IMG/VR virus record: IMGVR_UViG_3300022204_000006
Coordinates: 1-41,071 of that record
Strand: one strand, 5' to 3'
Length of the DNA: 41,071 bases
Origin: a virus
Shown here: positions 1-41,071 of the stretch, piece after piece
Layout of the letters: each line of letters opens with the position of its first letter
Position numbering within the stretch: position 1 is the stretch's first letter
The notes under the pieces: model-generated
Seen by the model: the letters and a program-made list of their open reading frames with translations, nothing else
Told to the model about the DNA's origin: nothing
The model's database searches: none
Program-made: the position numbers and the translations under genes

Positions 1-307
1 TTTGGGTTGGGCGTACTACCACTACTCTCAAATAACGCTTGGTGGGACGGTAAACGTCTACAACAAAGTCGGTTTGGGTGCCATCGCTGAGGGTGAGGGT
101 GTCGGGGAGGTCGATGGCATCGGATAAGTTGGGTTGGTCGCCTTGTTGGATTTTTACGCCGGTGTCTGCGGCAGCTGCACCCACCGAGGCGAAAAATTGA
201 ACGCCTTCGCAGTTTTGGGTGTCAACAATGCCACTATTAAAATCATCTGTGCCAGTGGCTTGGGTAGCGGCTAGTTTTTCAGTAATTGTGTGGGTTGATA
301 TGTTCAT
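1..307 (-). CDS. Putative head structural protein, N-terminal part (gene spans the joint)
   Basis: The gene starts at ATG 307, nine bases after AGGAG, and runs off the left edge. Joined through the terminal repeat it continues at 41071 and stops at 40819, giving 141 aa in one frame. It sits between the major capsid protein and the gp6-like connector, a slot that in HK97-type phages often holds a decoration or accessory head protein. The protein is acidic, rich in Thr, Asp and Val, has no membrane segment and looks like a beta-rich structural protein. I do not recognise the family; the virion role comes from position only. Confidence 0.75.
   Translation of the reverse strand, partial: MNISTHTITEKLAATQATGTDDFNSGIVDTQNCEGVQFFASVGAAAADTGVKIQQGDQPNLSDAIDLPDTLTLSDGTQTDFVVDVYRPTKRYLRVVVVRPTQ
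9..134. repeat. Terminal direct repeat, left copy
   Basis: These 126 bases recur exactly at the other end of the window with an offset of 40937. The match starts at GGGCGTACTACC and runs to the last base of the window. Bases 1-8 do not match the sequence before the right copy. Because one gene reads in frame through the joint, the simplest view is a circular or circularly permuted genome of about 40.94 kb; a true terminal repeat of a linear virion is possible but less likely. Confidence 0.9.
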
Positions 308-337
308 AATAATATTCTCCTATGGTTTAAAATTAAA

Positions 338-1534
338 CTATGCAGTGGGAAGTTTTATGCGGGTGAAGGCTTCCTCTAAAACAGGTTGACCATCGGTTTC
401 CATTTGGGCTTTGAGGCCGATTTGGTTTGTTTCGGTGTACAGTTCTCCCAACCACTTGATTTGCATACTAAGGGAATCAACAATGTGGTAGTTTTTGAAA
501 TAGCCTAGTATACCAACGTATTTTCCTGCTGAAATATCGCTAGGAGCATAAGCACTTTCTAGGTAGTTTATGCCTAATATTGTGCCTGGCTCCCCTTGGC
601 GGGTGCTTTCACGCCAAATATAGTTGTCATTTTTGTCTTTAATTAAAGCGATTTGAACTAATAAATCGGTGTGGAATATCCAAGTGGCTTTTGAGCGGTA
701 ATGAGGCTTTAGGTTGAATTTGGCTCTGGTCAAACCGTCAAAGGTTACGGCGGTAGGGGTGTTGCCAGTGCTAATATCGCGTTTGGTACTAATCCCATCA
801 GCACTAGGTACAAAAATACCTAGTGGTTTTCTAACCCCATTACCATTCATATAAACATTCTCTAGGGTCGTAGAAAATTTGTAAGCTAATCTTTCTTGTA
901 CATAGTTTACTATGTCAGGTCGGTGCCGTAATAACCGCTCTGAAACTAATATCATTTTGGAAAGTAGGTGGGGGTTTAGTTCCCGTTCCCCAAATTCCAT
1001 ATCTTCATCTTTTGAACCAGATTTTAATTCAGGTGTCCAGTCGGGGTCGGAGGGGTCGTTTTCTAAAGTGACCATGCCCAAGCTGGTAGCTCCTTCCAGG
1101 GTGTGAATAGTAGCCAAACCCCTTAAATATAATGTATCATCAATGCCTTTGATGATGCCTTTTACAAATTGCTTTGGTGTAATTAAATAACCACCAGCTG
1201 GGTCACTATCAGCTTGAAGGTTTCTTAATTCTGTTTGTTGGCCGTAACGGATAAAACGCTCAAAATATTTATCTGCATCATTGGGTGTTGGGGGTGTGGG
1301 GTCATCGGATTGACCTGCCAAGGGGCCAGGTAGACCCGCTTGGCGTAATTCTTCTTCAAAACCCGTGACTTCTTGCATCCGTTTAATTTTGTCATTGATG
1401 CCTCTGATTTCGGCCTTGATTTTATCAAATTTTTCTTGGTCTTCTGCACCAAGTTCATCGGCTTCTGCTAGTTGACGTAATTCTACTATTAAGGTGCTGC
1501 GTTTTTCAAATAAATCTTTGTATTTATTAGCCAT
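338..1534 (-). CDS. Major capsid protein, HK97 family
   Basis: 398 aa forming the icosahedral shell. The N-terminal 70 residues are a charged coiled coil with repeated Lys/Glu heptads, like the scaffolding delta domain of HK97 gp5. A low-complexity Pro/Thr stretch follows around residues 75-88, then the fold begins near LQADSDPAGGYLITP, the usual start of the mature HK97 core; protease cleavage is expected just before this point. The C-terminal part has the strand-rich P- and A-domain pattern. It lies directly downstream of the prohead protease in the normal order. Its stop codon overlaps a GGTTTAAAATTAAAC motif resembling the replication-region operator. Confidence 0.93.
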   Translation of the reverse strand: MANKYKDLFEKRSTLIVELRQLAEADELGAEDQEKFDKIKAEIRGINDKIKRMQEVTGFEEELRQAGLPGPLAGQSDDPTPPTPNDADKYFERFIRYGQQTELRNLQADSDPAGGYLITPKQFVKGIIKGIDDTLYLRGLATIHTLEGATSLGMVTLENDPSDPDWTPELKSGSKDEDMEFGERELNPHLLSKMILVSERLLRHRPDIVNYVQERLAYKFSTTLENVYMNGNGVRKPLGIFVPSADGISTKRDISTGNTPTAVTFDGLTRAKFNLKPHYRSKATWIFHTDLLVQIALIKDKNDNYIWRESTRQGEPGTILGINYLESAYAPSDISAGKYVGILGYFKNYHIVDSLSMQIKWLGELYTETNQIGLKAQMETDGQPVLEEAFTRIKLPTA

Positions 1535-1544
1535 AATTTTTCTC

Positions 1545-2165
1545 CTAAACTGTTAATTCTAATAAATCTATTTCTAAGCGCCGTTGTTGCTGTAGCCTAG
1601 CGGCTACGGCTGTGGCATTGGTTTCTGGTGGTAGTAAAAACTCTTGAGCCCGGGAGCGTACTTGGACGGTTGTTTGTGGGTAGGCGGGGAAGGTAACTAG
1701 GCTGACATCGTAAAGCCGTTTTACTCTTAGGATGGTGCGGGTGGGAAGGTCATCGGAGGTGGCTGGTGGGGTCCACGTATCTCCATCGAGGCCAACATTA
1801 AAGCCAAAACTGCCTTGGTCAACGTCTCCCCGCTTGACTAATTCAAGTACATCTTGCCCAGCTCGGGTGTTTGGCGGGTCAATTTCAAAGCCTAGGCCCG
1901 TTGAATCTTCAAATAAACGGAGGGTTTCGGCTAGGGTGCGGCCTAAAATGTAGTTGGGGTCGTGGTTGAAAAGCCCTTTAACATCCTGATTTAATACAGA
2001 TTCAAAGGCTCGGAGGGCGATTGTTTCCACAAAACCGCCTAGATTTTCGCTGACTTGGTTGAATACTGCGGCGTAACCATAGATTTTTTTGCCTTCAGCT
2101 TCAAAACCTACGGCTCTGGTGGTGAAGCGGCGTTCAATTTCATTAGTGTTGTTCCGTTTGGTCAT
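1545..2165 (-). CDS. Prohead maturation protease, HK97 family (U35)
   Basis: The ATG at 2165 is chosen because GGGGGAC lies just upstream, giving 206 aa; a TTG eight codons earlier is less likely. The protein has the features of the HK97 gp4 family: a GYAAVFNQVSE segment, the nucleophile-region FNHDPNYILGRT (catalytic His), and SFGFNV with the catalytic Ser. It would cleave the delta domain of the capsid protein during head maturation. It sits between the portal and the capsid gene. The first codons overlap the end of the small gene upstream by 23 bases, so the two are probably translationally coupled. Confidence 0.9.
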   Translation of the reverse strand: MTKRNNTNEIERRFTTRAVGFEAEGKKIYGYAAVFNQVSENLGGFVETIALRAFESVLNQDVKGLFNHDPNYILGRTLAETLRLFEDSTGLGFEIDPPNTRAGQDVLELVKRGDVDQGSFGFNVGLDGDTWTPPATSDDLPTRTILRVKRLYDVSLVTFPAYPQTTVQVRSRAQEFLLPPETNATAVAARLQQQRRLEIDLLELTV

Positions 2166-2388
2166 TAGTCCCCCCGTTTGCTTTCTCAATTACCTGATAA
2201 TTTACTTGGCCTGCAACTACAAAAACTGTGTTATCGGGAAAAACCTCTGAAAATGCGGCTTTAATATGGTTCATTACATCGATAGATTCATCTTCTTGTA
2301 CACCAATAAGCAAAGTATCACCAGGTTGGATTTTTAATATGTTTATCTGTTTGATTTTACCTAGTAGTTGATTTATTTGTTCGTTCAT
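2143..2388 (-). CDS. Small protein of the head module, unknown
   Basis: 81 aa starting four bases after the portal stop, with GAGGT upstream. The middle contains IQPGDTLLIGV followed by a helix, a pattern seen in small uncharacterised proteins next to portal and protease genes in several siphovirus lineages. There are no membrane segments or metal sites. It overlaps the protease start by 23 bases. The function is unknown; the position suggests a head-assembly accessory. Confidence 0.65.
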   Translation of the reverse strand: MNEQINQLLGKIKQINILKIQPGDTLLIGVQEDESIDVMNHIKAAFSEVFPDNTVFVVAGQVNYQVIEKANGGTNDQTEQH

Positions 2389-2391
2389 AAT

Positions 2392-4377
2392 CTATACCTC
2401 AGCTGATATCATACAATCGCATTTTTTATGGAGCGGTGGGTGGCCGATATTACTGCGGACGTTGATGGGTTTGTCCGCTCCATCGGGTTGAAAATCTATA
2501 TTTTTGCCTAAGAAGTTGGACTGGATGCCAACTACTTTACCATCGAGACTACTGCAGTAGGGACAATTGTCGCCAGTGGCTATCCAACGAAGGCGGGTAA
2601 CGCCTGCGGCAATAAAAAAGGCTTTGGCGATGGCGTTACATGCTCTAAATGATTCGTTGTGGGCTAGTTGTTCGGAGCGAGTGGCCTCCCAACCGTCCAG
2701 CCGTTCCTCGATGAGGGGAACGGGGTCGGTTTCTTCATCAATCGCCTGGCGTAGTAAGGCGATGAGTTGCTGAAGGCTCTCATCGGCTTGACGATTGGCG
2801 AATGATTCCACGTATTGCTCAAAAAATTGGGCGATACTATCGAGGGGGTAGTCGCCATTTAGTTCTTTTTCTATGGTTAGGCCAATGGTTTGGGCGTAGG
2901 CTCGGAATAATGGCAGCGTTTTTTGAAGCCAAAGCTCCTTGTGGCCTTGATAAAATTCAGTGAGCCATAAGGAAAAATCGCTACTATCACGCTGGTGGAG
3001 CTTGTCCAGTGCCTTGCGGACCGCCTTGATTTCAGCATTTATGATGGATTTGAAGCGGCCTTCAAAGATATTTATCTGGTTTTGGGCTATTTTTTGGCGT
3101 TTACCAGCCGCTTGACGGGCGTTGTAGGCGATTCTGGTGCTGGTTGGGGTGGGATTGAAGCGGTTTTGGTAGTTTGGGCCACCAAAACGGGTCTCATTAG
3201 CGGGAATCATATTGAGGGGGTTTAGGTAGGTATCTCCACCCTCGATGGGGTTCATATCCTCTTTTTTGCGAACATCGTTGGCACTGAGCCAGCCCCAATT
3301 GCGGCCTATGGCATAAGCTTCATAGCGGGTTTTGGTATCGCCGCGTAGAACTGCATCTACATTGTGTTTGCAAAAGTACTCTTTTTGCTCGGCGGTTGAT
3401 AGGAGGGAGTGGGCTATTTGAGTCTCGATGCGAACAAACCAAGGCAACATTGAATAGGCGATAAAGCCCATGCCTAGATGTTCGATATTATTGAAGTGGG
3501 CTTGTTCTAGGTCTGCAACCATGTGCGGTGGGACACGGTACATGCCACAGATTTCTCGTTTTTGAAAACTGCGGGTACTGAGGATTTGAGCCGCTTCGGG
3601 GCTGATACCCACTGCTTTAGCTGACATACCTTCCTCAAGGATGGCAATGCGGTGGGCATTGGTAAGACCTGACATAAAATTTTCAATTGATTTTAGCAGG
3701 CGGGTATAAGCTTGGTCTCCCAATTCACCAGGGTGAGAGAAAATAAGGCTTGGGGTTGCCCCATTTTTGAAGAATTTGCCAGCAAATTGCTCGGCTGCCA
3801 ACGCAAGGCCCATTGTCTCTGCTCCCCATTCAATGGGGTTGAAGCCCATTAAGGCATCGCCAAAGGCAGGAATATGTAACACTCGGTAGGCGGGTAATTG
3901 AGCGATGGGGCCATTGGGGAGGTCGTATAAGTAGACCAGTTCCCTGTTCACCCGCTTAACCTGCATTTTGTCAGCCCGTAGGGGCCATAGTGCTTTGACT
4001 TGGCCTCCGTGTGTCCATTCGATTTCTGCGTAGGCATTGCCGCGCAAACACATGGCTATCATCATGGCCTCTCGGAATTTCATTGAGGTCATTTCAGGAT
4101 TGGGGCTATATTTTAAGATAGGGTAGAGTGAATGGCTCGTAGCTTCATCTCGGCCTCCATCGGGTCTACGTTTGTAGAAATTTAGGGGCAAACTGGCTTC
4201 AGTTTCAGATAAAACCTTGGTGCAACCAAAAACGGCGGGTAGTGCTAGGGCTACATTGGGGTCTACGTGTAAGCCGGTGCTGGTTTCTGAAAGACCACCA
4301 AATAGGCGGGCGGTGTTGGGGTCGGAGGGGTGGGAACGGTTGAACCACCACCGTTTTAGGGCATTGAGTGGGTTCAT
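2392..4377 (-). CDS. Portal protein fused to Mu gpF-like head morphogenesis domain
   Basis: 661 aa, about 250 longer than an HK97-type portal. Residues 1-410 match HK97 gp3-like portals: LALPAVFGCTKVLSETEASL, then MCLRGNAYAEIEW, and GMYRVPPHMVADLEQAHFNN near the wing. Residues 430-661 form a helical domain ending in a Mu gpF-like zinc-type motif, TGDNCPYCSSLDGKVV and HPPLHKKCDCMI. The portal ring is the DNA channel at the capsid vertex; gpF-like proteins are minor head proteins normally encoded separately. There is no stop or frameshift between the halves. The ATG overlaps the TerL stop as ATGA, implying coupled translation. Confidence 0.92.
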   Translation of the reverse strand: MNPLNALKRWWFNRSHPSDPNTARLFGGLSETSTGLHVDPNVALALPAVFGCTKVLSETEASLPLNFYKRRPDGGRDEATSHSLYPILKYSPNPEMTSMKFREAMMIAMCLRGNAYAEIEWTHGGQVKALWPLRADKMQVKRVNRELVYLYDLPNGPIAQLPAYRVLHIPAFGDALMGFNPIEWGAETMGLALAAEQFAGKFFKNGATPSLIFSHPGELGDQAYTRLLKSIENFMSGLTNAHRIAILEEGMSAKAVGISPEAAQILSTRSFQKREICGMYRVPPHMVADLEQAHFNNIEHLGMGFIAYSMLPWFVRIETQIAHSLLSTAEQKEYFCKHNVDAVLRGDTKTRYEAYAIGRNWGWLSANDVRKKEDMNPIEGGDTYLNPLNMIPANETRFGGPNYQNRFNPTPTSTRIAYNARQAAGKRQKIAQNQINIFEGRFKSIINAEIKAVRKALDKLHQRDSSDFSLWLTEFYQGHKELWLQKTLPLFRAYAQTIGLTIEKELNGDYPLDSIAQFFEQYVESFANRQADESLQQLIALLRQAIDEETDPVPLIEERLDGWEATRSEQLAHNESFRACNAIAKAFFIAAGVTRLRWIATGDNCPYCSSLDGKVVGIQSNFLGKNIDFQPDGADKPINVRSNIGHPPLHKKCDCMISAEV

Positions 4378-6074
4378 GATGCTCCTAATACCCTTATACC
4401 CCGTGTCTTGTAGACGCTGGTTTTTGGTTTGTTTTTTACGGCTCTGTCTAAGCCCATAAGTAATGATACCATTCCGTCGATTCTCACTTTGCTTTTGTGG
4501 CGGTCGGGTTTGACTGGTTTGATGTTGCCTGCTTCATCATTTTTGGCGACTAGGTTAGAGGCCATCCAATTTAAAACTGGGTTATTGCCGTGATTAAGCA
4601 GTTTGGCGGTGTAAATCCGCTCTAGTTCGCGCATTGCTGGACTCATTGAGGCGTAGCCCTGCCCAAACTCAACGACTGTAAGATTTGCATCTTGTAAATC
4701 GGTTTGGAGTTTGCTGGCTCCCCAACGGTCGTAGGCGATTTCTTCAATGTTGAATTTTGTGGCTAGGCTTTTTAATTCTTTTAAGATGTGGTTATAATCA
4801 ATTACATCGCCTGGTGTAATCGAAATAAAGCCTTGTTTAGCCCATTTGTCGTAGGAAACTTTGTCTTTCCTAGAGCGTTTGATTATGGTGTTCTCATCGC
4901 TGCCTTCTGGTATCCAAAAGCGGCAAAGCACGTCATACCGTTCAGTACCATCGATGGCGGGGAATACTAGGACTAGGGCGGTGATGTCGATACTGCTGGA
5001 TAGGTCAAGCCCTGCCCAACATGAACGGCCAATAAGTTTAGCTTCATCAACTAAACCACTACAGCGTTTCCATTTCTCCCAATTAACCCAGCGGCTTTCA
5101 GCGTTGGTCCAGATATTCAACTTCTTAACTAAGAAGTTGTTTAACCGTCCTGGCATTTCCTTGGCCTTGCGGGCCATATCTCGCATATCATCGAGTTTGA
5201 CTGAAACGCCAAGATTGGGATTGGCTTTAACCCAGTTGGTTTCATCAAAATAATCATCATCTTCATCTAAGGTAAAAATGATGCCAAAGTAGGAGTCATC
5301 TTCAATAACCCCCTCTAAGATTTTGGTTACGTAGTCACGTTGTTCGTAACAAATGCCGTGTTGGTTAAAGCCTGCGGTGGTGATGGCGTAGATTAACGGT
5401 TGCCTACGAGCGCCTAATGCACTCTCTAACACGTCCCACATTTCGCCTGATTTGTGGGCGTGTAGCTCATCGATGGTTGCTCCGTGGGGGTTTAGACCAT
5501 CAACCGTATCGCTATCGCGGCCTAGTGGCTCAAATTTGGAGTTGGTTTTAAGGACTGATAGATTGTCCTTAAATTCGTCTATTCTTTTTTTAAGGTGAGG
5601 CGAGCTGCGCACCATGCGCTTCGCCTCGCTGTGGATGATTTGAGCCTGTTTTAGCTTGGTGGCAACGGTGTAAATCTCGGCTCCAGGCTCACGGTCTGCA
5701 TCTAATAAGTAAAGCCCTATGCCTGCAGCTAGGGTACTTTTGCCATTTTTACGAGCAACCTCTTGGTAGACTGTTTTAAACCTGCGACTACCATCGGCTT
5801 TTTTCCATCCAAATACAACCCAAAGTATAAATTGTTGCCACGGTTCTAGCTCTATGCGGCGACCCGCCCATTCCCCCTTGCTGTGGCGTAAGAAGGAAAA
5901 AAACTTAATTACTCGTTTGGCCGCTACTTCATCAAAATATAGCCCACGTTGGTGGCCGTTCTCAAGGTCATTTAAGTGGCGTTTGACTGCCAGTTTTACC
6001 CATTTGCAGGCTATGGTGGTTTCATTCATTACACCGTCAATATATTCAGTTGCGGTGTAATTCATATCGGCCAT
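4374..6074 (-). CDS. Terminase large subunit (ATPase and nuclease)
   Basis: 566 aa of the phage terminase_1 type, which packages DNA into the prohead. The Walker A-like P-loop is VARKNGKS (about residues 106-113), Walker B with catalytic Glu is ATIDEL (199-204), and ITTAG (231-235) is the coupling motif III. The RNase H-like nuclease starts at AGLDLSSSIDITAL (354-367) with the first metal-binding Asp. Further acidic residues follow in EIAYDRWGAS. The second Met (residue 4) is an alternative start; neither has a strong ribosome site. It follows TerS and precedes the portal. Confidence 0.95.
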   Translation of the reverse strand: MADMNYTATEYIDGVMNETTIACKWVKLAVKRHLNDLENGHQRGLYFDEVAAKRVIKFFSFLRHSKGEWAGRRIELEPWQQFILWVVFGWKKADGSRRFKTVYQEVARKNGKSTLAAGIGLYLLDADREPGAEIYTVATKLKQAQIIHSEAKRMVRSSPHLKKRIDEFKDNLSVLKTNSKFEPLGRDSDTVDGLNPHGATIDELHAHKSGEMWDVLESALGARRQPLIYAITTAGFNQHGICYEQRDYVTKILEGVIEDDSYFGIIFTLDEDDDYFDETNWVKANPNLGVSVKLDDMRDMARKAKEMPGRLNNFLVKKLNIWTNAESRWVNWEKWKRCSGLVDEAKLIGRSCWAGLDLSSSIDITALVLVFPAIDGTERYDVLCRFWIPEGSDENTIIKRSRKDKVSYDKWAKQGFISITPGDVIDYNHILKELKSLATKFNIEEIAYDRWGASKLQTDLQDANLTVVEFGQGYASMSPAMRELERIYTAKLLNHGNNPVLNWMASNLVAKNDEAGNIKPVKPDRHKSKVRIDGMVSLLMGLDRAVKNKPKTSVYKTRGIRVLGAS

Positions 6075-6081
6075 AGTTTAC

Positions 6082-6537
6082 TCAATCATCTAAAAATGCC
6101 TCGTATTCGTCCACGGCCTCTGGCTCGGTGATTTGCAACCTAGCTCTGGCCGCAGGGGTTAGCCCAAATTGAACGGCCCACTGGCGGAAAGCGTTGCTAT
6201 TGTCTCTTAACACTTGGTTAAGCGGGTGTTTGCGTAAAGCTCCGTTTTCATCTTCTGCTTGCTGACCCTCTTGTCTGATAGTTTTGGCAGCGTCCCTAGC
6301 CATTGCGTAGTGAATTGCCATCATTGTTAGGGCGGGGCCATCTAGGGCGGTAAGAACACCTAACTGGTCTAGCTGGGGGACTATCTGCTTCCAAAACTTT
6401 TTAAATTCTTCCCCCATGCCCCACGGCATTGCTGGTATTTGGCGCTCTGGCTGTGGTTCGTTTTTAGGTAGTTTCCGTTTGCCGGGGTTGCCTTGTAACT
6501 TTTTAATGGCGGTTGGTTTGGGTGTTCTGCCTGGCAT
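6082..6537 (-). CDS. Terminase small subunit, P27 family
   Basis: 151 aa. The N-terminus GRTPKPTAIKKLQGNPGKR is the hallmark of P27-type small terminases. A helical body with the segment DGPALTMMAIHYAMARDA and a C-terminal TPAARARLQI follows. The protein recognises the packaging site and hands DNA to TerL, which starts eight bases downstream. The acidic C-terminal tail probably contacts the large subunit or portal. Together with the HNH gene next door this suggests cos-type packaging, which is inferred from other HNH-carrying phages rather than seen here. Confidence 0.92.
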   Translation of the reverse strand: MPGRTPKPTAIKKLQGNPGKRKLPKNEPQPERQIPAMPWGMGEEFKKFWKQIVPQLDQLGVLTALDGPALTMMAIHYAMARDAAKTIRQEGQQAEDENGALRKHPLNQVLRDNSNAFRQWAVQFGLTPAARARLQITEPEAVDEYEAFLDD

Positions 6538-6595
6538 AATTCTCCATGAAAATTAGTTTAATTCGCGGGTGTAAAAAGTTTGTCACCCGCTCGGT

Positions 6596-6934
6596 CTAGC
6601 AAAATGATGCCCTAGAAATTTCACCCCCCCTTCCCCCTCTGTGTTTTTCTTGGTTGGTCTCTTTGCTGTGGCAACTGTGACACAGTGCCTGAAGGTTGCT
6701 CCATTTGTTTGTGCCACCATCAGCTATTGGCTTTAGATGGTGGACGTCCTGGGCCGCTTGTTGGCATTTGGCACACAATGGATTGGCTCTGAGGAATTGA
6801 AGGCGTATTATACGCCACCTGTGGTTGTAGCCTCGCTTGGCCGCTGATGGTCGCTTGTCCTGGTGCTTGCGGCGATGGGCGGTGCAGTTGAGATTAGGAC
6901 AGTAGGGGCAGGCTCTAGGAGGTCGTTGGGGCAT
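6596..6934 (-). CDS. HNH endonuclease of the packaging module
   Basis: 112 aa. The N-terminus carries CPYC/CTAH, a possible extra zinc site. The HNH core is CAKC...DVHHLKPIADGG...NLQALCHSCHSKET, with the His-His pair, the central Asn and the two CxxC zinc ligands in the right order. HNH proteins beside terminase are required for cos cleavage in HK97-like phages. AAGGAAACCAA precedes the ATG. The start overlaps the upstream membrane gene by 20 bases. Confidence 0.9.
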   Translation of the reverse strand: MPQRPPRACPYCPNLNCTAHRRKHQDKRPSAAKRGYNHRWRIIRLQFLRANPLCAKCQQAAQDVHHLKPIADGGTNKWSNLQALCHSCHSKETNQEKHRGGRGGEISRASFC

Positions 6935-7346
6935 TTGGTTTCCTTAGCTCAATCATCCATTCTAGGATTTGATTGTTAGTGGCCTCTATTTTGCCTAATG
7001 TGTTTTGGAAGGTGGCGTAGCTGTGCGTCATTCGTTCCACTACGGTCTGCCACCGCATTTCTGCCTCAGCAGCTACGGCTATTTCTTTTAGTTTGATGGT
7101 GTGGTCTGCTTCTCGCTTGGCATCTAGGTAGCCACGAAGCCACGGCCAGAAATCGCGAGAGAACCATTTGCCACCACCTACTACAACCACAACAACCAAA
7201 ATGCTTAGGACATTTTGGGCGTTGATTAGTTGGAGAATGTTGATGGTGTCTGTTTTTAGGTCGATGATGGTGATGGCTACTAGGCTGATTGCTCCTATGG
7301 CTGCGGCTAGTTGGTTTAGGATTGGCTTCATTATGGATGATAGCAT
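6915..7346 (-). CDS. Membrane protein with C-terminal coiled coil, possible holin partner
   Basis: 143 aa starting at ATG with AGGAG eight bases upstream; it overlaps the previous stop as TAATG. Two hydrophobic segments occur at about residues 9-27 and 44-61 (SILVVVVVVGGG), followed by an amphipathic, charged helix rich in Glu and Lys. Size, topology and place next to another small membrane protein just before the packaging genes fit a holin, antiholin or spanin-like lysis factor. No family signature is certain, and no endolysin is adjacent. Confidence 0.6.
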   Translation of the reverse strand: MLSSIMKPILNQLAAAIGAISLVAITIIDLKTDTINILQLINAQNVLSILVVVVVVGGGKWFSRDFWPWLRGYLDAKREADHTIKLKEIAVAAEAEMRWQTVVERMTHSYATFQNTLGKIEATNNQILEWMIELRKPNAPTTS

Positions 7347-7714
7347 TAGAGTGGCTCCTGTTGGCGTTTTTTCTTGGCCTCAAACCAAGCTTTGGCGATA
7401 GGCCAAGCGGTGATGATGATGAGCCATATCCCTGTTTGGTCGAGATACTCGGCCCAGGGGCCTAGGTAGGTTAGGAGGTAAGCGCCTCCGATGCTGATAA
7501 GGGCCGCAACTAGGTTGGCACCGTGACCAGAGATAAGTTGTTTTTCGTCTGTTTTGAGCCATGGTAAATCTTTGATGGCATCGGTGAGGGCGTTGCCAGC
7601 TAGACCCGCAAAAACGGCGATGGCGATGGCTAGAATGGCTATGCCCTCCTCTGCGGTGGCGGGGAGGGTGGGGCCGCTGGCAAAATCAATAATGAATTGT
7701 TGTGTTGGTGGCAT
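7346..7714 (-). CDS. Holin-like small membrane protein
   Basis: 122 aa. The ATG at 7714 is chosen because AAAGGAG lies five bases upstream; the longer open frame overlaps the gene before it. There are three hydrophobic stretches: about 22-41 (AILAIAIAVFAGLAGNAL), 64-84 and 90-108, with a charged tail KKKRQQEPL. A short, multi-span protein with a basic tail is typical of class I holins. It is translationally linked to the next membrane gene by TAATG. Confidence 0.6.
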   Translation of the reverse strand: MPPTQQFIIDFASGPTLPATAEEGIAILAIAIAVFAGLAGNALTDAIKDLPWLKTDEKQLISGHGANLVAALISIGGAYLLTYLGPWAEYLDQTGIWLIIITAWPIAKAWFEAKKKRQQEPL

Positions 7715-7724
7715 AAGGTCTCCT

Positions 7725-8105
7725 TTATTTTGGCCTAAGGTGTAGGCGGGTAATGGTTTTAATCTCGCTTTGTCGTTTGATTTCGTTCCATTCATCGGGG
7801 GTGATTTGGTCTTCAGCAACAAAGGCTTTGGCTATTTTGGTTGAGATGGTGGTTTCGGTGCGGGTGATGCTGATTTTTTTGGCACGGTCTCTGCCTAGTG
7901 CTTTTTGGGCTACATCGAGGGGGATGATAAGTTCGGTGGTGGTGGAAATGGAAATGTCACCGGCGGGGGTGTTTAGTTCTTGCCAAGATAATTCAATTAA
8001 GCCAGATTCGATTTGGGTTTGTAGCTGGTTGTATCGCTCTACCATTGGAGCTAGTTGGAACAATTCTTCAGCTTGTTGTTTGAGTTCTTTAACGGTGGTT
8101 GGCAT
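7725..8105 (-). CDS. Soluble protein of late operon start, unknown
   Basis: 126 aa with GAGGAACAA before the ATG. The first 45 residues form a coiled coil (VKELKQQAEELFQLAPMVERYNQLQTQIESG), followed by a beta-rich region with many Thr and Ile. No motif identifies it. It lies nine bases after the recombinase stop and ten bases before the holin-like start, so it is co-transcribed with both. Confidence 0.55.
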   Translation of the reverse strand: MPTTVKELKQQAEELFQLAPMVERYNQLQTQIESGLIELSWQELNTPAGDISISTTTELIIPLDVAQKALGRDRAKKISITRTETTISTKIAKAFVAEDQITPDEWNEIKRQSEIKTITRLHLRPK

Positions 8106-8113
8106 TTGTTCCT

Positions 8114-8668
8114 CTATAATTGGTTAATTGCATCCTTGAGGCGGTCAGGGGTGCAATGTAGGTAAATGTCAGTAACACTAATGGAGCTGTGGCCTAGTAG
8201 GTCTCGCACAGCTTCTATGCTGATGTTTTTTTCAACTAAGGAAACGGCAAAGGTGTGACGTAGGGCGTGGGGGTGGATTCCTTTTTTTAGGTTGGCTCTT
8301 TGGCCTAGTTGGTTGATTAGCGACCGCAAACGGCGGAGGCTAATCCGTTTGTTGCGGTTACTGAGAAATAATGCTCCCGAATCTTGAAATAAACGGCCTG
8401 TTTTTTCAAGGTAATGTTCTATGGCTGCACCTACCTCTGGATGGAGGGGAATTAGACGCTGTTTGCCTCGTTTGGCAAAGCGGATGTCGATAGACATTTC
8501 TTGGGGGTCTATATCTTTGATGTCCAGCATCCGTAACTCGTTGCAACGCATACCGCCATAAAGGAAGGTGGTTATGATGGCTCGATTGCGGGGGGACATT
8601 TTAAGTTTTAGAAGTTTTTCACGCTCATTGCGTTTAAGCCAGCGTGGGAGTCGTTTGGCTTTAGCCAT
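8114..8668 (-). CDS. Minimal tyrosine recombinase (catalytic domain only)
   Basis: 184 aa. The catalytic set is complete: Arg41 in GGMRCNEL, a Lys in AKRGKQR (67 or 69), His134 and Arg137 in HPHALRHTF, His160 in LLGHSS and nucleophile Tyr169 in TDIYLH. The N-terminal SAM-like core-binding domain of XerC/D and phage integrases is absent. Such short recombinases often resolve dimers or act on simple inverted sites. It lies in the late operon, far from the full-length integrase at 20.7-21.8 kb. The ATG overlaps the previous stop as TAATG. Confidence 0.88.
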   Translation of the reverse strand: MAKAKRLPRWLKRNEREKLLKLKMSPRNRAIITTFLYGGMRCNELRMLDIKDIDPQEMSIDIRFAKRGKQRLIPLHPEVGAAIEHYLEKTGRLFQDSGALFLSNRNKRISLRRLRSLINQLGQRANLKKGIHPHALRHTFAVSLVEKNISIEAVRDLLGHSSISVTDIYLHCTPDRLKDAINQL

Positions 8669-9213
8669 TAGTGGACCTTCTTTTCATCTAGGATGTAGCC
8701 GTAGGTGGGGATGTCAATCTGCCTGATTTTTCGTAGGTCTTGGCGGGTGTAGGGGGTGTTGGTTAGGTCGGGGGCGGTTACGGCTACGCGCTCGGTGCGG
8801 CGGAGGGGGCGGGAGATATATTCGCAGATAAATTGGCCGTTTTGGTCGATGGTTGTTTGGCAAAGTAGGTCTGCGGTGTTGGCGACCTCGTAGATTTTGA
8901 TTGGGAGGCCAACGGGGCCATGGCCGCTGATGGTGGTTTCTCCTAAGCGGGGGCGGTCGAGTTTGACTTTGACCAGCTTGGGTTTGGGTGGGGGGCTGTT
9001 TGGGGGGTTAACTAAGGGGGGGGTTTTGCCTTGTTCTAATGGAGCGGCAAGGGGGCTGGTGGTGAGGGATTCAGCGGCCATGGTGGTATTGATGGGGCTA
9101 ATGAAGGGGTTGGCCCGTTGGGTAGAAGGTTGGGTAGCAGGTTGGTTTGCAATGTTCATTAATCTGATAAATACAAATAGGATAACTAGCCAGATTTTTC
9201 TTTCGTCGTTCAT
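8668..9213 (-). CDS. Membrane-anchored protein with Ig-like domain
   Basis: 181 aa. Residues 7-22 are a hydrophobic N-terminal anchor or signal (IWLVILFVFIRLMNIA). A disordered Pro/Thr/Ser-rich spacer extends to about residue 78. Residues 80-150 look like a bacterial Ig-like fold: VKLDRPRLGETTISGHG, then VGLPIKIYEVA and a TTIDQNGQF turn, as in surface Ig repeats. TAGGAGG precedes the ATG. It appears to be the first gene of the late transcript. It could be a surface-exclusion or adhesion protein; the role is inferred. Confidence 0.6.
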   Translation of the reverse strand: MNDERKIWLVILFVFIRLMNIANQPATQPSTQRANPFISPINTTMAAESLTTSPLAAPLEQGKTPPLVNPPNSPPPKPKLVKVKLDRPRLGETTISGHGPVGLPIKIYEVANTADLLCQTTIDQNGQFICEYISRPLRRTERVAVTAPDLTNTPYTRQDLRKIRQIDIPTYGYILDEKKVH

Positions 9214-9453
9214 AAAGCCTCCTAATGATATGGTATCATATTTTGGGAGGAAATGTCAGTCCCCGAAAGGGTAGTATTTTCTGTATTTAACAGATTTTGG
9301 CAGTTAGAAGGGTGGACTTGGTAGTTAAAAGATTGTATTATTCAATTAAAGTTGATTTTGGAAATATACCACACTAGCCAAATAAACTGGTATATTCTTC
9401 TAAAATTGAAAAAAACTAATTATTTTATTACTTATGTTTTAAGGAGAATGTAA
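9214..9453. other. Divergent intergenic region between late operon and plus-strand island
   Basis: 240 bases without a gene between the divergent starts at 9213 and 9454. It is AT-rich. A small palindrome ATGATA-TGG-TATCAT (9225-9239) lies just upstream of the late ribosome site and may be an operator. On the plus strand TGGTATATT at 9388-9396 resembles an extended -10 element for the next gene. No convincing -35 element is visible on either strand, so the late promoter may need a phage-encoded activator. Confidence 0.4.
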
Positions 9454-9915
9454 ATGAAACGTATTATTAGTATAATTTTCTTGTTGTCCATTATGTCAAT
9501 TATGACATTTGATAGTTTGGCTGGAAATAGTTATGGTGGATGGATGTTCCGTGAAGGAAACAGGTGTACTCAAGGTATGCGGGTAGGACAAATAAATAAA
9601 GATATCAAAAGACTCTATAAAAATGATGAAGCACGGTCTGTAGATGTACTTTCTTTGCCTGCTGGTTCAACCATTACAGTCTATGATGATAAAGAAGGTA
9701 GGTGGTGGAAGGATGATTGGGCCGAAATAACTGTAAAAAAGAATTTCCTCGGTTGGATATGTGTAGAAACTTTTGAAAAGAGTGGTTGGTATGGTCCTAA
9801 TCAAGAAATATATGTTACATACCATAAAATGACATCAAAAGGCAACTTAGATGGGAAAGTTTCTTTTGTCAGATATTACTTTCCACCAGTTTACTACAAT
9901 TTGAATACATACTAG
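9454..9915 (+). CDS. Small secreted protein, unknown
   Basis: 153 aa with AAGGAG upstream of ATG. Residues 1-23 form a classical signal peptide (KRIISIIFLLSIMSIMTF then an Ala/Gly cleavage region). The mature part is rich in Trp, Tyr and Gly, contains two Cys residues and reads like a beta-rich domain, with LPAGSTITVYDDKEG resembling crystallin- or SH3-like strands. It lies on the opposite strand to the phage operons and is AT-richer than they are, as is usual for lysogenic-conversion genes. The function is unknown; a host-surface effect is a guess. Confidence 0.65.
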   Translation: MKRIISIIFLLSIMSIMTFDSLAGNSYGGWMFREGNRCTQGMRVGQINKDIKRLYKNDEARSVDVLSLPAGSTITVYDDKEGRWWKDDWAEITVKKNFLGWICVETFEKSGWYGPNQEIYVTYHKMTSKGNLDGKVSFVRYYFPPVYYNLNTY

Positions 9916-9998
9916 GGTTAATCAACTAAAAAATGGTGATAAAAGTTTTTTGGCTAGTAAAAACTTTACATGGCCGCAAATGCCTATTTACGGCCATA

Positions 9999-10023
9999 CC
10001 ACTGTTAAAAAGAACCACTGTAA
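9999..10023. repeat. 25-bp dispersed repeat, copy A
   Basis: This has the structure CCACTGT-n9-AACCACTGTAA, and differs at two of 25 positions from 22142-22166. Each copy holds CCACTGT twice in direct orientation, 16 bases apart. This copy lies upstream of the promoter at 10071-10099; the other lies upstream of the integrase-operon promoter. It could be a binding site of a shared regulator. Confidence 0.6.
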
Positions 10024-10038
10024 GGCTTATAGAATAAA

Positions 10039-10072
10039 AAAGCGTTTTCCAGGAAAACTTGGGAAACGCTTT
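10039..10072 (+). terminator. Terminator-like hairpin, copy A
   Basis: Stem AAAGCGTTTTCC / GGGAAACGCTTT with one G-T pair and a 10-base loop, closing the 9454 gene. The T tract is short. The sequence is nearly the same as the hairpin at 10818-10854, so the two bracket the small membrane-gene cassette. Confidence 0.65.
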
Positions 10073-10099
10073 GTAATATGTAAAGATTTTGTGTATAAT
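10071..10099 (+). promoter_or_regulatory. Sigma70-type promoter for membrane protein
   Basis: TTGTAA, 17 bases, TATAAT. It starts immediately after the preceding terminator stem. The predicted start point falls at or next to the ATG at 10106, so the message may be leaderless or the gene may start further in. Confidence 0.55.
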
Positions 10100-10105
10100 A
10101 CCCTT

Positions 10106-10549
10106 ATGAAATTATTGAAGTGTTTTTTAAGTTTTATGATATTAAAAAGATTTAATATAGAGTTCGCAGGATTAAATATACGGATTTTGATACTCTCACT
10201 ATTTGTGATTTCACAAGCACCTAAAGGATTAGGTTTATCAACTTTTTTGGGTCTATTTTTAGGTGCAATAGCACTAAACTTAGCTCTACTTACTGGTTTA
10301 ACTTATATTTTAGCTATAGAGGTTACACCAAAGGCTATGGCTTATCTGTTTAGAATTAAACAGGATATACACTGTGTGCTTGTTGAGTTAGATTCGTTCT
10401 TATCAAGCTATTTTTTCTTCCCAAAGGTTTTTTCTACGTCTTTTCCTCAGTTATACAAGTTGTTTGAATATAGAAAACTCAAACAACATGTATCATATTC
10501 TTCAATACCTTATCAAATATACCCCTTATCTTGTACATTAATAGAATAA
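10106..10549 (+). CDS. Small membrane protein, unknown
   Basis: 147 aa from ATG 10106. The open frame extends upstream through the hairpin at 10039-10072, so a start at 9950 is unlikely. Two hydrophobic segments, about residues 25-38 (IRILILSLFVIS) and 42-70 (LSTFLGLFLGAIALNLALLTGL), are followed by an aromatic-rich cytoplasmic part with many Phe and Tyr. No ribosome site is visible, and the promoter at 10071-10099 would give a leaderless message. The family is not recognised. Confidence 0.5.
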   Translation: MKLLKCFLSFMILKRFNIEFAGLNIRILILSLFVISQAPKGLGLSTFLGLFLGAIALNLALLTGLTYILAIEVTPKAMAYLFRIKQDIHCVLVELDSFLSSYFFFPKVFSTSFPQLYKLFEYRKLKQHVSYSSIPYQIYPLSCTLIE

Positions 10550-10629
10550 AACTTCTCCTATTTATAAAGTCCGTTTTCAATTTGTTGGTTTAATTAAAAA
10601 TTAGAACTATTAAAAATAGGAGTTTTATT

Positions 10630-10791
10630 ATGTTTGATTTTTTGACTTTGTTGGTAATTAGGTTGGCCCAACTTGGCCTTTTAGTTGTTGTTGTTGATGG
10701 TAATGCACCTGTAGAACTAAAAGCAGGTGTTATTGGTGCAATAATAGGTTTAGGAATAGTGGCTAAAAGATACGAAACATCTAAAAGATAG
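10630..10791 (+). CDS. 53-aa membrane peptide
   Basis: The start is ATG 10630 with TAGGAG seven bases upstream; the stop TAG is followed 26 bases later by a strong terminator. The protein begins MFDFLTLLVIRLAQLG, then LLVVVVDGNAP, then a second hydrophobic segment GVIGAIIGLGIVAKRY and a basic tail KRYETSKR. Two short helices with a Gly/Ala-rich second helix resemble small holins or phage membrane-depolarising peptides. It stands alone on the plus strand. A weak promoter TTGGTT-17-TATTAA may lie at 10585-10613. Confidence 0.6.
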   Translation: MFDFLTLLVIRLAQLGLLVVVVDGNAPVELKAGVIGAIIGLGIVAKRYETSKR

Positions 10792-10817
10792 ACTAGACAA
10801 TATGATGAGATAAAGAA

Positions 10818-10854
10818 AAAGCGTTTTCCGGGCAAACTTTGGAAACGCTTTTTT
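10818..10854 (+). terminator. Rho-independent terminator, copy B
   Basis: Stem AAAGCGTTTTCC / GGAAACGCTTT with an 11-base loop and six T. It ends the 53-aa gene and is convergent with the LuxR-type gene that stops at 10853. It is a near copy of 10039-10072. Confidence 0.8.
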
Positions 10855-11116
10855 AGTGGGCGGAGATTAGGCCAGTGGAGGCGGCGATGAAAACGGCGTG
10901 GGTGCGGTTGGTGGCTTGTAGGGCGATACGGGCATCGGTTAGGTGTTTTTTGACGGTTTCGGGGGTGATGGTCATTTTGCGGGCTATGCCTTTGTTGGTG
11001 AGACCGAGGGCGGCAAAATATAAAGCCTCGCGTTGGCGGGGGGTTAGTTTTGGCTGTGGTGGCCGTGTGATGGGGTTGTTAAGGTTCTTTTTTACCAAAG
11101 TTGCACTGCGTTCCAC
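10853..11116 (-). CDS. LuxR-type HTH regulator, DNA-binding domain only
   Basis: 87 aa with a GTG start, AGGAG six bases upstream. Residues 24-85 are a GerE/LuxR helix-turn-helix: LTPRQREALYFAALGLTNKG, then IARKMTITPETVKKHLTDAR as scaffold and recognition helices, and a closing helix. No receiver or ligand domain is present. It lies beside the iteron array and could regulate replication or late transcription. A second HTH-only LuxR protein is at 29294-29524. Confidence 0.85.
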   Translation of the reverse strand: MERSATLVKKNLNNPITRPPQPKLTPRQREALYFAALGLTNKGIARKMTITPETVKKHLTDARIALQATNRTHAVFIAASTGLISAH

Positions 11117-11223
11117 TTTGGACTCCTGCTTTAATTTTTTTTAGCAACAATAGTAAAATTCTTACTGTTGTTATTTTTGTTTGTAATCTTATTTGTAGTC
11201 TATGTGTAATCTCTGGTATAGCT

Positions 11224-11349
11224 GGTTTAAAATTAAACCGTCCATGGTTTAATTTTAAACCGTCCATGGTTTAATTTTAAACCGTCCATGGTTTAATTTT
11301 AAACCATGCATGGTTTAATTTTAAACCATGCATGGTTTAATTTTAAACC
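11224..11349. repeat. Six tandem 22-bp iterons, putative replication origin
   Basis: Six 16-bp palindrome-like units start at 11224, 11246, 11268, 11290, 11312 and 11334, exactly 22 bases apart. The unit is GGTTTAATTTTAAACC (the first has AAAATT in the middle), joined by GTCCAT or ATGCAT. A period of 22 bp equals two helix turns and is typical of plasmid iterons bound by Rep. The same motif occurs at the promoter of the rep-like gene, at 12885 and 12958, suggesting that the initiator binds both. Confidence 0.85.
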
Positions 11350-11370
11350 ATGGGCCGTAAGGACGTAAAA

Positions 11371-11407
11371 ACGGGGTTATCCATTATTTTATTATGGATA
11401 ACCCCGT
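11371..11407. other. Strong hairpin next to iterons
   Basis: Perfect 14-bp stem ACGGGGTTATCCAT / ATGGATAACCCCGT with a 9-base AT-only loop. Each arm holds TTATCCAT, close to the DnaA box TTATCCACA. It lies 22 bases after the last iteron. It may be an origin element or a terminator; no T tract follows on the plus strand. Confidence 0.65.
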
Positions 11408-11442
11408 CTATTGGCTGTCGGGCTGGTGGTTTTATTTAGTTT

Positions 11443-11661
11443 TTAGGGTGTGTTTATTTGGGTTGTACCTGGGTTAAAGGTGGTTGAGATTGATTTGGTT
11501 ATTACCCTCGGATTCCCTTTTATAAATTTAATAATAAGTTCAGCTTCCCGGCCAGTGTTTTGGGTGATTTGTGATAATTCTATAGCTAAATTATCAATTT
11601 CTGTGATTTGGGCCAGGGTAAGCTTTTTTAACCCCCATGCGGGGGGGTGTTGCTTGTTCAT
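11443..11661 (-). CDS. Small protein downstream of rep, unknown
   Basis: 72 aa with GGGGGT upstream of the ATG. The middle is a predicted helix (LTLAQITEIDNLAIELSQIT) followed by GREAELIIKFIKGNPRVI. It starts 72 bases after the rep stop on the same strand and lies just before the hairpin and iterons. A role in copy control is possible from position only. Confidence 0.55.
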   Translation of the reverse strand: MNKQHPPAWGLKKLTLAQITEIDNLAIELSQITQNTGREAELIIKFIKGNPRVITKSISTTFNPGTTQINTP

Positions 11662-11733
11662 TATTATTATACCCCCTTTTGGTTGGTTTTGGTAGTACCC
11701 GTTTGGGGACTATTTGTTAAGGTAAGGTTATTG

Positions 11734-12852
11734 TTAAGTTGAGTCATTGGTTTTTACCTCAAATTGTAGATTAGTTAAGCCGTGGTTTGATGCGGCTCGT
11801 TGAATTGGTTGCAATAAACGACCATTAACCCATTCAACTGCTTCTTTACTTTTAAGGCCAATTATTAATATTTGGTCATCTCGGCGAATAGGCAAACACC
11901 CTTTTAGCCAAGTATTAAAGGTTGATGTTGCCATTTGGCCTTGGAGGGTTTGGAGGGTGGCCTGCCAGTTTTCTACATCTTCTTTGTTTACCCCCGCCGC
12001 TTGGAGCTTCTGCGCCTCTGCTTCAGCTTCTGCGACTTGGGCCTCTATTTGGGCTTGGGCCTGCTGGTTGATTTGGGTGGTTGGGTCGGGTAGTTCTGGT
12101 GGTTCTGGTGGTGGGTGGTTGGCTCGGAGGCGTTTGATGATGAAGCCAGCTTCAAGGTCTTCATTTTGGGCGTATTCTATCCAACCTTGAATATGCTCTA
12201 TTGGTTTGTTTTTGAGTTGGGATAGGGCGGGTTCGGTGATGCCTACGGTGGTTAGTAATTCGATGGCTATTTTTTCATCTTCTGATTGTGCAACTTCTTC
12301 GGCTTGTTCTGCGGATTCTGACTGATTGTTTAATTCTAAAGGATGGGGTTGCTTGGTGTTTTCAGTTTCATCATCAAATAGAAAATCCATAGGTGTTTGT
12401 TTGTAGGTTTTGGGAGGAGTAATATTAAATTTGGGATTTTTATCGAGTTCTTTTTGGATTAGGTTTAGGTTAAGGAGATATTGGTGGATGCGGTCAAAGC
12501 CGTAACGCGGGTTGCGACGGCATTTAAGGTATTTTTTTTCAACCAAATAAACAAGACTCTCTTGAATTTTGTTGCGCCCAAAAAGCCCCATTAAGTCGTT
12601 TAATTTCAAATCTTTGATTGATTTGTAAATCCATGGTTCGGCTTCTACGGATTCAGGTCCGTAACCTTCTTCCTTGGCTTTTTGGAGTTTTTTGGTGATG
12701 AGGTCTAATTTCCAGTCGGTCCAGTATTCCATTACAGCTAGTATGGCGGCGGCACAATGGTTGCCCTCGCAGATTGCTAGAAAATCCTCGCGGAGTAAAA
12801 CGAGGCGATTACGCGGTGGATGAGAAAGGCAGCTTGTTTTGATAGTTGTCAT
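11734..12852 (-). CDS. Replication initiator-like protein with DnaA domain-I-like C-terminus
   Basis: 372 aa. Residues 1-140 form a helical, probably winged-helix domain (LVLLREDFLAICEGN...AILAVMEYWTDW) like phage and plasmid replication proteins. A disordered acidic linker follows, then a Pro- and Gln/Ala-rich hinge. Residues about 293-368 resemble the N-terminal domain of DnaA, which binds helicase: LQGQMATSTFNTWLKGCLPI then ILIIGLKSKEAVEWVNGRLL. A likely role is origin recognition plus host helicase recruitment. GAGGAAA precedes the ATG. A candidate promoter at 12887-12915 overlaps an iteron-type operator, suggesting autoregulation. Confidence 0.75.
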   Translation of the reverse strand: MTTIKTSCLSHPPRNRLVLLREDFLAICEGNHCAAAILAVMEYWTDWKLDLITKKLQKAKEEGYGPESVEAEPWIYKSIKDLKLNDLMGLFGRNKIQESLVYLVEKKYLKCRRNPRYGFDRIHQYLLNLNLIQKELDKNPKFNITPPKTYKQTPMDFLFDDETENTKQPHPLELNNQSESAEQAEEVAQSEDEKIAIELLTTVGITEPALSQLKNKPIEHIQGWIEYAQNEDLEAGFIIKRLRANHPPPEPPELPDPTTQINQQAQAQIEAQVAEAEAEAQKLQAAGVNKEDVENWQATLQTLQGQMATSTFNTWLKGCLPIRRDDQILIIGLKSKEAVEWVNGRLLQPIQRAASNHGLTNLQFEVKTNDST

Positions 12853-12886
12853 TATATTTTCCTCAAACTACATTAAAATAGTGGGG

Positions 12887-12915
12887 TTTAAATTTAAACT
12901 GTGGCATTATGCCAA
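12887..12915 (-). promoter_or_regulatory. Candidate rep promoter overlapped by iteron-type operator
   Basis: Read on the minus strand: TTGGCA, 17 bases, TTTAAA. The -10 lies inside GGTTTAAATTTAAACT (12885-12900), a variant of the iteron motif. TGGCATTATGCCA (12902-12914) is a second palindrome over the -35. Binding of Rep here would repress its own gene. Confidence 0.55.
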
Positions 12916-12957
12916 ATTACGCTTAGTGATGCTGAAAGCAGGATAAACGTGAATCCA

Positions 12958-12975
12958 CAGTTTAAATCTAAACTG
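12958..12975. promoter_or_regulatory. Upstream operator palindrome
   Basis: CAGTTTAAATCTAAACTG, an 18-bp near-perfect palindrome of the same GTTTAAAT type as the iterons, lies between the rep promoter and the small-RNA promoter. It is 73 bases from the operator at 12885-12900, about seven helix turns, so looping between the two is possible. Confidence 0.55.
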
Positions 12976-13023
12976 TTGTTTTTATTAAGTTTGTAGCAGG
13001 GGAAACTTTTTTTACATTAGAGG

Positions 13024-13052
13024 TTGACAACCAAAGGGTATGGTGGTATAAT
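13024..13052 (+). promoter_or_regulatory. Consensus sigma70 promoter of a small RNA
   Basis: TTGACA, exactly 17 bases, TATAAT: a full match to consensus at both hexamers. The predicted start is about 13059. No open reading frame follows before the terminator that ends at 13124, so the product is a short RNA. It points away from the rep gene. Confidence 0.85.
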
Positions 13053-13058
13053 TTCCAA

Positions 13059-13124
13059 TGAATGAGAGCAGTTTCCCAACTGCGTAAAAAACCTTCCTAG
13101 CTTGGCGGCAGAGGGAGGTTTTTT
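13059..13124 (+). ncRNA. About 65-nt small RNA divergent from rep
   Basis: The transcript would hold a first hairpin GCAGTT-TCCC-AACTGC (13068-13083) and end in a rho-independent terminator, AAAACCTTCC / GGGAGGTTTT (13088-13122), with a 15-base loop containing CTTGGCGGCA. A perfect promoter plus terminator with no coding space is the signature of a regulatory RNA. Position beside the replication gene recalls plasmid copy-number RNAs, but it is not antisense to the visible rep leader, so any target is in trans. The family is unknown. Confidence 0.75.
13088..13124 (+). terminator. Terminator of the small RNA
   Basis: 10-bp stem AAAACCTTCC / GGGAGGTTTT with one G-T pair, loop 13098-13112, T tract 13119-13124. 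Confidence 0.8.
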
Positions 13125-13162
13125 AATTTTAAATTGGTAAAATTAGTAAAAAACGCACTTTC

Positions 13163-13321
13163 CTACAGCCAAGCGAAAGATACCAATCCCGAAACGGGGG
13201 TTGGTGTGCTGGTTGTAGTAGCGCGTGTCTGGTAGACGTTGAAGCCTGGTATCTGTTTTAGACGTTGGACCGTGTGATACGGTGTTTGTCTACTACGCCT
13301 TATTTGACCTGTAAATAAGGC
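13163..13321. ncRNA. Multi-hairpin segment, possible structured RNA
   Basis: 160 bases of nested inverted repeats and no gene. An outer stem CTACAGCCA / TGGTTGTAG (13163-13171 with 13210-13218) encloses ACCAATCCCG-AAA-CGGGGGTTGGT (13182-13205). A second unit has GTAGAC / GTCTAC (13232-13237 with 13288-13293) enclosing ACCGT-GTGAT-ACGGT (13269-13283) and the direct repeat TAGACGTTG (13233 and 13259). A third hairpin is GCCTTATTT-GACCTGT-AAATAAGGC (13297-13321). A minus-strand promoter half in the palindrome at 13347-13376 could transcribe it. No known RNA family is recognised; a recombination or origin site is the alternative. Confidence 0.5.
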
Positions 13322-13333
13322 TATTAACTTATG

Positions 13334-13376
13334 GCACAAAACAAGTTTTGTGCTATAATTATAATTATAGCACAAA
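13334..13376. promoter_or_regulatory. Palindromic operator with divergent extended -10 promoters
   Basis: The segment 13347-13376 is a perfect 30-bp palindrome with arms TTTGTGCTATAATTA. Each arm contains TGC-TATAAT, an extended -10 box, so both strands carry a promoter; -35-like hexamers ATGGCA (13331-13336, plus) and TTAGCA (13392-13387, minus) lie 17 bases away. A third half-site makes GCACAAAACAAGTTTTGTGC (13334-13353). A dimeric repressor binding GCACAAA half-sites would block both promoters at once. The plus promoter serves the 13393 gene. Confidence 0.7.
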
Positions 13377-13392
13377 GTTAGGAGGTTGCTAA

Positions 13393-13608
13393 ATGTTAAA
13401 TAAAAATTTTGCATCATGTTCGTTGAATATCCAAAAGTTTTTAGGAAAATTGATAATTGACCTAGAGACCAAAAAAGTTTTTTTTAATAATACTAATTTG
13501 TTGCTGTCAGAATCAAACCTGACCACTACAGAGTATGATTTACTTAGTCAGTGTGATTTGGCTGGCATAGCAACTATACCAAAACCACAAAGCTTGTGGG
13601 GGTCATAG
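13393..13608 (+). CDS. Truncated OmpR/PhoB-type winged-helix protein
   Basis: 71 aa with TAGGAGG seven bases upstream of ATG. Residues 18-55 match the start of an OmpR-family effector domain: strands KLIIDLETKKVFFNNTNLLL and then LTTTEYDLLSQC, the conserved Leu-Thr-x-x-Glu-Tyr-x-Leu-Leu helix. The recognition helix and wing that should follow are missing; the frame ends 15 residues later. It is either a decayed regulator or a dimerising competitor. The stop region overlaps the convergent gene by six bases. The gene sits under the palindromic promoter at 13334-13376, consistent with a control role. Confidence 0.55.
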   Translation: MLNKNFASCSLNIQKFLGKLIIDLETKKVFFNNTNLLLSESNLTTTEYDLLSQCDLAGIATIPKPQSLWGS

Positions 13609-14595
13609 TTTTATATTTTCTATTTTTAAAACTTTAATGTAAATTTGGGTTTTAAATCGGGGATGAGGCTCGGATGTGACTCGGCCCGTTAATTTTAACC
13701 CATGGCCTTGGTCTAATTTAAGATTGCCATTCATCTGATTTATTATTTTATGTGGTATTAAAATGGGATATTTGCAATCTTCTTTAGTTTCAGGGTCTAT
13801 GGCAGATATGGTCAGCTTCAAACCCTGTCTTTTTTCTACTACATCTGAGGCTACTGTTCCTTCTTCAAGGGTGATTCTGTTGCTGTGAAGGAGGCGGCTA
13901 GCCTCTTGTCTGGCATTTTCGGACTTTTGAAATTTATCTACGGCATCAGTCCAAGCTTCGATAGCTTTCCGCTTCAATTTTTCCGCTTCAGCTTTTTCTC
14001 TTTCAATCTCTGCTTTTTCTTCAGCCAGCCGTGCCTTATCTTCGGCAAGTGCTTGTGCTTTATGTGCCTCTTCAGTTTTTTTGTGTTTAAGGATAAAATT
14101 TCTAGCAAACACAATAACTAAAACAAAATCCATCTGGTGGTCTAAAACAATATTAGGCAGGTTTTCAAACTCTCCAGCTAGACTCTTTGAGATGGCTATT
14201 ATGATAATATTTAGTGTTGCTGTCCAAACAATTAACTGACTAGAAATCAAATCACCAATAACTGACATTATTATTATCATGGCACCTACCATTGACAATG
14301 TGCCATTATTATCATGCAACATTGCATTAGCATAATAATAATACCAAGTTAGTAGCAGTGGTAATCCACAAATGATTATTGCCATTGCTTTAGGCCATCG
14401 CTTGCTAATTGAATAAAGCCCAAGTGTAGATAGGGTGACTACACCAATTATGGCAATGTGGATGGGCGGCGGTTGTGGTGGATATATCTGAAATACAAGA
14501 GCGGCTAGGCCAGCCCCAAAAAGTTTGAGGCTGGCTTTTTGTATTTTGGTTTGAGTGTGCCACCAGTTGGTTATGTTGTTAAGGTTTTCGCTCAT
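13603..14595 (-). CDS. Polytopic membrane protein with coiled coil and C-terminal beta domain
   Basis: 330 aa from ATG 14595, preceded by TAGGA; a TTG six codons upstream is less likely. Five or six transmembrane segments lie within residues 20-165. A long Ala/Glu/Lys coiled coil follows (about 168-235; AEEKAEIEREKAEAEKLKRK), then a beta-rich C-terminal domain (about 255-330) with alternating hydrophobic strands such as GLKLTISAIDPET and GHGLKLTGRVT, reminiscent of an OB-like fold. The architecture suggests membrane tethering of a nucleic-acid or protein partner. No family is recognised. Confidence 0.6.
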   Translation of the reverse strand: MSENLNNITNWWHTQTKIQKASLKLFGAGLAALVFQIYPPQPPPIHIAIIGVVTLSTLGLYSISKRWPKAMAIIICGLPLLLTWYYYYANAMLHDNNGTLSMVGAMIIIMSVIGDLISSQLIVWTATLNIIIIAISKSLAGEFENLPNIVLDHQMDFVLVIVFARNFILKHKKTEEAHKAQALAEDKARLAEEKAEIEREKAEAEKLKRKAIEAWTDAVDKFQKSENARQEASRLLHSNRITLEEGTVASDVVEKRQGLKLTISAIDPETKEDCKYPILIPHKIINQMNGNLKLDQGHGLKLTGRVTSEPHPRFKTQIYIKVLKIENIKL

Positions 14596-14805
14596 ACGTT
14601 CTTTTCCTACCAAGATTTTTTATTGCCTTTATTATACCAAATAAACTAAAAATTGGGTAGGGGGCAAAGGTACTTTTTAAGGGTTAATAATTAATGGTTA
14701 ATGGTTAATGGTTAATGGCACCCCCCCTATTGGTGTGCGGCTGGTGCTGAATTTGTGCAGGGCGTGGTTAGCCGCACACAGACGCACACACAAGATTTAG
14801 GTATT
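14596..14805. other. Intergenic region with 7-bp repeats
   Basis: About 210 bases without a gene. At 14682-14718 there is a run of TTAATGG units (7-bp period, about four copies with a degenerate start). A C-tract (CCCCCC) and GC-rich short inverted repeats (GTGCGGCTGG, GCCGCACAC) follow at 14728-14785. Similar TTAATGG runs occur at 31025-31055, 38482-38530 and 40791-40820. Confidence 0.5.
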
Positions 14806-15678
14806 TTAGGGGTCGCTGGTGGACCACTCCATTGGTGTTCGCTTCATTAGAAAATCGATATTGGCTTGGTCGATTGGTTCTAATTTGGAAATTCGTTTCA
14901 TTAATCGCTTGCCGTAGTCGGTTAGGTCTCCGCTTTGGTTTGAGTTGGCTTTAGTTGCACAACCGTTCAATTCCAATGTGTCTATAATTGATTTATATTC
15001 TGTATCGGTGAAGATTTTTGTTCTTTTAGGTGTCCAAGTGCGAGTGGACATAGGGAGGCCACTGGTTAGCCCACGTCCATAGACAATTAGCCTATCTAAA
15101 TCTACGCCTGGTACGCTGACTATTTTTTGAATTAATGGATGTTTGTCCATAGTTTCTTCTTTGATGGTTAGGGTAACACTGGCGTGTTGTTGGTGGCCGT
15201 GGCCGTTGTTGCTGGCAGCGGCTACGGTTTGATGGACTAAGTGCCGGTGCTGTAGCACCAGCAAACTATAGCCAACCACACCTACGATTGTACCAACAGT
15301 AAACGGTGTGTGCCAAGGCCATTCTAGCAATAATGTGGCGACGCCAGAAGATAGGAAGCCTCCTACCCCAAGCCCTAAAGCTTGGTCCCTGGTGGTAATG
15401 ACAGCAAACTCACGTTTGGTGATGTTGGCAGTAACTTGGGCGATTTTGCTGGTGTAGGGGCTATCTGCGTTGGGTTTAAGGTTGTTTGCTATACGCAGAT
15501 TATTACCGCCTCCATTTTGGGGGTCGTGGACTGTAAGCCAACGGGCTGGTGTTTCAATGGCAGACTGAAACAGTGACTTGCGACTGCGGCCACCTTGTTC
15601 GACTGCGGTAAGACGGTCGTCTATGTTGTCCAAGCGTTGGACTATTTGGTTAAGTAGGTTTTTTATTTCCTTGTCCAT
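14806..15678 (-). CDS. Membrane protein of plasmid-like module, unknown
   Basis: 290 aa. The N-terminus (residues 1-30) is a short coiled coil (LNQIVQRLDNIDDRLTAVEQ). Two hydrophobic segments lie at about 103-119 (LGLGVGGFLSSGVATLLL) and 127-143 (VGTIVGVVGYSLLVL). A His/Gly-rich stretch (NNGHGHQQHASV) leads into a soluble C-terminal half with charged helices. The stop of the upstream gene at 15679 abuts this start, so the two are translated together. No family is recognised; it could be a plasmid spread or partition-associated membrane factor. Confidence 0.55.
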   Translation of the reverse strand: MDKEIKNLLNQIVQRLDNIDDRLTAVEQGGRSRKSLFQSAIETPARWLTVHDPQNGGGNNLRIANNLKPNADSPYTSKIAQVTANITKREFAVITTRDQALGLGVGGFLSSGVATLLLEWPWHTPFTVGTIVGVVGYSLLVLQHRHLVHQTVAAASNNGHGHQQHASVTLTIKEETMDKHPLIQKIVSVPGVDLDRLIVYGRGLTSGLPMSTRTWTPKRTKIFTDTEYKSIIDTLELNGCATKANSNQSGDLTDYGKRLMKRISKLEPIDQANIDFLMKRTPMEWSTSDP

Positions 15679-16491
15679 TTAGTTTCCAATTGGATGGTAG
15701 GGTGTTTGGTTGACTTTCCAGCCTGAACCATTTTGTTTTGATATTTGACCGTCTGTTTCCAGTTCTTTGATGTAATTTCCAACAGTAGATTTTGAACGTC
15801 CAACGATTCCGCTTGCTTCGGATAAACTGGCGTTTGGGTGTTCGTCCAAATATTTTAGTAAAACGTCCATTGCTTGGGCTTTGGTGGACGATTGGACGGT
15901 TTTTGGTTGTGTATTTCCGTTTTGCTTGGCGGGTTGATTGGACGGTTCAGTTTGTTCAATATGGACGGGCAATTGTTTTGGTTGGACGGTTGACCGTTTT
16001 TCTTGGCGTTCAAGGCGCTTGGCTTCTTGCTCGGCTTCGGCGATGGCGACGGCATCGTCTGAAGAAACTATCTCGCCAAGGTAGACGACCAGCAAGGGCA
16101 AGGTGGCGGATAGGACGATGGCTTTGGCTAGGGCTAGACCGTCCACTTGGCTGAAGGTGGCGACTGTGACCAGTTGGCCGTTGATTTGGACGGCCATGGC
16201 GTGTAACAAGTTGGCAAAGGCACTAATACCTGCAAATAAGGCGATGCCTAACCAGAGTGTCCAGACTGGTCGCTTGGCTCTACGCCTCTGTTGGATGGCG
16301 TAGGCAAGGGCGGCTAACCCTGCGTCAACGGCTAGGGCGGCAAGCCAGCCGTTCCATTGTTCGCCTTCAAATTCGAGTGTACCGAATGCCCAAGCAACGT
16401 GCTTGAGGCTGGCGGCTAGGGCGAGGCCGTAGGCGAGCCATAAGACGGCGTGGGTGATGTTTTGTTTGGTGATGTTTTTTAGATTATCCAT
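15679..16491 (-). CDS. DUF2637-like membrane protein with C-terminal winged helix
   Basis: 270 aa. Four transmembrane segments (about residues 12-34, 47-66, 75-101 and 120-142) resemble the DUF2637/SpdB-type region of actinomycete plasmids: HAVLWLAYGLALAASL, then WLAALAVDAGLAALAYAI. A Gln/Pro-rich linker (150-205) connects to a winged helix at about 207-262: AMDVLLKYLDEHPNASLSEA, then SGIVGRSKSTVGNYIKELE and a wing ending WKVNQ. A DNA-binding domain tethered to four membrane helices is unusual and could couple plasmid DNA to the membrane. It is preceded by AAGGAAC. Confidence 0.65.
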   Translation of the reverse strand: MDNLKNITKQNITHAVLWLAYGLALAASLKHVAWAFGTLEFEGEQWNGWLAALAVDAGLAALAYAIQQRRRAKRPVWTLWLGIALFAGISAFANLLHAMAVQINGQLVTVATFSQVDGLALAKAIVLSATLPLLVVYLGEIVSSDDAVAIAEAEQEAKRLERQEKRSTVQPKQLPVHIEQTEPSNQPAKQNGNTQPKTVQSSTKAQAMDVLLKYLDEHPNASLSEASGIVGRSKSTVGNYIKELETDGQISKQNGSGWKVNQTPYHPIGN

Positions 16492-16510
16492 TGTTTAGTT
16501 GTTCCTTTCA

Positions 16511-17275
16511 TTAGAAAAAACTGGTTTGGACACAATTTGTTGTTACCGGCAACGCCAGATTGTGTCCATTTAGTTTTGGCATAGCGTTCCAAGTTCTACC
16601 TTGTAGCTCTCGGCCTGTGCGTTTTTTTTGGGTGCCACCCCATTGTTTGAAGAAGAACGGCACATTTGCCGTTGCACATTGGTTTTTAATGTCGATGACC
16701 CATTCCTTTAAGATAAGTCTTGAGCCTGTCCCAGATTCGCCACCCACTATGACCCAATGTATGTTGGTAAGGTTTAGGTTTGGGAGCGGGCCTAGTAGTG
16801 GCTCTAGGGATAGGAATTTGATATGGGCATTGGTTTGGCGTAAATGGTCAACTCTAAAGGTATAGTCAGCGTTTTCAACACTAACGCCCATCCACACGTT
16901 GACGGGCCAAACGAGTTGGCCTGCTAACTGGAGTAGCCGCTCGGAGCGTTTGGTTAGGATTTGGAATTGATGCCAGTGGGCCCGTTGCATTACCCCAAAT
17001 ACTTTTTTAATGAAAACTAAGGAAATGTCTTGGTGGAATAGGTCGCTCATTGAGTTAACAAATATATTTCTCGGCTTTTTCCACCGTAGAGGAATATCTA
17101 AGGCGTTTTGGTGCAGGGCAATATCAAAGGCGTTGGTGTATTTTTTTACTCCCATTGCTTTTAGGCGTTTTGACATACGTTCTGCATAGCAGTTTTTACA
17201 GCCTGGGCTTATTTTGGTGCAACCTGTGGTGGGATTCCACGTTGCATCTGTCCATTCTATTGTTGAATCAGCCAT
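16511..17275 (-). CDS. DUF5131 (phage Gp37/Gp68-like) protein
   Basis: 254 aa. The N-terminus [20 protein letters not shown] then CKNCYAERM is the signature of this family, with a Cys cluster resembling a radical-SAM or metal site. The motifs [12 protein letters not shown] and GGESG follow in the expected order. The family is common in phages and mobile elements and its reaction is not established. The last 20 residues are encoded by a 40-bp palindromic element (16528-16567), so the original C-terminus may have been altered by its insertion. AAAGGA precedes the ATG. Confidence 0.85.
16528..16567. repeat. 40-bp palindromic element 1
   Basis: GGACACAAT / ATTGTGTCC arms with a 22-base centre containing TTACCGGCAA. 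It forms part of the C-terminal codons of the DUF5131 gene. Confidence 0.85.
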
Positions 17276-17562
17276 AATTTTTCCTTTGTTTTGGACACAA
17301 TTTGGGTGGCTGCGGCAGTTGTGATTGTGTCCAAAATTGTATCAATTATTAAATCGGCAAAGGCATCGGCACTATCAAAGGTTTCAATCTCTAGTGTTTT
17401 ATCGGTTAAATCAAACCATATATCTCTATTGATATGATTCTCAAACTCAGCCAACATTTTGTTTAATGGCTGTTGGATTCTGATATAGCCACCAAATTCT
17501 ATAGCCTCAAATTTGTAATAATCGTATTTCTTTACTAAATACTCTCTAGTTAGTGTTGTCAT
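17257..17562 (-). CDS. Small protein, unknown
   Basis: 101 aa from ATG 17562; ATG 17571 or a GTG inside the palindromic element upstream would add three to seven residues, and no ribosome site decides. The sequence is mixed alpha/beta with aromatic residues ([17 protein letters not shown]) and an acidic helix [17 protein letters not shown]. The C-terminal codons are built by the palindromic element 17293-17332. It overlaps the DUF5131 start by 19 bases. Confidence 0.5.
17293..17332. repeat. 40-bp palindromic element 2
   Basis: GGACACAAT / ATTGTGTCC with TGCGGCA in the centre. It is read in frame as the end of the 17257-17562 gene and lies just ahead of the DUF5131 ribosome site. Confidence 0.85.
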
Positions 17563-17577
17563 TATTATCATTTTCGT

Positions 17578-17617
17578 GGACACAATTTAGGTCACTGCGG
17601 CAGTTGAAATTGTGTCC
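17578..17617. repeat. 40-bp palindromic element 3
   Basis: The longest arms of the family, GGACACAATTT / AAATTGTGTCC (11 bp), with CACTGCGGCAGTTG in the centre. It lies between the SH3b gene stop and the next start. Confidence 0.88.
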
Positions 17618-17682
17618 ATTTCGAGACTGCCCCTTCTATTTAACAAAAAAAGGCTTTTGTCGACTAGATGGGTGTGTTCTAA

Positions 17683-18618
17683 TTATGGTAGCCATTGCCT
17701 TACACCACCATGCCGCGAACAAGTCCCTTTTCTATTTTTTGACTCACTGTATGTACCATCGTTGCAGATAGCTGTAGCTCCAGCAGGATGTTGTGCAGGA
17801 ACAGGCGTATTATAAACAACTGTGGTATTTGTTGGTAGTATTTGGGGTACAGGTGTATCGGTAGGTAATACGGGCGTTGGTGGTATATCGCTTATTGTAG
17901 GTATATCAGTATCTACTATATTAGTTTCTACTACGAAATTTGCTACCCATGCAGTGTTGCCTTCAAGTGTTTCAACTTGATACCAATCTTCATATTGCCC
18001 AACAATTTTTAGGCTATCACCTTGTGATAATGTACTGGCAATGTTATAGTTGGTGCCGGGGCCTTGTCGCAAGTTTACATTACCGTTGTTGGCTGTAACC
18101 ATATTCTCATTTTTAGCTATCGTTGTGGACGGTCCTTCATCTTCTGCACTTGTAGTAATTGGAATATTTTGAATATTGGTATCATCTACATTGCTACTAA
18201 CTTCTCTAGCATAGACCCACATTGGTACATTTTCATCATCTTTTAGTAGTATTTGATACCAAGTATTATCCTTATTTCGTCCTATAATTTCATATTTTAC
18301 ATTTGGTTTTATTAACGATTTATTAGAAGTTATTATGGATGGTATGTCATAAACAACTGTCATCGATTCTGATGAAACGTAATACTCACTACTTGGTGTA
18401 GAAGTAGGTTTAGGTGTACCTGTGGGAGTAGGAGTATATCTACGTATACTGATAGATTTAGGTGTCTCAGTAGAAAATTGAACAATTTTAGTAGTAGCTC
18501 TTGGCGTAATTGATTTTTGAACATCATTTGTTTCATTTGGTGAAAGGACACTGCAAATCCAACCAATTAATAAAATAAATCCAATTAATATTGCTCTTGT
18601 TTTTGTTTTATTCTTCAT
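17683..18618 (-). CDS. Secreted or anchored SH3b protein with DUF3761 tail
   Basis: 311 aa. Residues 8-26 form a signal peptide or anchor (RAILIGFILLIGWICSVL). A Thr/Pro-rich spacer (YTPTPTGTPKPTSTPSS) follows. Two SH3b-like domains occur at about 82-145 and 172-232, the second with GNVNLRQGPGTNYNIASTL. A second Pro/Thr linker (PPTPVLPTDTPVPQ) leads to a C-terminal DUF3761 motif, GATAICNDGTYSESKNRKG followed by CSRHGGVRQWL. PT-rich linkers of this style are common in Anaerolineae secreted proteins. It may bind the cell wall or alter the surface of the lysogen. Confidence 0.85.
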   Translation of the reverse strand: MKNKTKTRAILIGFILLIGWICSVLSPNETNDVQKSITPRATTKIVQFSTETPKSISIRRYTPTPTGTPKPTSTPSSEYYVSSESMTVVYDIPSIITSNKSLIKPNVKYEIIGRNKDNTWYQILLKDDENVPMWVYAREVSSNVDDTNIQNIPITTSAEDEGPSTTIAKNENMVTANNGNVNLRQGPGTNYNIASTLSQGDSLKIVGQYEDWYQVETLEGNTAWVANFVVETNIVDTDIPTISDIPPTPVLPTDTPVPQILPTNTTVVYNTPVPAQHPAGATAICNDGTYSESKNRKGTCSRHGGVRQWLP

Positions 18619-18689
18619 TACAATAGGTCTCCATTTAGATCACAATGTTAGTGTTTTGATTATGGCCGTTAATATGGATAAGCGGTCAT

Positions 18690-18935
18690 TTATTTTTGGC
18701 AGCTACACCGACCATCACCGCAAAGGCCAGGGCAATTAGGGCCATACTCTCCCAAACATTCAGCACATAAGCCGGTATCCCAACAAAGCTTGCAATTTAC
18801 ATCATCTGGTGCTATATCCCTTGGGTGGGGTTTGCCATTGTATGGCCCCCACCCATCAGCGGTTTTTGTCCATAAATTAAGGTATTTATCATTTATTACA
18901 GGCGGTTGAAATTCGGATGGCACTTTTCCAAACAT
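18690..18935 (-). CDS. Cys-rich small zinc protein
   Basis: 81 aa from ATG 18935, chosen because GGAG lies six bases upstream; a Met 12 codons earlier lacks a site. The C-terminal half carries nine Cys in CKLCWDTGLCAECLG, CPGLCGDGRCSC, a probable double zinc knuckle. The N-terminus is hydrophilic. It resembles small zinc-ribbon proteins of mobile elements; the function is unknown. Confidence 0.65.
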   Translation of the reverse strand: MFGKVPSEFQPPVINDKYLNLWTKTADGWGPYNGKPHPRDIAPDDVNCKLCWDTGLCAECLGEYGPNCPGLCGDGRCSCQK

Positions 18936-19079
18936 TGTTTTCTCCGTTATTTTAAAAAGGTGATTTGGCATTATTTGCCATGGGTCTAAAAAAAATCACT
19001 GGCCTGCCTGCCAAAAGGTTTGTTTTTGGCGATTCGCAGAGTTGGTTTAAATTTATAATACGTATTAATAACCTCTCCC
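18936..19079. promoter_or_regulatory. Intergenic region with operator-like half site
   Basis: This 144-bp gap contains GGTTTAAATTTATAA (19044-19058), a degenerate iteron-type operator, followed by the palindrome TAATACGTATTA (19057-19068). On the minus strand the AT-rich block could hold a promoter for the Cys-rich gene, but no good -35 is visible. Confidence 0.35.
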
Positions 19080-19487
19080 TTAACCCTCATTAGGCCATAC
19101 TTCTATAATCTCGGATACATTTGTTTTGATGTTTAGCCTTTCAATCATAAAATTTGTAGGTTTATCACAACTAGGACAAACATCAGGGTTTTCCACCCAA
19201 TCTTTAGCTTGGGTTTCATTAATCTCTGCGGTTATTTGACAATTTGAACACCACGCAAAATAAATATACGGTCGCCAATCCTCGTCTACAATCTCGCCTG
19301 GCTCTGCGGGGGCGGGTACGAAGGTGGTCATTGCTATCTTGTCTGGCATCTCATCAGCTTCTAAAATGATAAGACCCTGTTGCTGTAGCCAAGTAGCTGC
19401 AGCTAGGATGTGAGCCTGTTCACCAGTCAATGTTACCGTGATGGTGGGCGGCTGGATGATTGGCTGACCGTGACCATTATCGCTCAT
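19080..19487 (-). CDS. Zinc-ribbon protein, unknown
   Basis: 135 aa. Residues 16-45 read as an alpha/beta segment (TVTLTGEQAHILAAATWL). A zinc ribbon with CSNC (about 80-83) and CPSC (about 104-107) follows, then a beta tail. The start overlaps the HAD-like gene stop as ATGA, implying translational coupling. Confidence 0.6.
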   Translation of the reverse strand: MSDNGHGQPIIQPPTITVTLTGEQAHILAAATWLQQQGLIILEADEMPDKIAMTTFVPAPAEPGEIVDEDWRPYIYFAWCSNCQITAEINETQAKDWVENPDVCPSCDKPTNFMIERLNIKTNVSEIIEVWPNEG

Positions 19488-20464
19488 TTGTTCTTTCTCC
19501 TAAATTCTTCTGCCTGTTCAAGTGTGGCCTGTGCTTCATCATAGCTGAGGCCGTAAGCTTCTCTTAGTTCAATAGTAAGCGTGACTTGGATATTTTGGTT
19601 TTTAGTCCAACACAATGCTTTGGCGTGAGCCTCTGCGGATTCGTATTTGAGCCAGTGGCGGTTGATAGCTAGGTCATAGATTTGGTTGTATAATCCTCGA
19701 TGGGCAATCTGGTCGCCCTGCTCAATTGTAAAATCTATTATGTCCTCATCATCGTCCGCTCGTTGGAATACTATCGGCCCAGTTTCTATCCACCTTAAAA
19801 ACTGTTCTTTGACTACAGCCTCAAATCTGGCTAGTGTACCAAATATATCTAGTCCGATTCTTTCTTCATCTTCTAACCAACCGTAAACGAAACTACTACG
19901 GTATTTAAATGTAACCACGTCCTTGAAAGTGAAGAAAAATTCCTCATCTTCTACATATTGACAGTTGGCAGCATCAGCAGCTTCTTCAATATCTTCAAGG
20001 TGGCCGATTACTAAGGTATACTCTGGCTTGGCTTTAGCATCGGCTATGGCTTGGTGGAGCATACCTGGTGCGGGTAAATACCATTGGTGTGACCAGCTTG
20101 GGTTATTCTCTACCTCTGGCGGCGTTGGGGACCATGAGCCTTTCCTTGAAAGGTGGGCGTGGCATAGATATAAAGCTGGTGCATAGCATAAATCATTAAT
20201 CATAGTGGCTACGGCCTCAGCTCGGGCTGTGGCCTGCTCCACACTCGGATATTTCTCTGGCTCGCCGAAGTTGCCGCTTTTTAGCCAGTAGTGAAGCCCT
20301 GCTCCGGTGTTGCTAATAATAGCAAGTTTTGGTTGCTTGTTGCTGGTGGCTAGGGAGCGGAAGAAGTTGGCTCGGCCTGCACTTAGAACTAGGTCGTTTT
20401 TCCAGTGAATGCTACCTAGTAGGCTATTTAGATTGAAGATGATTAGGTCGGCGTTTAGTTTCAT
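19484..20464 (-). CDS. HAD-like protein with altered catalytic motif
   Basis: 326 aa. The first 160 residues follow a HAD phosphatase layout: strand plus motif I LIIFNLNSLL, where both catalytic Asp of DxD are Asn; motif II LAIISNTG; and a late VIGHLEDIEEAADAANC strand-helix resembling motif IV without its usual Asp pair. The second half (about 170-326) is helical and unrecognised, with an acidic stretch RADDDEDIIDF. Loss of the nucleophile suggests a binding rather than phosphatase role. The start overlaps the upstream small gene by 41 bases. Confidence 0.55.
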   Translation of the reverse strand: MKLNADLIIFNLNSLLGSIHWKNDLVLSAGRANFFRSLATSNKQPKLAIISNTGAGLHYWLKSGNFGEPEKYPSVEQATARAEAVATMINDLCYAPALYLCHAHLSRKGSWSPTPPEVENNPSWSHQWYLPAPGMLHQAIADAKAKPEYTLVIGHLEDIEEAADAANCQYVEDEEFFFTFKDVVTFKYRSSFVYGWLEDEERIGLDIFGTLARFEAVVKEQFLRWIETGPIVFQRADDDEDIIDFTIEQGDQIAHRGLYNQIYDLAINRHWLKYESAEAHAKALCWTKNQNIQVTLTIELREAYGLSYDEAQATLEQAEEFRRKNK

Positions 20465-20675
20465 TTTTCTTGATTAGTTTGCCTCGTTCTAAACGAACTG
20501 CCTTGGCAATGGTTAGTAGTGCTATCTCAGGGTCGCAGTTAACCAGGCTAACCAATTGGGTTGCTAGTGGTTGTTGTTTAACCTGTTTTGATACGTCAAC
20601 AGCGTTTTTAATTAGTATGTCTGTTGCTATTGGTAGATATTGTTTGATGAGTTGTTCTTCTTGCTTATAGGTCAT
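20424..20675 (-). CDS. Small helical protein, unknown
   Basis: 83 aa. The ATG overlaps the integrase stop as ATGA. The sequence is helical (QLIKQYLPIATDILIKNA) with a basic C-terminus (KKNETKRRPNHLQSK). It could be an accessory of the integrase by position only. The gene overlaps the next start by 41 bases. Confidence 0.55.
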   Translation of the reverse strand: MTYKQEEQLIKQYLPIATDILIKNAVDVSKQVKQQPLATQLVSLVNCDPEIALLTIAKAVRLERGKLIKKNETKRRPNHLQSK

Positions 20676-21769
20676 TTGTGTTGGTTTAACCTTCTAGTAT
20701 AAGGAATATGGATGCTTTGGGCCGCTCGGCGGGCGGCTTCGGCTGGCCTGCGGTCGTAGCGGGCGGTAGTTTGGATATTTTTGTGGCCTGCCAATTTAGC
20801 AACGATACTAATATCGTGTTGGTCGAGCAGGCTACTAATATAAGTTCGGCGGCAATCGTGGGGGGTAACGGGTTCAAGGCGGGCTTGTAATGCCCTTCTA
20901 TATAAGATGTCGTATACCCCTTGTGATGTGAGCCTGGTTAGTTTTATGTTTCCGCTTTTGTCTATCCGAATAAAAACGGCTTGGTAGTTGTTAATGGCTA
21001 TTAATTCATTCCGAAGCTGAAGCCAGTCGGCTAGGGCGGCATAAGCTCCACCCTCAACGGGTATTTCTCGCTTTTTATGGCCTTTGCCTTGGATAACAAG
21101 CAAGTGGTTGCCTTTGGTTAGGTTTTTTAAGTCAAGGGCAACTAATTCGGCTCGGCGGAGGCCACAGCCGATAAGCAAGGCAAAAATGGCAGCGTCTCTG
21201 GTGCCTTGGGGGCGGGAGTCGCTGGCACAAACATCAAACAAGTTGACTATTTCGCCAATAGATAAAGCACGGCCAGTTAGAAAGCTATTGCCTTTAACGC
21301 TTCTAACATCGGTTAGGCGGTGGTACTGGTCTGTATTTAATAATTCAAATCGCCAATATTCCTGCAATATGCCACGCAGTGCCGCTAACATTTTGTTGGC
21401 GGTGGCGGGGGCATATCGCTCGGTCAACGTTGCCTTGATGTAGCTCACTTCATGGCGTTGTAAGGTGTGCCAAGGAAATGTAGCTGGCTCGGCCACTTGG
21501 TTGCCGTTGCGGTCGAGGACACAATCGCAATGTACCTGGTCACTTGTTTTGTGTCCATTTCTAAGGCAAATAATCAGACCCGCCACCCTAGCCAATGCTC
21601 CTTCGATGGTTCGTCTTGAACCTGGTGCAAGGCTATCAAGGTATGTTTTTACTGGCGAAATTTCAAAAAAAACAGCCCCAAAAGATGATTTTAACTTTTG
21701 AGAATATACATTCTCATTACTTATTTCACCATCGGGTTTGTTTTTATCTGAGTTTTGATTATAATACAT
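20672..21769 (-). CDS. Full-length tyrosine integrase/recombinase
   Basis: 365 aa. The core-binding domain spans about residues 35-150 and the catalytic domain 165-345. The catalytic residues are Arg205 (GCGLRRAEL), Lys in GKGHKKREI (229-233), His304 and Arg307 (TPHDCRRTY), His329 (AGHKN) and Tyr338 (TARYDRR). It is expected to integrate or resolve the element. AAGGA lies six bases before the ATG. A 40-bp palindromic element (21517-21556) forms codons about 71-84, in frame. It follows a ribbon-helix-helix gene under a perfect promoter. Confidence 0.93.
   Translation of the reverse strand: MYYNQNSDKNKPDGEISNENVYSQKLKSSFGAVFFEISPVKTYLDSLAPGSRRTIEGALARVAGLIICLRNGHKTSDQVHCDCVLDRNGNQVAEPATFPWHTLQRHEVSYIKATLTERYAPATANKMLAALRGILQEYWRFELLNTDQYHRLTDVRSVKGNSFLTGRALSIGEIVNLFDVCASDSRPQGTRDAAIFALLIGCGLRRAELVALDLKNLTKGNHLLVIQGKGHKKREIPVEGGAYAALADWLQLRNELIAINNYQAVFIRIDKSGNIKLTRLTSQGVYDILYRRALQARLEPVTPHDCRRTYISSLLDQHDISIVAKLAGHKNIQTTARYDRRPAEAARRAAQSIHIPYTRRLNQHK
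21517..21556. repeat. 40-bp palindromic element 4, inside the integrase gene
   Basis: GGACACAAT / TTTTGTGTCC, 40 bases, fully inside the integrase reading frame and kept open. It shows that the element can insert in or evolve inside coding sequence. Confidence 0.8.
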
Positions 21770-21794
21770 ATATAGTCCTTAGTGACTGTGATTT

Positions 21795-21838
21795 GCTCAA
21801 CCGCTCGGCCTGTCAAAACTGAGGCGGTTGGGCATTTT
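21795..21838 (+). terminator. Hairpin with T tract between RHH and integrase genes
   Basis: Stem GCTCAACCGC / GCGGTTGGGC with a 19-base loop, then ATTTTTT on the plus strand. No plus-strand gene lies before it, so it may stop antisense transcripts or act as a structured spacer in the minus-strand message. Confidence 0.5.
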
Positions 21839-21841
21839 TTA

Positions 21842-22036
21842 TTACTCATTTTGTTTATTAAAACGGTCTACAATTTCTTTCCAATTTCTCATAACTAATT
21901 CATTGGGGCCGTCTAGCCAATCTAATGAGGTCATTGTTATCATATCCGTTAACGTAATGCTCATGTCCTTGCATTTTCTTTTTAACGCATAAAATAATTC
22001 ATCTGGGATATCTGCCCGTAGGGTTTTCTTTGCCAT
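21842..22036 (-). CDS. Ribbon-helix-helix regulator
   Basis: 64 aa with AGGAGG four bases upstream of ATG. The N-terminal strand TLRADIPDELFYALKRKC and the second helix ITLTDMITMTSLDWL fit an Arc/CopG/ParG-type dimer. It is the first gene behind the consensus promoter at 22085-22113 and lies upstream of the integrase, so it probably represses its own operon. It is also a candidate for binding one of the dispersed repeats. Confidence 0.75.
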   Translation of the reverse strand: MAKKTLRADIPDELFYALKRKCKDMSITLTDMITMTSLDWLDGPNELVMRNWKEIVDRFNKQNE

Positions 22037-22084
22037 GCATCCTCCTACTTACACACAGACTTAAACAGCAGTAATAATGCGGTC

Positions 22085-22113
22085 ATTATAGAGTTAATCT
22101 TAATCTGTGTCAA
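22085..22113 (-). promoter_or_regulatory. Consensus sigma70 promoter for RHH-integrase operon
   Basis: Read on the minus strand: TTGACA, 17 bases, TATAAT, a full match to both hexamers. The start point is expected near 22078, about 40 bases before the regulator ATG. The repeat at 22142-22166 lies 28 bases upstream of the -35. Confidence 0.88.
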
Positions 22114-22141
22114 ATAGTGATATTCAAATATGAAAATGTTT

Positions 22142-22166
22142 CCACTGTAGAAAAGAACCACTGTAA
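22142..22166. repeat. 25-bp dispersed repeat, copy B
   Basis: Two direct CCACTGT units around AAAAGAA; 23 of 25 bases match 9999-10023. It lies just upstream of the integrase-operon promoter, in a good place for an activator or repressor site. Confidence 0.6.
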
Positions 22167-22179
22167 AAACTTGTTGATT

Positions 22180-22581
22180 TTAGTCAAAACCAGGCAACGG
22201 TTTTTGAATAGCTTTTATATTATAGAGTACCATATCCAAATTTTGCATAGCATCACGATGCTTTTCTTTGATTTGTTTTAATCCTTCTTGAATTTCTTCC
22301 CATTCGTTCCATCGTTCTATTCTGGCTCTGGCCTCAGCGATGTTGGTGGGGTCTTTGCCGATATGCTCCAAACGTTTGCCACCAGCTTGGCGGTAAGGAC
22401 TGTCTTGGTGATGTACTAGCCTTAGAATGGTTTCCTCGGTATCTTTCCAATTTTCGGTGGCGTGGGCCATGCCTGCTTCTTCTAGTTGGTTGGCTTGATA
22501 TAGTAGCTCGGCGGTGCGGGCCCCTAGGTCGGCAAAGGCATCGCGGATTTTTTCTAGTAATTCGTTTGGTTTTTTATTCAT
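22180..22581 (-). CDS. Coiled-coil protein, unknown
   Basis: 133 aa, nearly all helical, rich in Glu, Lys and Arg, with two predicted coiled coils (residues 5-35 and 85-120). The ribosome site is AAGGAG. It lies between the ParB-fusion gene and the integrase promoter. No known motif; it could be a structural partner of the ParB-like protein. Confidence 0.55.
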   Translation of the reverse strand: MNKKPNELLEKIRDAFADLGARTAELLYQANQLEEAGMAHATENWKDTEETILRLVHHQDSPYRQAGGKRLEHIGKDPTNIAEARARIERWNEWEEIQEGLKQIKEKHRDAMQNLDMVLYNIKAIQKPLPGFD

Positions 22582-22629
22582 TGACTTAGTCTCCTTCAGT
22601 ATATCTTATTCTTCTTCAGTTAGTTTTTT

Positions 22630-22669
22630 GGACACAATTACGGTTACTGCGGCAACCATAATCGTGTCC
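22630..22669. repeat. 40-bp palindromic element 5
   Basis: Read on the minus strand it can pair along almost its full length: GGACACGATTATGGTT with AACCGTAATTGTGTCC, using two G-T pairs, around GCCGCAGT. It is therefore the best case for an RNA hairpin in the family. It lies between two minus-strand genes. Confidence 0.85.
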
Positions 22670-22682
22670 TTTTTTGATTTAT

Positions 22683-24830
22683 TTATTTATTTATTGCTTG
22701 TAAAAATTTCTCTCCATTGGTTGTTATTTTTTGGAGTTGCAATAGCTGTGCGGGAGTGGCATAGCTCATTATTTCGATTATTCTATCGAGGGTGGCTAGG
22801 TCACTATCATTTATCTTTAGTATTTGTTCTAAGAAAGCTTCTTGGGCGGGTTCTAGGTTTAGCGGCATTCGTCCACATTCTCCACAAGGTTCAGGGAGCC
22901 AAGGGTCGGGGACTATCTCATAAGCTAGTTTTCGGTTGTTGGTGTCCCAAATTTCTTGGATTGTTGGTTTTTTGGTTTCAGCTTCATTGGCTCTTTGGCC
23001 GGTGATGGTTTCAGTTTCTTTGCTAAATTCTGTTTTTGCCTCTCTAAATCTGCGGAGGTTTGACCATTCAAGCCCGCAGTCATTACATTTTAATCCGCCT
23101 CCCTCGCGGCGGTTGATGATGCCGTTGCAAAGGTGACATTTGAGGGGGTTGGGGGTTGGGGGTTGGGGGTTGGGTTGTGGCTCTGGCTTGGCTGGTTGCT
23201 GTAGCCAAGCATCTTTGCTCGATTCCTTTCCACACTTAGGACAAACAATTGGACGAGTAGGATTAAAGTCTCTTGTATAACCACATTTTGGGCAAGTACC
23301 GCTTACATATACGTTGGGTTTGTATTCTTCTTTGGGTTTAGGTTCGGTAAGCCACAGATTTGGCCTTGCTTGTCTATTGCATTGGTCGCAGGTGATGCTT
23401 ATTTCGCGATGCATTTCATCACCAGTGAATAGCCGTGAGTTGTTGCAGTTGGGACAATAACGGGTTTCTCGGTGTCTGGCTCTCGTCTTTTCTGCTTCTA
23501 TCTCGGCTTTGCAGTCCCTATAGTCACCAAGACCATGATATTTGGCGTTACAGGCTTCGCAGGTTATGAGGCTAATATGAAATGGGCCTTTGGTAAATAG
23601 TGCTTTTTTGTTGCAACGTAAACAGGGGAGGGCGGCAACTTCGGCTTTGAGTTGTTTTAGTTCGTAGTTTTCTTTTAAGGCTTGTCTGACTCTTTCATCT
23701 GCTTGGCTGGTGGAAAGACCATTAAAGGCAATATAACAACCTAATTCAATGCAATCTTGTTCTAATGGTGGTTCCTCTTTCATTAACCGAACTAGATGGC
23801 GACCACTTTGCTGTGCCAATTGACCTTTAGCAATTAATTCCTGTATGTCAAGCGGGAGTTTAAGTAAGTCAGTTAAATTTTTGGCAGCACTTTTCTTGAG
23901 GCCGTGAACTTTACCTGCTTCTTCATAGGTCCATCCAAACGCTTCTCGACCTTGTTCAATCGATTTGGCTCGCTCGATGGCGTTGAGGTTTACCCGTTGG
24001 TCGTTTTCTATGGTGGCTGTTTTATACATTTCTTCATCAGTCATCTGCACTAGTTTAATTGGCATTGCGGCCCAAGTATCCCATTCATCGCCGTGAAATT
24101 TATCATTGTACTTGAAGGCGGCTAGGCGGCGATGTCCAAAGGCTAGTTGTACTCGACCATCACTGCCGGGGCGGGCTACTGGTACTTGAAGCAAACCCAA
24201 CGTATTTGGCAAGGTTTTTTTCTGTAGACGGATGGAGCGGGCTAGTTTTTGGGTCTCTACCGGGTTTAGCTCTAAGCGGGGTTGGTAGGGATTTTGGTCG
24301 ATTAGGTCAAGGGGAACTAGGCTTAACCCTTGGTCGGTGGGGTATTCCTGGAATACTTTTTGAGTAGGGGCGGGCGGCTCGGCTGGTGGCTGTGGCTCTG
24401 GCTCTACCTGCCCTAGTTGGGATTTTAGCCAAGCTTGTTGCTGGCCTATGCCTAAGTTGGCTAGTGGGATTTCTACGGTGTAGCCCGCTTGGGTTAATAA
24501 GTCGGTTAGAAATTCGCGGTAAGGCAACCCAGCTAAGATTACTATTTTTGCACTGGGTTCTAGTTTGCTCTGGATAGAAGCAAAGACTTGATTAGCCCAT
24601 TCTTGGCGGTTGGTTCGTGTCATTCGTTTTAATGTGGCCTCGTAAGGCTTAATAACTTGGCTCGGTGGTATTAAACCGTGTTTGGCCGATAAGATAAACC
24701 ACTGGTGGCCTGATTGCTCGGCGTAGGCTCTGGCTAAGGTAAACCAAGTCGAGGTATATAGCTCGGCGGCGGGGGCTGCTTCCTTTTTCTTCTTTCCAAC
24801 ACAAGATACTAAAATAATTTGTTTTTGCAT
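22683..24830 (-). CDS. DUF6884-ParB-zinc ribbon fusion protein
   Basis: 715 aa from ATG 24830, six bases after TGGAG. Residues 1-140 match DUF6884: QIILVSCVGKKKKEAAPAAE, LYTSTWFTLARAYAEQ and WFILSAKHGLIPP. Residues about 165-385 are a ParB/Srx-like domain with VPLDLIDQNPYQPRL, the box-II-like AFGHRRLAAF and an HTH region (TYEEAGKVHGLKKSAAKNL). At least four CxxC pairs follow (CLRC/CEAC, CPNC/CDQC, CPKC/CPKC, CHLC/CNDC) plus CGEC, forming serial zinc ribbons. No ParA is encoded in the window. A ParB-type DNA clamp with several zinc ribbons is unusual. The encoded Pro-rich segment contains a 7-bp DNA repeat. Confidence 0.85.
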   Translation of the reverse strand: MQKQIILVSCVGKKKKEAAPAAELYTSTWFTLARAYAEQSGHQWFILSAKHGLIPPSQVIKPYEATLKRMTRTNRQEWANQVFASIQSKLEPSAKIVILAGLPYREFLTDLLTQAGYTVEIPLANLGIGQQQAWLKSQLGQVEPEPQPPAEPPAPTQKVFQEYPTDQGLSLVPLDLIDQNPYQPRLELNPVETQKLARSIRLQKKTLPNTLGLLQVPVARPGSDGRVQLAFGHRRLAAFKYNDKFHGDEWDTWAAMPIKLVQMTDEEMYKTATIENDQRVNLNAIERAKSIEQGREAFGWTYEEAGKVHGLKKSAAKNLTDLLKLPLDIQELIAKGQLAQQSGRHLVRLMKEEPPLEQDCIELGCYIAFNGLSTSQADERVRQALKENYELKQLKAEVAALPCLRCNKKALFTKGPFHISLITCEACNAKYHGLGDYRDCKAEIEAEKTRARHRETRYCPNCNNSRLFTGDEMHREISITCDQCNRQARPNLWLTEPKPKEEYKPNVYVSGTCPKCGYTRDFNPTRPIVCPKCGKESSKDAWLQQPAKPEPQPNPQPPTPNPLKCHLCNGIINRREGGGLKCNDCGLEWSNLRRFREAKTEFSKETETITGQRANEAETKKPTIQEIWDTNNRKLAYEIVPDPWLPEPCGECGRMPLNLEPAQEAFLEQILKINDSDLATLDRIIEIMSYATPAQLLQLQKITTNGEKFLQAINK
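23144..23171. repeat. Four GGGGGTT heptamers inside the ParB-fusion gene
   Basis: Four perfect 7-bp units in tandem encode a Pro/Asn/Thr-rich linker on the minus strand. Heptamer repeats of this kind expand by slippage and are scattered in the window with other sequences (TTAATGG, GGTGGAT). Confidence 0.85.
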
Positions 24831-24855
24831 GATAATCTCCATTTGTTGCTAATCA

Positions 24856-24900
24856 GCCCGTATGTGGCCTAACGGCGTAAGCTGTAGGCCGCATACGGGC
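24856..24900. other. Strong intergenic hairpin
   Basis: 16-bp stem GCCCGTATGTGGCCTA / TAGGCCGCATACGGGC with one G-T pair and a 13-base loop. It fills the gap between the ParB-fusion start and the next stop. It may be an mRNA stabiliser, attenuator or protein-binding site. Confidence 0.75.
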
Positions 24901-24909
24901 GGCGGTGGT

Positions 24910-25179
24910 TTAGTGGCCGTTTGGTTCTGGTTTATTTTCAATTAGCCAGTAAAAATCTTCAAAATCTGTAATATCTTCTATGCCTTCATTAGCCACATAG
25001 CCAATTTTGGCTAAAGAGGCTGAGAAAAGCGGGCGGCTGGTTGTGCCTTGCGGGTCGCCGATGGTGGCGGCCTGTAGTCGAGCTTGTCCTGGCTCGGTGG
25101 TGGTTGGCTCGGCGATTATTTCTAAATCACCGGGCTGTAGTTCTTTTGGAAAAAAGATATGTATATATTGGTGTTTCAT
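24910..25179 (-). CDS. Small acidic protein, unknown
   Basis: 89 aa with AAAGGAACG before ATG. It starts KHQYIHIFFPKELQPGDLEI and ends with an acidic helix (GIEDITDFEDFYWLIE). The size and acidity recall DNA-mimic inhibitors, but nothing in the sequence proves it. It is part of the early operon. Confidence 0.5.
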   Translation of the reverse strand: MKHQYIHIFFPKELQPGDLEIIAEPTTTEPGQARLQAATIGDPQGTTSRPLFSASLAKIGYVANEGIEDITDFEDFYWLIENKPEPNGH

Positions 25180-25250
25180 TAGTCGTTCCTTTCATTATTA
25201 ATAAAAATTGATTATAATTAGAGTGGGGCGGAGAGTCGTTCGCCGTCCCT

Positions 25251-25286
25251 GCCTTAGTGGTGGTAGGACACCACTAAGGCATTTTT
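25251..25286 (+). terminator. Perfect 12-bp hairpin with T tract
   Basis: GCCTTAGTGGTG-GTAGGA-CACCACTAAGGC then ATTTTTT on the plus strand. It lies between two minus-strand genes and just before palindromic element 6. It could end antisense transcription or serve as an mRNA hairpin. Confidence 0.65.
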
Positions 25287-25292
25287 TATTCT

Positions 25293-25332
25293 GGACACAA
25301 AACGCTTATGCCGGTGCAAGTATTTTGTGTCC
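25293..25332. repeat. 40-bp palindromic element 6
   Basis: GGACACAAAA / TTTTGTGTCC with CGCTTATGCCGGTGCAAGTA as the centre. It lies immediately before the stop of the 25337-25771 gene and after the hairpin at 25251. Confidence 0.88.
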
Positions 25333-25336
25333 TTTT

Positions 25337-25771
25337 TTAACTACGGGTTAGGCGGGTAATTTTTGGTTTACCGTTCCCGTTAGTTGCATAGTAAGCTGTC
25401 CAGCCTGCGAGATTTGGCGGGTCGGCAGGGTTTAGGGTTGGGAGTATGGAGGCTTCGATGGCCTCTGGATACATCATCACTCCATATTTCATAAAGTTAC
25501 CTCCCTTTACCCTCCAAAACATCTCATTATTTTTGGTCTTACCGCCATATTCAATAGCGGTTACGGTGAAAACTTCTTCAGTTTGGTTAGTGGCTTGTGG
25601 GGTTATCTGTGGCGTTGCCACTGGTGTAGCAACGAGGGTGTAACCCATTTCAAGCAGTTTGTTTTCAAACTGCGGTAAGTTTTTAATTATATGGCTCATG
25701 CTCTCATGTTCTACGGTGAATGTTACATGGCTGTTATTTGGGCTTATCATTTGAAATTGGGCGCTAGACAT
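25337..25771 (-). CDS. Early protein, unknown
   Basis: 144 aa from ATG 25771, eight bases after AAAGGAG. It has a helix at residues 25-38, a Pro/Thr/Gln linker (VATPVATPQITPQ) and a beta-rich C-terminal half with FWRVKGGNFMKYGVMMYPEA. The C-terminal half resembles small nucleic-acid-binding beta barrels, which is only an impression. It is preceded by a 9-bp perfect hairpin (TGGCACGGC-TTG-GCCGTGCCA, 25790-25810). Confidence 0.5.
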   Translation of the reverse strand: MSSAQFQMISPNNSHVTFTVEHESMSHIIKNLPQFENKLLEMGYTLVATPVATPQITPQATNQTEEVFTVTAIEYGGKTKNNEMFWRVKGGNFMKYGVMMYPEAIEASILPTLNPADPPNLAGWTAYYATNGNGKPKITRLTRS

Positions 25772-25789
25772 TATAAAAGTCTCCTTTCG

Positions 25790-25810
25790 TGGCACGGCTT
25801 GGCCGTGCCA
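25790..25810. other. Tight hairpin between two early genes
   Basis: Perfect 9-bp arms TGGCACGGC / GCCGTGCCA around a 3-base loop. No T tract follows, so it is more likely a binding site or mRNA hairpin than a terminator. Confidence 0.65.
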
Positions 25811-25825
25811 CTGGTTAGGGTTTGG

Positions 25826-26401
25826 TTAGGTTTGGTCTGGCTCGGCTAGTTCTGCGGCAAATAGATAAGCAAAAATGTGCTTGCACATTGTCTGGCCTTG
25901 TCTGGTGGGGGCACCTCGGCCTTTTTCGGGGTGAGATGTACCAAAGCGGCGGCGGTAATCGCCTGCGGTAAAGTCGGTGCAGCTACACCACAGTTTAAAA
26001 TCTTCGTTGCTGATGCTATCCCAACAGATTGCATAAGTGAGCGTTTTTTCTCGCTCGCTTAAACAACGTGCTAATTCGCAATTGTAAGCTAGTGGGTCTA
26101 AAGGGGAGCAGGGGGGAAGTAGGTTTCCTTGCTGGAGCATAAGACCAGCTTTTAAGCAACGTTTTTCTATGTCTGCGGCTTCGGGGTGGAAGCGGTTGGC
26201 CTCTATGGTGGCGGTGATTAATTCGCCTAGTTCGGGCCAGTCCTGGCTCAAGGCAAATAGTTGAGCCTCCCGTTTAGCGGGTTGTCCAGAGGTAAAATTT
26301 TTAATAATTGCCTCTGTAACTCGGTCTATGGCTTGCCAAAGTTTTTCGGAACGGTTAAAATTGACAAGCGTTTTAACTTGTGGTACTATTAAATTATGCA
26401 T
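25826..26401 (-). CDS. SWIM-type zinc protein
   Basis: 191 aa with AAAGGA before ATG. The C-terminus has CSCTDFTAGDYRRR, then GQTMCKHIFAYLFA: a CxC-n-CxH zinc site typical of SWIM domains in DNA-binding proteins of mobile elements. The N-terminal 130 residues are helical (SEKLWQAIDRVTEAIIKNF). It follows a promoter with a palindromic element over the -35 and a leader hairpin. Its role may be DNA binding in early functions. Confidence 0.75.
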   Translation of the reverse strand: MHNLIVPQVKTLVNFNRSEKLWQAIDRVTEAIIKNFTSGQPAKREAQLFALSQDWPELGELITATIEANRFHPEAADIEKRCLKAGLMLQQGNLLPPCSPLDPLAYNCELARCLSEREKTLTYAICWDSISNEDFKLWCSCTDFTAGDYRRRFGTSHPEKGRGAPTRQGQTMCKHIFAYLFAAELAEPDQT

Positions 26402-26433
26402 GATAAAATCCTTTCATTTAATTAGGGTTTTGG

Positions 26434-26470
26434 GGCTTGTGAGTGTTAGTAGCACTCACAAGCCTTTTTT
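26434..26470 (+). terminator. Leader hairpin, also a plus-strand terminator
   Basis: Perfect 12-bp stem GGCTTGTGAGTG-TTAGTAG-CACTCACAAGCC followed by six T on the plus strand. On the minus strand it lies in the 5' leader of the SWIM gene, within 20 bases of the predicted start point, so it could also control message stability. Confidence 0.7.
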
Positions 26471-26488
26471 TAATATTTAATTACCTGT

Positions 26489-26517
26489 ATTATAGTACAA
26501 AAGACACAATTTAGCAA
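26489..26517 (-). promoter_or_regulatory. Promoter of SWIM gene, overlapped by palindromic element 7
   Basis: Read on the minus strand: TTGCTA, 17 bases, TATAAT. The palindromic element 26502-26540 covers the -35 and part of the spacer. This is the clearest sign that the 40-bp elements are operators. Confidence 0.65.
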
Positions 26518-26540
26518 GCATGACACCCTAAATTGTGTCT
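26502..26540. repeat. 39-bp palindromic element 7
   Basis: AGACACAATTTAG / CTAAATTGTGTCT, 13-bp arms, centre CAAGCATGACACC. Compared with the others the first and last bases are changed together (A/T instead of G/C), which keeps the pairing. Confidence 0.88.
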
Positions 26541-27334
26541 TTTTTTGTGTTAATCAGGGTATTTTCTGGCGTATTTAATAGTAAAGCCAGTATTTCACCC
26601 ACTTTGCTTGTGGCCTTCATGATGGCGGTTAGGGGGTCGGCGTTGTAATGGGAGATGTATTTCCAAGCGTTGCCAGTGTGGTCGCGTAACCCGTATAACT
26701 CCATCAAAACTGCGGCGGATAGCTCGGCGATGGTTTCTTGGCTTGCATTCTCCCCCCTTTTCAATTGGCCGTCTACTTTTTTATGGGCGGCGTGGGCCAG
26801 TTCGTGGAACCAAATCGCTTCCTCTTTTGTGCCTAATCGTATCCGTTCCAAACTCGGCGTATAATCTCCTAAACGGTCAGCAGGTACGGGGCAATATTTT
26901 ACATCAATCCCCATTTTGGCGGCTACGTCTGCTAAGGGGGGGAGCGTGGCGGGGGTGTAACTTGGTAGGGGGTCTCCCTCGGTGTCCTCAATGGAAAAAA
27001 CGGGGGTAGCCTTAAAACCTGTACAAATATGTTTTTCTTTGCCATTTTCATCTTCAACTTTGAAGGTAAGGGGGCTAAAAATAAAAATAGCCTTTGCTCC
27101 TTTTTTAACCTGACGTTTTACTTTTTGCCATTGGCGGTAACCTCGGTTGTCTAGTTGCTCGCTTTGGGTAAAGGCCAAAATTTGATTACCGAATGACCAA
27201 CTAGCGGCGGGGGCGTTTGGGTCTAATTGAAAAGCCAACACATTTACAAAAGCCGATAAATTGTTAGATTTGAATTTTTGTATAACAACGTCCAAGGCGG
27301 CTTGGGCCTTGTCTGACAATTTTCTTGTACTCAT
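26528..27334 (-). CDS. ardC: ArdC-like antirestriction protein with metallopeptidase motif
   Basis: 268 aa. Residues 1-110 form an ArdC N-terminal ssDNA-binding type domain with WSFGNQILAF, then GYRQWQKVKRQVKKGAKAIF. The C-terminal domain has HELAH (177-181), an M78/gluzincin zinc motif, and a downstream Glu in ETIAELSAAVLM. ArdC proteins protect incoming plasmid DNA from restriction. AAGGAG lies upstream of ATG. Its C-terminal codons overlap palindromic element 7. Confidence 0.88.
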   Translation of the reverse strand: MSTRKLSDKAQAALDVVIQKFKSNNLSAFVNVLAFQLDPNAPAASWSFGNQILAFTQSEQLDNRGYRQWQKVKRQVKKGAKAIFIFSPLTFKVEDENGKEKHICTGFKATPVFSIEDTEGDPLPSYTPATLPPLADVAAKMGIDVKYCPVPADRLGDYTPSLERIRLGTKEEAIWFHELAHAAHKKVDGQLKRGENASQETIAELSAAVLMELYGLRDHTGNAWKYISHYNADPLTAIMKATSKVGEILALLLNTPENTLINTKKDTI

Positions 27335-27378
27335 TATAAGAATCTCCTTATATTATAAATAGAATTTGAATTAAAATA

Positions 27379-27921
27379 TTAAAATAACCTAGCTTGCACG
27401 GCGGCGGGATGCCACCGCCATGCTTGTGTGGAAACACCAGCAACTACAGCAACACGCCAAACACCCGACCGCCAACGGGGAAGGCGGGGGGCAGACTGCC
27501 CACACCAAAACACAACAACGGGTAAACCAAGACCAGTAGCAAAAGCTAAGGTTGACCATGTGCCCGAAGGGGTACGGCCCGACCGCCAACGGGTGGCGGG
27601 GGCAATACCAGAGGGACACGGGCCAGCAGGGAAACCAAACACCAACGCACCGGGGCCAGTGGCCGCACTAGCGGCCACCGCCTTAACCATAGCTTGGGAA
27701 CGCTGAACCAAAGCGGGGGCGGAATTGTTAGCGGCCTTGAACACTAACGCACCGGGGGCGGCTTGGCGTACCGCTAAATCTGCCCCACTAGCACACCCGA
27801 CAGCAGGGCGGCGGCCACTGGCGACAACAGAGGCGGCAACCTGCCCCACTAACGAAGCGAAGCGGGGCGGCAATAACCGCCCCCCAGTGAAGCCAACTAA
27901 AACAGGGCTACCCACTAGCAC
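27379..27921 (-). CDS. SLOG/DprA-like Rossmann protein
   Basis: 180 aa. The N-terminal part reads VGFTGGRLLPPRFASLV, then VGCASGADLAVRQAAPGALV, and later GTWSTLAFATGLGLPVVVFW. This is the layout of SLOG-family nucleotide-binding proteins (LOG, DprA, TIR-linked SLOGs): a glycine-rich first loop, a Gly-Ala-Asp element and the GTW strand-helix. The coding strand is G+T-rich, the reverse of all neighbouring genes. The start overlaps the upstream gene by seven bases. SLOG proteins sense nucleotide signals in defence and counter-defence; the role here is inferred. Confidence 0.65.
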   Translation of the reverse strand: MLVGSPVLVGFTGGRLLPPRFASLVGQVAASVVASGRRPAVGCASGADLAVRQAAPGALVFKAANNSAPALVQRSQAMVKAVAASAATGPGALVFGFPAGPCPSGIAPATRWRSGRTPSGTWSTLAFATGLGLPVVVFWCGQSAPRLPRWRSGVWRVAVVAGVSTQAWRWHPAAVQARLF

Positions 27922-28256
27922 ACCCCCAAACCTGACCAGCCCAATAAACGGAGCAAGCCACGCACCCCCCCAGATATGGGCAATAATAACCCAAATGTAT
28001 GCGGGGGATGGGATGAAGGAAGGGAGACAGGCACAGAAACGGCGAAGCCCGCAGGATGGGAACTAACAAACACCCCCACACCTAAACGACCAGCCCAACG
28101 ACGGGCAAAAGCGGCGGCCCGATGGCGACAGGCAAACACAGCAACCAACACAATACCAGAACGGGAGCGGGTGGAGCTACGGAGCGACACAGCACGGAGG
28201 CCACCAGCACGAAAAGCAGAGAAAATCAGGAAACGAACATTTTTTTTACTTGGCAT
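27915..28256 (-). CDS. Arg/Ser/Val-rich protein upstream of the SLOG gene, unknown
   Basis: 113 aa from ATG 28256 with AAAGGAG seven bases upstream, the best ribosome site in this segment and the main reason for choosing the minus strand. The sequence is basic (KKNVRFLIFSAFRAGGLRAV) with hydrophobic runs such as GIVLVAVFACR. No motif is recognised. It shares the inverted composition of the SLOG gene, with which it overlaps by seven bases. A frameshifted or decayed N-terminal extension of the SLOG gene is possible. Confidence 0.45.
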   Translation of the reverse strand: MPSKKNVRFLIFSAFRAGGLRAVSLRSSTRSRSGIVLVAVFACRHRAAAFARRWAGRLGVGVFVSSHPAGFAVSVPVSLPSSHPPHTFGLLLPISGGVRGLLRLLGWSGLGVC

Positions 28257-28690
28257 AAACAAACTCCTTTGCTAAAAAATAAAAATAAAATTTACTTATA
28301 GAAATCACCATATTTTTTGGGGGCGTGGCAAGTGGCCTCTGCATTGAAAAGGATGGTTAAGGAAACAAAAAAAAATTTAAGGTGGCTAAGTTGTTTTTGG
28401 GGTTGATTCCATGACAGGGGCTGGTAACGTGAGGCATGGGGTTTGTTTCTACACCTTACAGTTTTTTGGCCTCAGCGTAGAACCGATTCGATTAACATCA
28501 AAAAACTTGCACGGCTGAAAGCCACGCTACAGCAACAACCCTGCGGGCAAGGTCAGCCACACAAACGCCGGGGCAGGGGGAATGGGGGCGACCTGTGGCG
28601 TGCCACCAAAAAATATGGTATCGACCTAAAGAATGGTTGTTACTCCTAATGTGGGGTAGGATAGGAGGCGATTGGATACCTGCGGTTTGC

Positions 28691-28764
28691 CCCGCTTTGG
28701 CGCAATCAAAGCGGGTTGCCCCCCACCCTAAAAACCCTGTGGCTCGGACATTGGTGGGGGGCAA
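28691..28764. other. Tandem strong hairpins
   Basis: First hairpin CCCGCTTTG-GCGCAAT-CAAAGCGGG (28691-28715), perfect 9 bp. Directly after it TTGCCCCCCACC (28716-28727) pairs with GGTGGGGGGCAA (28753-28764), perfect 12 bp, around a 25-base loop. No T tract follows. The meaning is unknown. Confidence 0.65.
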
Positions 28765-29102
28765 TAGCTGGTATGGAGTGGGTGGGGTGGATGTGGAGAA
28801 GCTGTGGGTAGTATGTTTGGGGGGGGATTTGGTGGCTTTAATAAATATTAGCTCCCACCCCGACATACCAGAGGATAGAAGGAAAATTTGCTTGTGGTTT
28901 GAGTAGGGTTGTTGCAGGGGGGGAGGGGTTGCGTGTTGTAGATGATGCGTTTGATGCAACGCCGCTAGGGAAATGGAGACTCGGTGCCTGGGGGGATGTT
29001 ATGGGTGTTGCTGGTTGTTTAATTATTCCAAATAAAAACAGTGAATAGTGGATGGTGGATGGTGGATGGTGGGTAGTTGATGTTTAATAATTGGGGATTA
29101 TC

Positions 29103-29111
29103 TGGTATAAT
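29103..29111 (+). promoter_or_regulatory. Extended -10 element
   Basis: TGG-TATAAT without a good -35. It lies 190 bases before the LuxR-type gene, followed by a long leader with a hairpin at 29206-29223. A second TATAATATAGA at 29246 is closer to the gene. Confidence 0.35.
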
Positions 29112-29293
29112 ATAGATGAGGATTTTGATAGTAGGGAACGTGTAGGACAAAAAATAGGTTTCTTCCTCCGTGTACCCTCCGTGTTTGTTTGTGGAAAGCT
29201 TAAAAATGGCTATTTTTAGCCATACCATTAAAATTAAATTTATAGTATAATATAGACAATGGTTTCTGTTTTGTCGCTTGATGGAGGTAAAAA

Positions 29294-29524
29294 GTGGCTG
29301 GTAAAAATTTAATATTAACTGCTCGGCAAGAGGAGATTATGAGAGCAGTGGCTAAAGGTTTTACTGATGACCAGATTGCTATTGATTTAAATATTAGTAT
29401 TTGGACAGTCCGCAGTCATTTGGAAAATATTTTCATACACTTGGATGTCAAAAATAGAGCTCATGCAGTAGCCAGATTCTTGGTGCTTGAATTGTGTCAA
29501 GTGCCTTTAAATGATTTATTTTAA
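29294..29524 (+). CDS. LuxR-type HTH regulator, DNA-binding domain only
   Basis: 76 aa with GTG start; GGAGGT lies five bases upstream. Residues 8-65 match GerE/LuxR: LTARQEEIMRAVAKGFTDDQ, then IAIDLNISIWTVRSHLENIF and VKNRAHAVARFL. No sensory domain. It precedes a putative virion gene on the plus strand and may activate it or the late operon. It pairs in kind with the 10853-11116 protein but is clearly different in sequence. Confidence 0.87.
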   Translation: MAGKNLILTARQEEIMRAVAKGFTDDQIAIDLNISIWTVRSHLENIFIHLDVKNRAHAVARFLVLELCQVPLNDLF

Positions 29525-29570
29525 TTTTTTATTTTAATTTTTTAGCCCTTATAACCACAGGAGGTGATTT

Positions 29571-30134
29571 ATGGCTAGAGTACGATATCCATTAGCATCG
29601 GTGGAAGCTAGTGGCAAATTTGAAAATTGGGTTTTTGATAAGCGGGGACGTGCTAGAAAATTTGTCCCTCCAACAAACCCGCAGACAATACAACAAGGCA
29701 ACAATCGGCAATTAACTGGTAGTGCTCAAAATTCTGTGAGTGTAGTTGGTATTACTACTGTAGCAGAGATTAAGAAGTTTATGAGTACTCAAACTATTGC
29801 TACTAAAAATGGCGATGCTTTGCAAACATCTCAATGGAACGCCTATTTAGTTAAGCGAATGTTGGGCGATGCCTATACCGAGATTGCCAATGTCCGTACC
29901 GCTTATGCGGCCTTAAGTGCTGCTGAGCAAGCCGCTTGGGATACGGAAGCTGCTAATGCGGCATTTGTCTCTTTATCTCCAACATCATTGGCTTATGCTA
30001 CTGATGCACCAATGACAACTGGCGAACAATTATTTGCGATTGCCAGAACAATCTATTACATGAAAATTTATGGTGTTAATGGTTTACCTGGCGGCACTAA
30101 TGCTACGGCTTGGGCAACATCTATTGCGGCGTAA
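29571..30134 (+). CDS. Putative virion-associated phage protein
   Basis: 187 aa with AGGAGGTGATTT directly upstream of ATG, an almost complete Shine-Dalgarno match. The N-terminus RVRYPLASVEASGKFENWVF and the motif KFVPPTNPQTIQQGNNRQ are typical of a family of small phage structural proteins that share ASG and NPxTxxQ motifs. An Ala-rich helical middle (AAYALSAAEQAAWDTEAANA-like spacing) follows. It lies convergent to the tail operon and is followed by a strong terminator. The virion role is inferred from the family impression. Confidence 0.65.
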   Translation: MARVRYPLASVEASGKFENWVFDKRGRARKFVPPTNPQTIQQGNNRQLTGSAQNSVSVVGITTVAEIKKFMSTQTIATKNGDALQTSQWNAYLVKRMLGDAYTEIANVRTAYAALSAAEQAAWDTEAANAAFVSLSPTSLAYATDAPMTTGEQLFAIARTIYYMKIYGVNGLPGGTNATAWATSIAA

Positions 30135-30168
30135 TTTTGCTAGTTAGGAGGTGGCACACAAAAAGGAA

Positions 30169-30200
30169 AAAGGTGGTTGGTTATCAACCACCTTTTTTTT
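30169..30200 (+). terminator. Rho-independent terminator
   Basis: Stem AAAGGTGGTTG-GTTAT-CAACCACCTTT followed by a T run. It closes the 29294-30134 plus-strand unit. Confidence 0.9.
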
Positions 30201-30228
30201 ATTCGATTTGTGGGTGGCGTTGCAGGTG

Positions 30229-30254
30229 GCCGTGTGCCGCTTGCGGCATACGGC
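30229..30254. other. Long hairpin A of the structured noncoding tract
   Basis: GCCGTGTGCCGC-TT-GCGGCATACGGC, 12-bp arms with one G-T pair and a two-base turn. It lies 29 bases after the terminator. Confidence 0.75.
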
Positions 30255-30296
30255 GGGTGGGGGAGCGACCTGTGGGTAGAACATAAACGCAATAGC

Positions 30297-30363
30297 TGCC
30301 CTTTGCCTAGCCCCGCAGTAAAACACAGCGTTCAGTTGTGTTTTAGCGGGGCGGCAAGGGGCA
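30297..30363. other. Very long hairpin B of the structured noncoding tract
   Basis: 67 bases that fold on themselves in three stacked parts: TGCCCTTTGCC with GGCAAGGGGCA, then CCCCGC with GCGGGG, then TAAAACACA with TGTGTTTTA around a 9-base loop; a 2-base bulge (AG) and a small internal loop separate the parts. About 26 base pairs form. No reading frame with a ribosome site crosses it. Confidence 0.8.
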
Positions 30364-30433
30364 GGGGTAGGTGCTAGGTGTGTTTGGAGGGGGTTGCTGT
30401 TGGTGTTTTTTTTACTGGTGCTGTAGTTACTAA

Positions 30434-30605
30434 CCATTTTGCCACTGAACGGAGTGAAGGGGCAATATGGTGGTGAATTTGGAAAGCTATTTTTAGTGCA
30501 AGGGAAACAACCACACATTGGAACAATAAAAAAATGGAGCGTAGCGGAGTTTTTTTGTTGTGGAAATGTGGGTAGGGTAGGAGGGCGGTTTGTTTGGGGG
30601 GTGGC
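30434..30605. repeat. Direct duplication, copy 1 (172 bp)
   Basis: Near-identical to 30645-30825, 211 bases apart. It begins with a hairpin CCATTTTGCC / GGCAATATGG (30434-30443 with 30461-30470, one mismatch) around a 17-base loop. An A7/T7-flanked motif TGGAGCGTAGCGGAG and a G-rich end follow. No gene is supported. Confidence 0.88.
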
Positions 30606-30644
30606 TTGTGGCGGGGTTTTGCTTGTGCTATAAGCCACTTACTA

Positions 30645-30825
30645 CCATTTTGCCACTGAACGGAGGTATCGGAGTGAAGGGGCAATATGGTAGTGGGTTT
30701 GGAAAGCTATTTTTAGTGCAGGGGAAACAACCACACATTGGAACAATAAAAAAATGGAGCGTAGCGGAGTTTTTTTTGTTGTGGAAATGTGGGTAGGGTA
30801 GGAGGGCGGTTTGTTTGGGGGTGGC
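30645..30825. repeat. Direct duplication, copy 2 (181 bp)
   Basis: The second copy differs from copy 1 by a few substitutions and a 9-base insertion (GGTATCGGA) placed in the hairpin loop, so the stem is kept. The tail of the copy continues into GC-rich sequence without genes up to 31020. Confidence 0.88.
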
Positions 30826-31110
30826 CTCTGTGCGGAGCTTTGCCACTGCGACCTGTAGCTAGGCCACAAGTTGCCGCTCACGGATAACAAGGGGGCCGTT
30901 TGGATGGGGTGGGGATGTTGGTGGCTAGGGGGTTTGGGTGGAGTGGTAACTTGGCGGTAGGCTCGCTTGGGCCTCGGCGGGGCAATGGGGATAGCGGCAA
31001 GCTGTGGCAGGGTTGGGGGGATAATTTTTAATGGTTAATAGTTAATTTTTAATTGGGTTGGCTAATTTGGTAAGATAAAGAAAACTTGTTCTAAAGTGGT
31101 GGTTGTTTTT
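30826..31110. other. G-rich noncoding stretch with 7-bp repeats
   Basis: 285 bases, no gene. It is dominated by G runs on the plus strand and contains GTTAATAGTTAAT-like 7-bp repeats at 31025-31055. No other structure is clear. Confidence 0.45.
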
Positions 31111-31139
31111 TGACATTAGAAATGGGTTATGGTAAAATG
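31111..31139 (+). promoter_or_regulatory. Near-consensus sigma70 promoter
   Basis: TTGACA, 17 bases, TAAAAT. The expected start is near 31146. It drives a transcript that covers the 17-aa leader and meets the terminator at 31348-31373. Confidence 0.8.
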
Positions 31140-31195
31140 TTATTTGTCTAAGGTAGTATATCAATTAATCTATTTTGGATATCTTAGGAGAACTG

Positions 31196-31249
31196 ATGCC
31201 AGTAACATTAAAAGCAATTCCCACCATTGTTTTTAATGATTTTAATTGA
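31196..31249 (+). CDS. 17-aa leader peptide
   Basis: ATG 31196 lies five bases after TAGGAG; the frame reads MPVTLKAIPTIVFNDFN and stops at TGA. It starts about 50 bases from the predicted RNA start and ends about 100 bases before a terminator. A short, well-placed peptide before an intrinsic terminator is the layout of an attenuation or arrest leader, but no codon bias for one amino acid is seen. It could also be a small effector or chance. Confidence 0.4.
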   Translation: MPVTLKAIPTIVFNDFN

Positions 31250-31347
31250 ATATTAGATTACTTGAAGTGATAAAGGGGCTAACAAAAACTAAGGTGGGTA
31301 GTTGGCTTTGATTTATCCATTCGAGTTTTTTTATGAGTAAATTGAAG

Positions 31348-31373
31348 CCATAGCATTAAGCTATGGTTTTTTT
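31348..31373 (+). terminator. Terminator after the leader
   Basis: CCATAGC-ATTAA-GCTATGG followed by seven T. It separates the leader unit from the 45-aa gene. Confidence 0.8.
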
Positions 31374-31390
31374 AGTTTACAGCATTATTC

Positions 31391-31419
31391 TTGTGTAAAT
31401 AAGGATAATAGTATATAAT
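31391..31419 (+). promoter_or_regulatory. Possible second promoter
   Basis: TTGTGT, 17 bases, TATAAT, just after the terminator. It could express the 45-aa gene on its own. The long leader that follows contains CCACTATATACAGTGG, a small hairpin. Confidence 0.45.
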
Positions 31420-31544
31420 GTTACTAGCTACCCACTACATATTGTGTTTTGTTAGCTGAACCCACTATATACAGTGGTTTATAAAAGAAGGTGATGTGTA
31501 ATCTTAACAAAAAAATACTGATGAAAGGAGGTGATAAAAGCCAA

Positions 31545-31682
31545 ATGATTAAACAAATAAAATCATTGATAGGTAGATTCATTCGGTATTTAAAAGAAGA
31601 AAAAGGCATTGCTAATGTTTTAGCTGCAGCAATGCATCTGTTAGCAGCTCTAGTAAACCTAGCACGCCTTTTTCTAGCGTAA
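31545..31682 (+). CDS. 45-aa cationic amphipathic membrane peptide
   Basis: ATG 31545 follows AAAGGAGGTGAT, a 12-base full complement of the 16S rRNA tail, nine bases away. An upstream in-frame ATG would place this site inside the gene. The peptide starts MIKQIKSLIGRFIRYLKEEK (five Lys or Arg in the first 18 residues) and continues with an Ala/Leu-rich helix NVLAAAMHLLAALVNLARLF. Such a basic, amphipathic design is seen in type I toxins, small holins and leaderless bacteriocins. It stands alone between a terminator and another terminator. The family is not recognised. Confidence 0.65.
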   Translation: MIKQIKSLIGRFIRYLKEEKGIANVLAAAMHLLAALVNLARLFLA

Positions 31683-31693
31683 TTCAGTAGTAA

Positions 31694-31732
31694 CCCCAAA
31701 GCTATTCTCAGTAGCTTTGGGGTATTTTTTTT
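31694..31732 (+). terminator. Rho-independent terminator
   Basis: CCCCAAAGCTA-TTCTCAG-TAGCTTTGGGG, perfect 11-bp stem, with an eight-T run. It ends the 45-aa gene. Confidence 0.92.
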
Positions 31733-31835
31733 ATTATGAGTACTATATCACATAATGTGAAAAGTGTCAAGATAAATTATACCCCAAAAATCAAAATTTG
31801 GTAAATAACGTAAAATGAGGGTTTTTGCCTCGTGG

Positions 31836-33875
31836 CTAGGCAAAAACTAATGGTATAAAAGAAAACTCCTTTCGCCCACCCATCCCACCCTCTGATTCAT
31901 ACGCGGCTACTGCCTCTAGGGTCAGGACGCGGTTAATTTCAACGTTGATTGTGCCTTTGCCTGCGGTACACCTAAATTCAATGGTGTGGGTTTGCCACAT
32001 ACCGCCGGGGGCGTTAGCTAGGTAGTTTCTAATGTCTAGTTTTTCATTTACGGCTTCGTTGGTTAAGGCCCAAGGACCGTTCAATTCTTCTGTTACGTCA
32101 ATTCCATTTATAAAAAGTGAAATGTTTTGAGGATGGTCTGTATCACTCAATAAATCATAAATTACTGGATGTGTGTGTCCAGGAATAATAAATTGATGTT
32201 TATGGTCTGGTATCTGAACAACGTGGAAATGTTCGAGGATATTGACTATGTGTTGATGGACTGCATCAGCATCAAGGGCATCAAATGTTTCATTGGCACC
32301 GGAGCCAACTAAACAAACTTCTCCAGTGGAACTACGCCAGTATAATGTAGTTAAGCCTGTGGTATCTAAGGTTTTGTGTAATACCATTGTGTGTTTGTGC
32401 GGTGTCCCGCCTTCTGAGGTAGGGGCAGCTCCTCCACCTGCAGCAGATGTGGCTGTTGTAGCTCCACCATCGGCAGTATTAGTAATAATCTCTTGAGCGG
32501 CTTCAAGGGTGGCTATGTTAGTAACCAATGGTTTTGTTTTAAATTTCAAAAAGGCACTATTGATTTCAGCCACTTCCACACCAATCTCACAATCAAATTC
32601 GGCAGATTTGGTGGGACTCATTCGCTCGTTGCTAGGGCCTACGGGTGAGTGGGTGAGGGAGCGGAGGGGGTGAAAAGTATCGGTGTGGCCCTCGGCCATT
32701 TGAGCGGCTATTTCCTCAACGTCGTTTTTGGGCCAACGGTCGGTGGTGGCTACCAACAGGTTAGTGGTGGCCACACCATTTTGGTCAATGGTGGTGGTGG
32801 TTTGGAGAATGATTAGGTCAGCGTCAACGTTGGTGGCAGTGTAGTTGTCAACCACTTCACGATAGACCACCCGAATTAGTTGTGTTGGGTATAGGATTTT
32901 ATTGAGGCCAACCACTTCCAAGCTGTAACTCTGATACGGCTGGGCGTTGCGTTTGAGTTGCAACAAAGCCTGGTCAAATAAGACATTGGCAGCGTTTTCT
33001 AGGTCGGGGTAGCTGTGGGAGATGGGGCCAATGTGTTTGTAGGCTAGGTATTGCTCGATAATGTCATTCTCGTTTACACTTGCATCGTATTGGATGTAGT
33101 TTTCTGCGATGTTGAGGGTATAGCCTGCTGGTGGGGTACGGGTGCAGTATTTGAGGGTGAGGCGGGCATCGCCTTTGCCGTTGCCGAAGGGGTAAATGCG
33201 ATTTACTTGTTCGTAGGAATCTTCATCGACCTTTAGCGATTTGATGAGGCATATTTCTGGCTTATCGTAAATGGCCGCAAGGTCGGTGGCTTGGATAGCT
33301 CGCACGTTGGCGGGGGTGGGGGCGGCTATAAAATGAAGGGATTTATAGCCATTGAGGTAGAAATGAATGCCTAAAAGGTCGCAAACGGCGATTAAAGCTT
33401 GCAAAACATTCTCTCCAGCAAAACGGGCGTATACTAGCCCTGATACATCGGGGGCTATACTATAGCTCCAGCCATAGGGAGCAAAGTCCATAATGAGCGT
33501 TAGGGCCTCATTAATGGGTAAATTGGGAATTTTGAGAAAACCAACAGAACGGGGTTTTAGGTCGCGGATGGTATCTGACCCTGCGATGTGGAGCATTGTT
33601 TGTTTGCCTGCCACAGAAAAGCCTACCCCATCAATGATACCGCCCCCACCAAACTCGGTGAGTTGGTCGTTTAGGATACCCCAAAATCGCCCTCGTCGTT
33701 TGTTGCGGATAAGAGTAGCTCGTGGGTCTGCGGCTGGCATCTGTTGCTCAAAATCCCCAGCACGGTCCATTGCGGTGGTGATTTTAAGGCTGGTGGCGGT
33801 GGTGATGGGTCCATCACCTTGTTTTTCATCATCTTTATTAAGTATATCGGTCCAAAATTCCATAATTATATCCAT
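31836..33875 (-). CDS. Tail-tip protein (Tal/tail-fibre like) with His-x-His motifs
   Basis: 679 aa (675 if ATG 33863, right after the Dit stop, is used). The N-terminal 370 residues resemble siphoviral Tal or baseplate-hub proteins: RGRFWGILNDQL, then NEALTLIMDFAPYGWSY. Residues about 430-600 contain THS, GTPHKHTMVLHK, VHQHIVNILEHFHV, HKHQFIIPGHTHP: repeated His-x-His pairs that bind iron in T4 long-tail-fibre tips. The C-terminus has a beta-rich domain with GGMWQTHTIEFRC. It probably forms the host-contact tip and is the last gene of the late operon. Confidence 0.8.
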   Translation of the reverse strand: MDIIMEFWTDILNKDDEKQGDGPITTATSLKITTAMDRAGDFEQQMPAADPRATLIRNKRRGRFWGILNDQLTEFGGGGIIDGVGFSVAGKQTMLHIAGSDTIRDLKPRSVGFLKIPNLPINEALTLIMDFAPYGWSYSIAPDVSGLVYARFAGENVLQALIAVCDLLGIHFYLNGYKSLHFIAAPTPANVRAIQATDLAAIYDKPEICLIKSLKVDEDSYEQVNRIYPFGNGKGDARLTLKYCTRTPPAGYTLNIAENYIQYDASVNENDIIEQYLAYKHIGPISHSYPDLENAANVLFDQALLQLKRNAQPYQSYSLEVVGLNKILYPTQLIRVVYREVVDNYTATNVDADLIILQTTTTIDQNGVATTNLLVATTDRWPKNDVEEIAAQMAEGHTDTFHPLRSLTHSPVGPSNERMSPTKSAEFDCEIGVEVAEINSAFLKFKTKPLVTNIATLEAAQEIITNTADGGATTATSAAGGGAAPTSEGGTPHKHTMVLHKTLDTTGLTTLYWRSSTGEVCLVGSGANETFDALDADAVHQHIVNILEHFHVVQIPDHKHQFIIPGHTHPVIYDLLSDTDHPQNISLFINGIDVTEELNGPWALTNEAVNEKLDIRNYLANAPGGMWQTHTIEFRCTAGKGTINVEINRVLTLEAVAAYESEGGMGGRKEFSFIPLVFA

Positions 33876-34630
33876 CCATCGTAGTAGTTTAGGTAAATGT
33901 CTAGGTCTGAGCCATCAAAGGTAATTTGGATTGTGTTTGAGCCTTCTTCAATACGCAACCAATCAGCTAGGCGGTGGCTAGAGCCAAGGTTGAAATTAAG
34001 ATAATCATCGGCTCCATTTTTGTGGATGGAGCGAATACCGCAGTCAAGAATCAGGTTATCGGTGGCGGCTAGGGTGTTGGTGTAAAGTAGCTCGGTTTGG
34101 TCGGTTTTGGTGATGGTCAAGCTGGTGGTAGCGGTGGCGGTGGCGGGGACGGTGATTAGGATTAGAGCATTATTAATGTAGCAATTGCCTTGGTTAGTGG
34201 CGGTGATGGTGGCCGTACCCCCACTAAATGACCCGCCTTGGCTGATTTGATTCGCTCCGTACCAGTTGGGCGATAGTATCTCAAAGGAGATATCAATCTC
34301 GATAAGGTTGCGGTGTTCGCTGGTGCGTGTGGCAAATACGCCCAAACACCTAGCCCACGTCCAATCCTCTCGACCGTTGTTCCACTTACGCCACAGTTTT
34401 TGGCGTTGGCCGCGAAATGACCGCAAATGCTCAAATTCGGCCTGATTGAAAACAACCCGACTTATGGACAATGTAAGCGGGCCACGGGGGGCAGTTTCAA
34501 AACCTGTGGGGTCAAAGTTGCCCCCGCCCGGTAACTGGATGGTGGGGGCAACTGCTTGGCCTGTAGAAAGGTCATCGGTGGGGCGGGCGGTGGGTAGGAT
34601 GGTGGAGCCAAATTTATAGAAATAATACAT
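33866..34630 (-). CDS. Distal tail protein (Dit-like)
   Basis: 254 aa. The order TMP-Dit-Tal is the siphovirus standard. The N-terminus and the WNNGREDWTWARCLGVFATR segment followed by beta strands match Dit/SPP1 gp19.1-like tail hubs; the C-terminal half, with LNFNLGSSHRLADWLRIEEG then IQITFDGSDL, is the galectin-like domain expected in Dit. It starts by a TAATG overlap with the tape measure stop. Confidence 0.85.
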   Translation of the reverse strand: MYYFYKFGSTILPTARPTDDLSTGQAVAPTIQLPGGGNFDPTGFETAPRGPLTLSISRVVFNQAEFEHLRSFRGQRQKLWRKWNNGREDWTWARCLGVFATRTSEHRNLIEIDISFEILSPNWYGANQISQGGSFSGGTATITATNQGNCYINNALILITVPATATATTSLTITKTDQTELLYTNTLAATDNLILDCGIRSIHKNGADDYLNFNLGSSHRLADWLRIEEGSNTIQITFDGSDLDIYLNYYDGWI

Positions 34631-37600
34631 TAGCGTAGCCCCCTACTTCGCAGGGCCCGTAGCACTCCGTTGGCGGTGGCGTTGGTGACGGTGTTGGGGT
34701 CGCCGTTGCCAACGTGGACCACTATTGCACCAGATTCAAATACTACATTTTGACCTGGGGCTTGGGTAGAAGCTGTGGCCGGTGCGTGGCCTCTATTTTG
34801 AAGGTTACCCGGTGTCCAGTTGGCAATTGCCCCTTGTACCTTTTTCTGCCCTTCACCCAAGCGATTGACAAGGCCCGTGACCATATTGCCCCCGACCAGC
34901 TTCTCCATTGCTCCGCTAACTAATGAGCGACCTGCAACTAACCCTCTAACAATGCCCCCGACCATATTATTACCCAAGAGTTTTTCGGTAACGGTTGAGG
35001 GGGAATTGATACCTAGGAATCCTTTGGCTGAATCCAATGCGGCTTGGGCCGCTCCAGTGGCAGCGTCTTCGATGAGGCTGATGCCGTTGCTGATGCCTAA
35101 GGCAATGCCCTCGATGATACCCCAGCCTACGCTGGCCCAGTCGGTATTGAAGATAAAATTGATTAGGTTGGCGATGGCGGTGTCCATTAGAGATATGAAT
35201 GTGGCCCCGATGCCTGCTAAAACATCAGCGATTAAGGCCCAAACCCCGTCCCAAACTTCTCGCAATTTTTCACCAAATAGATGCCAATCGCCACTGAAAG
35301 CGGCTTGGAACATTTGGAAGTAGGATTTAATGATGGGGAATACCCGCTCAATAATGGCTTGTACCCCTGCCCAAGCCATATTCCAAGCAGTGGTTAGGGC
35401 GGGGAGGGCAATGTCTACAATCCAAGCAAAAGCTTCGTCAATGGTGGGTTGAACGTTGGCTTGCCACCAAGCCACAAAGGTGGCGGTTTTGCCTTGTATA
35501 TCCCCCCAATTGTTAGCCCAAGCGGTGGCTAGAGCCACTACCCCAGCAACTACCAAACTAATGGGGGCGGTAAAGGCCATAACAGCCAGCCCAACGGCTC
35601 CCAAAACAGGCAAGATAATATTCATATTATCGGCCATCCACTGCCAAGCTTGGGAGAGTAAGGGGAGGATCGCCGTGGCTAACTGTCCAGCCCATTCGCC
35701 GATTTGGATGAGTCCTGGTATTAATTGGGCTAGAATGGGCTGTAGGAGAGATTGGAGGGCGGGCCAGCCTTCATTTATGAACCAATTGCCAAAATTGGTG
35801 AGGGCGGGGAGAATGGTATTGGTAATCCAGCCCTCTAAGGTGGCAATGGCATCGGGTAGGACAACGGCTAACCAATCACCAAACATAACTAGGTAGGGGA
35901 TAGCAAGGCTCATAGTTGTGGCGATTAGGTCGCCTAGTGGCAATAGAGCAGTGATGGCGGTACGTTTGAACGTTTCCCACGCTGGGCCTAATCCTTGATT
36001 AACTGCTTCGCCTGCGGCTTTGGTTGCCCCTTCGAAGCCTTGTAAGGCATTTTGAGCAGGGTCGAGGGCTAAAATAACTTGGGGGCCTAGATTCTCCCAT
36101 AATGAGCCAAATAAAGCAACGCCAATTTGATTTTGTAGAACTGGGTCCTCAACCTCTTGTAATTTTTGAATGACTTGGCTCATTGCATCGGCGCCAGTGA
36201 GACTACCATCCGATAGGCCACTTAAAAATTGCTTGGCTGGATTATCTGCACTTTCTAAACTGGCCTCAATTTGAGCGATATTGGCTACTAAATCATCTTG
36301 AATGGCGGTGAGGGCTGCTACTTGGGAGCCGTTAGCTTCCATTTCTGCGGTGGCGTTGGCAAAGGCTGATTCAAGTTCAGCTATTTCGTTTTTTTTGTGG
36401 GTGATGCGGGCCATCGCTTCTTCAAAGGTAACAAGCCCCCCACTGCCCCCACTGCCTGTAGCTGCGTTTGCGGCTTGCTCGATGGCACGTAGTTGGGGTT
36501 CGATGGTTAGGTCCCGTTCTAGGCTGATGCGGTCCATCTGCGTGTTGATGGCTTCTAAATTGGCTTTAGCGGCATCGTAGGCATCTGTGCCTTTGACGGT
36601 ATCTAATAAGGCTAGTTTGGCTTGTTTGGCTTGCATTTCTAAATCAAATAGTTGATTGTCAAATGCTTCCATACCTGCCAAATTGGGGCTGGCAAGCCCT
36701 TTTAGCTCTTGTTGTGCATCTTTTAAAGCTCGGCCTAGGTCATCAACCACTTGCTGACTGGCCGCATACGCTCCTTCAGCATTTTCTAAAGCGGCTTGGT
36801 TTTCGGCTAAGGCAAATGTAGTCTCTCCTAGTTCATTTTGCAGGTCGACAATCTCTTGATTGCCCTCGCCAACGGCTACAAATAATTCATTTAGGGCATC
36901 GGTGGTGGTATCGCTACCGTCAACGATTCTGATTTGAAATTCTTTGACTGCATCGGCTACTACATCAAAATTCATTGCACCAGCATTGAGGCCACTTTCT
37001 AAAATGCCAAAGAATTGCTGTGATGAAAAACCTGCTTGGTCAAAAACAATGGCATATTCGTTGACTGTATCGAGCAGGTCATCGGCGGGGTCGCCGGTAC
37101 GCTGAATGACAGCCGTAATCATATCAAAGGTGGCGGTGGATGTATCGCCAAATGTTTCCATGGCCGTGTCAACGGCTCGGACACTCTCGCCAATGTCCTT
37201 GTCAAAAACCTTGCGTAGAATTAGGCCATCGGTGGCAATGTTTTCTAGTTCGTCCCCGGTGGACTGGGTAATCGACTTGACGGTGCCCATGGCATTGGCA
37301 ACGTCGGTTAGGCTATCGCCTAGATTTTTATTGAAGATATCGACAGTGGTATCGCGAAACTGTGACATCTCTTGCGTGGTGGCTCCGGTGCGGGCTTGGA
37401 TGAGATTCATAGAATCGCTCAATTCCAATGAGGTATTGGTAATTGATGCACCCAAGGCACCCAAGGCAACAACGCCAGCCCCAGCGGCCCCAATTAGACC
37501 AGTTTTTATGGCTGAACCTAGGGCAGAAAATTTATTTTTAGCCTGGTTAACCATTGTGTTGGCGCTATTGAGACCACTGTGGAGGCCGTCTAATTTTGTG

Positions 37601-37635
37601 CCTATGCTGATGAATAGTGTGCCGATTGTAGACAT
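34630..37635 (-). CDS. Tape measure protein
   Basis: 1001 aa, predicted to set tail length. The N-terminus begins with ISIGTKLDGLHSGLNSAN and a long helical region with TGATTQEMSQFRDTTVDIF, typical of TP901-type tape measures. Coiled coils occupy about residues 270-470. Several hydrophobic segments lie at about 560-760 (LGAVGLAVMAFTAPISLVVA and others). The C-terminal part carries Gly/Ala-rich repeats. With about 1.5 angstroms per residue this predicts a tail of roughly 150 nm. Element 8 lies just before its start. Confidence 0.93.
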   Translation of the reverse strand: MSTIGTLFISIGTKLDGLHSGLNSANTMVNQAKNKFSALGSAIKTGLIGAAGAGVVALGALGASITNTSLELSDSMNLIQARTGATTQEMSQFRDTTVDIFNKNLGDSLTDVANAMGTVKSITQSTGDELENIATDGLILRKVFDKDIGESVRAVDTAMETFGDTSTATFDMITAVIQRTGDPADDLLDTVNEYAIVFDQAGFSSQQFFGILESGLNAGAMNFDVVADAVKEFQIRIVDGSDTTTDALNELFVAVGEGNQEIVDLQNELGETTFALAENQAALENAEGAYAASQQVVDDLGRALKDAQQELKGLASPNLAGMEAFDNQLFDLEMQAKQAKLALLDTVKGTDAYDAAKANLEAINTQMDRISLERDLTIEPQLRAIEQAANAATGSGGSGGLVTFEEAMARITHKKNEIAELESAFANATAEMEANGSQVAALTAIQDDLVANIAQIEASLESADNPAKQFLSGLSDGSLTGADAMSQVIQKLQEVEDPVLQNQIGVALFGSLWENLGPQVILALDPAQNALQGFEGATKAAGEAVNQGLGPAWETFKRTAITALLPLGDLIATTMSLAIPYLVMFGDWLAVVLPDAIATLEGWITNTILPALTNFGNWFINEGWPALQSLLQPILAQLIPGLIQIGEWAGQLATAILPLLSQAWQWMADNMNIILPVLGAVGLAVMAFTAPISLVVAGVVALATAWANNWGDIQGKTATFVAWWQANVQPTIDEAFAWIVDIALPALTTAWNMAWAGVQAIIERVFPIIKSYFQMFQAAFSGDWHLFGEKLREVWDGVWALIADVLAGIGATFISLMDTAIANLINFIFNTDWASVGWGIIEGIALGISNGISLIEDAATGAAQAALDSAKGFLGINSPSTVTEKLLGNNMVGGIVRGLVAGRSLVSGAMEKLVGGNMVTGLVNRLGEGQKKVQGAIANWTPGNLQNRGHAPATASTQAPGQNVVFESGAIVVHVGNGDPNTVTNATANGVLRALRSRGLR

Positions 37636-37655
37636 ATTATTTAAAATGGATAAAA

Positions 37656-37694
37656 GGACACAAAATGAATGGCTGCCAAAGGTATTTTGTGTCC
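37656..37694. repeat. 39-bp palindromic element 8
   Basis: GGACACAAAAT / ATTTTGTGTCC, 11-bp arms, centre GAATGGCTGCCAAAGGT. It is the only family member outside 16.5-26.6 kb, between the tail chaperone stop and the tape measure start. Confidence 0.85.
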
Positions 37695-37698
37695 ATTG

Positions 37699-38040
37699 TT
37701 ATGAGTATGCTTGCATAAAGACATTGAGCAAGGCCATTTGTTGCTCGATGCTTTGCCCTGCTTCAGCTTCGGTTTGGTTTGATAAACCAAAGTGAGGCAT
37801 AAAATCTGCGGGGGTAAATGGCTCTGGGTGTTGCTCTGGGTCGCGGTGGGCGTTGGCGATGGTGCAGGCGATGATGGCCGCTCTTAAATCGGCTCGCTCA
37901 TCGCCGAATGGCTCGACTTGAGCGTAGGCTTGCCATTCGGCTAGTTCGTGGCTACTGATGCGTTGTAAGCCCCATGCAACTGAGGGCCAGCCCAATTCCC
38001 TAGCTAATCTAAAGTAGAATCGTCGCTCTGGCCTGCGGTA
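37699..38040 (-). CDS. Tail assembly chaperone, frameshifted C-terminal extension (gpT-like)
   Basis: 113 codons read after a -1 frameshift at 38040-38046. The frame has no convincing start of its own (its first possible start is TTG), yet its product is clearly conserved: FYFRLARELGWPSVAWGLQR, then ISSHELAEWQAYAQVEPFGD and PFTPADFMPHF, the pattern of phage tail-assembly T proteins. It would be made as a fusion to the protein at 38004-38471, giving about 257 aa, in lesser amounts. Confidence 0.85.
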   Translation of the reverse strand, partial: YRRPERRFYFRLARELGWPSVAWGLQRISSHELAEWQAYAQVEPFGDERADLRAAIIACTIANAHRDPEQHPEPFTPADFMPHFGLSNQTEAEAGQSIEQQMALLNVFMQAYS

Positions 38041-38471
38041 AAATTTTCGGTCATTTCCTCAATATCTTCTTGTTTCATGCCACAGAGGCGCATGGCAACG
38101 CTAAAGATACGGTCGAGGGCTGCAGCAGATTTTTTAGTAAGGGCGGGTATATCGCCGGGGACGTAGGTCCGTTTACCTCGTCTAAATTCGTATTTATCGG
38201 GGGTAAACATCAGGTTGCCTTGTTCATCTACTACGGTGCGGGCCACTAATCTGGCTCTGGCATCCTGGGTAGTGATTTTTGATTTTTTGCCGTCGCGGTT
38301 GGTGATAAAATCTTCAAAAGCGTCTCGTTCTGCACCCGTGAGGGTTTTTACACGGACAACACACCCCCCCCATTCGGGGATTACGACATCTTCTATGGGT
38401 AAATCGTTGGCTCCTAAAATATCATTTCTGTTTAAGTACTTTACTGTTTCTTTTGGTGTTTCTTTTGACAT
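38004..38471 (-). CDS. Tail assembly chaperone (gpG-like)
   Basis: 155 aa between the major tail protein and the tape measure. The N-terminus has a beta-rich core (VVIPEWGGCVVRVKTLTGAE) then RDAFEDFITNRDGKK; the C-terminus ends MTENFTAGQSDDSTLD. AGGAG precedes ATG. This is the unshifted product. The heptamer A AAT TTT at 38046-38040, 11 codons before the stop, is a consensus slippery site. Confidence 0.85.
   Translation of the reverse strand: MSKETPKETVKYLNRNDILGANDLPIEDVVIPEWGGCVVRVKTLTGAERDAFEDFITNRDGKKSKITTQDARARLVARTVVDEQGNLMFTPDKYEFRRGKRTYVPGDIPALTKKSAAALDRIFSVAMRLCGMKQEDIEEMTENFTAGQSDDSTLD
38040..38046 (-). promoter_or_regulatory. Slippery heptamer for -1 frameshifting
   Basis: Read on the minus strand: A AAT TTT, in the zero frame (GAA AAT TTT ACC). 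It is of the X XXY YYZ type. After slipping, the new frame (TAC CGC AGG) is open through to 37699. Confidence 0.8.
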
Positions 38472-38481
38472 TATTTTCTCC

Positions 38482-38530
38482 TAATGGTTAATAGTTAATG
38501 GTTAATAATTAATAATTAATGGTTAATGGT
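38482..38530. repeat. TTAATGG-type 7-bp repeats
   Basis: About seven imperfect copies of a TTAATGG/TTAATAA unit between the chaperone start and the major tail protein stop; no gene in the 106-bp gap. The same units occur at 14682-14718, 31025-31055 and 40791-40820. Confidence 0.7.
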
Positions 38531-38577
38531 TTTGCCCCCTCTAAATCCCCCCCAAAGGTAGGGACTTTTAAATTAGG

Positions 38578-39036
38578 TTATGGAGCGGGGGGGGTGATGG
38601 AAAAATTGGCTGTGCCTGTGATTCTTAGGCTAATTTTGCCTTGCCATTCTTTTTCTTGTTCAGCCCCCATGCCAAATTTTTGTACGTAGGCATCAAATGT
38701 CCACGTTGATTTTAAATCATCTGGGTAAACTAGCTGATAGGCTAACAACGTTTCGTTGTTGTGAGCATGTAACAACCCGCCTGGGTTATGGGCATGAGTA
38801 ACTTGATTCATATCCAAACCTATTTGTAATTCAAGAACTTTCTTCTTCTTTTTACCAGTAGGGGTATATACCTCATCGCCATTATTTGCATCATTCCCCG
38901 TAACTTCAACCATTACCAATTCACTTTCAAATTCGCCCACTTTTTGGACTTGGGCAACAGTAGTAAATGTGGGGCTGGAGTTTTTCGGGGCAGAACCAAT
39001 TTTTAGTTCTACTCCAAAACCGCCTGTGTAACTCAT
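38578..39036 (-). CDS. Major tail protein
   Basis: 152 aa with AAGGAG eight bases before ATG. It is beta-rich and has an N-terminal GFGVELKIGSAPKNSSP, then FESELVMVEVTGNDANNGDE; it ends in a Pro-rich tail. It fits the tail-tube protein by size and place between the terminator and the chaperones. Confidence 0.8.
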   Translation of the reverse strand: MSYTGGFGVELKIGSAPKNSSPTFTTVAQVQKVGEFESELVMVEVTGNDANNGDEVYTPTGKKKKKVLELQIGLDMNQVTHAHNPGGLLHAHNNETLLAYQLVYPDDLKSTWTFDAYVQKFGMGAEQEKEWQGKISLRITGTANFSITPPAP

Positions 39037-39040
39037 AATT

Positions 39041-39418
39041 TTACTCCTTGTATAAAATCTTAAAATCTACTGAAATTTTGTCTATATTTGTTTTCCCGGA
39101 AAACGCATCGTGTGTGTTTTGCCAAAATGTTCCGTGTATCTCTACGCCTCCCGCTCCGCCCATTATGCCTGTAAATCCGTTTAGGGCTTGTTTGATGGCG
39201 GTAGCGGTATCTTCGGCTTGGGCGTGGGTGCCGTGGCAATCAAATTGAAAGCGGGCGGTGTTGAGGTCGCCGGGGCCATCGTGGGCCATAAGGCCAGCGT
39301 CACTGATGCGGCGGTAGGTGATGGCGGGGTAGGTTGGCTCTTGGGGTAAGCGACCGGGGTACATACGACCGTTAACCAAATTTTTTAGATGGGCAAATAG
39401 TGCTTGCTTGATGTTCAT
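39041..39418 (-). CDS. Tail terminator/completion protein, DUF3168 family
   Basis: 125 aa. The pattern IKQALFAHLKNLVNGRMYPG then PAITYRRISDAG and FQFDCHGTHAQAEDTATAI matches DUF3168 tail proteins. The start overlaps the gp10-like stop as ATGA. It caps the tail tube. Confidence 0.85.
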   Translation of the reverse strand: MNIKQALFAHLKNLVNGRMYPGRLPQEPTYPAITYRRISDAGLMAHDGPGDLNTARFQFDCHGTHAQAEDTATAIKQALNGFTGIMGGAGGVEIHGTFWQNTHDAFSGKTNIDKISVDFKILYKE

Positions 39419-39879
39419 TCTAAATTTAGCTTCTGCTTCAGTTGCCTGGCTATCTCGGCTTGCACTGCATCCGCAGTAGTATCGAGGGCGGGGCGTAGGA
39501 AGGGTTGAGCCTCTAAACCAACGGAATAGTCGACATTGCTAGCAAATTGGTCAAGGGTAATTTGGAGGGCCTTGGCTTCGTCAGGGGTGATGTGGTGGGG
39601 GCTAGTTCCAAATTCAAAATATATACCCCAAAATAGCTCTTTATCGGGTCCGACTTTGACTACGGCCTCATCTGATGTGGTGGTAACTGGCTCTTTGAGC
39701 ATACCGTCTGCTAGTTTTTTGCTGGTTTGAGCAGCTTTTTTAGCGGCCTCAGCTCGGGCTATTTCTGCCCCGGCCATTACTGCATCGGTGGCAACATCAG
39801 TGGCTTTTGCTCCAATTTGCCTTAATTTGGCTATAATTTCGTCTGTGCCTTCAATTTTTAGGCTAAAATCATTGCTCAT
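39415..39879 (-). CDS. HK97 gp10-like head-tail joining protein
   Basis: 154 aa. The hallmark segment ELFWGIYFEFGTSPHHITPD and the C-terminal AQPFLRPALDTT identify the HK97 gp10 family. The N-terminus has helices with Lys and Ala. It overlaps its neighbours at both ends, as is usual in this operon. Confidence 0.88.
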   Translation of the reverse strand: MSNDFSLKIEGTDEIIAKLRQIGAKATDVATDAVMAGAEIARAEAAKKAAQTSKKLADGMLKEPVTTTSDEAVVKVGPDKELFWGIYFEFGTSPHHITPDEAKALQITLDQFASNVDYSVGLEAQPFLRPALDTTADAVQAEIARQLKQKLNLE

Positions 39880-40204
39880 GGCCCTCTATCCTCTCACAAT
39901 ATAAGTGAAATTCCTTGCCTCGCCCATTGATGTCCTGTATTGAGGTAATATTGAAGACTTGCCCCTTGAATAAAGCTCTCATTTTGGTTGTTATCTCCCC
40001 TCTATAGCGGGTTTTAATGAGGGTGGTGTTTTGGGCAAGTACTTGGTTATCCTCGCTACTGTGGCCCTCCTTACCCACCAGTGGCTCAACACTAGCCCAA
40101 ATTGTGGTTAGGTCAACCCAATTTTGTTGGGGTTGGCCGTAGCTGTCTTGTGGATCAACAGCGTGTTGAATGGTGACGCGATGGCGGTATCTGCCTGCGG
40201 GCAT
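39869..40204 (-). CDS. Head closure/head-tail adaptor
   Basis: 111 aa. AGRYRHRVTIQHAVDPQDSY then WVDLTTIWASVEPLVGKEG is the signature of phage head-tail joining proteins (SPP1 gp16-like). It starts by TAATG overlap with the connector stop. Confidence 0.88.
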   Translation of the reverse strand: MPAGRYRHRVTIQHAVDPQDSYGQPQQNWVDLTTIWASVEPLVGKEGHSSEDNQVLAQNTTLIKTRYRGEITTKMRALFKGQVFNITSIQDINGRGKEFHLYCERIEGHEQ

Positions 40205-40791
40205 TAGGCTACCTGATTTCTAATGGGTGGGATGCGGTCGATATTGATAATGCTTTGAACCGCAAAGGGGACGGTGCGGAGGTTTATTGGTAGTGTGGCC
40301 TCTCTATTTTCGTACCAGTGAGCGACCATCAAGAGGATGGCTTGGCGATAAAGTTGGGGGACGGCATCGGCTGTGTCCCCATAACCAGCCAGATATTCAA
40401 TTTGGACTGGCAAGCCAAGGGCAAGACTGGTGCTAGGCCAAGATTGGCTATAAGCTGGTATAATTTCGCCCGGTTCACACGCTGAAATAACGGTATAATT
40501 AGCTGATTCTACTATCACTGTTTCCCCACTTGAGGTTAGGTAGGCTACATTAGAAACGGATTGTAGCGGGGGGTGAGGGAGTTGGATGGTTTGGGGCCAA
40601 CCGGGGAGGCTGAGTTTCAAGGTTTGGGTGATGAAGCTCCGTCGGGTGGCTAGCTCTAGCCACTGCCTAGCGGCGATGATTAAGCTGGTGATGAGTGAAT
40701 CTTCATCAGGATGGTCGATGCGGCAGTGGAGTTTTGCTTCAGCTAACGTGACTGGCTCAATAGTTGGTGGTGAAATCATTTGCAGAGACAT
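40204..40791 (-). CDS. Head-tail connector, gp6-like
   Basis: 195 aa. PVTLAEAKLHCRIDHPDEDS, then LIIAARQWLELATRRSFI fits the gp6/gp15-type connector family, which docks under the portal. It ends with a helix carrying QLYRQAILLMVAHWYENRE. The fourth residue before the second Met is an alternative start. TTAATGG repeats lie between this start and the preceding gene stop. Confidence 0.88.
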   Translation of the reverse strand: MSLQMISPPTIEPVTLAEAKLHCRIDHPDEDSLITSLIIAARQWLELATRRSFITQTLKLSLPGWPQTIQLPHPPLQSVSNVAYLTSSGETVIVESANYTVISACEPGEIIPAYSQSWPSTSLALGLPVQIEYLAGYGDTADAVPQLYRQAILLMVAHWYENREATLPINLRTVPFAVQSIINIDRIPPIRNQVA

Positions 40792-40818
40792 AGTTAATAA
40801 TTAATGGTTAATTTTTAA

Positions 40819-41071
40819 TTATACTGCTTCATCAGGGCTAATAGATAATGTAGCGGCTTGGGCGGTGGTGGTGTTGGCATCTAGGTTGGCTCGGCGGAGG
40901 CTGTAGCGAATAGCCCAAATTGATTCGATGGTGGTGGTTGTGGTGGGGCGTACTACCACTACTCTCAAATAACGCTTGGTGGGACGGTAAACGTCTACAA
41001 CAAAGTCGGTTTGGGTGCCATCGCTGAGGGTGAGGGTGTCGGGGAGGTCGATGGCATCGGATAAGTTGGGT
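40819..41071 (-). CDS. Putative head structural protein, C-terminal part
   Basis: The right-hand part of the gene that begins at 307 on the left edge. Stop TAA at 40819-40821. The end reads RVVVVRPTTTTTIESIWAIR and then a segment ending ISPDEAV. It is in the same frame as the left part once the 126-bp repeat is merged, giving 141 aa. The function is not known. Confidence 0.75.
   Translation of the reverse strand, partial: PNLSDAIDLPDTLTLSDGTQTDFVVDVYRPTKRYLRVVVVRPTTTTTIESIWAIRYSLRRANLDANTTTAQAATLSISPDEAV
40946..41071. repeat. Terminal direct repeat, right copy
   Basis: This is the exact copy of bases 9-134 at the right edge. It lies inside the coding region of the 141-aa head protein that continues at the left edge. 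The length is close to a typical assembler k-mer overlap, which favours circular closure of the contig. Confidence 0.9.

Follow-up and report, generated by a model that had tools for sequence, protein, structure and literature searches.

A phage protein joining a DUF6884 domain, a ParB-type region and serial putative zinc ribbons in one reading frame

Orphan phage proteins in which a ParB-CTPase fold is fused to DNA methyltransferases or to domains of unknown function have already been surveyed (PMC12704722). DUF6884 has been given as a domain of DpdC (PMC11888242), and the Dpd system also has a ParB-fold partner, DpdB (PMC12839542), which has been described as DndB-like (PMC11888242). The CxxxK and LSAxxG motifs of DUF6884 have been named (PMC11701544), and the Pfam authors relate the domain to YaaA (DUF328). 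Vibrio phage nt-1 encodes ArcS and contains dG+, dPreQ0 and dADG in its DNA (PMC6884629).

The window analysed here, the whole 41,071 nucleotides of IMG/VR virus record IMGVR_UViG_3300022204_000006, has a gene for a protein with DUF6884, ParB_N, HTH_ParB, four full CxxC…CxxC ribbons plus a CxxC that has no partner (Table 1). Like the orphan fusions of PMC12704722, where the GxxR motif is described, this protein is phage-encoded, has GxxR, lacks a ParA and carries extra domains; it differs from them in keeping the ParB HTH and in having four putative zinc ribbons. In the main texts of the full-text literature DUF6884 occurs in two papers and together with ParB in none, and the main text of PMC12704722 does not name DUF6884. 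The parts and orphan ParB-fold fusions are known; the combination with DUF6884 has been encountered once, in this phage.

Read from the first ATG, the open reading frame spans 22683-24842 on the minus strand and encodes 719 aa. An inner ATG at 24830 has a GGAG six bases upstream (24840-24837), and because of this good spacing the 715-aa protein is the likelier product; residue numbers follow it unless 719 is stated. The earlier note had described a single 715-aa protein with DUF6884, ParB and at least four CxxC pairs, and Pfam, NCBIfam and the CxxC counts agree, the Pfam matches to DUF6884, HTH_ParB and ParB_N all lying above their cut-offs. No in-frame ATG, GTG or TTG occurs at residues 102-207, which leaves no room for a separate ParB start in that stretch, and the fusion is genuine. 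The joining of DUF6884, ParB and ribbons in one protein is thus confirmed. That an assembly or annotation artefact has fused two genes is highly improbable: the fusion is present in one contig and domain searches gave no second example, but the linker is proline-rich and natural-looking, a start codon is absent near the ParB edge, GC and GC3 are broadly alike across the domains and a good ribosome-binding site precedes DUF6884.

Table 1. Features of the fusion gene and candidate binding sites in the window
Feature	Position	Strand	Basis
DUF6884-ParB-multi-ribbon gene, 715 aa	22683..24830	-	Pfam and NCBIfam profiles, ORF reading
Stem-loop immediately 5' of the fusion gene	24856..24900	-	z -3.96, strong
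DUF6884 domain, residues 5-136, YaaA/DpdC-like alpha/beta fold	24423..24818	-	Pfam 1.1e-48
CxxxK motif C10-K14, putative nucleophile and lysine	24789..24803	-	invariant in 27 aligned DUF6884 sequences
LSAxxG motif, residues 47-52	24675..24692	-	alignment; S48, A49, G52 invariant (27 sequences)
Pro/Glu-rich linker, DUF6884 to ParB, without in-frame start codon	24333..24404	-	
ParB_N, ParB-CTPase fold	24003..24326	-	Pfam 4.6e-6, 27.0 bits against a cut-off of 26.3 (barely over)
GxxR phosphate motif (Box II), here GHRR	24126..24137	-	alignment
HTH_ParB DNA-binding domain	23679..23990	-	Pfam 2.1e-14
Putative zinc ribbon 1, CxxC-17-CxxC (403/424)	23550..23624	-	
Putative zinc ribbon 2, CxxC-18-CxxC (459/481), resembles ribbon 1	23379..23456	-	
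Putative zinc ribbon 3, CxxC-13-CxxC (513/530)	23232..23294	-	
Putative zinc ribbon 4, CxxC-13-CxxC (565/582)	23076..23138	-	
Lone CxxC (649) ahead of helical C-terminus	22875..22886	-	
Dyads	16528-16567, 17293-17332, 17578-17617, 21517-21556, 22630-22669, 25293-25332, 37656-37694	.	pattern search
Dyad GGACACAA-N24-TCGTGTCC, just 3' of the fusion gene, candidate binding site	22630..22669	.	
Dyad upstream of the fusion gene, candidate binding site	25293..25332	.	

The DUF6884 domain (PF21818) scores 165.3 bits against a Pfam cut-off of 30, and the AlphaFold model of this part has a pLDDT of 94.5. Invariant in the 27 aligned sequences are C10, K14, Y25, F30, I46, S48, A49, G52, Y63, Y104, P122, G129 and Q131. 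The link to YaaA proposed in the earlier note holds, with YaaA as the closest fold to the model (5caj; Z 9.9, 139 aligned residues, 3.5 A), followed by AF0587 (2q07; Z 9.2, 117 aligned residues, 3.4 A), while the next row has Z 6.7. Foldseek against the PDB gave nothing at 0.001, its top rows being common alpha/beta folds. YaaA and YfjM are described without a ParB partner, unlike the domain in the fusion.

In sequence, the second fold match is related to the nt-1 DUF5591 protein (3.3e-8), and a Cx3(K/R)PY motif is common to both. From its position in the cluster, the nt-1 DUF5591 protein would be the ArcS of PMC6884629. By model comparison the DUF6884 of the fusion thus has a fold in common with ArcS/DUF5591, plus a Cx3K-type motif, but a sequence-profile match is lacking: hhalign of the DUF6884 profile against the single nt-1 ArcS sequence gave nothing (probability 0.1). 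The DUF5591 profile has no match within the phage record. Because the hhalign comparison failed, it is fold, motif and gene order that link DUF6884 to ArcS. The PADLOC models for DpdC match the domain at 2.5e-5, over 61 residues only (17-77 in the 719 numbering), and the PADLOC candidate defence family PDC-M57A matches it at 1.5e-39.

Other loci join DUF6884 to DpdA-type transglycosylases or place it next to them. Both are encoded in one ORF in L130, in L133/L134/L135 (counted as one lineage) and in L144, where the NCBIfam DpdA model matches the fused TGTs down to 2.2e-26, yet under its cut-off. These proteins likewise join DUF6884 to a DNA-targeting module, but their partner is a transglycosylase whereas in the phage fusion protein it is ParB. 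DUF6884 adjoins a DpdA-type TGT in L149, L242 and phage phiFN37, and the gene row FolE-DUF6884-TGT-QueC of L149 (4369-7410 of a 39.6-kb viral contig) is parallel to the ArcS-FolE-DpdA2-QueC order in the nt-1 cluster. Among 78 DUF6884 viral records, 50 were examined, of which 6 have a Pfam TGT match and 44 have none; this suggests that the role of the family is wider than 7-deazaguanine. The phage itself differs from the Dpd system in that DpdA was not found in its record, and its ParB is Noc/KorB-like whereas DpdB is DndB-like. Neither Pfam nor a custom DpdA-like HMM detected a TGT in the record, and no preQ0 genes were among the 25 of 35 Pfam families listed for it. Judged by gene content, the phage is therefore probably unable to insert preQ0 by itself. 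Synthesis of 7-deazaguanine in cis was set aside, with no TGT and the expected families absent among those listed.

The ParB part is also matched by NCBIfam TIGR00180 (parB_part, ParB/RepB/Spo0J; 1.1e-21, 77.4 bits against a cut-off of 58.45). The AlphaFold model of ParB and tail has a pLDDT of 75.3, with the tail at low confidence, and its ParB part matches Noc, KorB and ParB structures at Z 12-15. At its C motif the ParB domain contains 8 inserted residues, and the nucleotide binding of ParB folds is unpredictable from sequence (PMC12704722). The absence of ParA reported in the earlier note is borne out, in that AAA_31 was found in none of 26 records, the phage record included, and the ParA-binding motif is absent from the fusion protein. 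Pfam ParB_C, the dimerisation domain, has no match in the fusion, and the helical C-terminus is modelled at low confidence.

Related phage ParBs (L016-L049, L270-L312) have a LAFGH(S/R)RLAA box and are at most 43% identical over ParB_N and HTH_ParB. Genes near them encode SSB, DnaB, HTH proteins, terminase and two actin-like proteins (67 neighbours of 124). Like the fusion, most of them carry a putative metal-binding Cys4 module after the HTH; theirs has the form CxxC-x-CxxxxC(Y/W/H/F)xxK, with an aromatic residue or His and then Lys in most. The module is present in 41 of the 45 distinct LAFGH-box ParBs with tails of at least 60 residues, where shuffling expects 0.12, and in 3 of 86 other ParBs; counted with another duplicate key, with no length limit and with the copy from the window included, it is present in 41 of 50. 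DUF6884 occurs in no fetched member, and where these ParBs have the CxxC-x-CxxxxC form, the fusion has four tandem CxxC/CxxC ribbons. Nine CxxC motifs lie in the 319-aa tail of the fusion, and none of 20,000 shuffled tails has as many. Every match of a Pfam zinc family to this tail is under its cut-off, and the ribbons are putative, assigned by paired CxxC. The earlier note had set the serial zinc ribbons against the dimerisation domain in which known ParBs end. This argument is weakened, since LAFGH phage ParBs as a rule carry a Cys4 module behind the HTH, and it is the number and type of ribbons that are unusual. Going by their sequences, a ParA-less and probably zinc-bearing ParB is ordinary in this group; what is odd in the fusion is DUF6884 and the serial four-ribbon form.

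Scans with the whole protein found no relative in viral and genome collections, but these used single-sequence patterns, which are poor, and domain-wise alignments were used in their place. No ParB fusion was found among 78 DUF6884 viral loci and 8 further DUF6884 ORFs, and no DUF6884 fusion among 25 ParB-bearing records and the fetched ParB loci. DUF6884 occurs in 39 of 400 Chloroflexota genomes, with ORFs of at most 455 aa among the 50 matches listed, and a custom ParB HMM found none in 30 fetched Chloroflexota DUF6884 loci. Among the collections searched, DUF6884 and ParB in one ORF is therefore a single instance. One protein from a Chloroflexota genome (L216, 574-1935) has an N-terminal DUF6884 followed by an unassigned C-terminal region with two CxxC motifs at its end.

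The record is classed as linear in IMG/VR. At its left end it has terminase, portal, protease and capsid genes, and at its right end genes for connector, head completion and tail; every one of these genes is on the minus strand. Because head genes wrap around both ends, the record is probably a near-complete, circularly permuted genome of a siphophage-like virus. Two integrase-like ORFs are present, a short one of 184 aa (8114-8668) and another at 20672-21769. Upstream of the fusion gene, 26528-27334 encodes a weak ArdC/anti-restriction-like protein (PHROG 1.7e-11, Pfam ArdcN barely under cut-off). Dense nested inverted repeats of CATGGTTTAATTTTAAACC units at 11223-11407 may be an origin or an operator array, and Rfam had no match in the window. 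Relatives of the ParB are found in Chloroflexota genomes (Oscillochloris, Anaerolineaceae, Ardenticatenia) and in other phyla too. For the terminase, 7 of 400 Chloroflexota genomes have a match with E <= 1e-60, of which the top one is 45% identical, and in genome G078 a ParB match and a terminase match are both on contig C71. These relatives, matches and co-location make Chloroflexota a plausible host.

GGACACAA or GGACACGA occurs fourteen times in the window, and these copies make up seven inverted pairs, the dyads of Table 1, in which arm starts are 32 bp apart in six and 31 bp in one. Their form is GGACACAA-N24-TTGTGTCC, 40 bp in length. Two of them flank the fusion gene, one on each side, and a degenerate eighth copy lies at about 26501-26541. 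With a looser search there were 16 matches where 5.75 are expected. Of the seven dyads, six overlap a minus-strand ORF start or lie 18-114 bp upstream of one, which is equalled in 5 of 20,000 random placements, and they look like the operators of a regulon. Since 26 other viral contigs have the pattern once each, a set of seven copies seems particular to this phage. The ParB of the fusion may bind these dyads. A DUF5131 protein (16511-17275, 1.4e-99) sits between two dyads and resembles radical SAM mobile pair protein A, under the cut-off of that model.

The reading that we tentatively prefer is an orphan phage ParB-type clamp whose N-terminal DpdC/ArcS-like DUF6884 enzyme tailors or inspects bases. 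The HTH would recognise particular sites in phage (or host) DNA, and an NTP, probably CTP, would shut the ParB domains around DNA and lead to spreading, while the zinc ribbons would add non-specific contacts to DNA or to partners. The tethered DUF6884, with its invariant Cys10 and Lys14, would act on flipped bases, either by tailoring a nitrile-bearing 7-deazaguanine placed in DNA by host enzymes or by inspecting or processing another abnormal base. The similarity to DpdC, the DpdA-DUF6884 fusions and the ArcS-like fold support this clamp-guided base enzyme. Since the record has no recognisable maker or inserter of preQ0, either the host would supply the modified base, as has been suggested for Halovirus HVTV-1 (PMC6884629), or DUF6884 would act on another base or lesion, as has been proposed for YfjM (PMC11701544). 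For the fusion protein, NTP binding, clamping and catalysis are predictions, as are its substrate and any function of the dyads. A DNA-bound enzyme possibly active in DNA modification, as the earlier note had suggested, is the best-supported reading, strengthened by the same three lines of evidence and weakened by the failure to find TGT and preQ0 genes; a counter-defence role is possible. More doubtful is the specific form in which a CTP-gated sliding clamp loads at dispersed sites and carries the DpdC/ArcS-like active site, so that modification, or removal of host modification, would be confined to the spreading zone and need no recognition sequence.

Three other functions have to be weighed against a clamp-guided base enzyme. 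The protein could instead be a transcription regulator like KorB, with the ParB clamp silencing or activating operons from the dispersed 40-bp dyads and DUF6884 as a non-catalytic accessory for binding or sensing. The fixed spacing and the position of the dyads at ORF starts are consistent with such a regulator, as are the lack of ParA and the presence of KorB structures among the best matches (Z 14.9). However, nothing ties the dyads to the fusion protein, the window also has GerE, HTH_24 and Sigma70_r4, and the invariant Cys and Lys favour catalysis. Known ParB operators are also far from half-sites 32 bp apart, and a regulator of this kind is rather unlikely, if still a serious candidate. 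A repair factor or lesion scanner, with a DUF6884 that detects abasic or RNA-base lesions and a clamp that enriches it on phage DNA, is unlikely. It agrees with YaaA as the best fold match, with the lack of a TGT match in most of the DUF6884 viral records examined, and with the B. subtilis protein YfjM, which is among the interactors of abasic and ribonucleotide lesions and has an AlphaFold3 base-flipping model (PMC11701544); on the other hand, the recurrent DpdA fusions and neighbourhoods point to a modified guanine, and a repair gene was not recognised beside the fusion gene. Partition without ParA, also raised in the earlier note, gained no positive evidence as a function of this protein. 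A partition protein of a plasmid-like prophage would fit the HTH_ParB and TIGR00180 matches and the actin-like genes (ALP_N) near related phage ParBs, but it is improbable given the missing AAA_31, ParA motif and ParB_C and the integrase genes, with which the phage need not segregate as a plasmid. Classical partition was set aside, as the ParA gene and the ParA-binding motif are both absent.

If the clamp guides the enzyme, this would be a new way to place DNA modification, by nucleotide-gated spreading as opposed to a fixed sequence motif. DUF6884 is widespread in phages and bacteria, and the fusion offers a tractable single polypeptide for the study of its function. The links of the domain to DpdA, FolE and QueC make a role in 7-deazaguanine directly testable.

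Follow-up and report, generated by a model that had tools for sequence, protein, structure and literature searches.

Clusters of hairpins of the REP/BIME kind are found at the 3' ends of convergent operons. The single-strand origins (sso) of rolling-circle plasmids are non-coding too and consist of long imperfect hairpins, with an orientation tied to the exposed strand. Among the large structured RNAs, GOLLD and ROOL, which are often located near tRNA islands, resemble the locus described here in being phage-borne, non-coding, several hundred bases long and highly structured (PMC12286853, PMC2864571).

The locus lies in a single virus record of 41071 bases with the gene set of a siphovirus or tailed phage. 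This whole stretch is called the window in the following.

Layout of the tract and its surroundings

Bases 5-134 of the window are repeated at 40942-41071 with 99% identity (a 130-nt terminal repeat). As the repeat stands at both ends of the record, the contig probably closes on itself. Portal and capsid genes were named by eye, the tail operon runs leftward from 40.8 to 31.8 kb, and an HNH gene clusters with the small and large terminase genes at 4.4-6.9 kb. That the tract is a packaging site (cos/pac), as was suggested initially, seems very unlikely: it is structured non-coding DNA in a phage, and nothing further speaks for this role, but the terminase cluster is about 24 kb away and the terminal repeat is elsewhere. 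The closest cellular terminase (61%) is that of an Anaerolineae MAG, and we infer that the host belongs to the Chloroflexota (Anaerolineae).

The initial annotation had placed the tract between convergent operons. This is right, but a small cassette with a promoter-like site (31110-31731) is also situated there. To the left, a rightward unit (29294-30134) encodes a LuxR-type regulator and a 187-aa protein; to the right, the leftward late tail operon converges on it. The features are collected in Table 1. The terminator has a G-C stem and a T-run on both strands (30164-30200 on the + strand, 30197-30167 on the - strand) between convergent genes and is thus bidirectional in form. It is preceded by the conserved sequence AGGAGGTGGCACACA, behind which there is no usable start codon.

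The terminator and the 12-bp-stem hairpin reported to follow it were both found, the latter with 11-12 pairs. The next hairpin, P2, had been described as 67 nt with about 26 pairs; it is real but larger. Its pair probabilities have a minimum of 0.83 and a mean of 0.99, and it ranks second among the most stable 70-nt windows of the genome. Neither P2 nor the 11-12-bp hairpin has a T-run, and thus they are not themselves terminators.

The two-copy module also exists, with a longer unit than the 172 and 181 bp first given: the repeat measures about 212-231 bp, head-to-tail, with a spacing of 220-221. The copies agree at 96% over 107 nt and at 88% over 73 nt, so either the duplication is recent or the copies have been homogenised. 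Both copies carry a second hairpin, AACAATAAAAAAA-TGGAGCGTAGCGGAG-TTTTTTTGTT. The 9-base insertion noted in the loop of one copy does leave the stem intact; it lies in copy 2 and repeats the loop sequence CGGAG. P2 and the module stem-loop do not occur elsewhere in the window.

Table 1. Coordinates of the tract and of the neighbouring cassette.
Feature	Position	Strand	Description
Intrinsic terminator, bidirectional in form	30164-30200		hairpin flanked by T-runs; closes the rightward unit 29294-30134
Conserved core	about 30203-30499	+	same place in both phages; 80% identity over 252 bp
11-12-bp hairpin	30229-30254	+	present in both phages
Hairpin P2	30296-30364 (69 nt)	+	30 pairs closing a 5-nt loop; central in the conserved element
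Module copy 1	30401-30612	+	T-run, ACCAT..ATGGT stem-loop, A/T hairpin with GGAGCGTAGCGGAG loop, G-rich tail
Module copy 2	30613-30843	+	tandem duplicate; 9-base insertion in the loop
G-rich non-coding remainder	30844-31020	+	this phage only; no homologue recognised
Cassette	31110-31731	+	window phage only, absent from the relative
Promoter-like site, strong	31110-31138	+	cassette
17-aa ORF	31196-31249	+	cassette; with ribosome site
Terminator	31344-31374	+	cassette
45-aa hydrophobic ORF	31545-31682	+	cassette; good ribosome site
Terminator	31693-31731	+	cassette
Antisense promoter-like site	31770-31742	-	beside the cassette

The cassette looks like an inserted moron and is perhaps a type I toxin-antitoxin pair. 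The region 31110-31770 shows a weak, sub-threshold Rfam resemblance to small RNAs of Gram-positive bacteria (RefA9, Srn266).

Further observations were made in the window. The exact motif GCGACCTGTRG occurs on the + strand at 28588-28598, 30265-30275 and 30848-30858, each time in a G-rich non-coding stretch; three copies are rarely expected by chance, and the related phage introduced below has the variant ACAACCTGTAT. The G-rich stretch 28270-29060 was considered as a diverged copy of the tract but not accepted, its score being reached by 5 of 100 shuffles. The base composition of the leftward frames at 27379-28262 is extremely biased, with little T on the + strand (AT skew +0.54), and inspection by eye suggests Rossmann/SLOG-like motifs; a 180-aa frame among them had no match in Pfam or PHROGs. 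An inverted repeat, GGACACAAT...CTGCGGCA...ATTGTGTCC, is present in three copies near gene ends (17289-17336, 17574-17620 and 22626-22669), which could be operators, terminators or a partition site. The gene at 22683-24842 fuses a DUF6884 domain, ParB N-terminal and HTH domains and zinc-ribbon-like repeats. Beside this ParB-like gene lies the hairpin GCCCGTATGTGGCCTAACGGC...GTAGGCCGCATACGGGC (24845-24900), the most stable 70-nt window of the genome.

Conservation of the core in a related phage

One relative with the tract was found in IMG/VR (IMGVR_UViG_3300032272_000064, 26 kb), through its tail protein (84% amino-acid identity). At 9172-11801 it carries a neighbouring pair of large-terminase-like genes (312 and 558 aa), compared with one in the window. 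Its tract comprises, in this order, the homologue of gene 29571, the terminator with T-runs on both strands, an extra terminator-like palindrome, the 11-12-bp hairpin, P2, a T-run and one module stem-loop. Beside the terminator the relative has a second long inverted repeat with T/A-runs. After TTTTAGTGC the relative's tract passes straight into the end of the tail gene (stop codon); hence 30500-31830, including the second module copy, is extra in the window phage.

The tract is non-coding. The initial annotation had seen no ribosome sites or good genes in 30169-31020, and the non-coding nature is borne out by the relative: P2 has one- and two-base indels between the phages which break the frames, the relative has stops in every frame, and tblastx pieces fall in all six frames. 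A coding gene was therefore rejected.

P2 is the most strictly kept part of the core, with 59 of 62 aligned bases identical (95%). The 3' part of the core has 109 of 136 and the 5' part 68 of 94 identical bases. In the flanking tail gene the two phages agree at 64% of the four-fold degenerate sites; measured against this value, the binomial tails are 7e-9 for P2, 3e-5 for the 3' part and 0.055 for the 5' part. As four-fold identity differs by gene (0.47 to 0.82), 0.75 was used as a stricter yardstick, which gives 3e-5, 0.10 and 0.77, respectively. Thus P2 alone is clearly constrained at every yardstick. The unpaired stretches GACATAAACGCAA and GGTGTTTTTTTT are likewise kept. To judge from the two sequences, the core (about 30203-30499) is probably under selection.

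With regard to structure, all 29 pairs of the P2 fold common to both genomes form in each of them; five of these pairs varied, two by a change on both sides. When the partners were slid against each other as a control, pairing fell to 43-51%. In the two-sequence shuffle control, 116 of 500 shuffles reached the observed value, which is not significant; with two sequences the covariation is thus suggestive, not proof. The inner G+C stem of P2 is one pair shorter in the relative (GCCCGC/GCGGGC vs GCCCCGC/GCGGGGC). In the 11-12-bp hairpin the inner nine pairs are kept, and two one-sided changes leave G-U pairs.

In the module the loop length is free and the stem is kept: the relative's loop ACGGAGTAAAACGGAGTAAAACGAAG... 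is a longer tandem expansion at the same point as the 9-base insertion of copy 2. One inner pair of the module stem, C-G, is G-G in the relative. The inference, drawn originally from the two copies, that the fold is selected is therefore weak in that form, the duplication being recent, but it is supported by the relative through the identity of P2 and its compensatory changes. The duplication, striking as it is, is absent from the relative and thus not part of the conserved function.

It is conceivable, though improbable, that the tract has no function at all and consists of intergenic hairpins and tandem repeats in DNA that was exchanged recently, formed and repaired through template switching and slippage. 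Strong hairpins are found at several other intergenic places of the genome, loop lengths shift by tandem repeats, template switching can produce changes on both sides of a stem, and the tract occurs in two genomes only. Yet the identity of P2 and of the 3' part is far above that of the flanking gene's four-fold sites, and the neighbouring gene 29571, unlike the tract, is down to 49% amino-acid identity. What leaves this interpretation some weight is the number of known genomes, only two, and the chance of a recent exchange of just the tract.

The element seems to be narrowly distributed. In IMG/VR, pattern searches with P2, with the module loop and with the terminator (33 nt) matched solely the one relative, and an earlier module pattern had no match there. 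A blastn search of the tract against known phage and plasmid DNA gave no match, a loop pattern found nothing in 346 Anaerolineae genomes, and a first scan of genome contigs with the tail protein had no match. The covariance model R1 found nothing in 396 Anaerolineae genomes or in 24 other phage contigs with related terminases; as only two close sequences went into the model, it could overlook a diverged relative. Three weak DNA matches among the 396 Anaerolineae genomes, one of them within an apparent coding gene, were taken for chance. In three distant tail-gene relatives (L049, L107 and L108) the tail gene is followed by dense coding and no such tract is present. The tract had no Rfam match at the gathering score; matches obtained with an E-value threshold were at chance level in the window's tract (E 0.39 or worse), and the stronger sub-threshold matches in the relative are its extra terminator-like palindromes.

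Strand, fold and possible function

Compared with dinucleotide shuffles, the RNA fold is exceptionally stable (z -5.9 for 30203-30419, -7.7 for 30169-31020 and -7.5 for the relative). The opposite strand also folds well (z -5.3), because the tract is made of palindromes. The consensus fold of the two-phage alignment has a z of -7.0 on the + strand and -4.5 on the - strand against column shuffles, and the fold energies of P2 are -51.9 vs -42.8 and -45.6 vs -31.3 kcal/mol (+ vs - strand). Wobble pairs cannot, however, pick the strand, since the G/T strand bias favours G-T pairs on + genome-wide. The wobble asymmetry was rejected as proof of a + strand RNA for this reason.

We tentatively favour, at somewhat less than even odds, that selection maintains the core, together with the preceding terminator, as a structured element particular to this lineage, placed where two converging transcription units have their 3' boundary, and we infer that the core acts as RNA. 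The rightward regulator unit and the leftward late tail operon would both run into the core, where transcripts from both sides would be stopped and capped by the terminator and hairpins, with antisense read-through limited and the 3' ends protected. The second module copy would be a later arrival outside the conserved function, as would the cassette to the right of it. This reading is backed by synteny, as the relative's tract lies directly between the gene 29571 homologue and the tail gene stop, by the T-runs which the terminator keeps on both strands in both phages, and by the relative's tail operon, which has no terminator-like hairpin of its own ahead of the tract (read by eye). The near identity of P2, its fully kept pairing, the fold z-scores and the non-coding nature of the tract also agree with it. 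It is weakened by the sequence of P2 being kept more strictly than a mere barrier needs, by the restriction to two genomes with the P2 shuffle result, and by the missing T-runs of P2 and the 11-12-bp hairpin. Moreover, none of the other relatives examined has the element, so it is dispensable for the boundary.

The main rival, which the strict conservation of P2 fits, is a separate, trans-acting structured small RNA. It would be made during infection from the + strand and span about 30203-30411, with its end at the conserved GGTGTTTTTTTT and with P2 binding a protein or RNA. We consider this possible but unlikely. P2 is kept beyond the need of a plain hairpin, unpaired GACATAAACGCAA and GGTGTTTTTTTT are kept as well, and the + fold is the more stable one. 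On the other hand, a scan of the + strand from 30070 to 31110 revealed nothing promoter-like, the RNA would be immediately preceded by a strong terminator, Rfam has no match, and the energy difference between the strands stems from G-T pairs that the strand-wide G/T bias favours anyway. A distinct RNA would be a new phage RNA class; that such a class exists here, with a nearly invariant 30-bp hairpin expressed from the late-operon junction and a protein or RNA partner in the Chloroflexota host, seems rather unlikely to us.

The base composition of the genome bears on a role in DNA. Third codon positions are rich in G and T on the + strand whichever way a gene points; the GC skew there is 0.41 in leftward and 0.19 in rightward genes, i. 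e. of the same sign in both orientations, and the cumulative skew climbs across the whole + strand of the window (1-41071) without a turning point. A skew of one sign in both gene orientations suggests that replication runs in one direction or that one strand is constantly exposed. With a GC skew of 0.43, the tract is ordinary for this genome, and its G-richness was rejected as a special feature. Tandem 22-bp palindromic repeats, TGGTTTAATTTTAAACCATGCA, lie at 11223-11371; they are iteron-like and a candidate replication origin. The product of a nearby gene (11734-12852) weakly matches a phage replication-initiation family.

The hairpins could act in single-stranded DNA, for example as a start site for the complementary strand in one-directional replication. 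The uniform skew is as expected if one strand is regularly exposed, and P2 is very stable. But the proteins examined, part of which were searched against families, included no recognisable HUH or rolling-circle initiator, the iteron-like repeats near 11.2 kb make a better candidate for an origin, and no replication gene is tied to the tract. We regard this role as quite improbable. The suggestion of a second replication origin was not sustained either, since the tract has no skew inflection and no initiator nearby and the repeats and initiator-like gene are at 11.2-12.9 kb.

A decoy function, likewise suggested initially, was examined in the concrete form of an RNA whose GGA motifs in hairpin loops titrate a CsrA-type regulator. 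The tract has 25 GGA vs 15.3 expected (0 of 300 shuffles reach this), the module loops contain ACGGA, AUGGA and CGGAG, and CsrA is encoded in 6 of 120 Anaerolineae genomes. However, the excess comes mostly from the duplicated module, and the relative has no overall excess (7 vs 5.9); 18% of shuffles reach its A.GGA count (3 vs 1.4), and the repeats in its loop degenerate to GAA. As most candidate hosts are also without CsrA, a decoy of this form is very improbable.

If the favoured boundary reading holds, the element illustrates how the late operon and a regulator unit are kept apart in such a phage. The element is conserved and non-coding, in phages whose presumed hosts are a little-studied group, and its hairpin is kept more strictly than the silent sites of the flanking genes.

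Comparison with known systems

CsrB/RsmZ-type sponge RNAs share with the tract the GGA in some hairpin loops, but the relative lacks an overall GGA excess and CsrA is rare in the candidate host class. In contrast to the replicons with an sso, the window is a 41-kb tailed phage in which no rolling-circle Rep was recognised. The tract differs from GOLLD and ROOL in having no Rfam match at the gathering score and no tRNA genes in the window; it consists of simple hairpins and not of a multi-branched conserved fold, and is present in two genomes only.

A further comparison is with bidirectional terminators and REP/BIME-like clusters. Unlike both, the tract contains a nearly invariant P2 which, as the 11-12-bp hairpin, has no T-run, and unlike REP/BIME-like clusters its P2 and module stem-loop are confined to one place and not dispersed. 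As in these systems, several hairpins without a gene stand in a row between converging units, and T-runs flank the hairpin at 30164-30200 on both strands.
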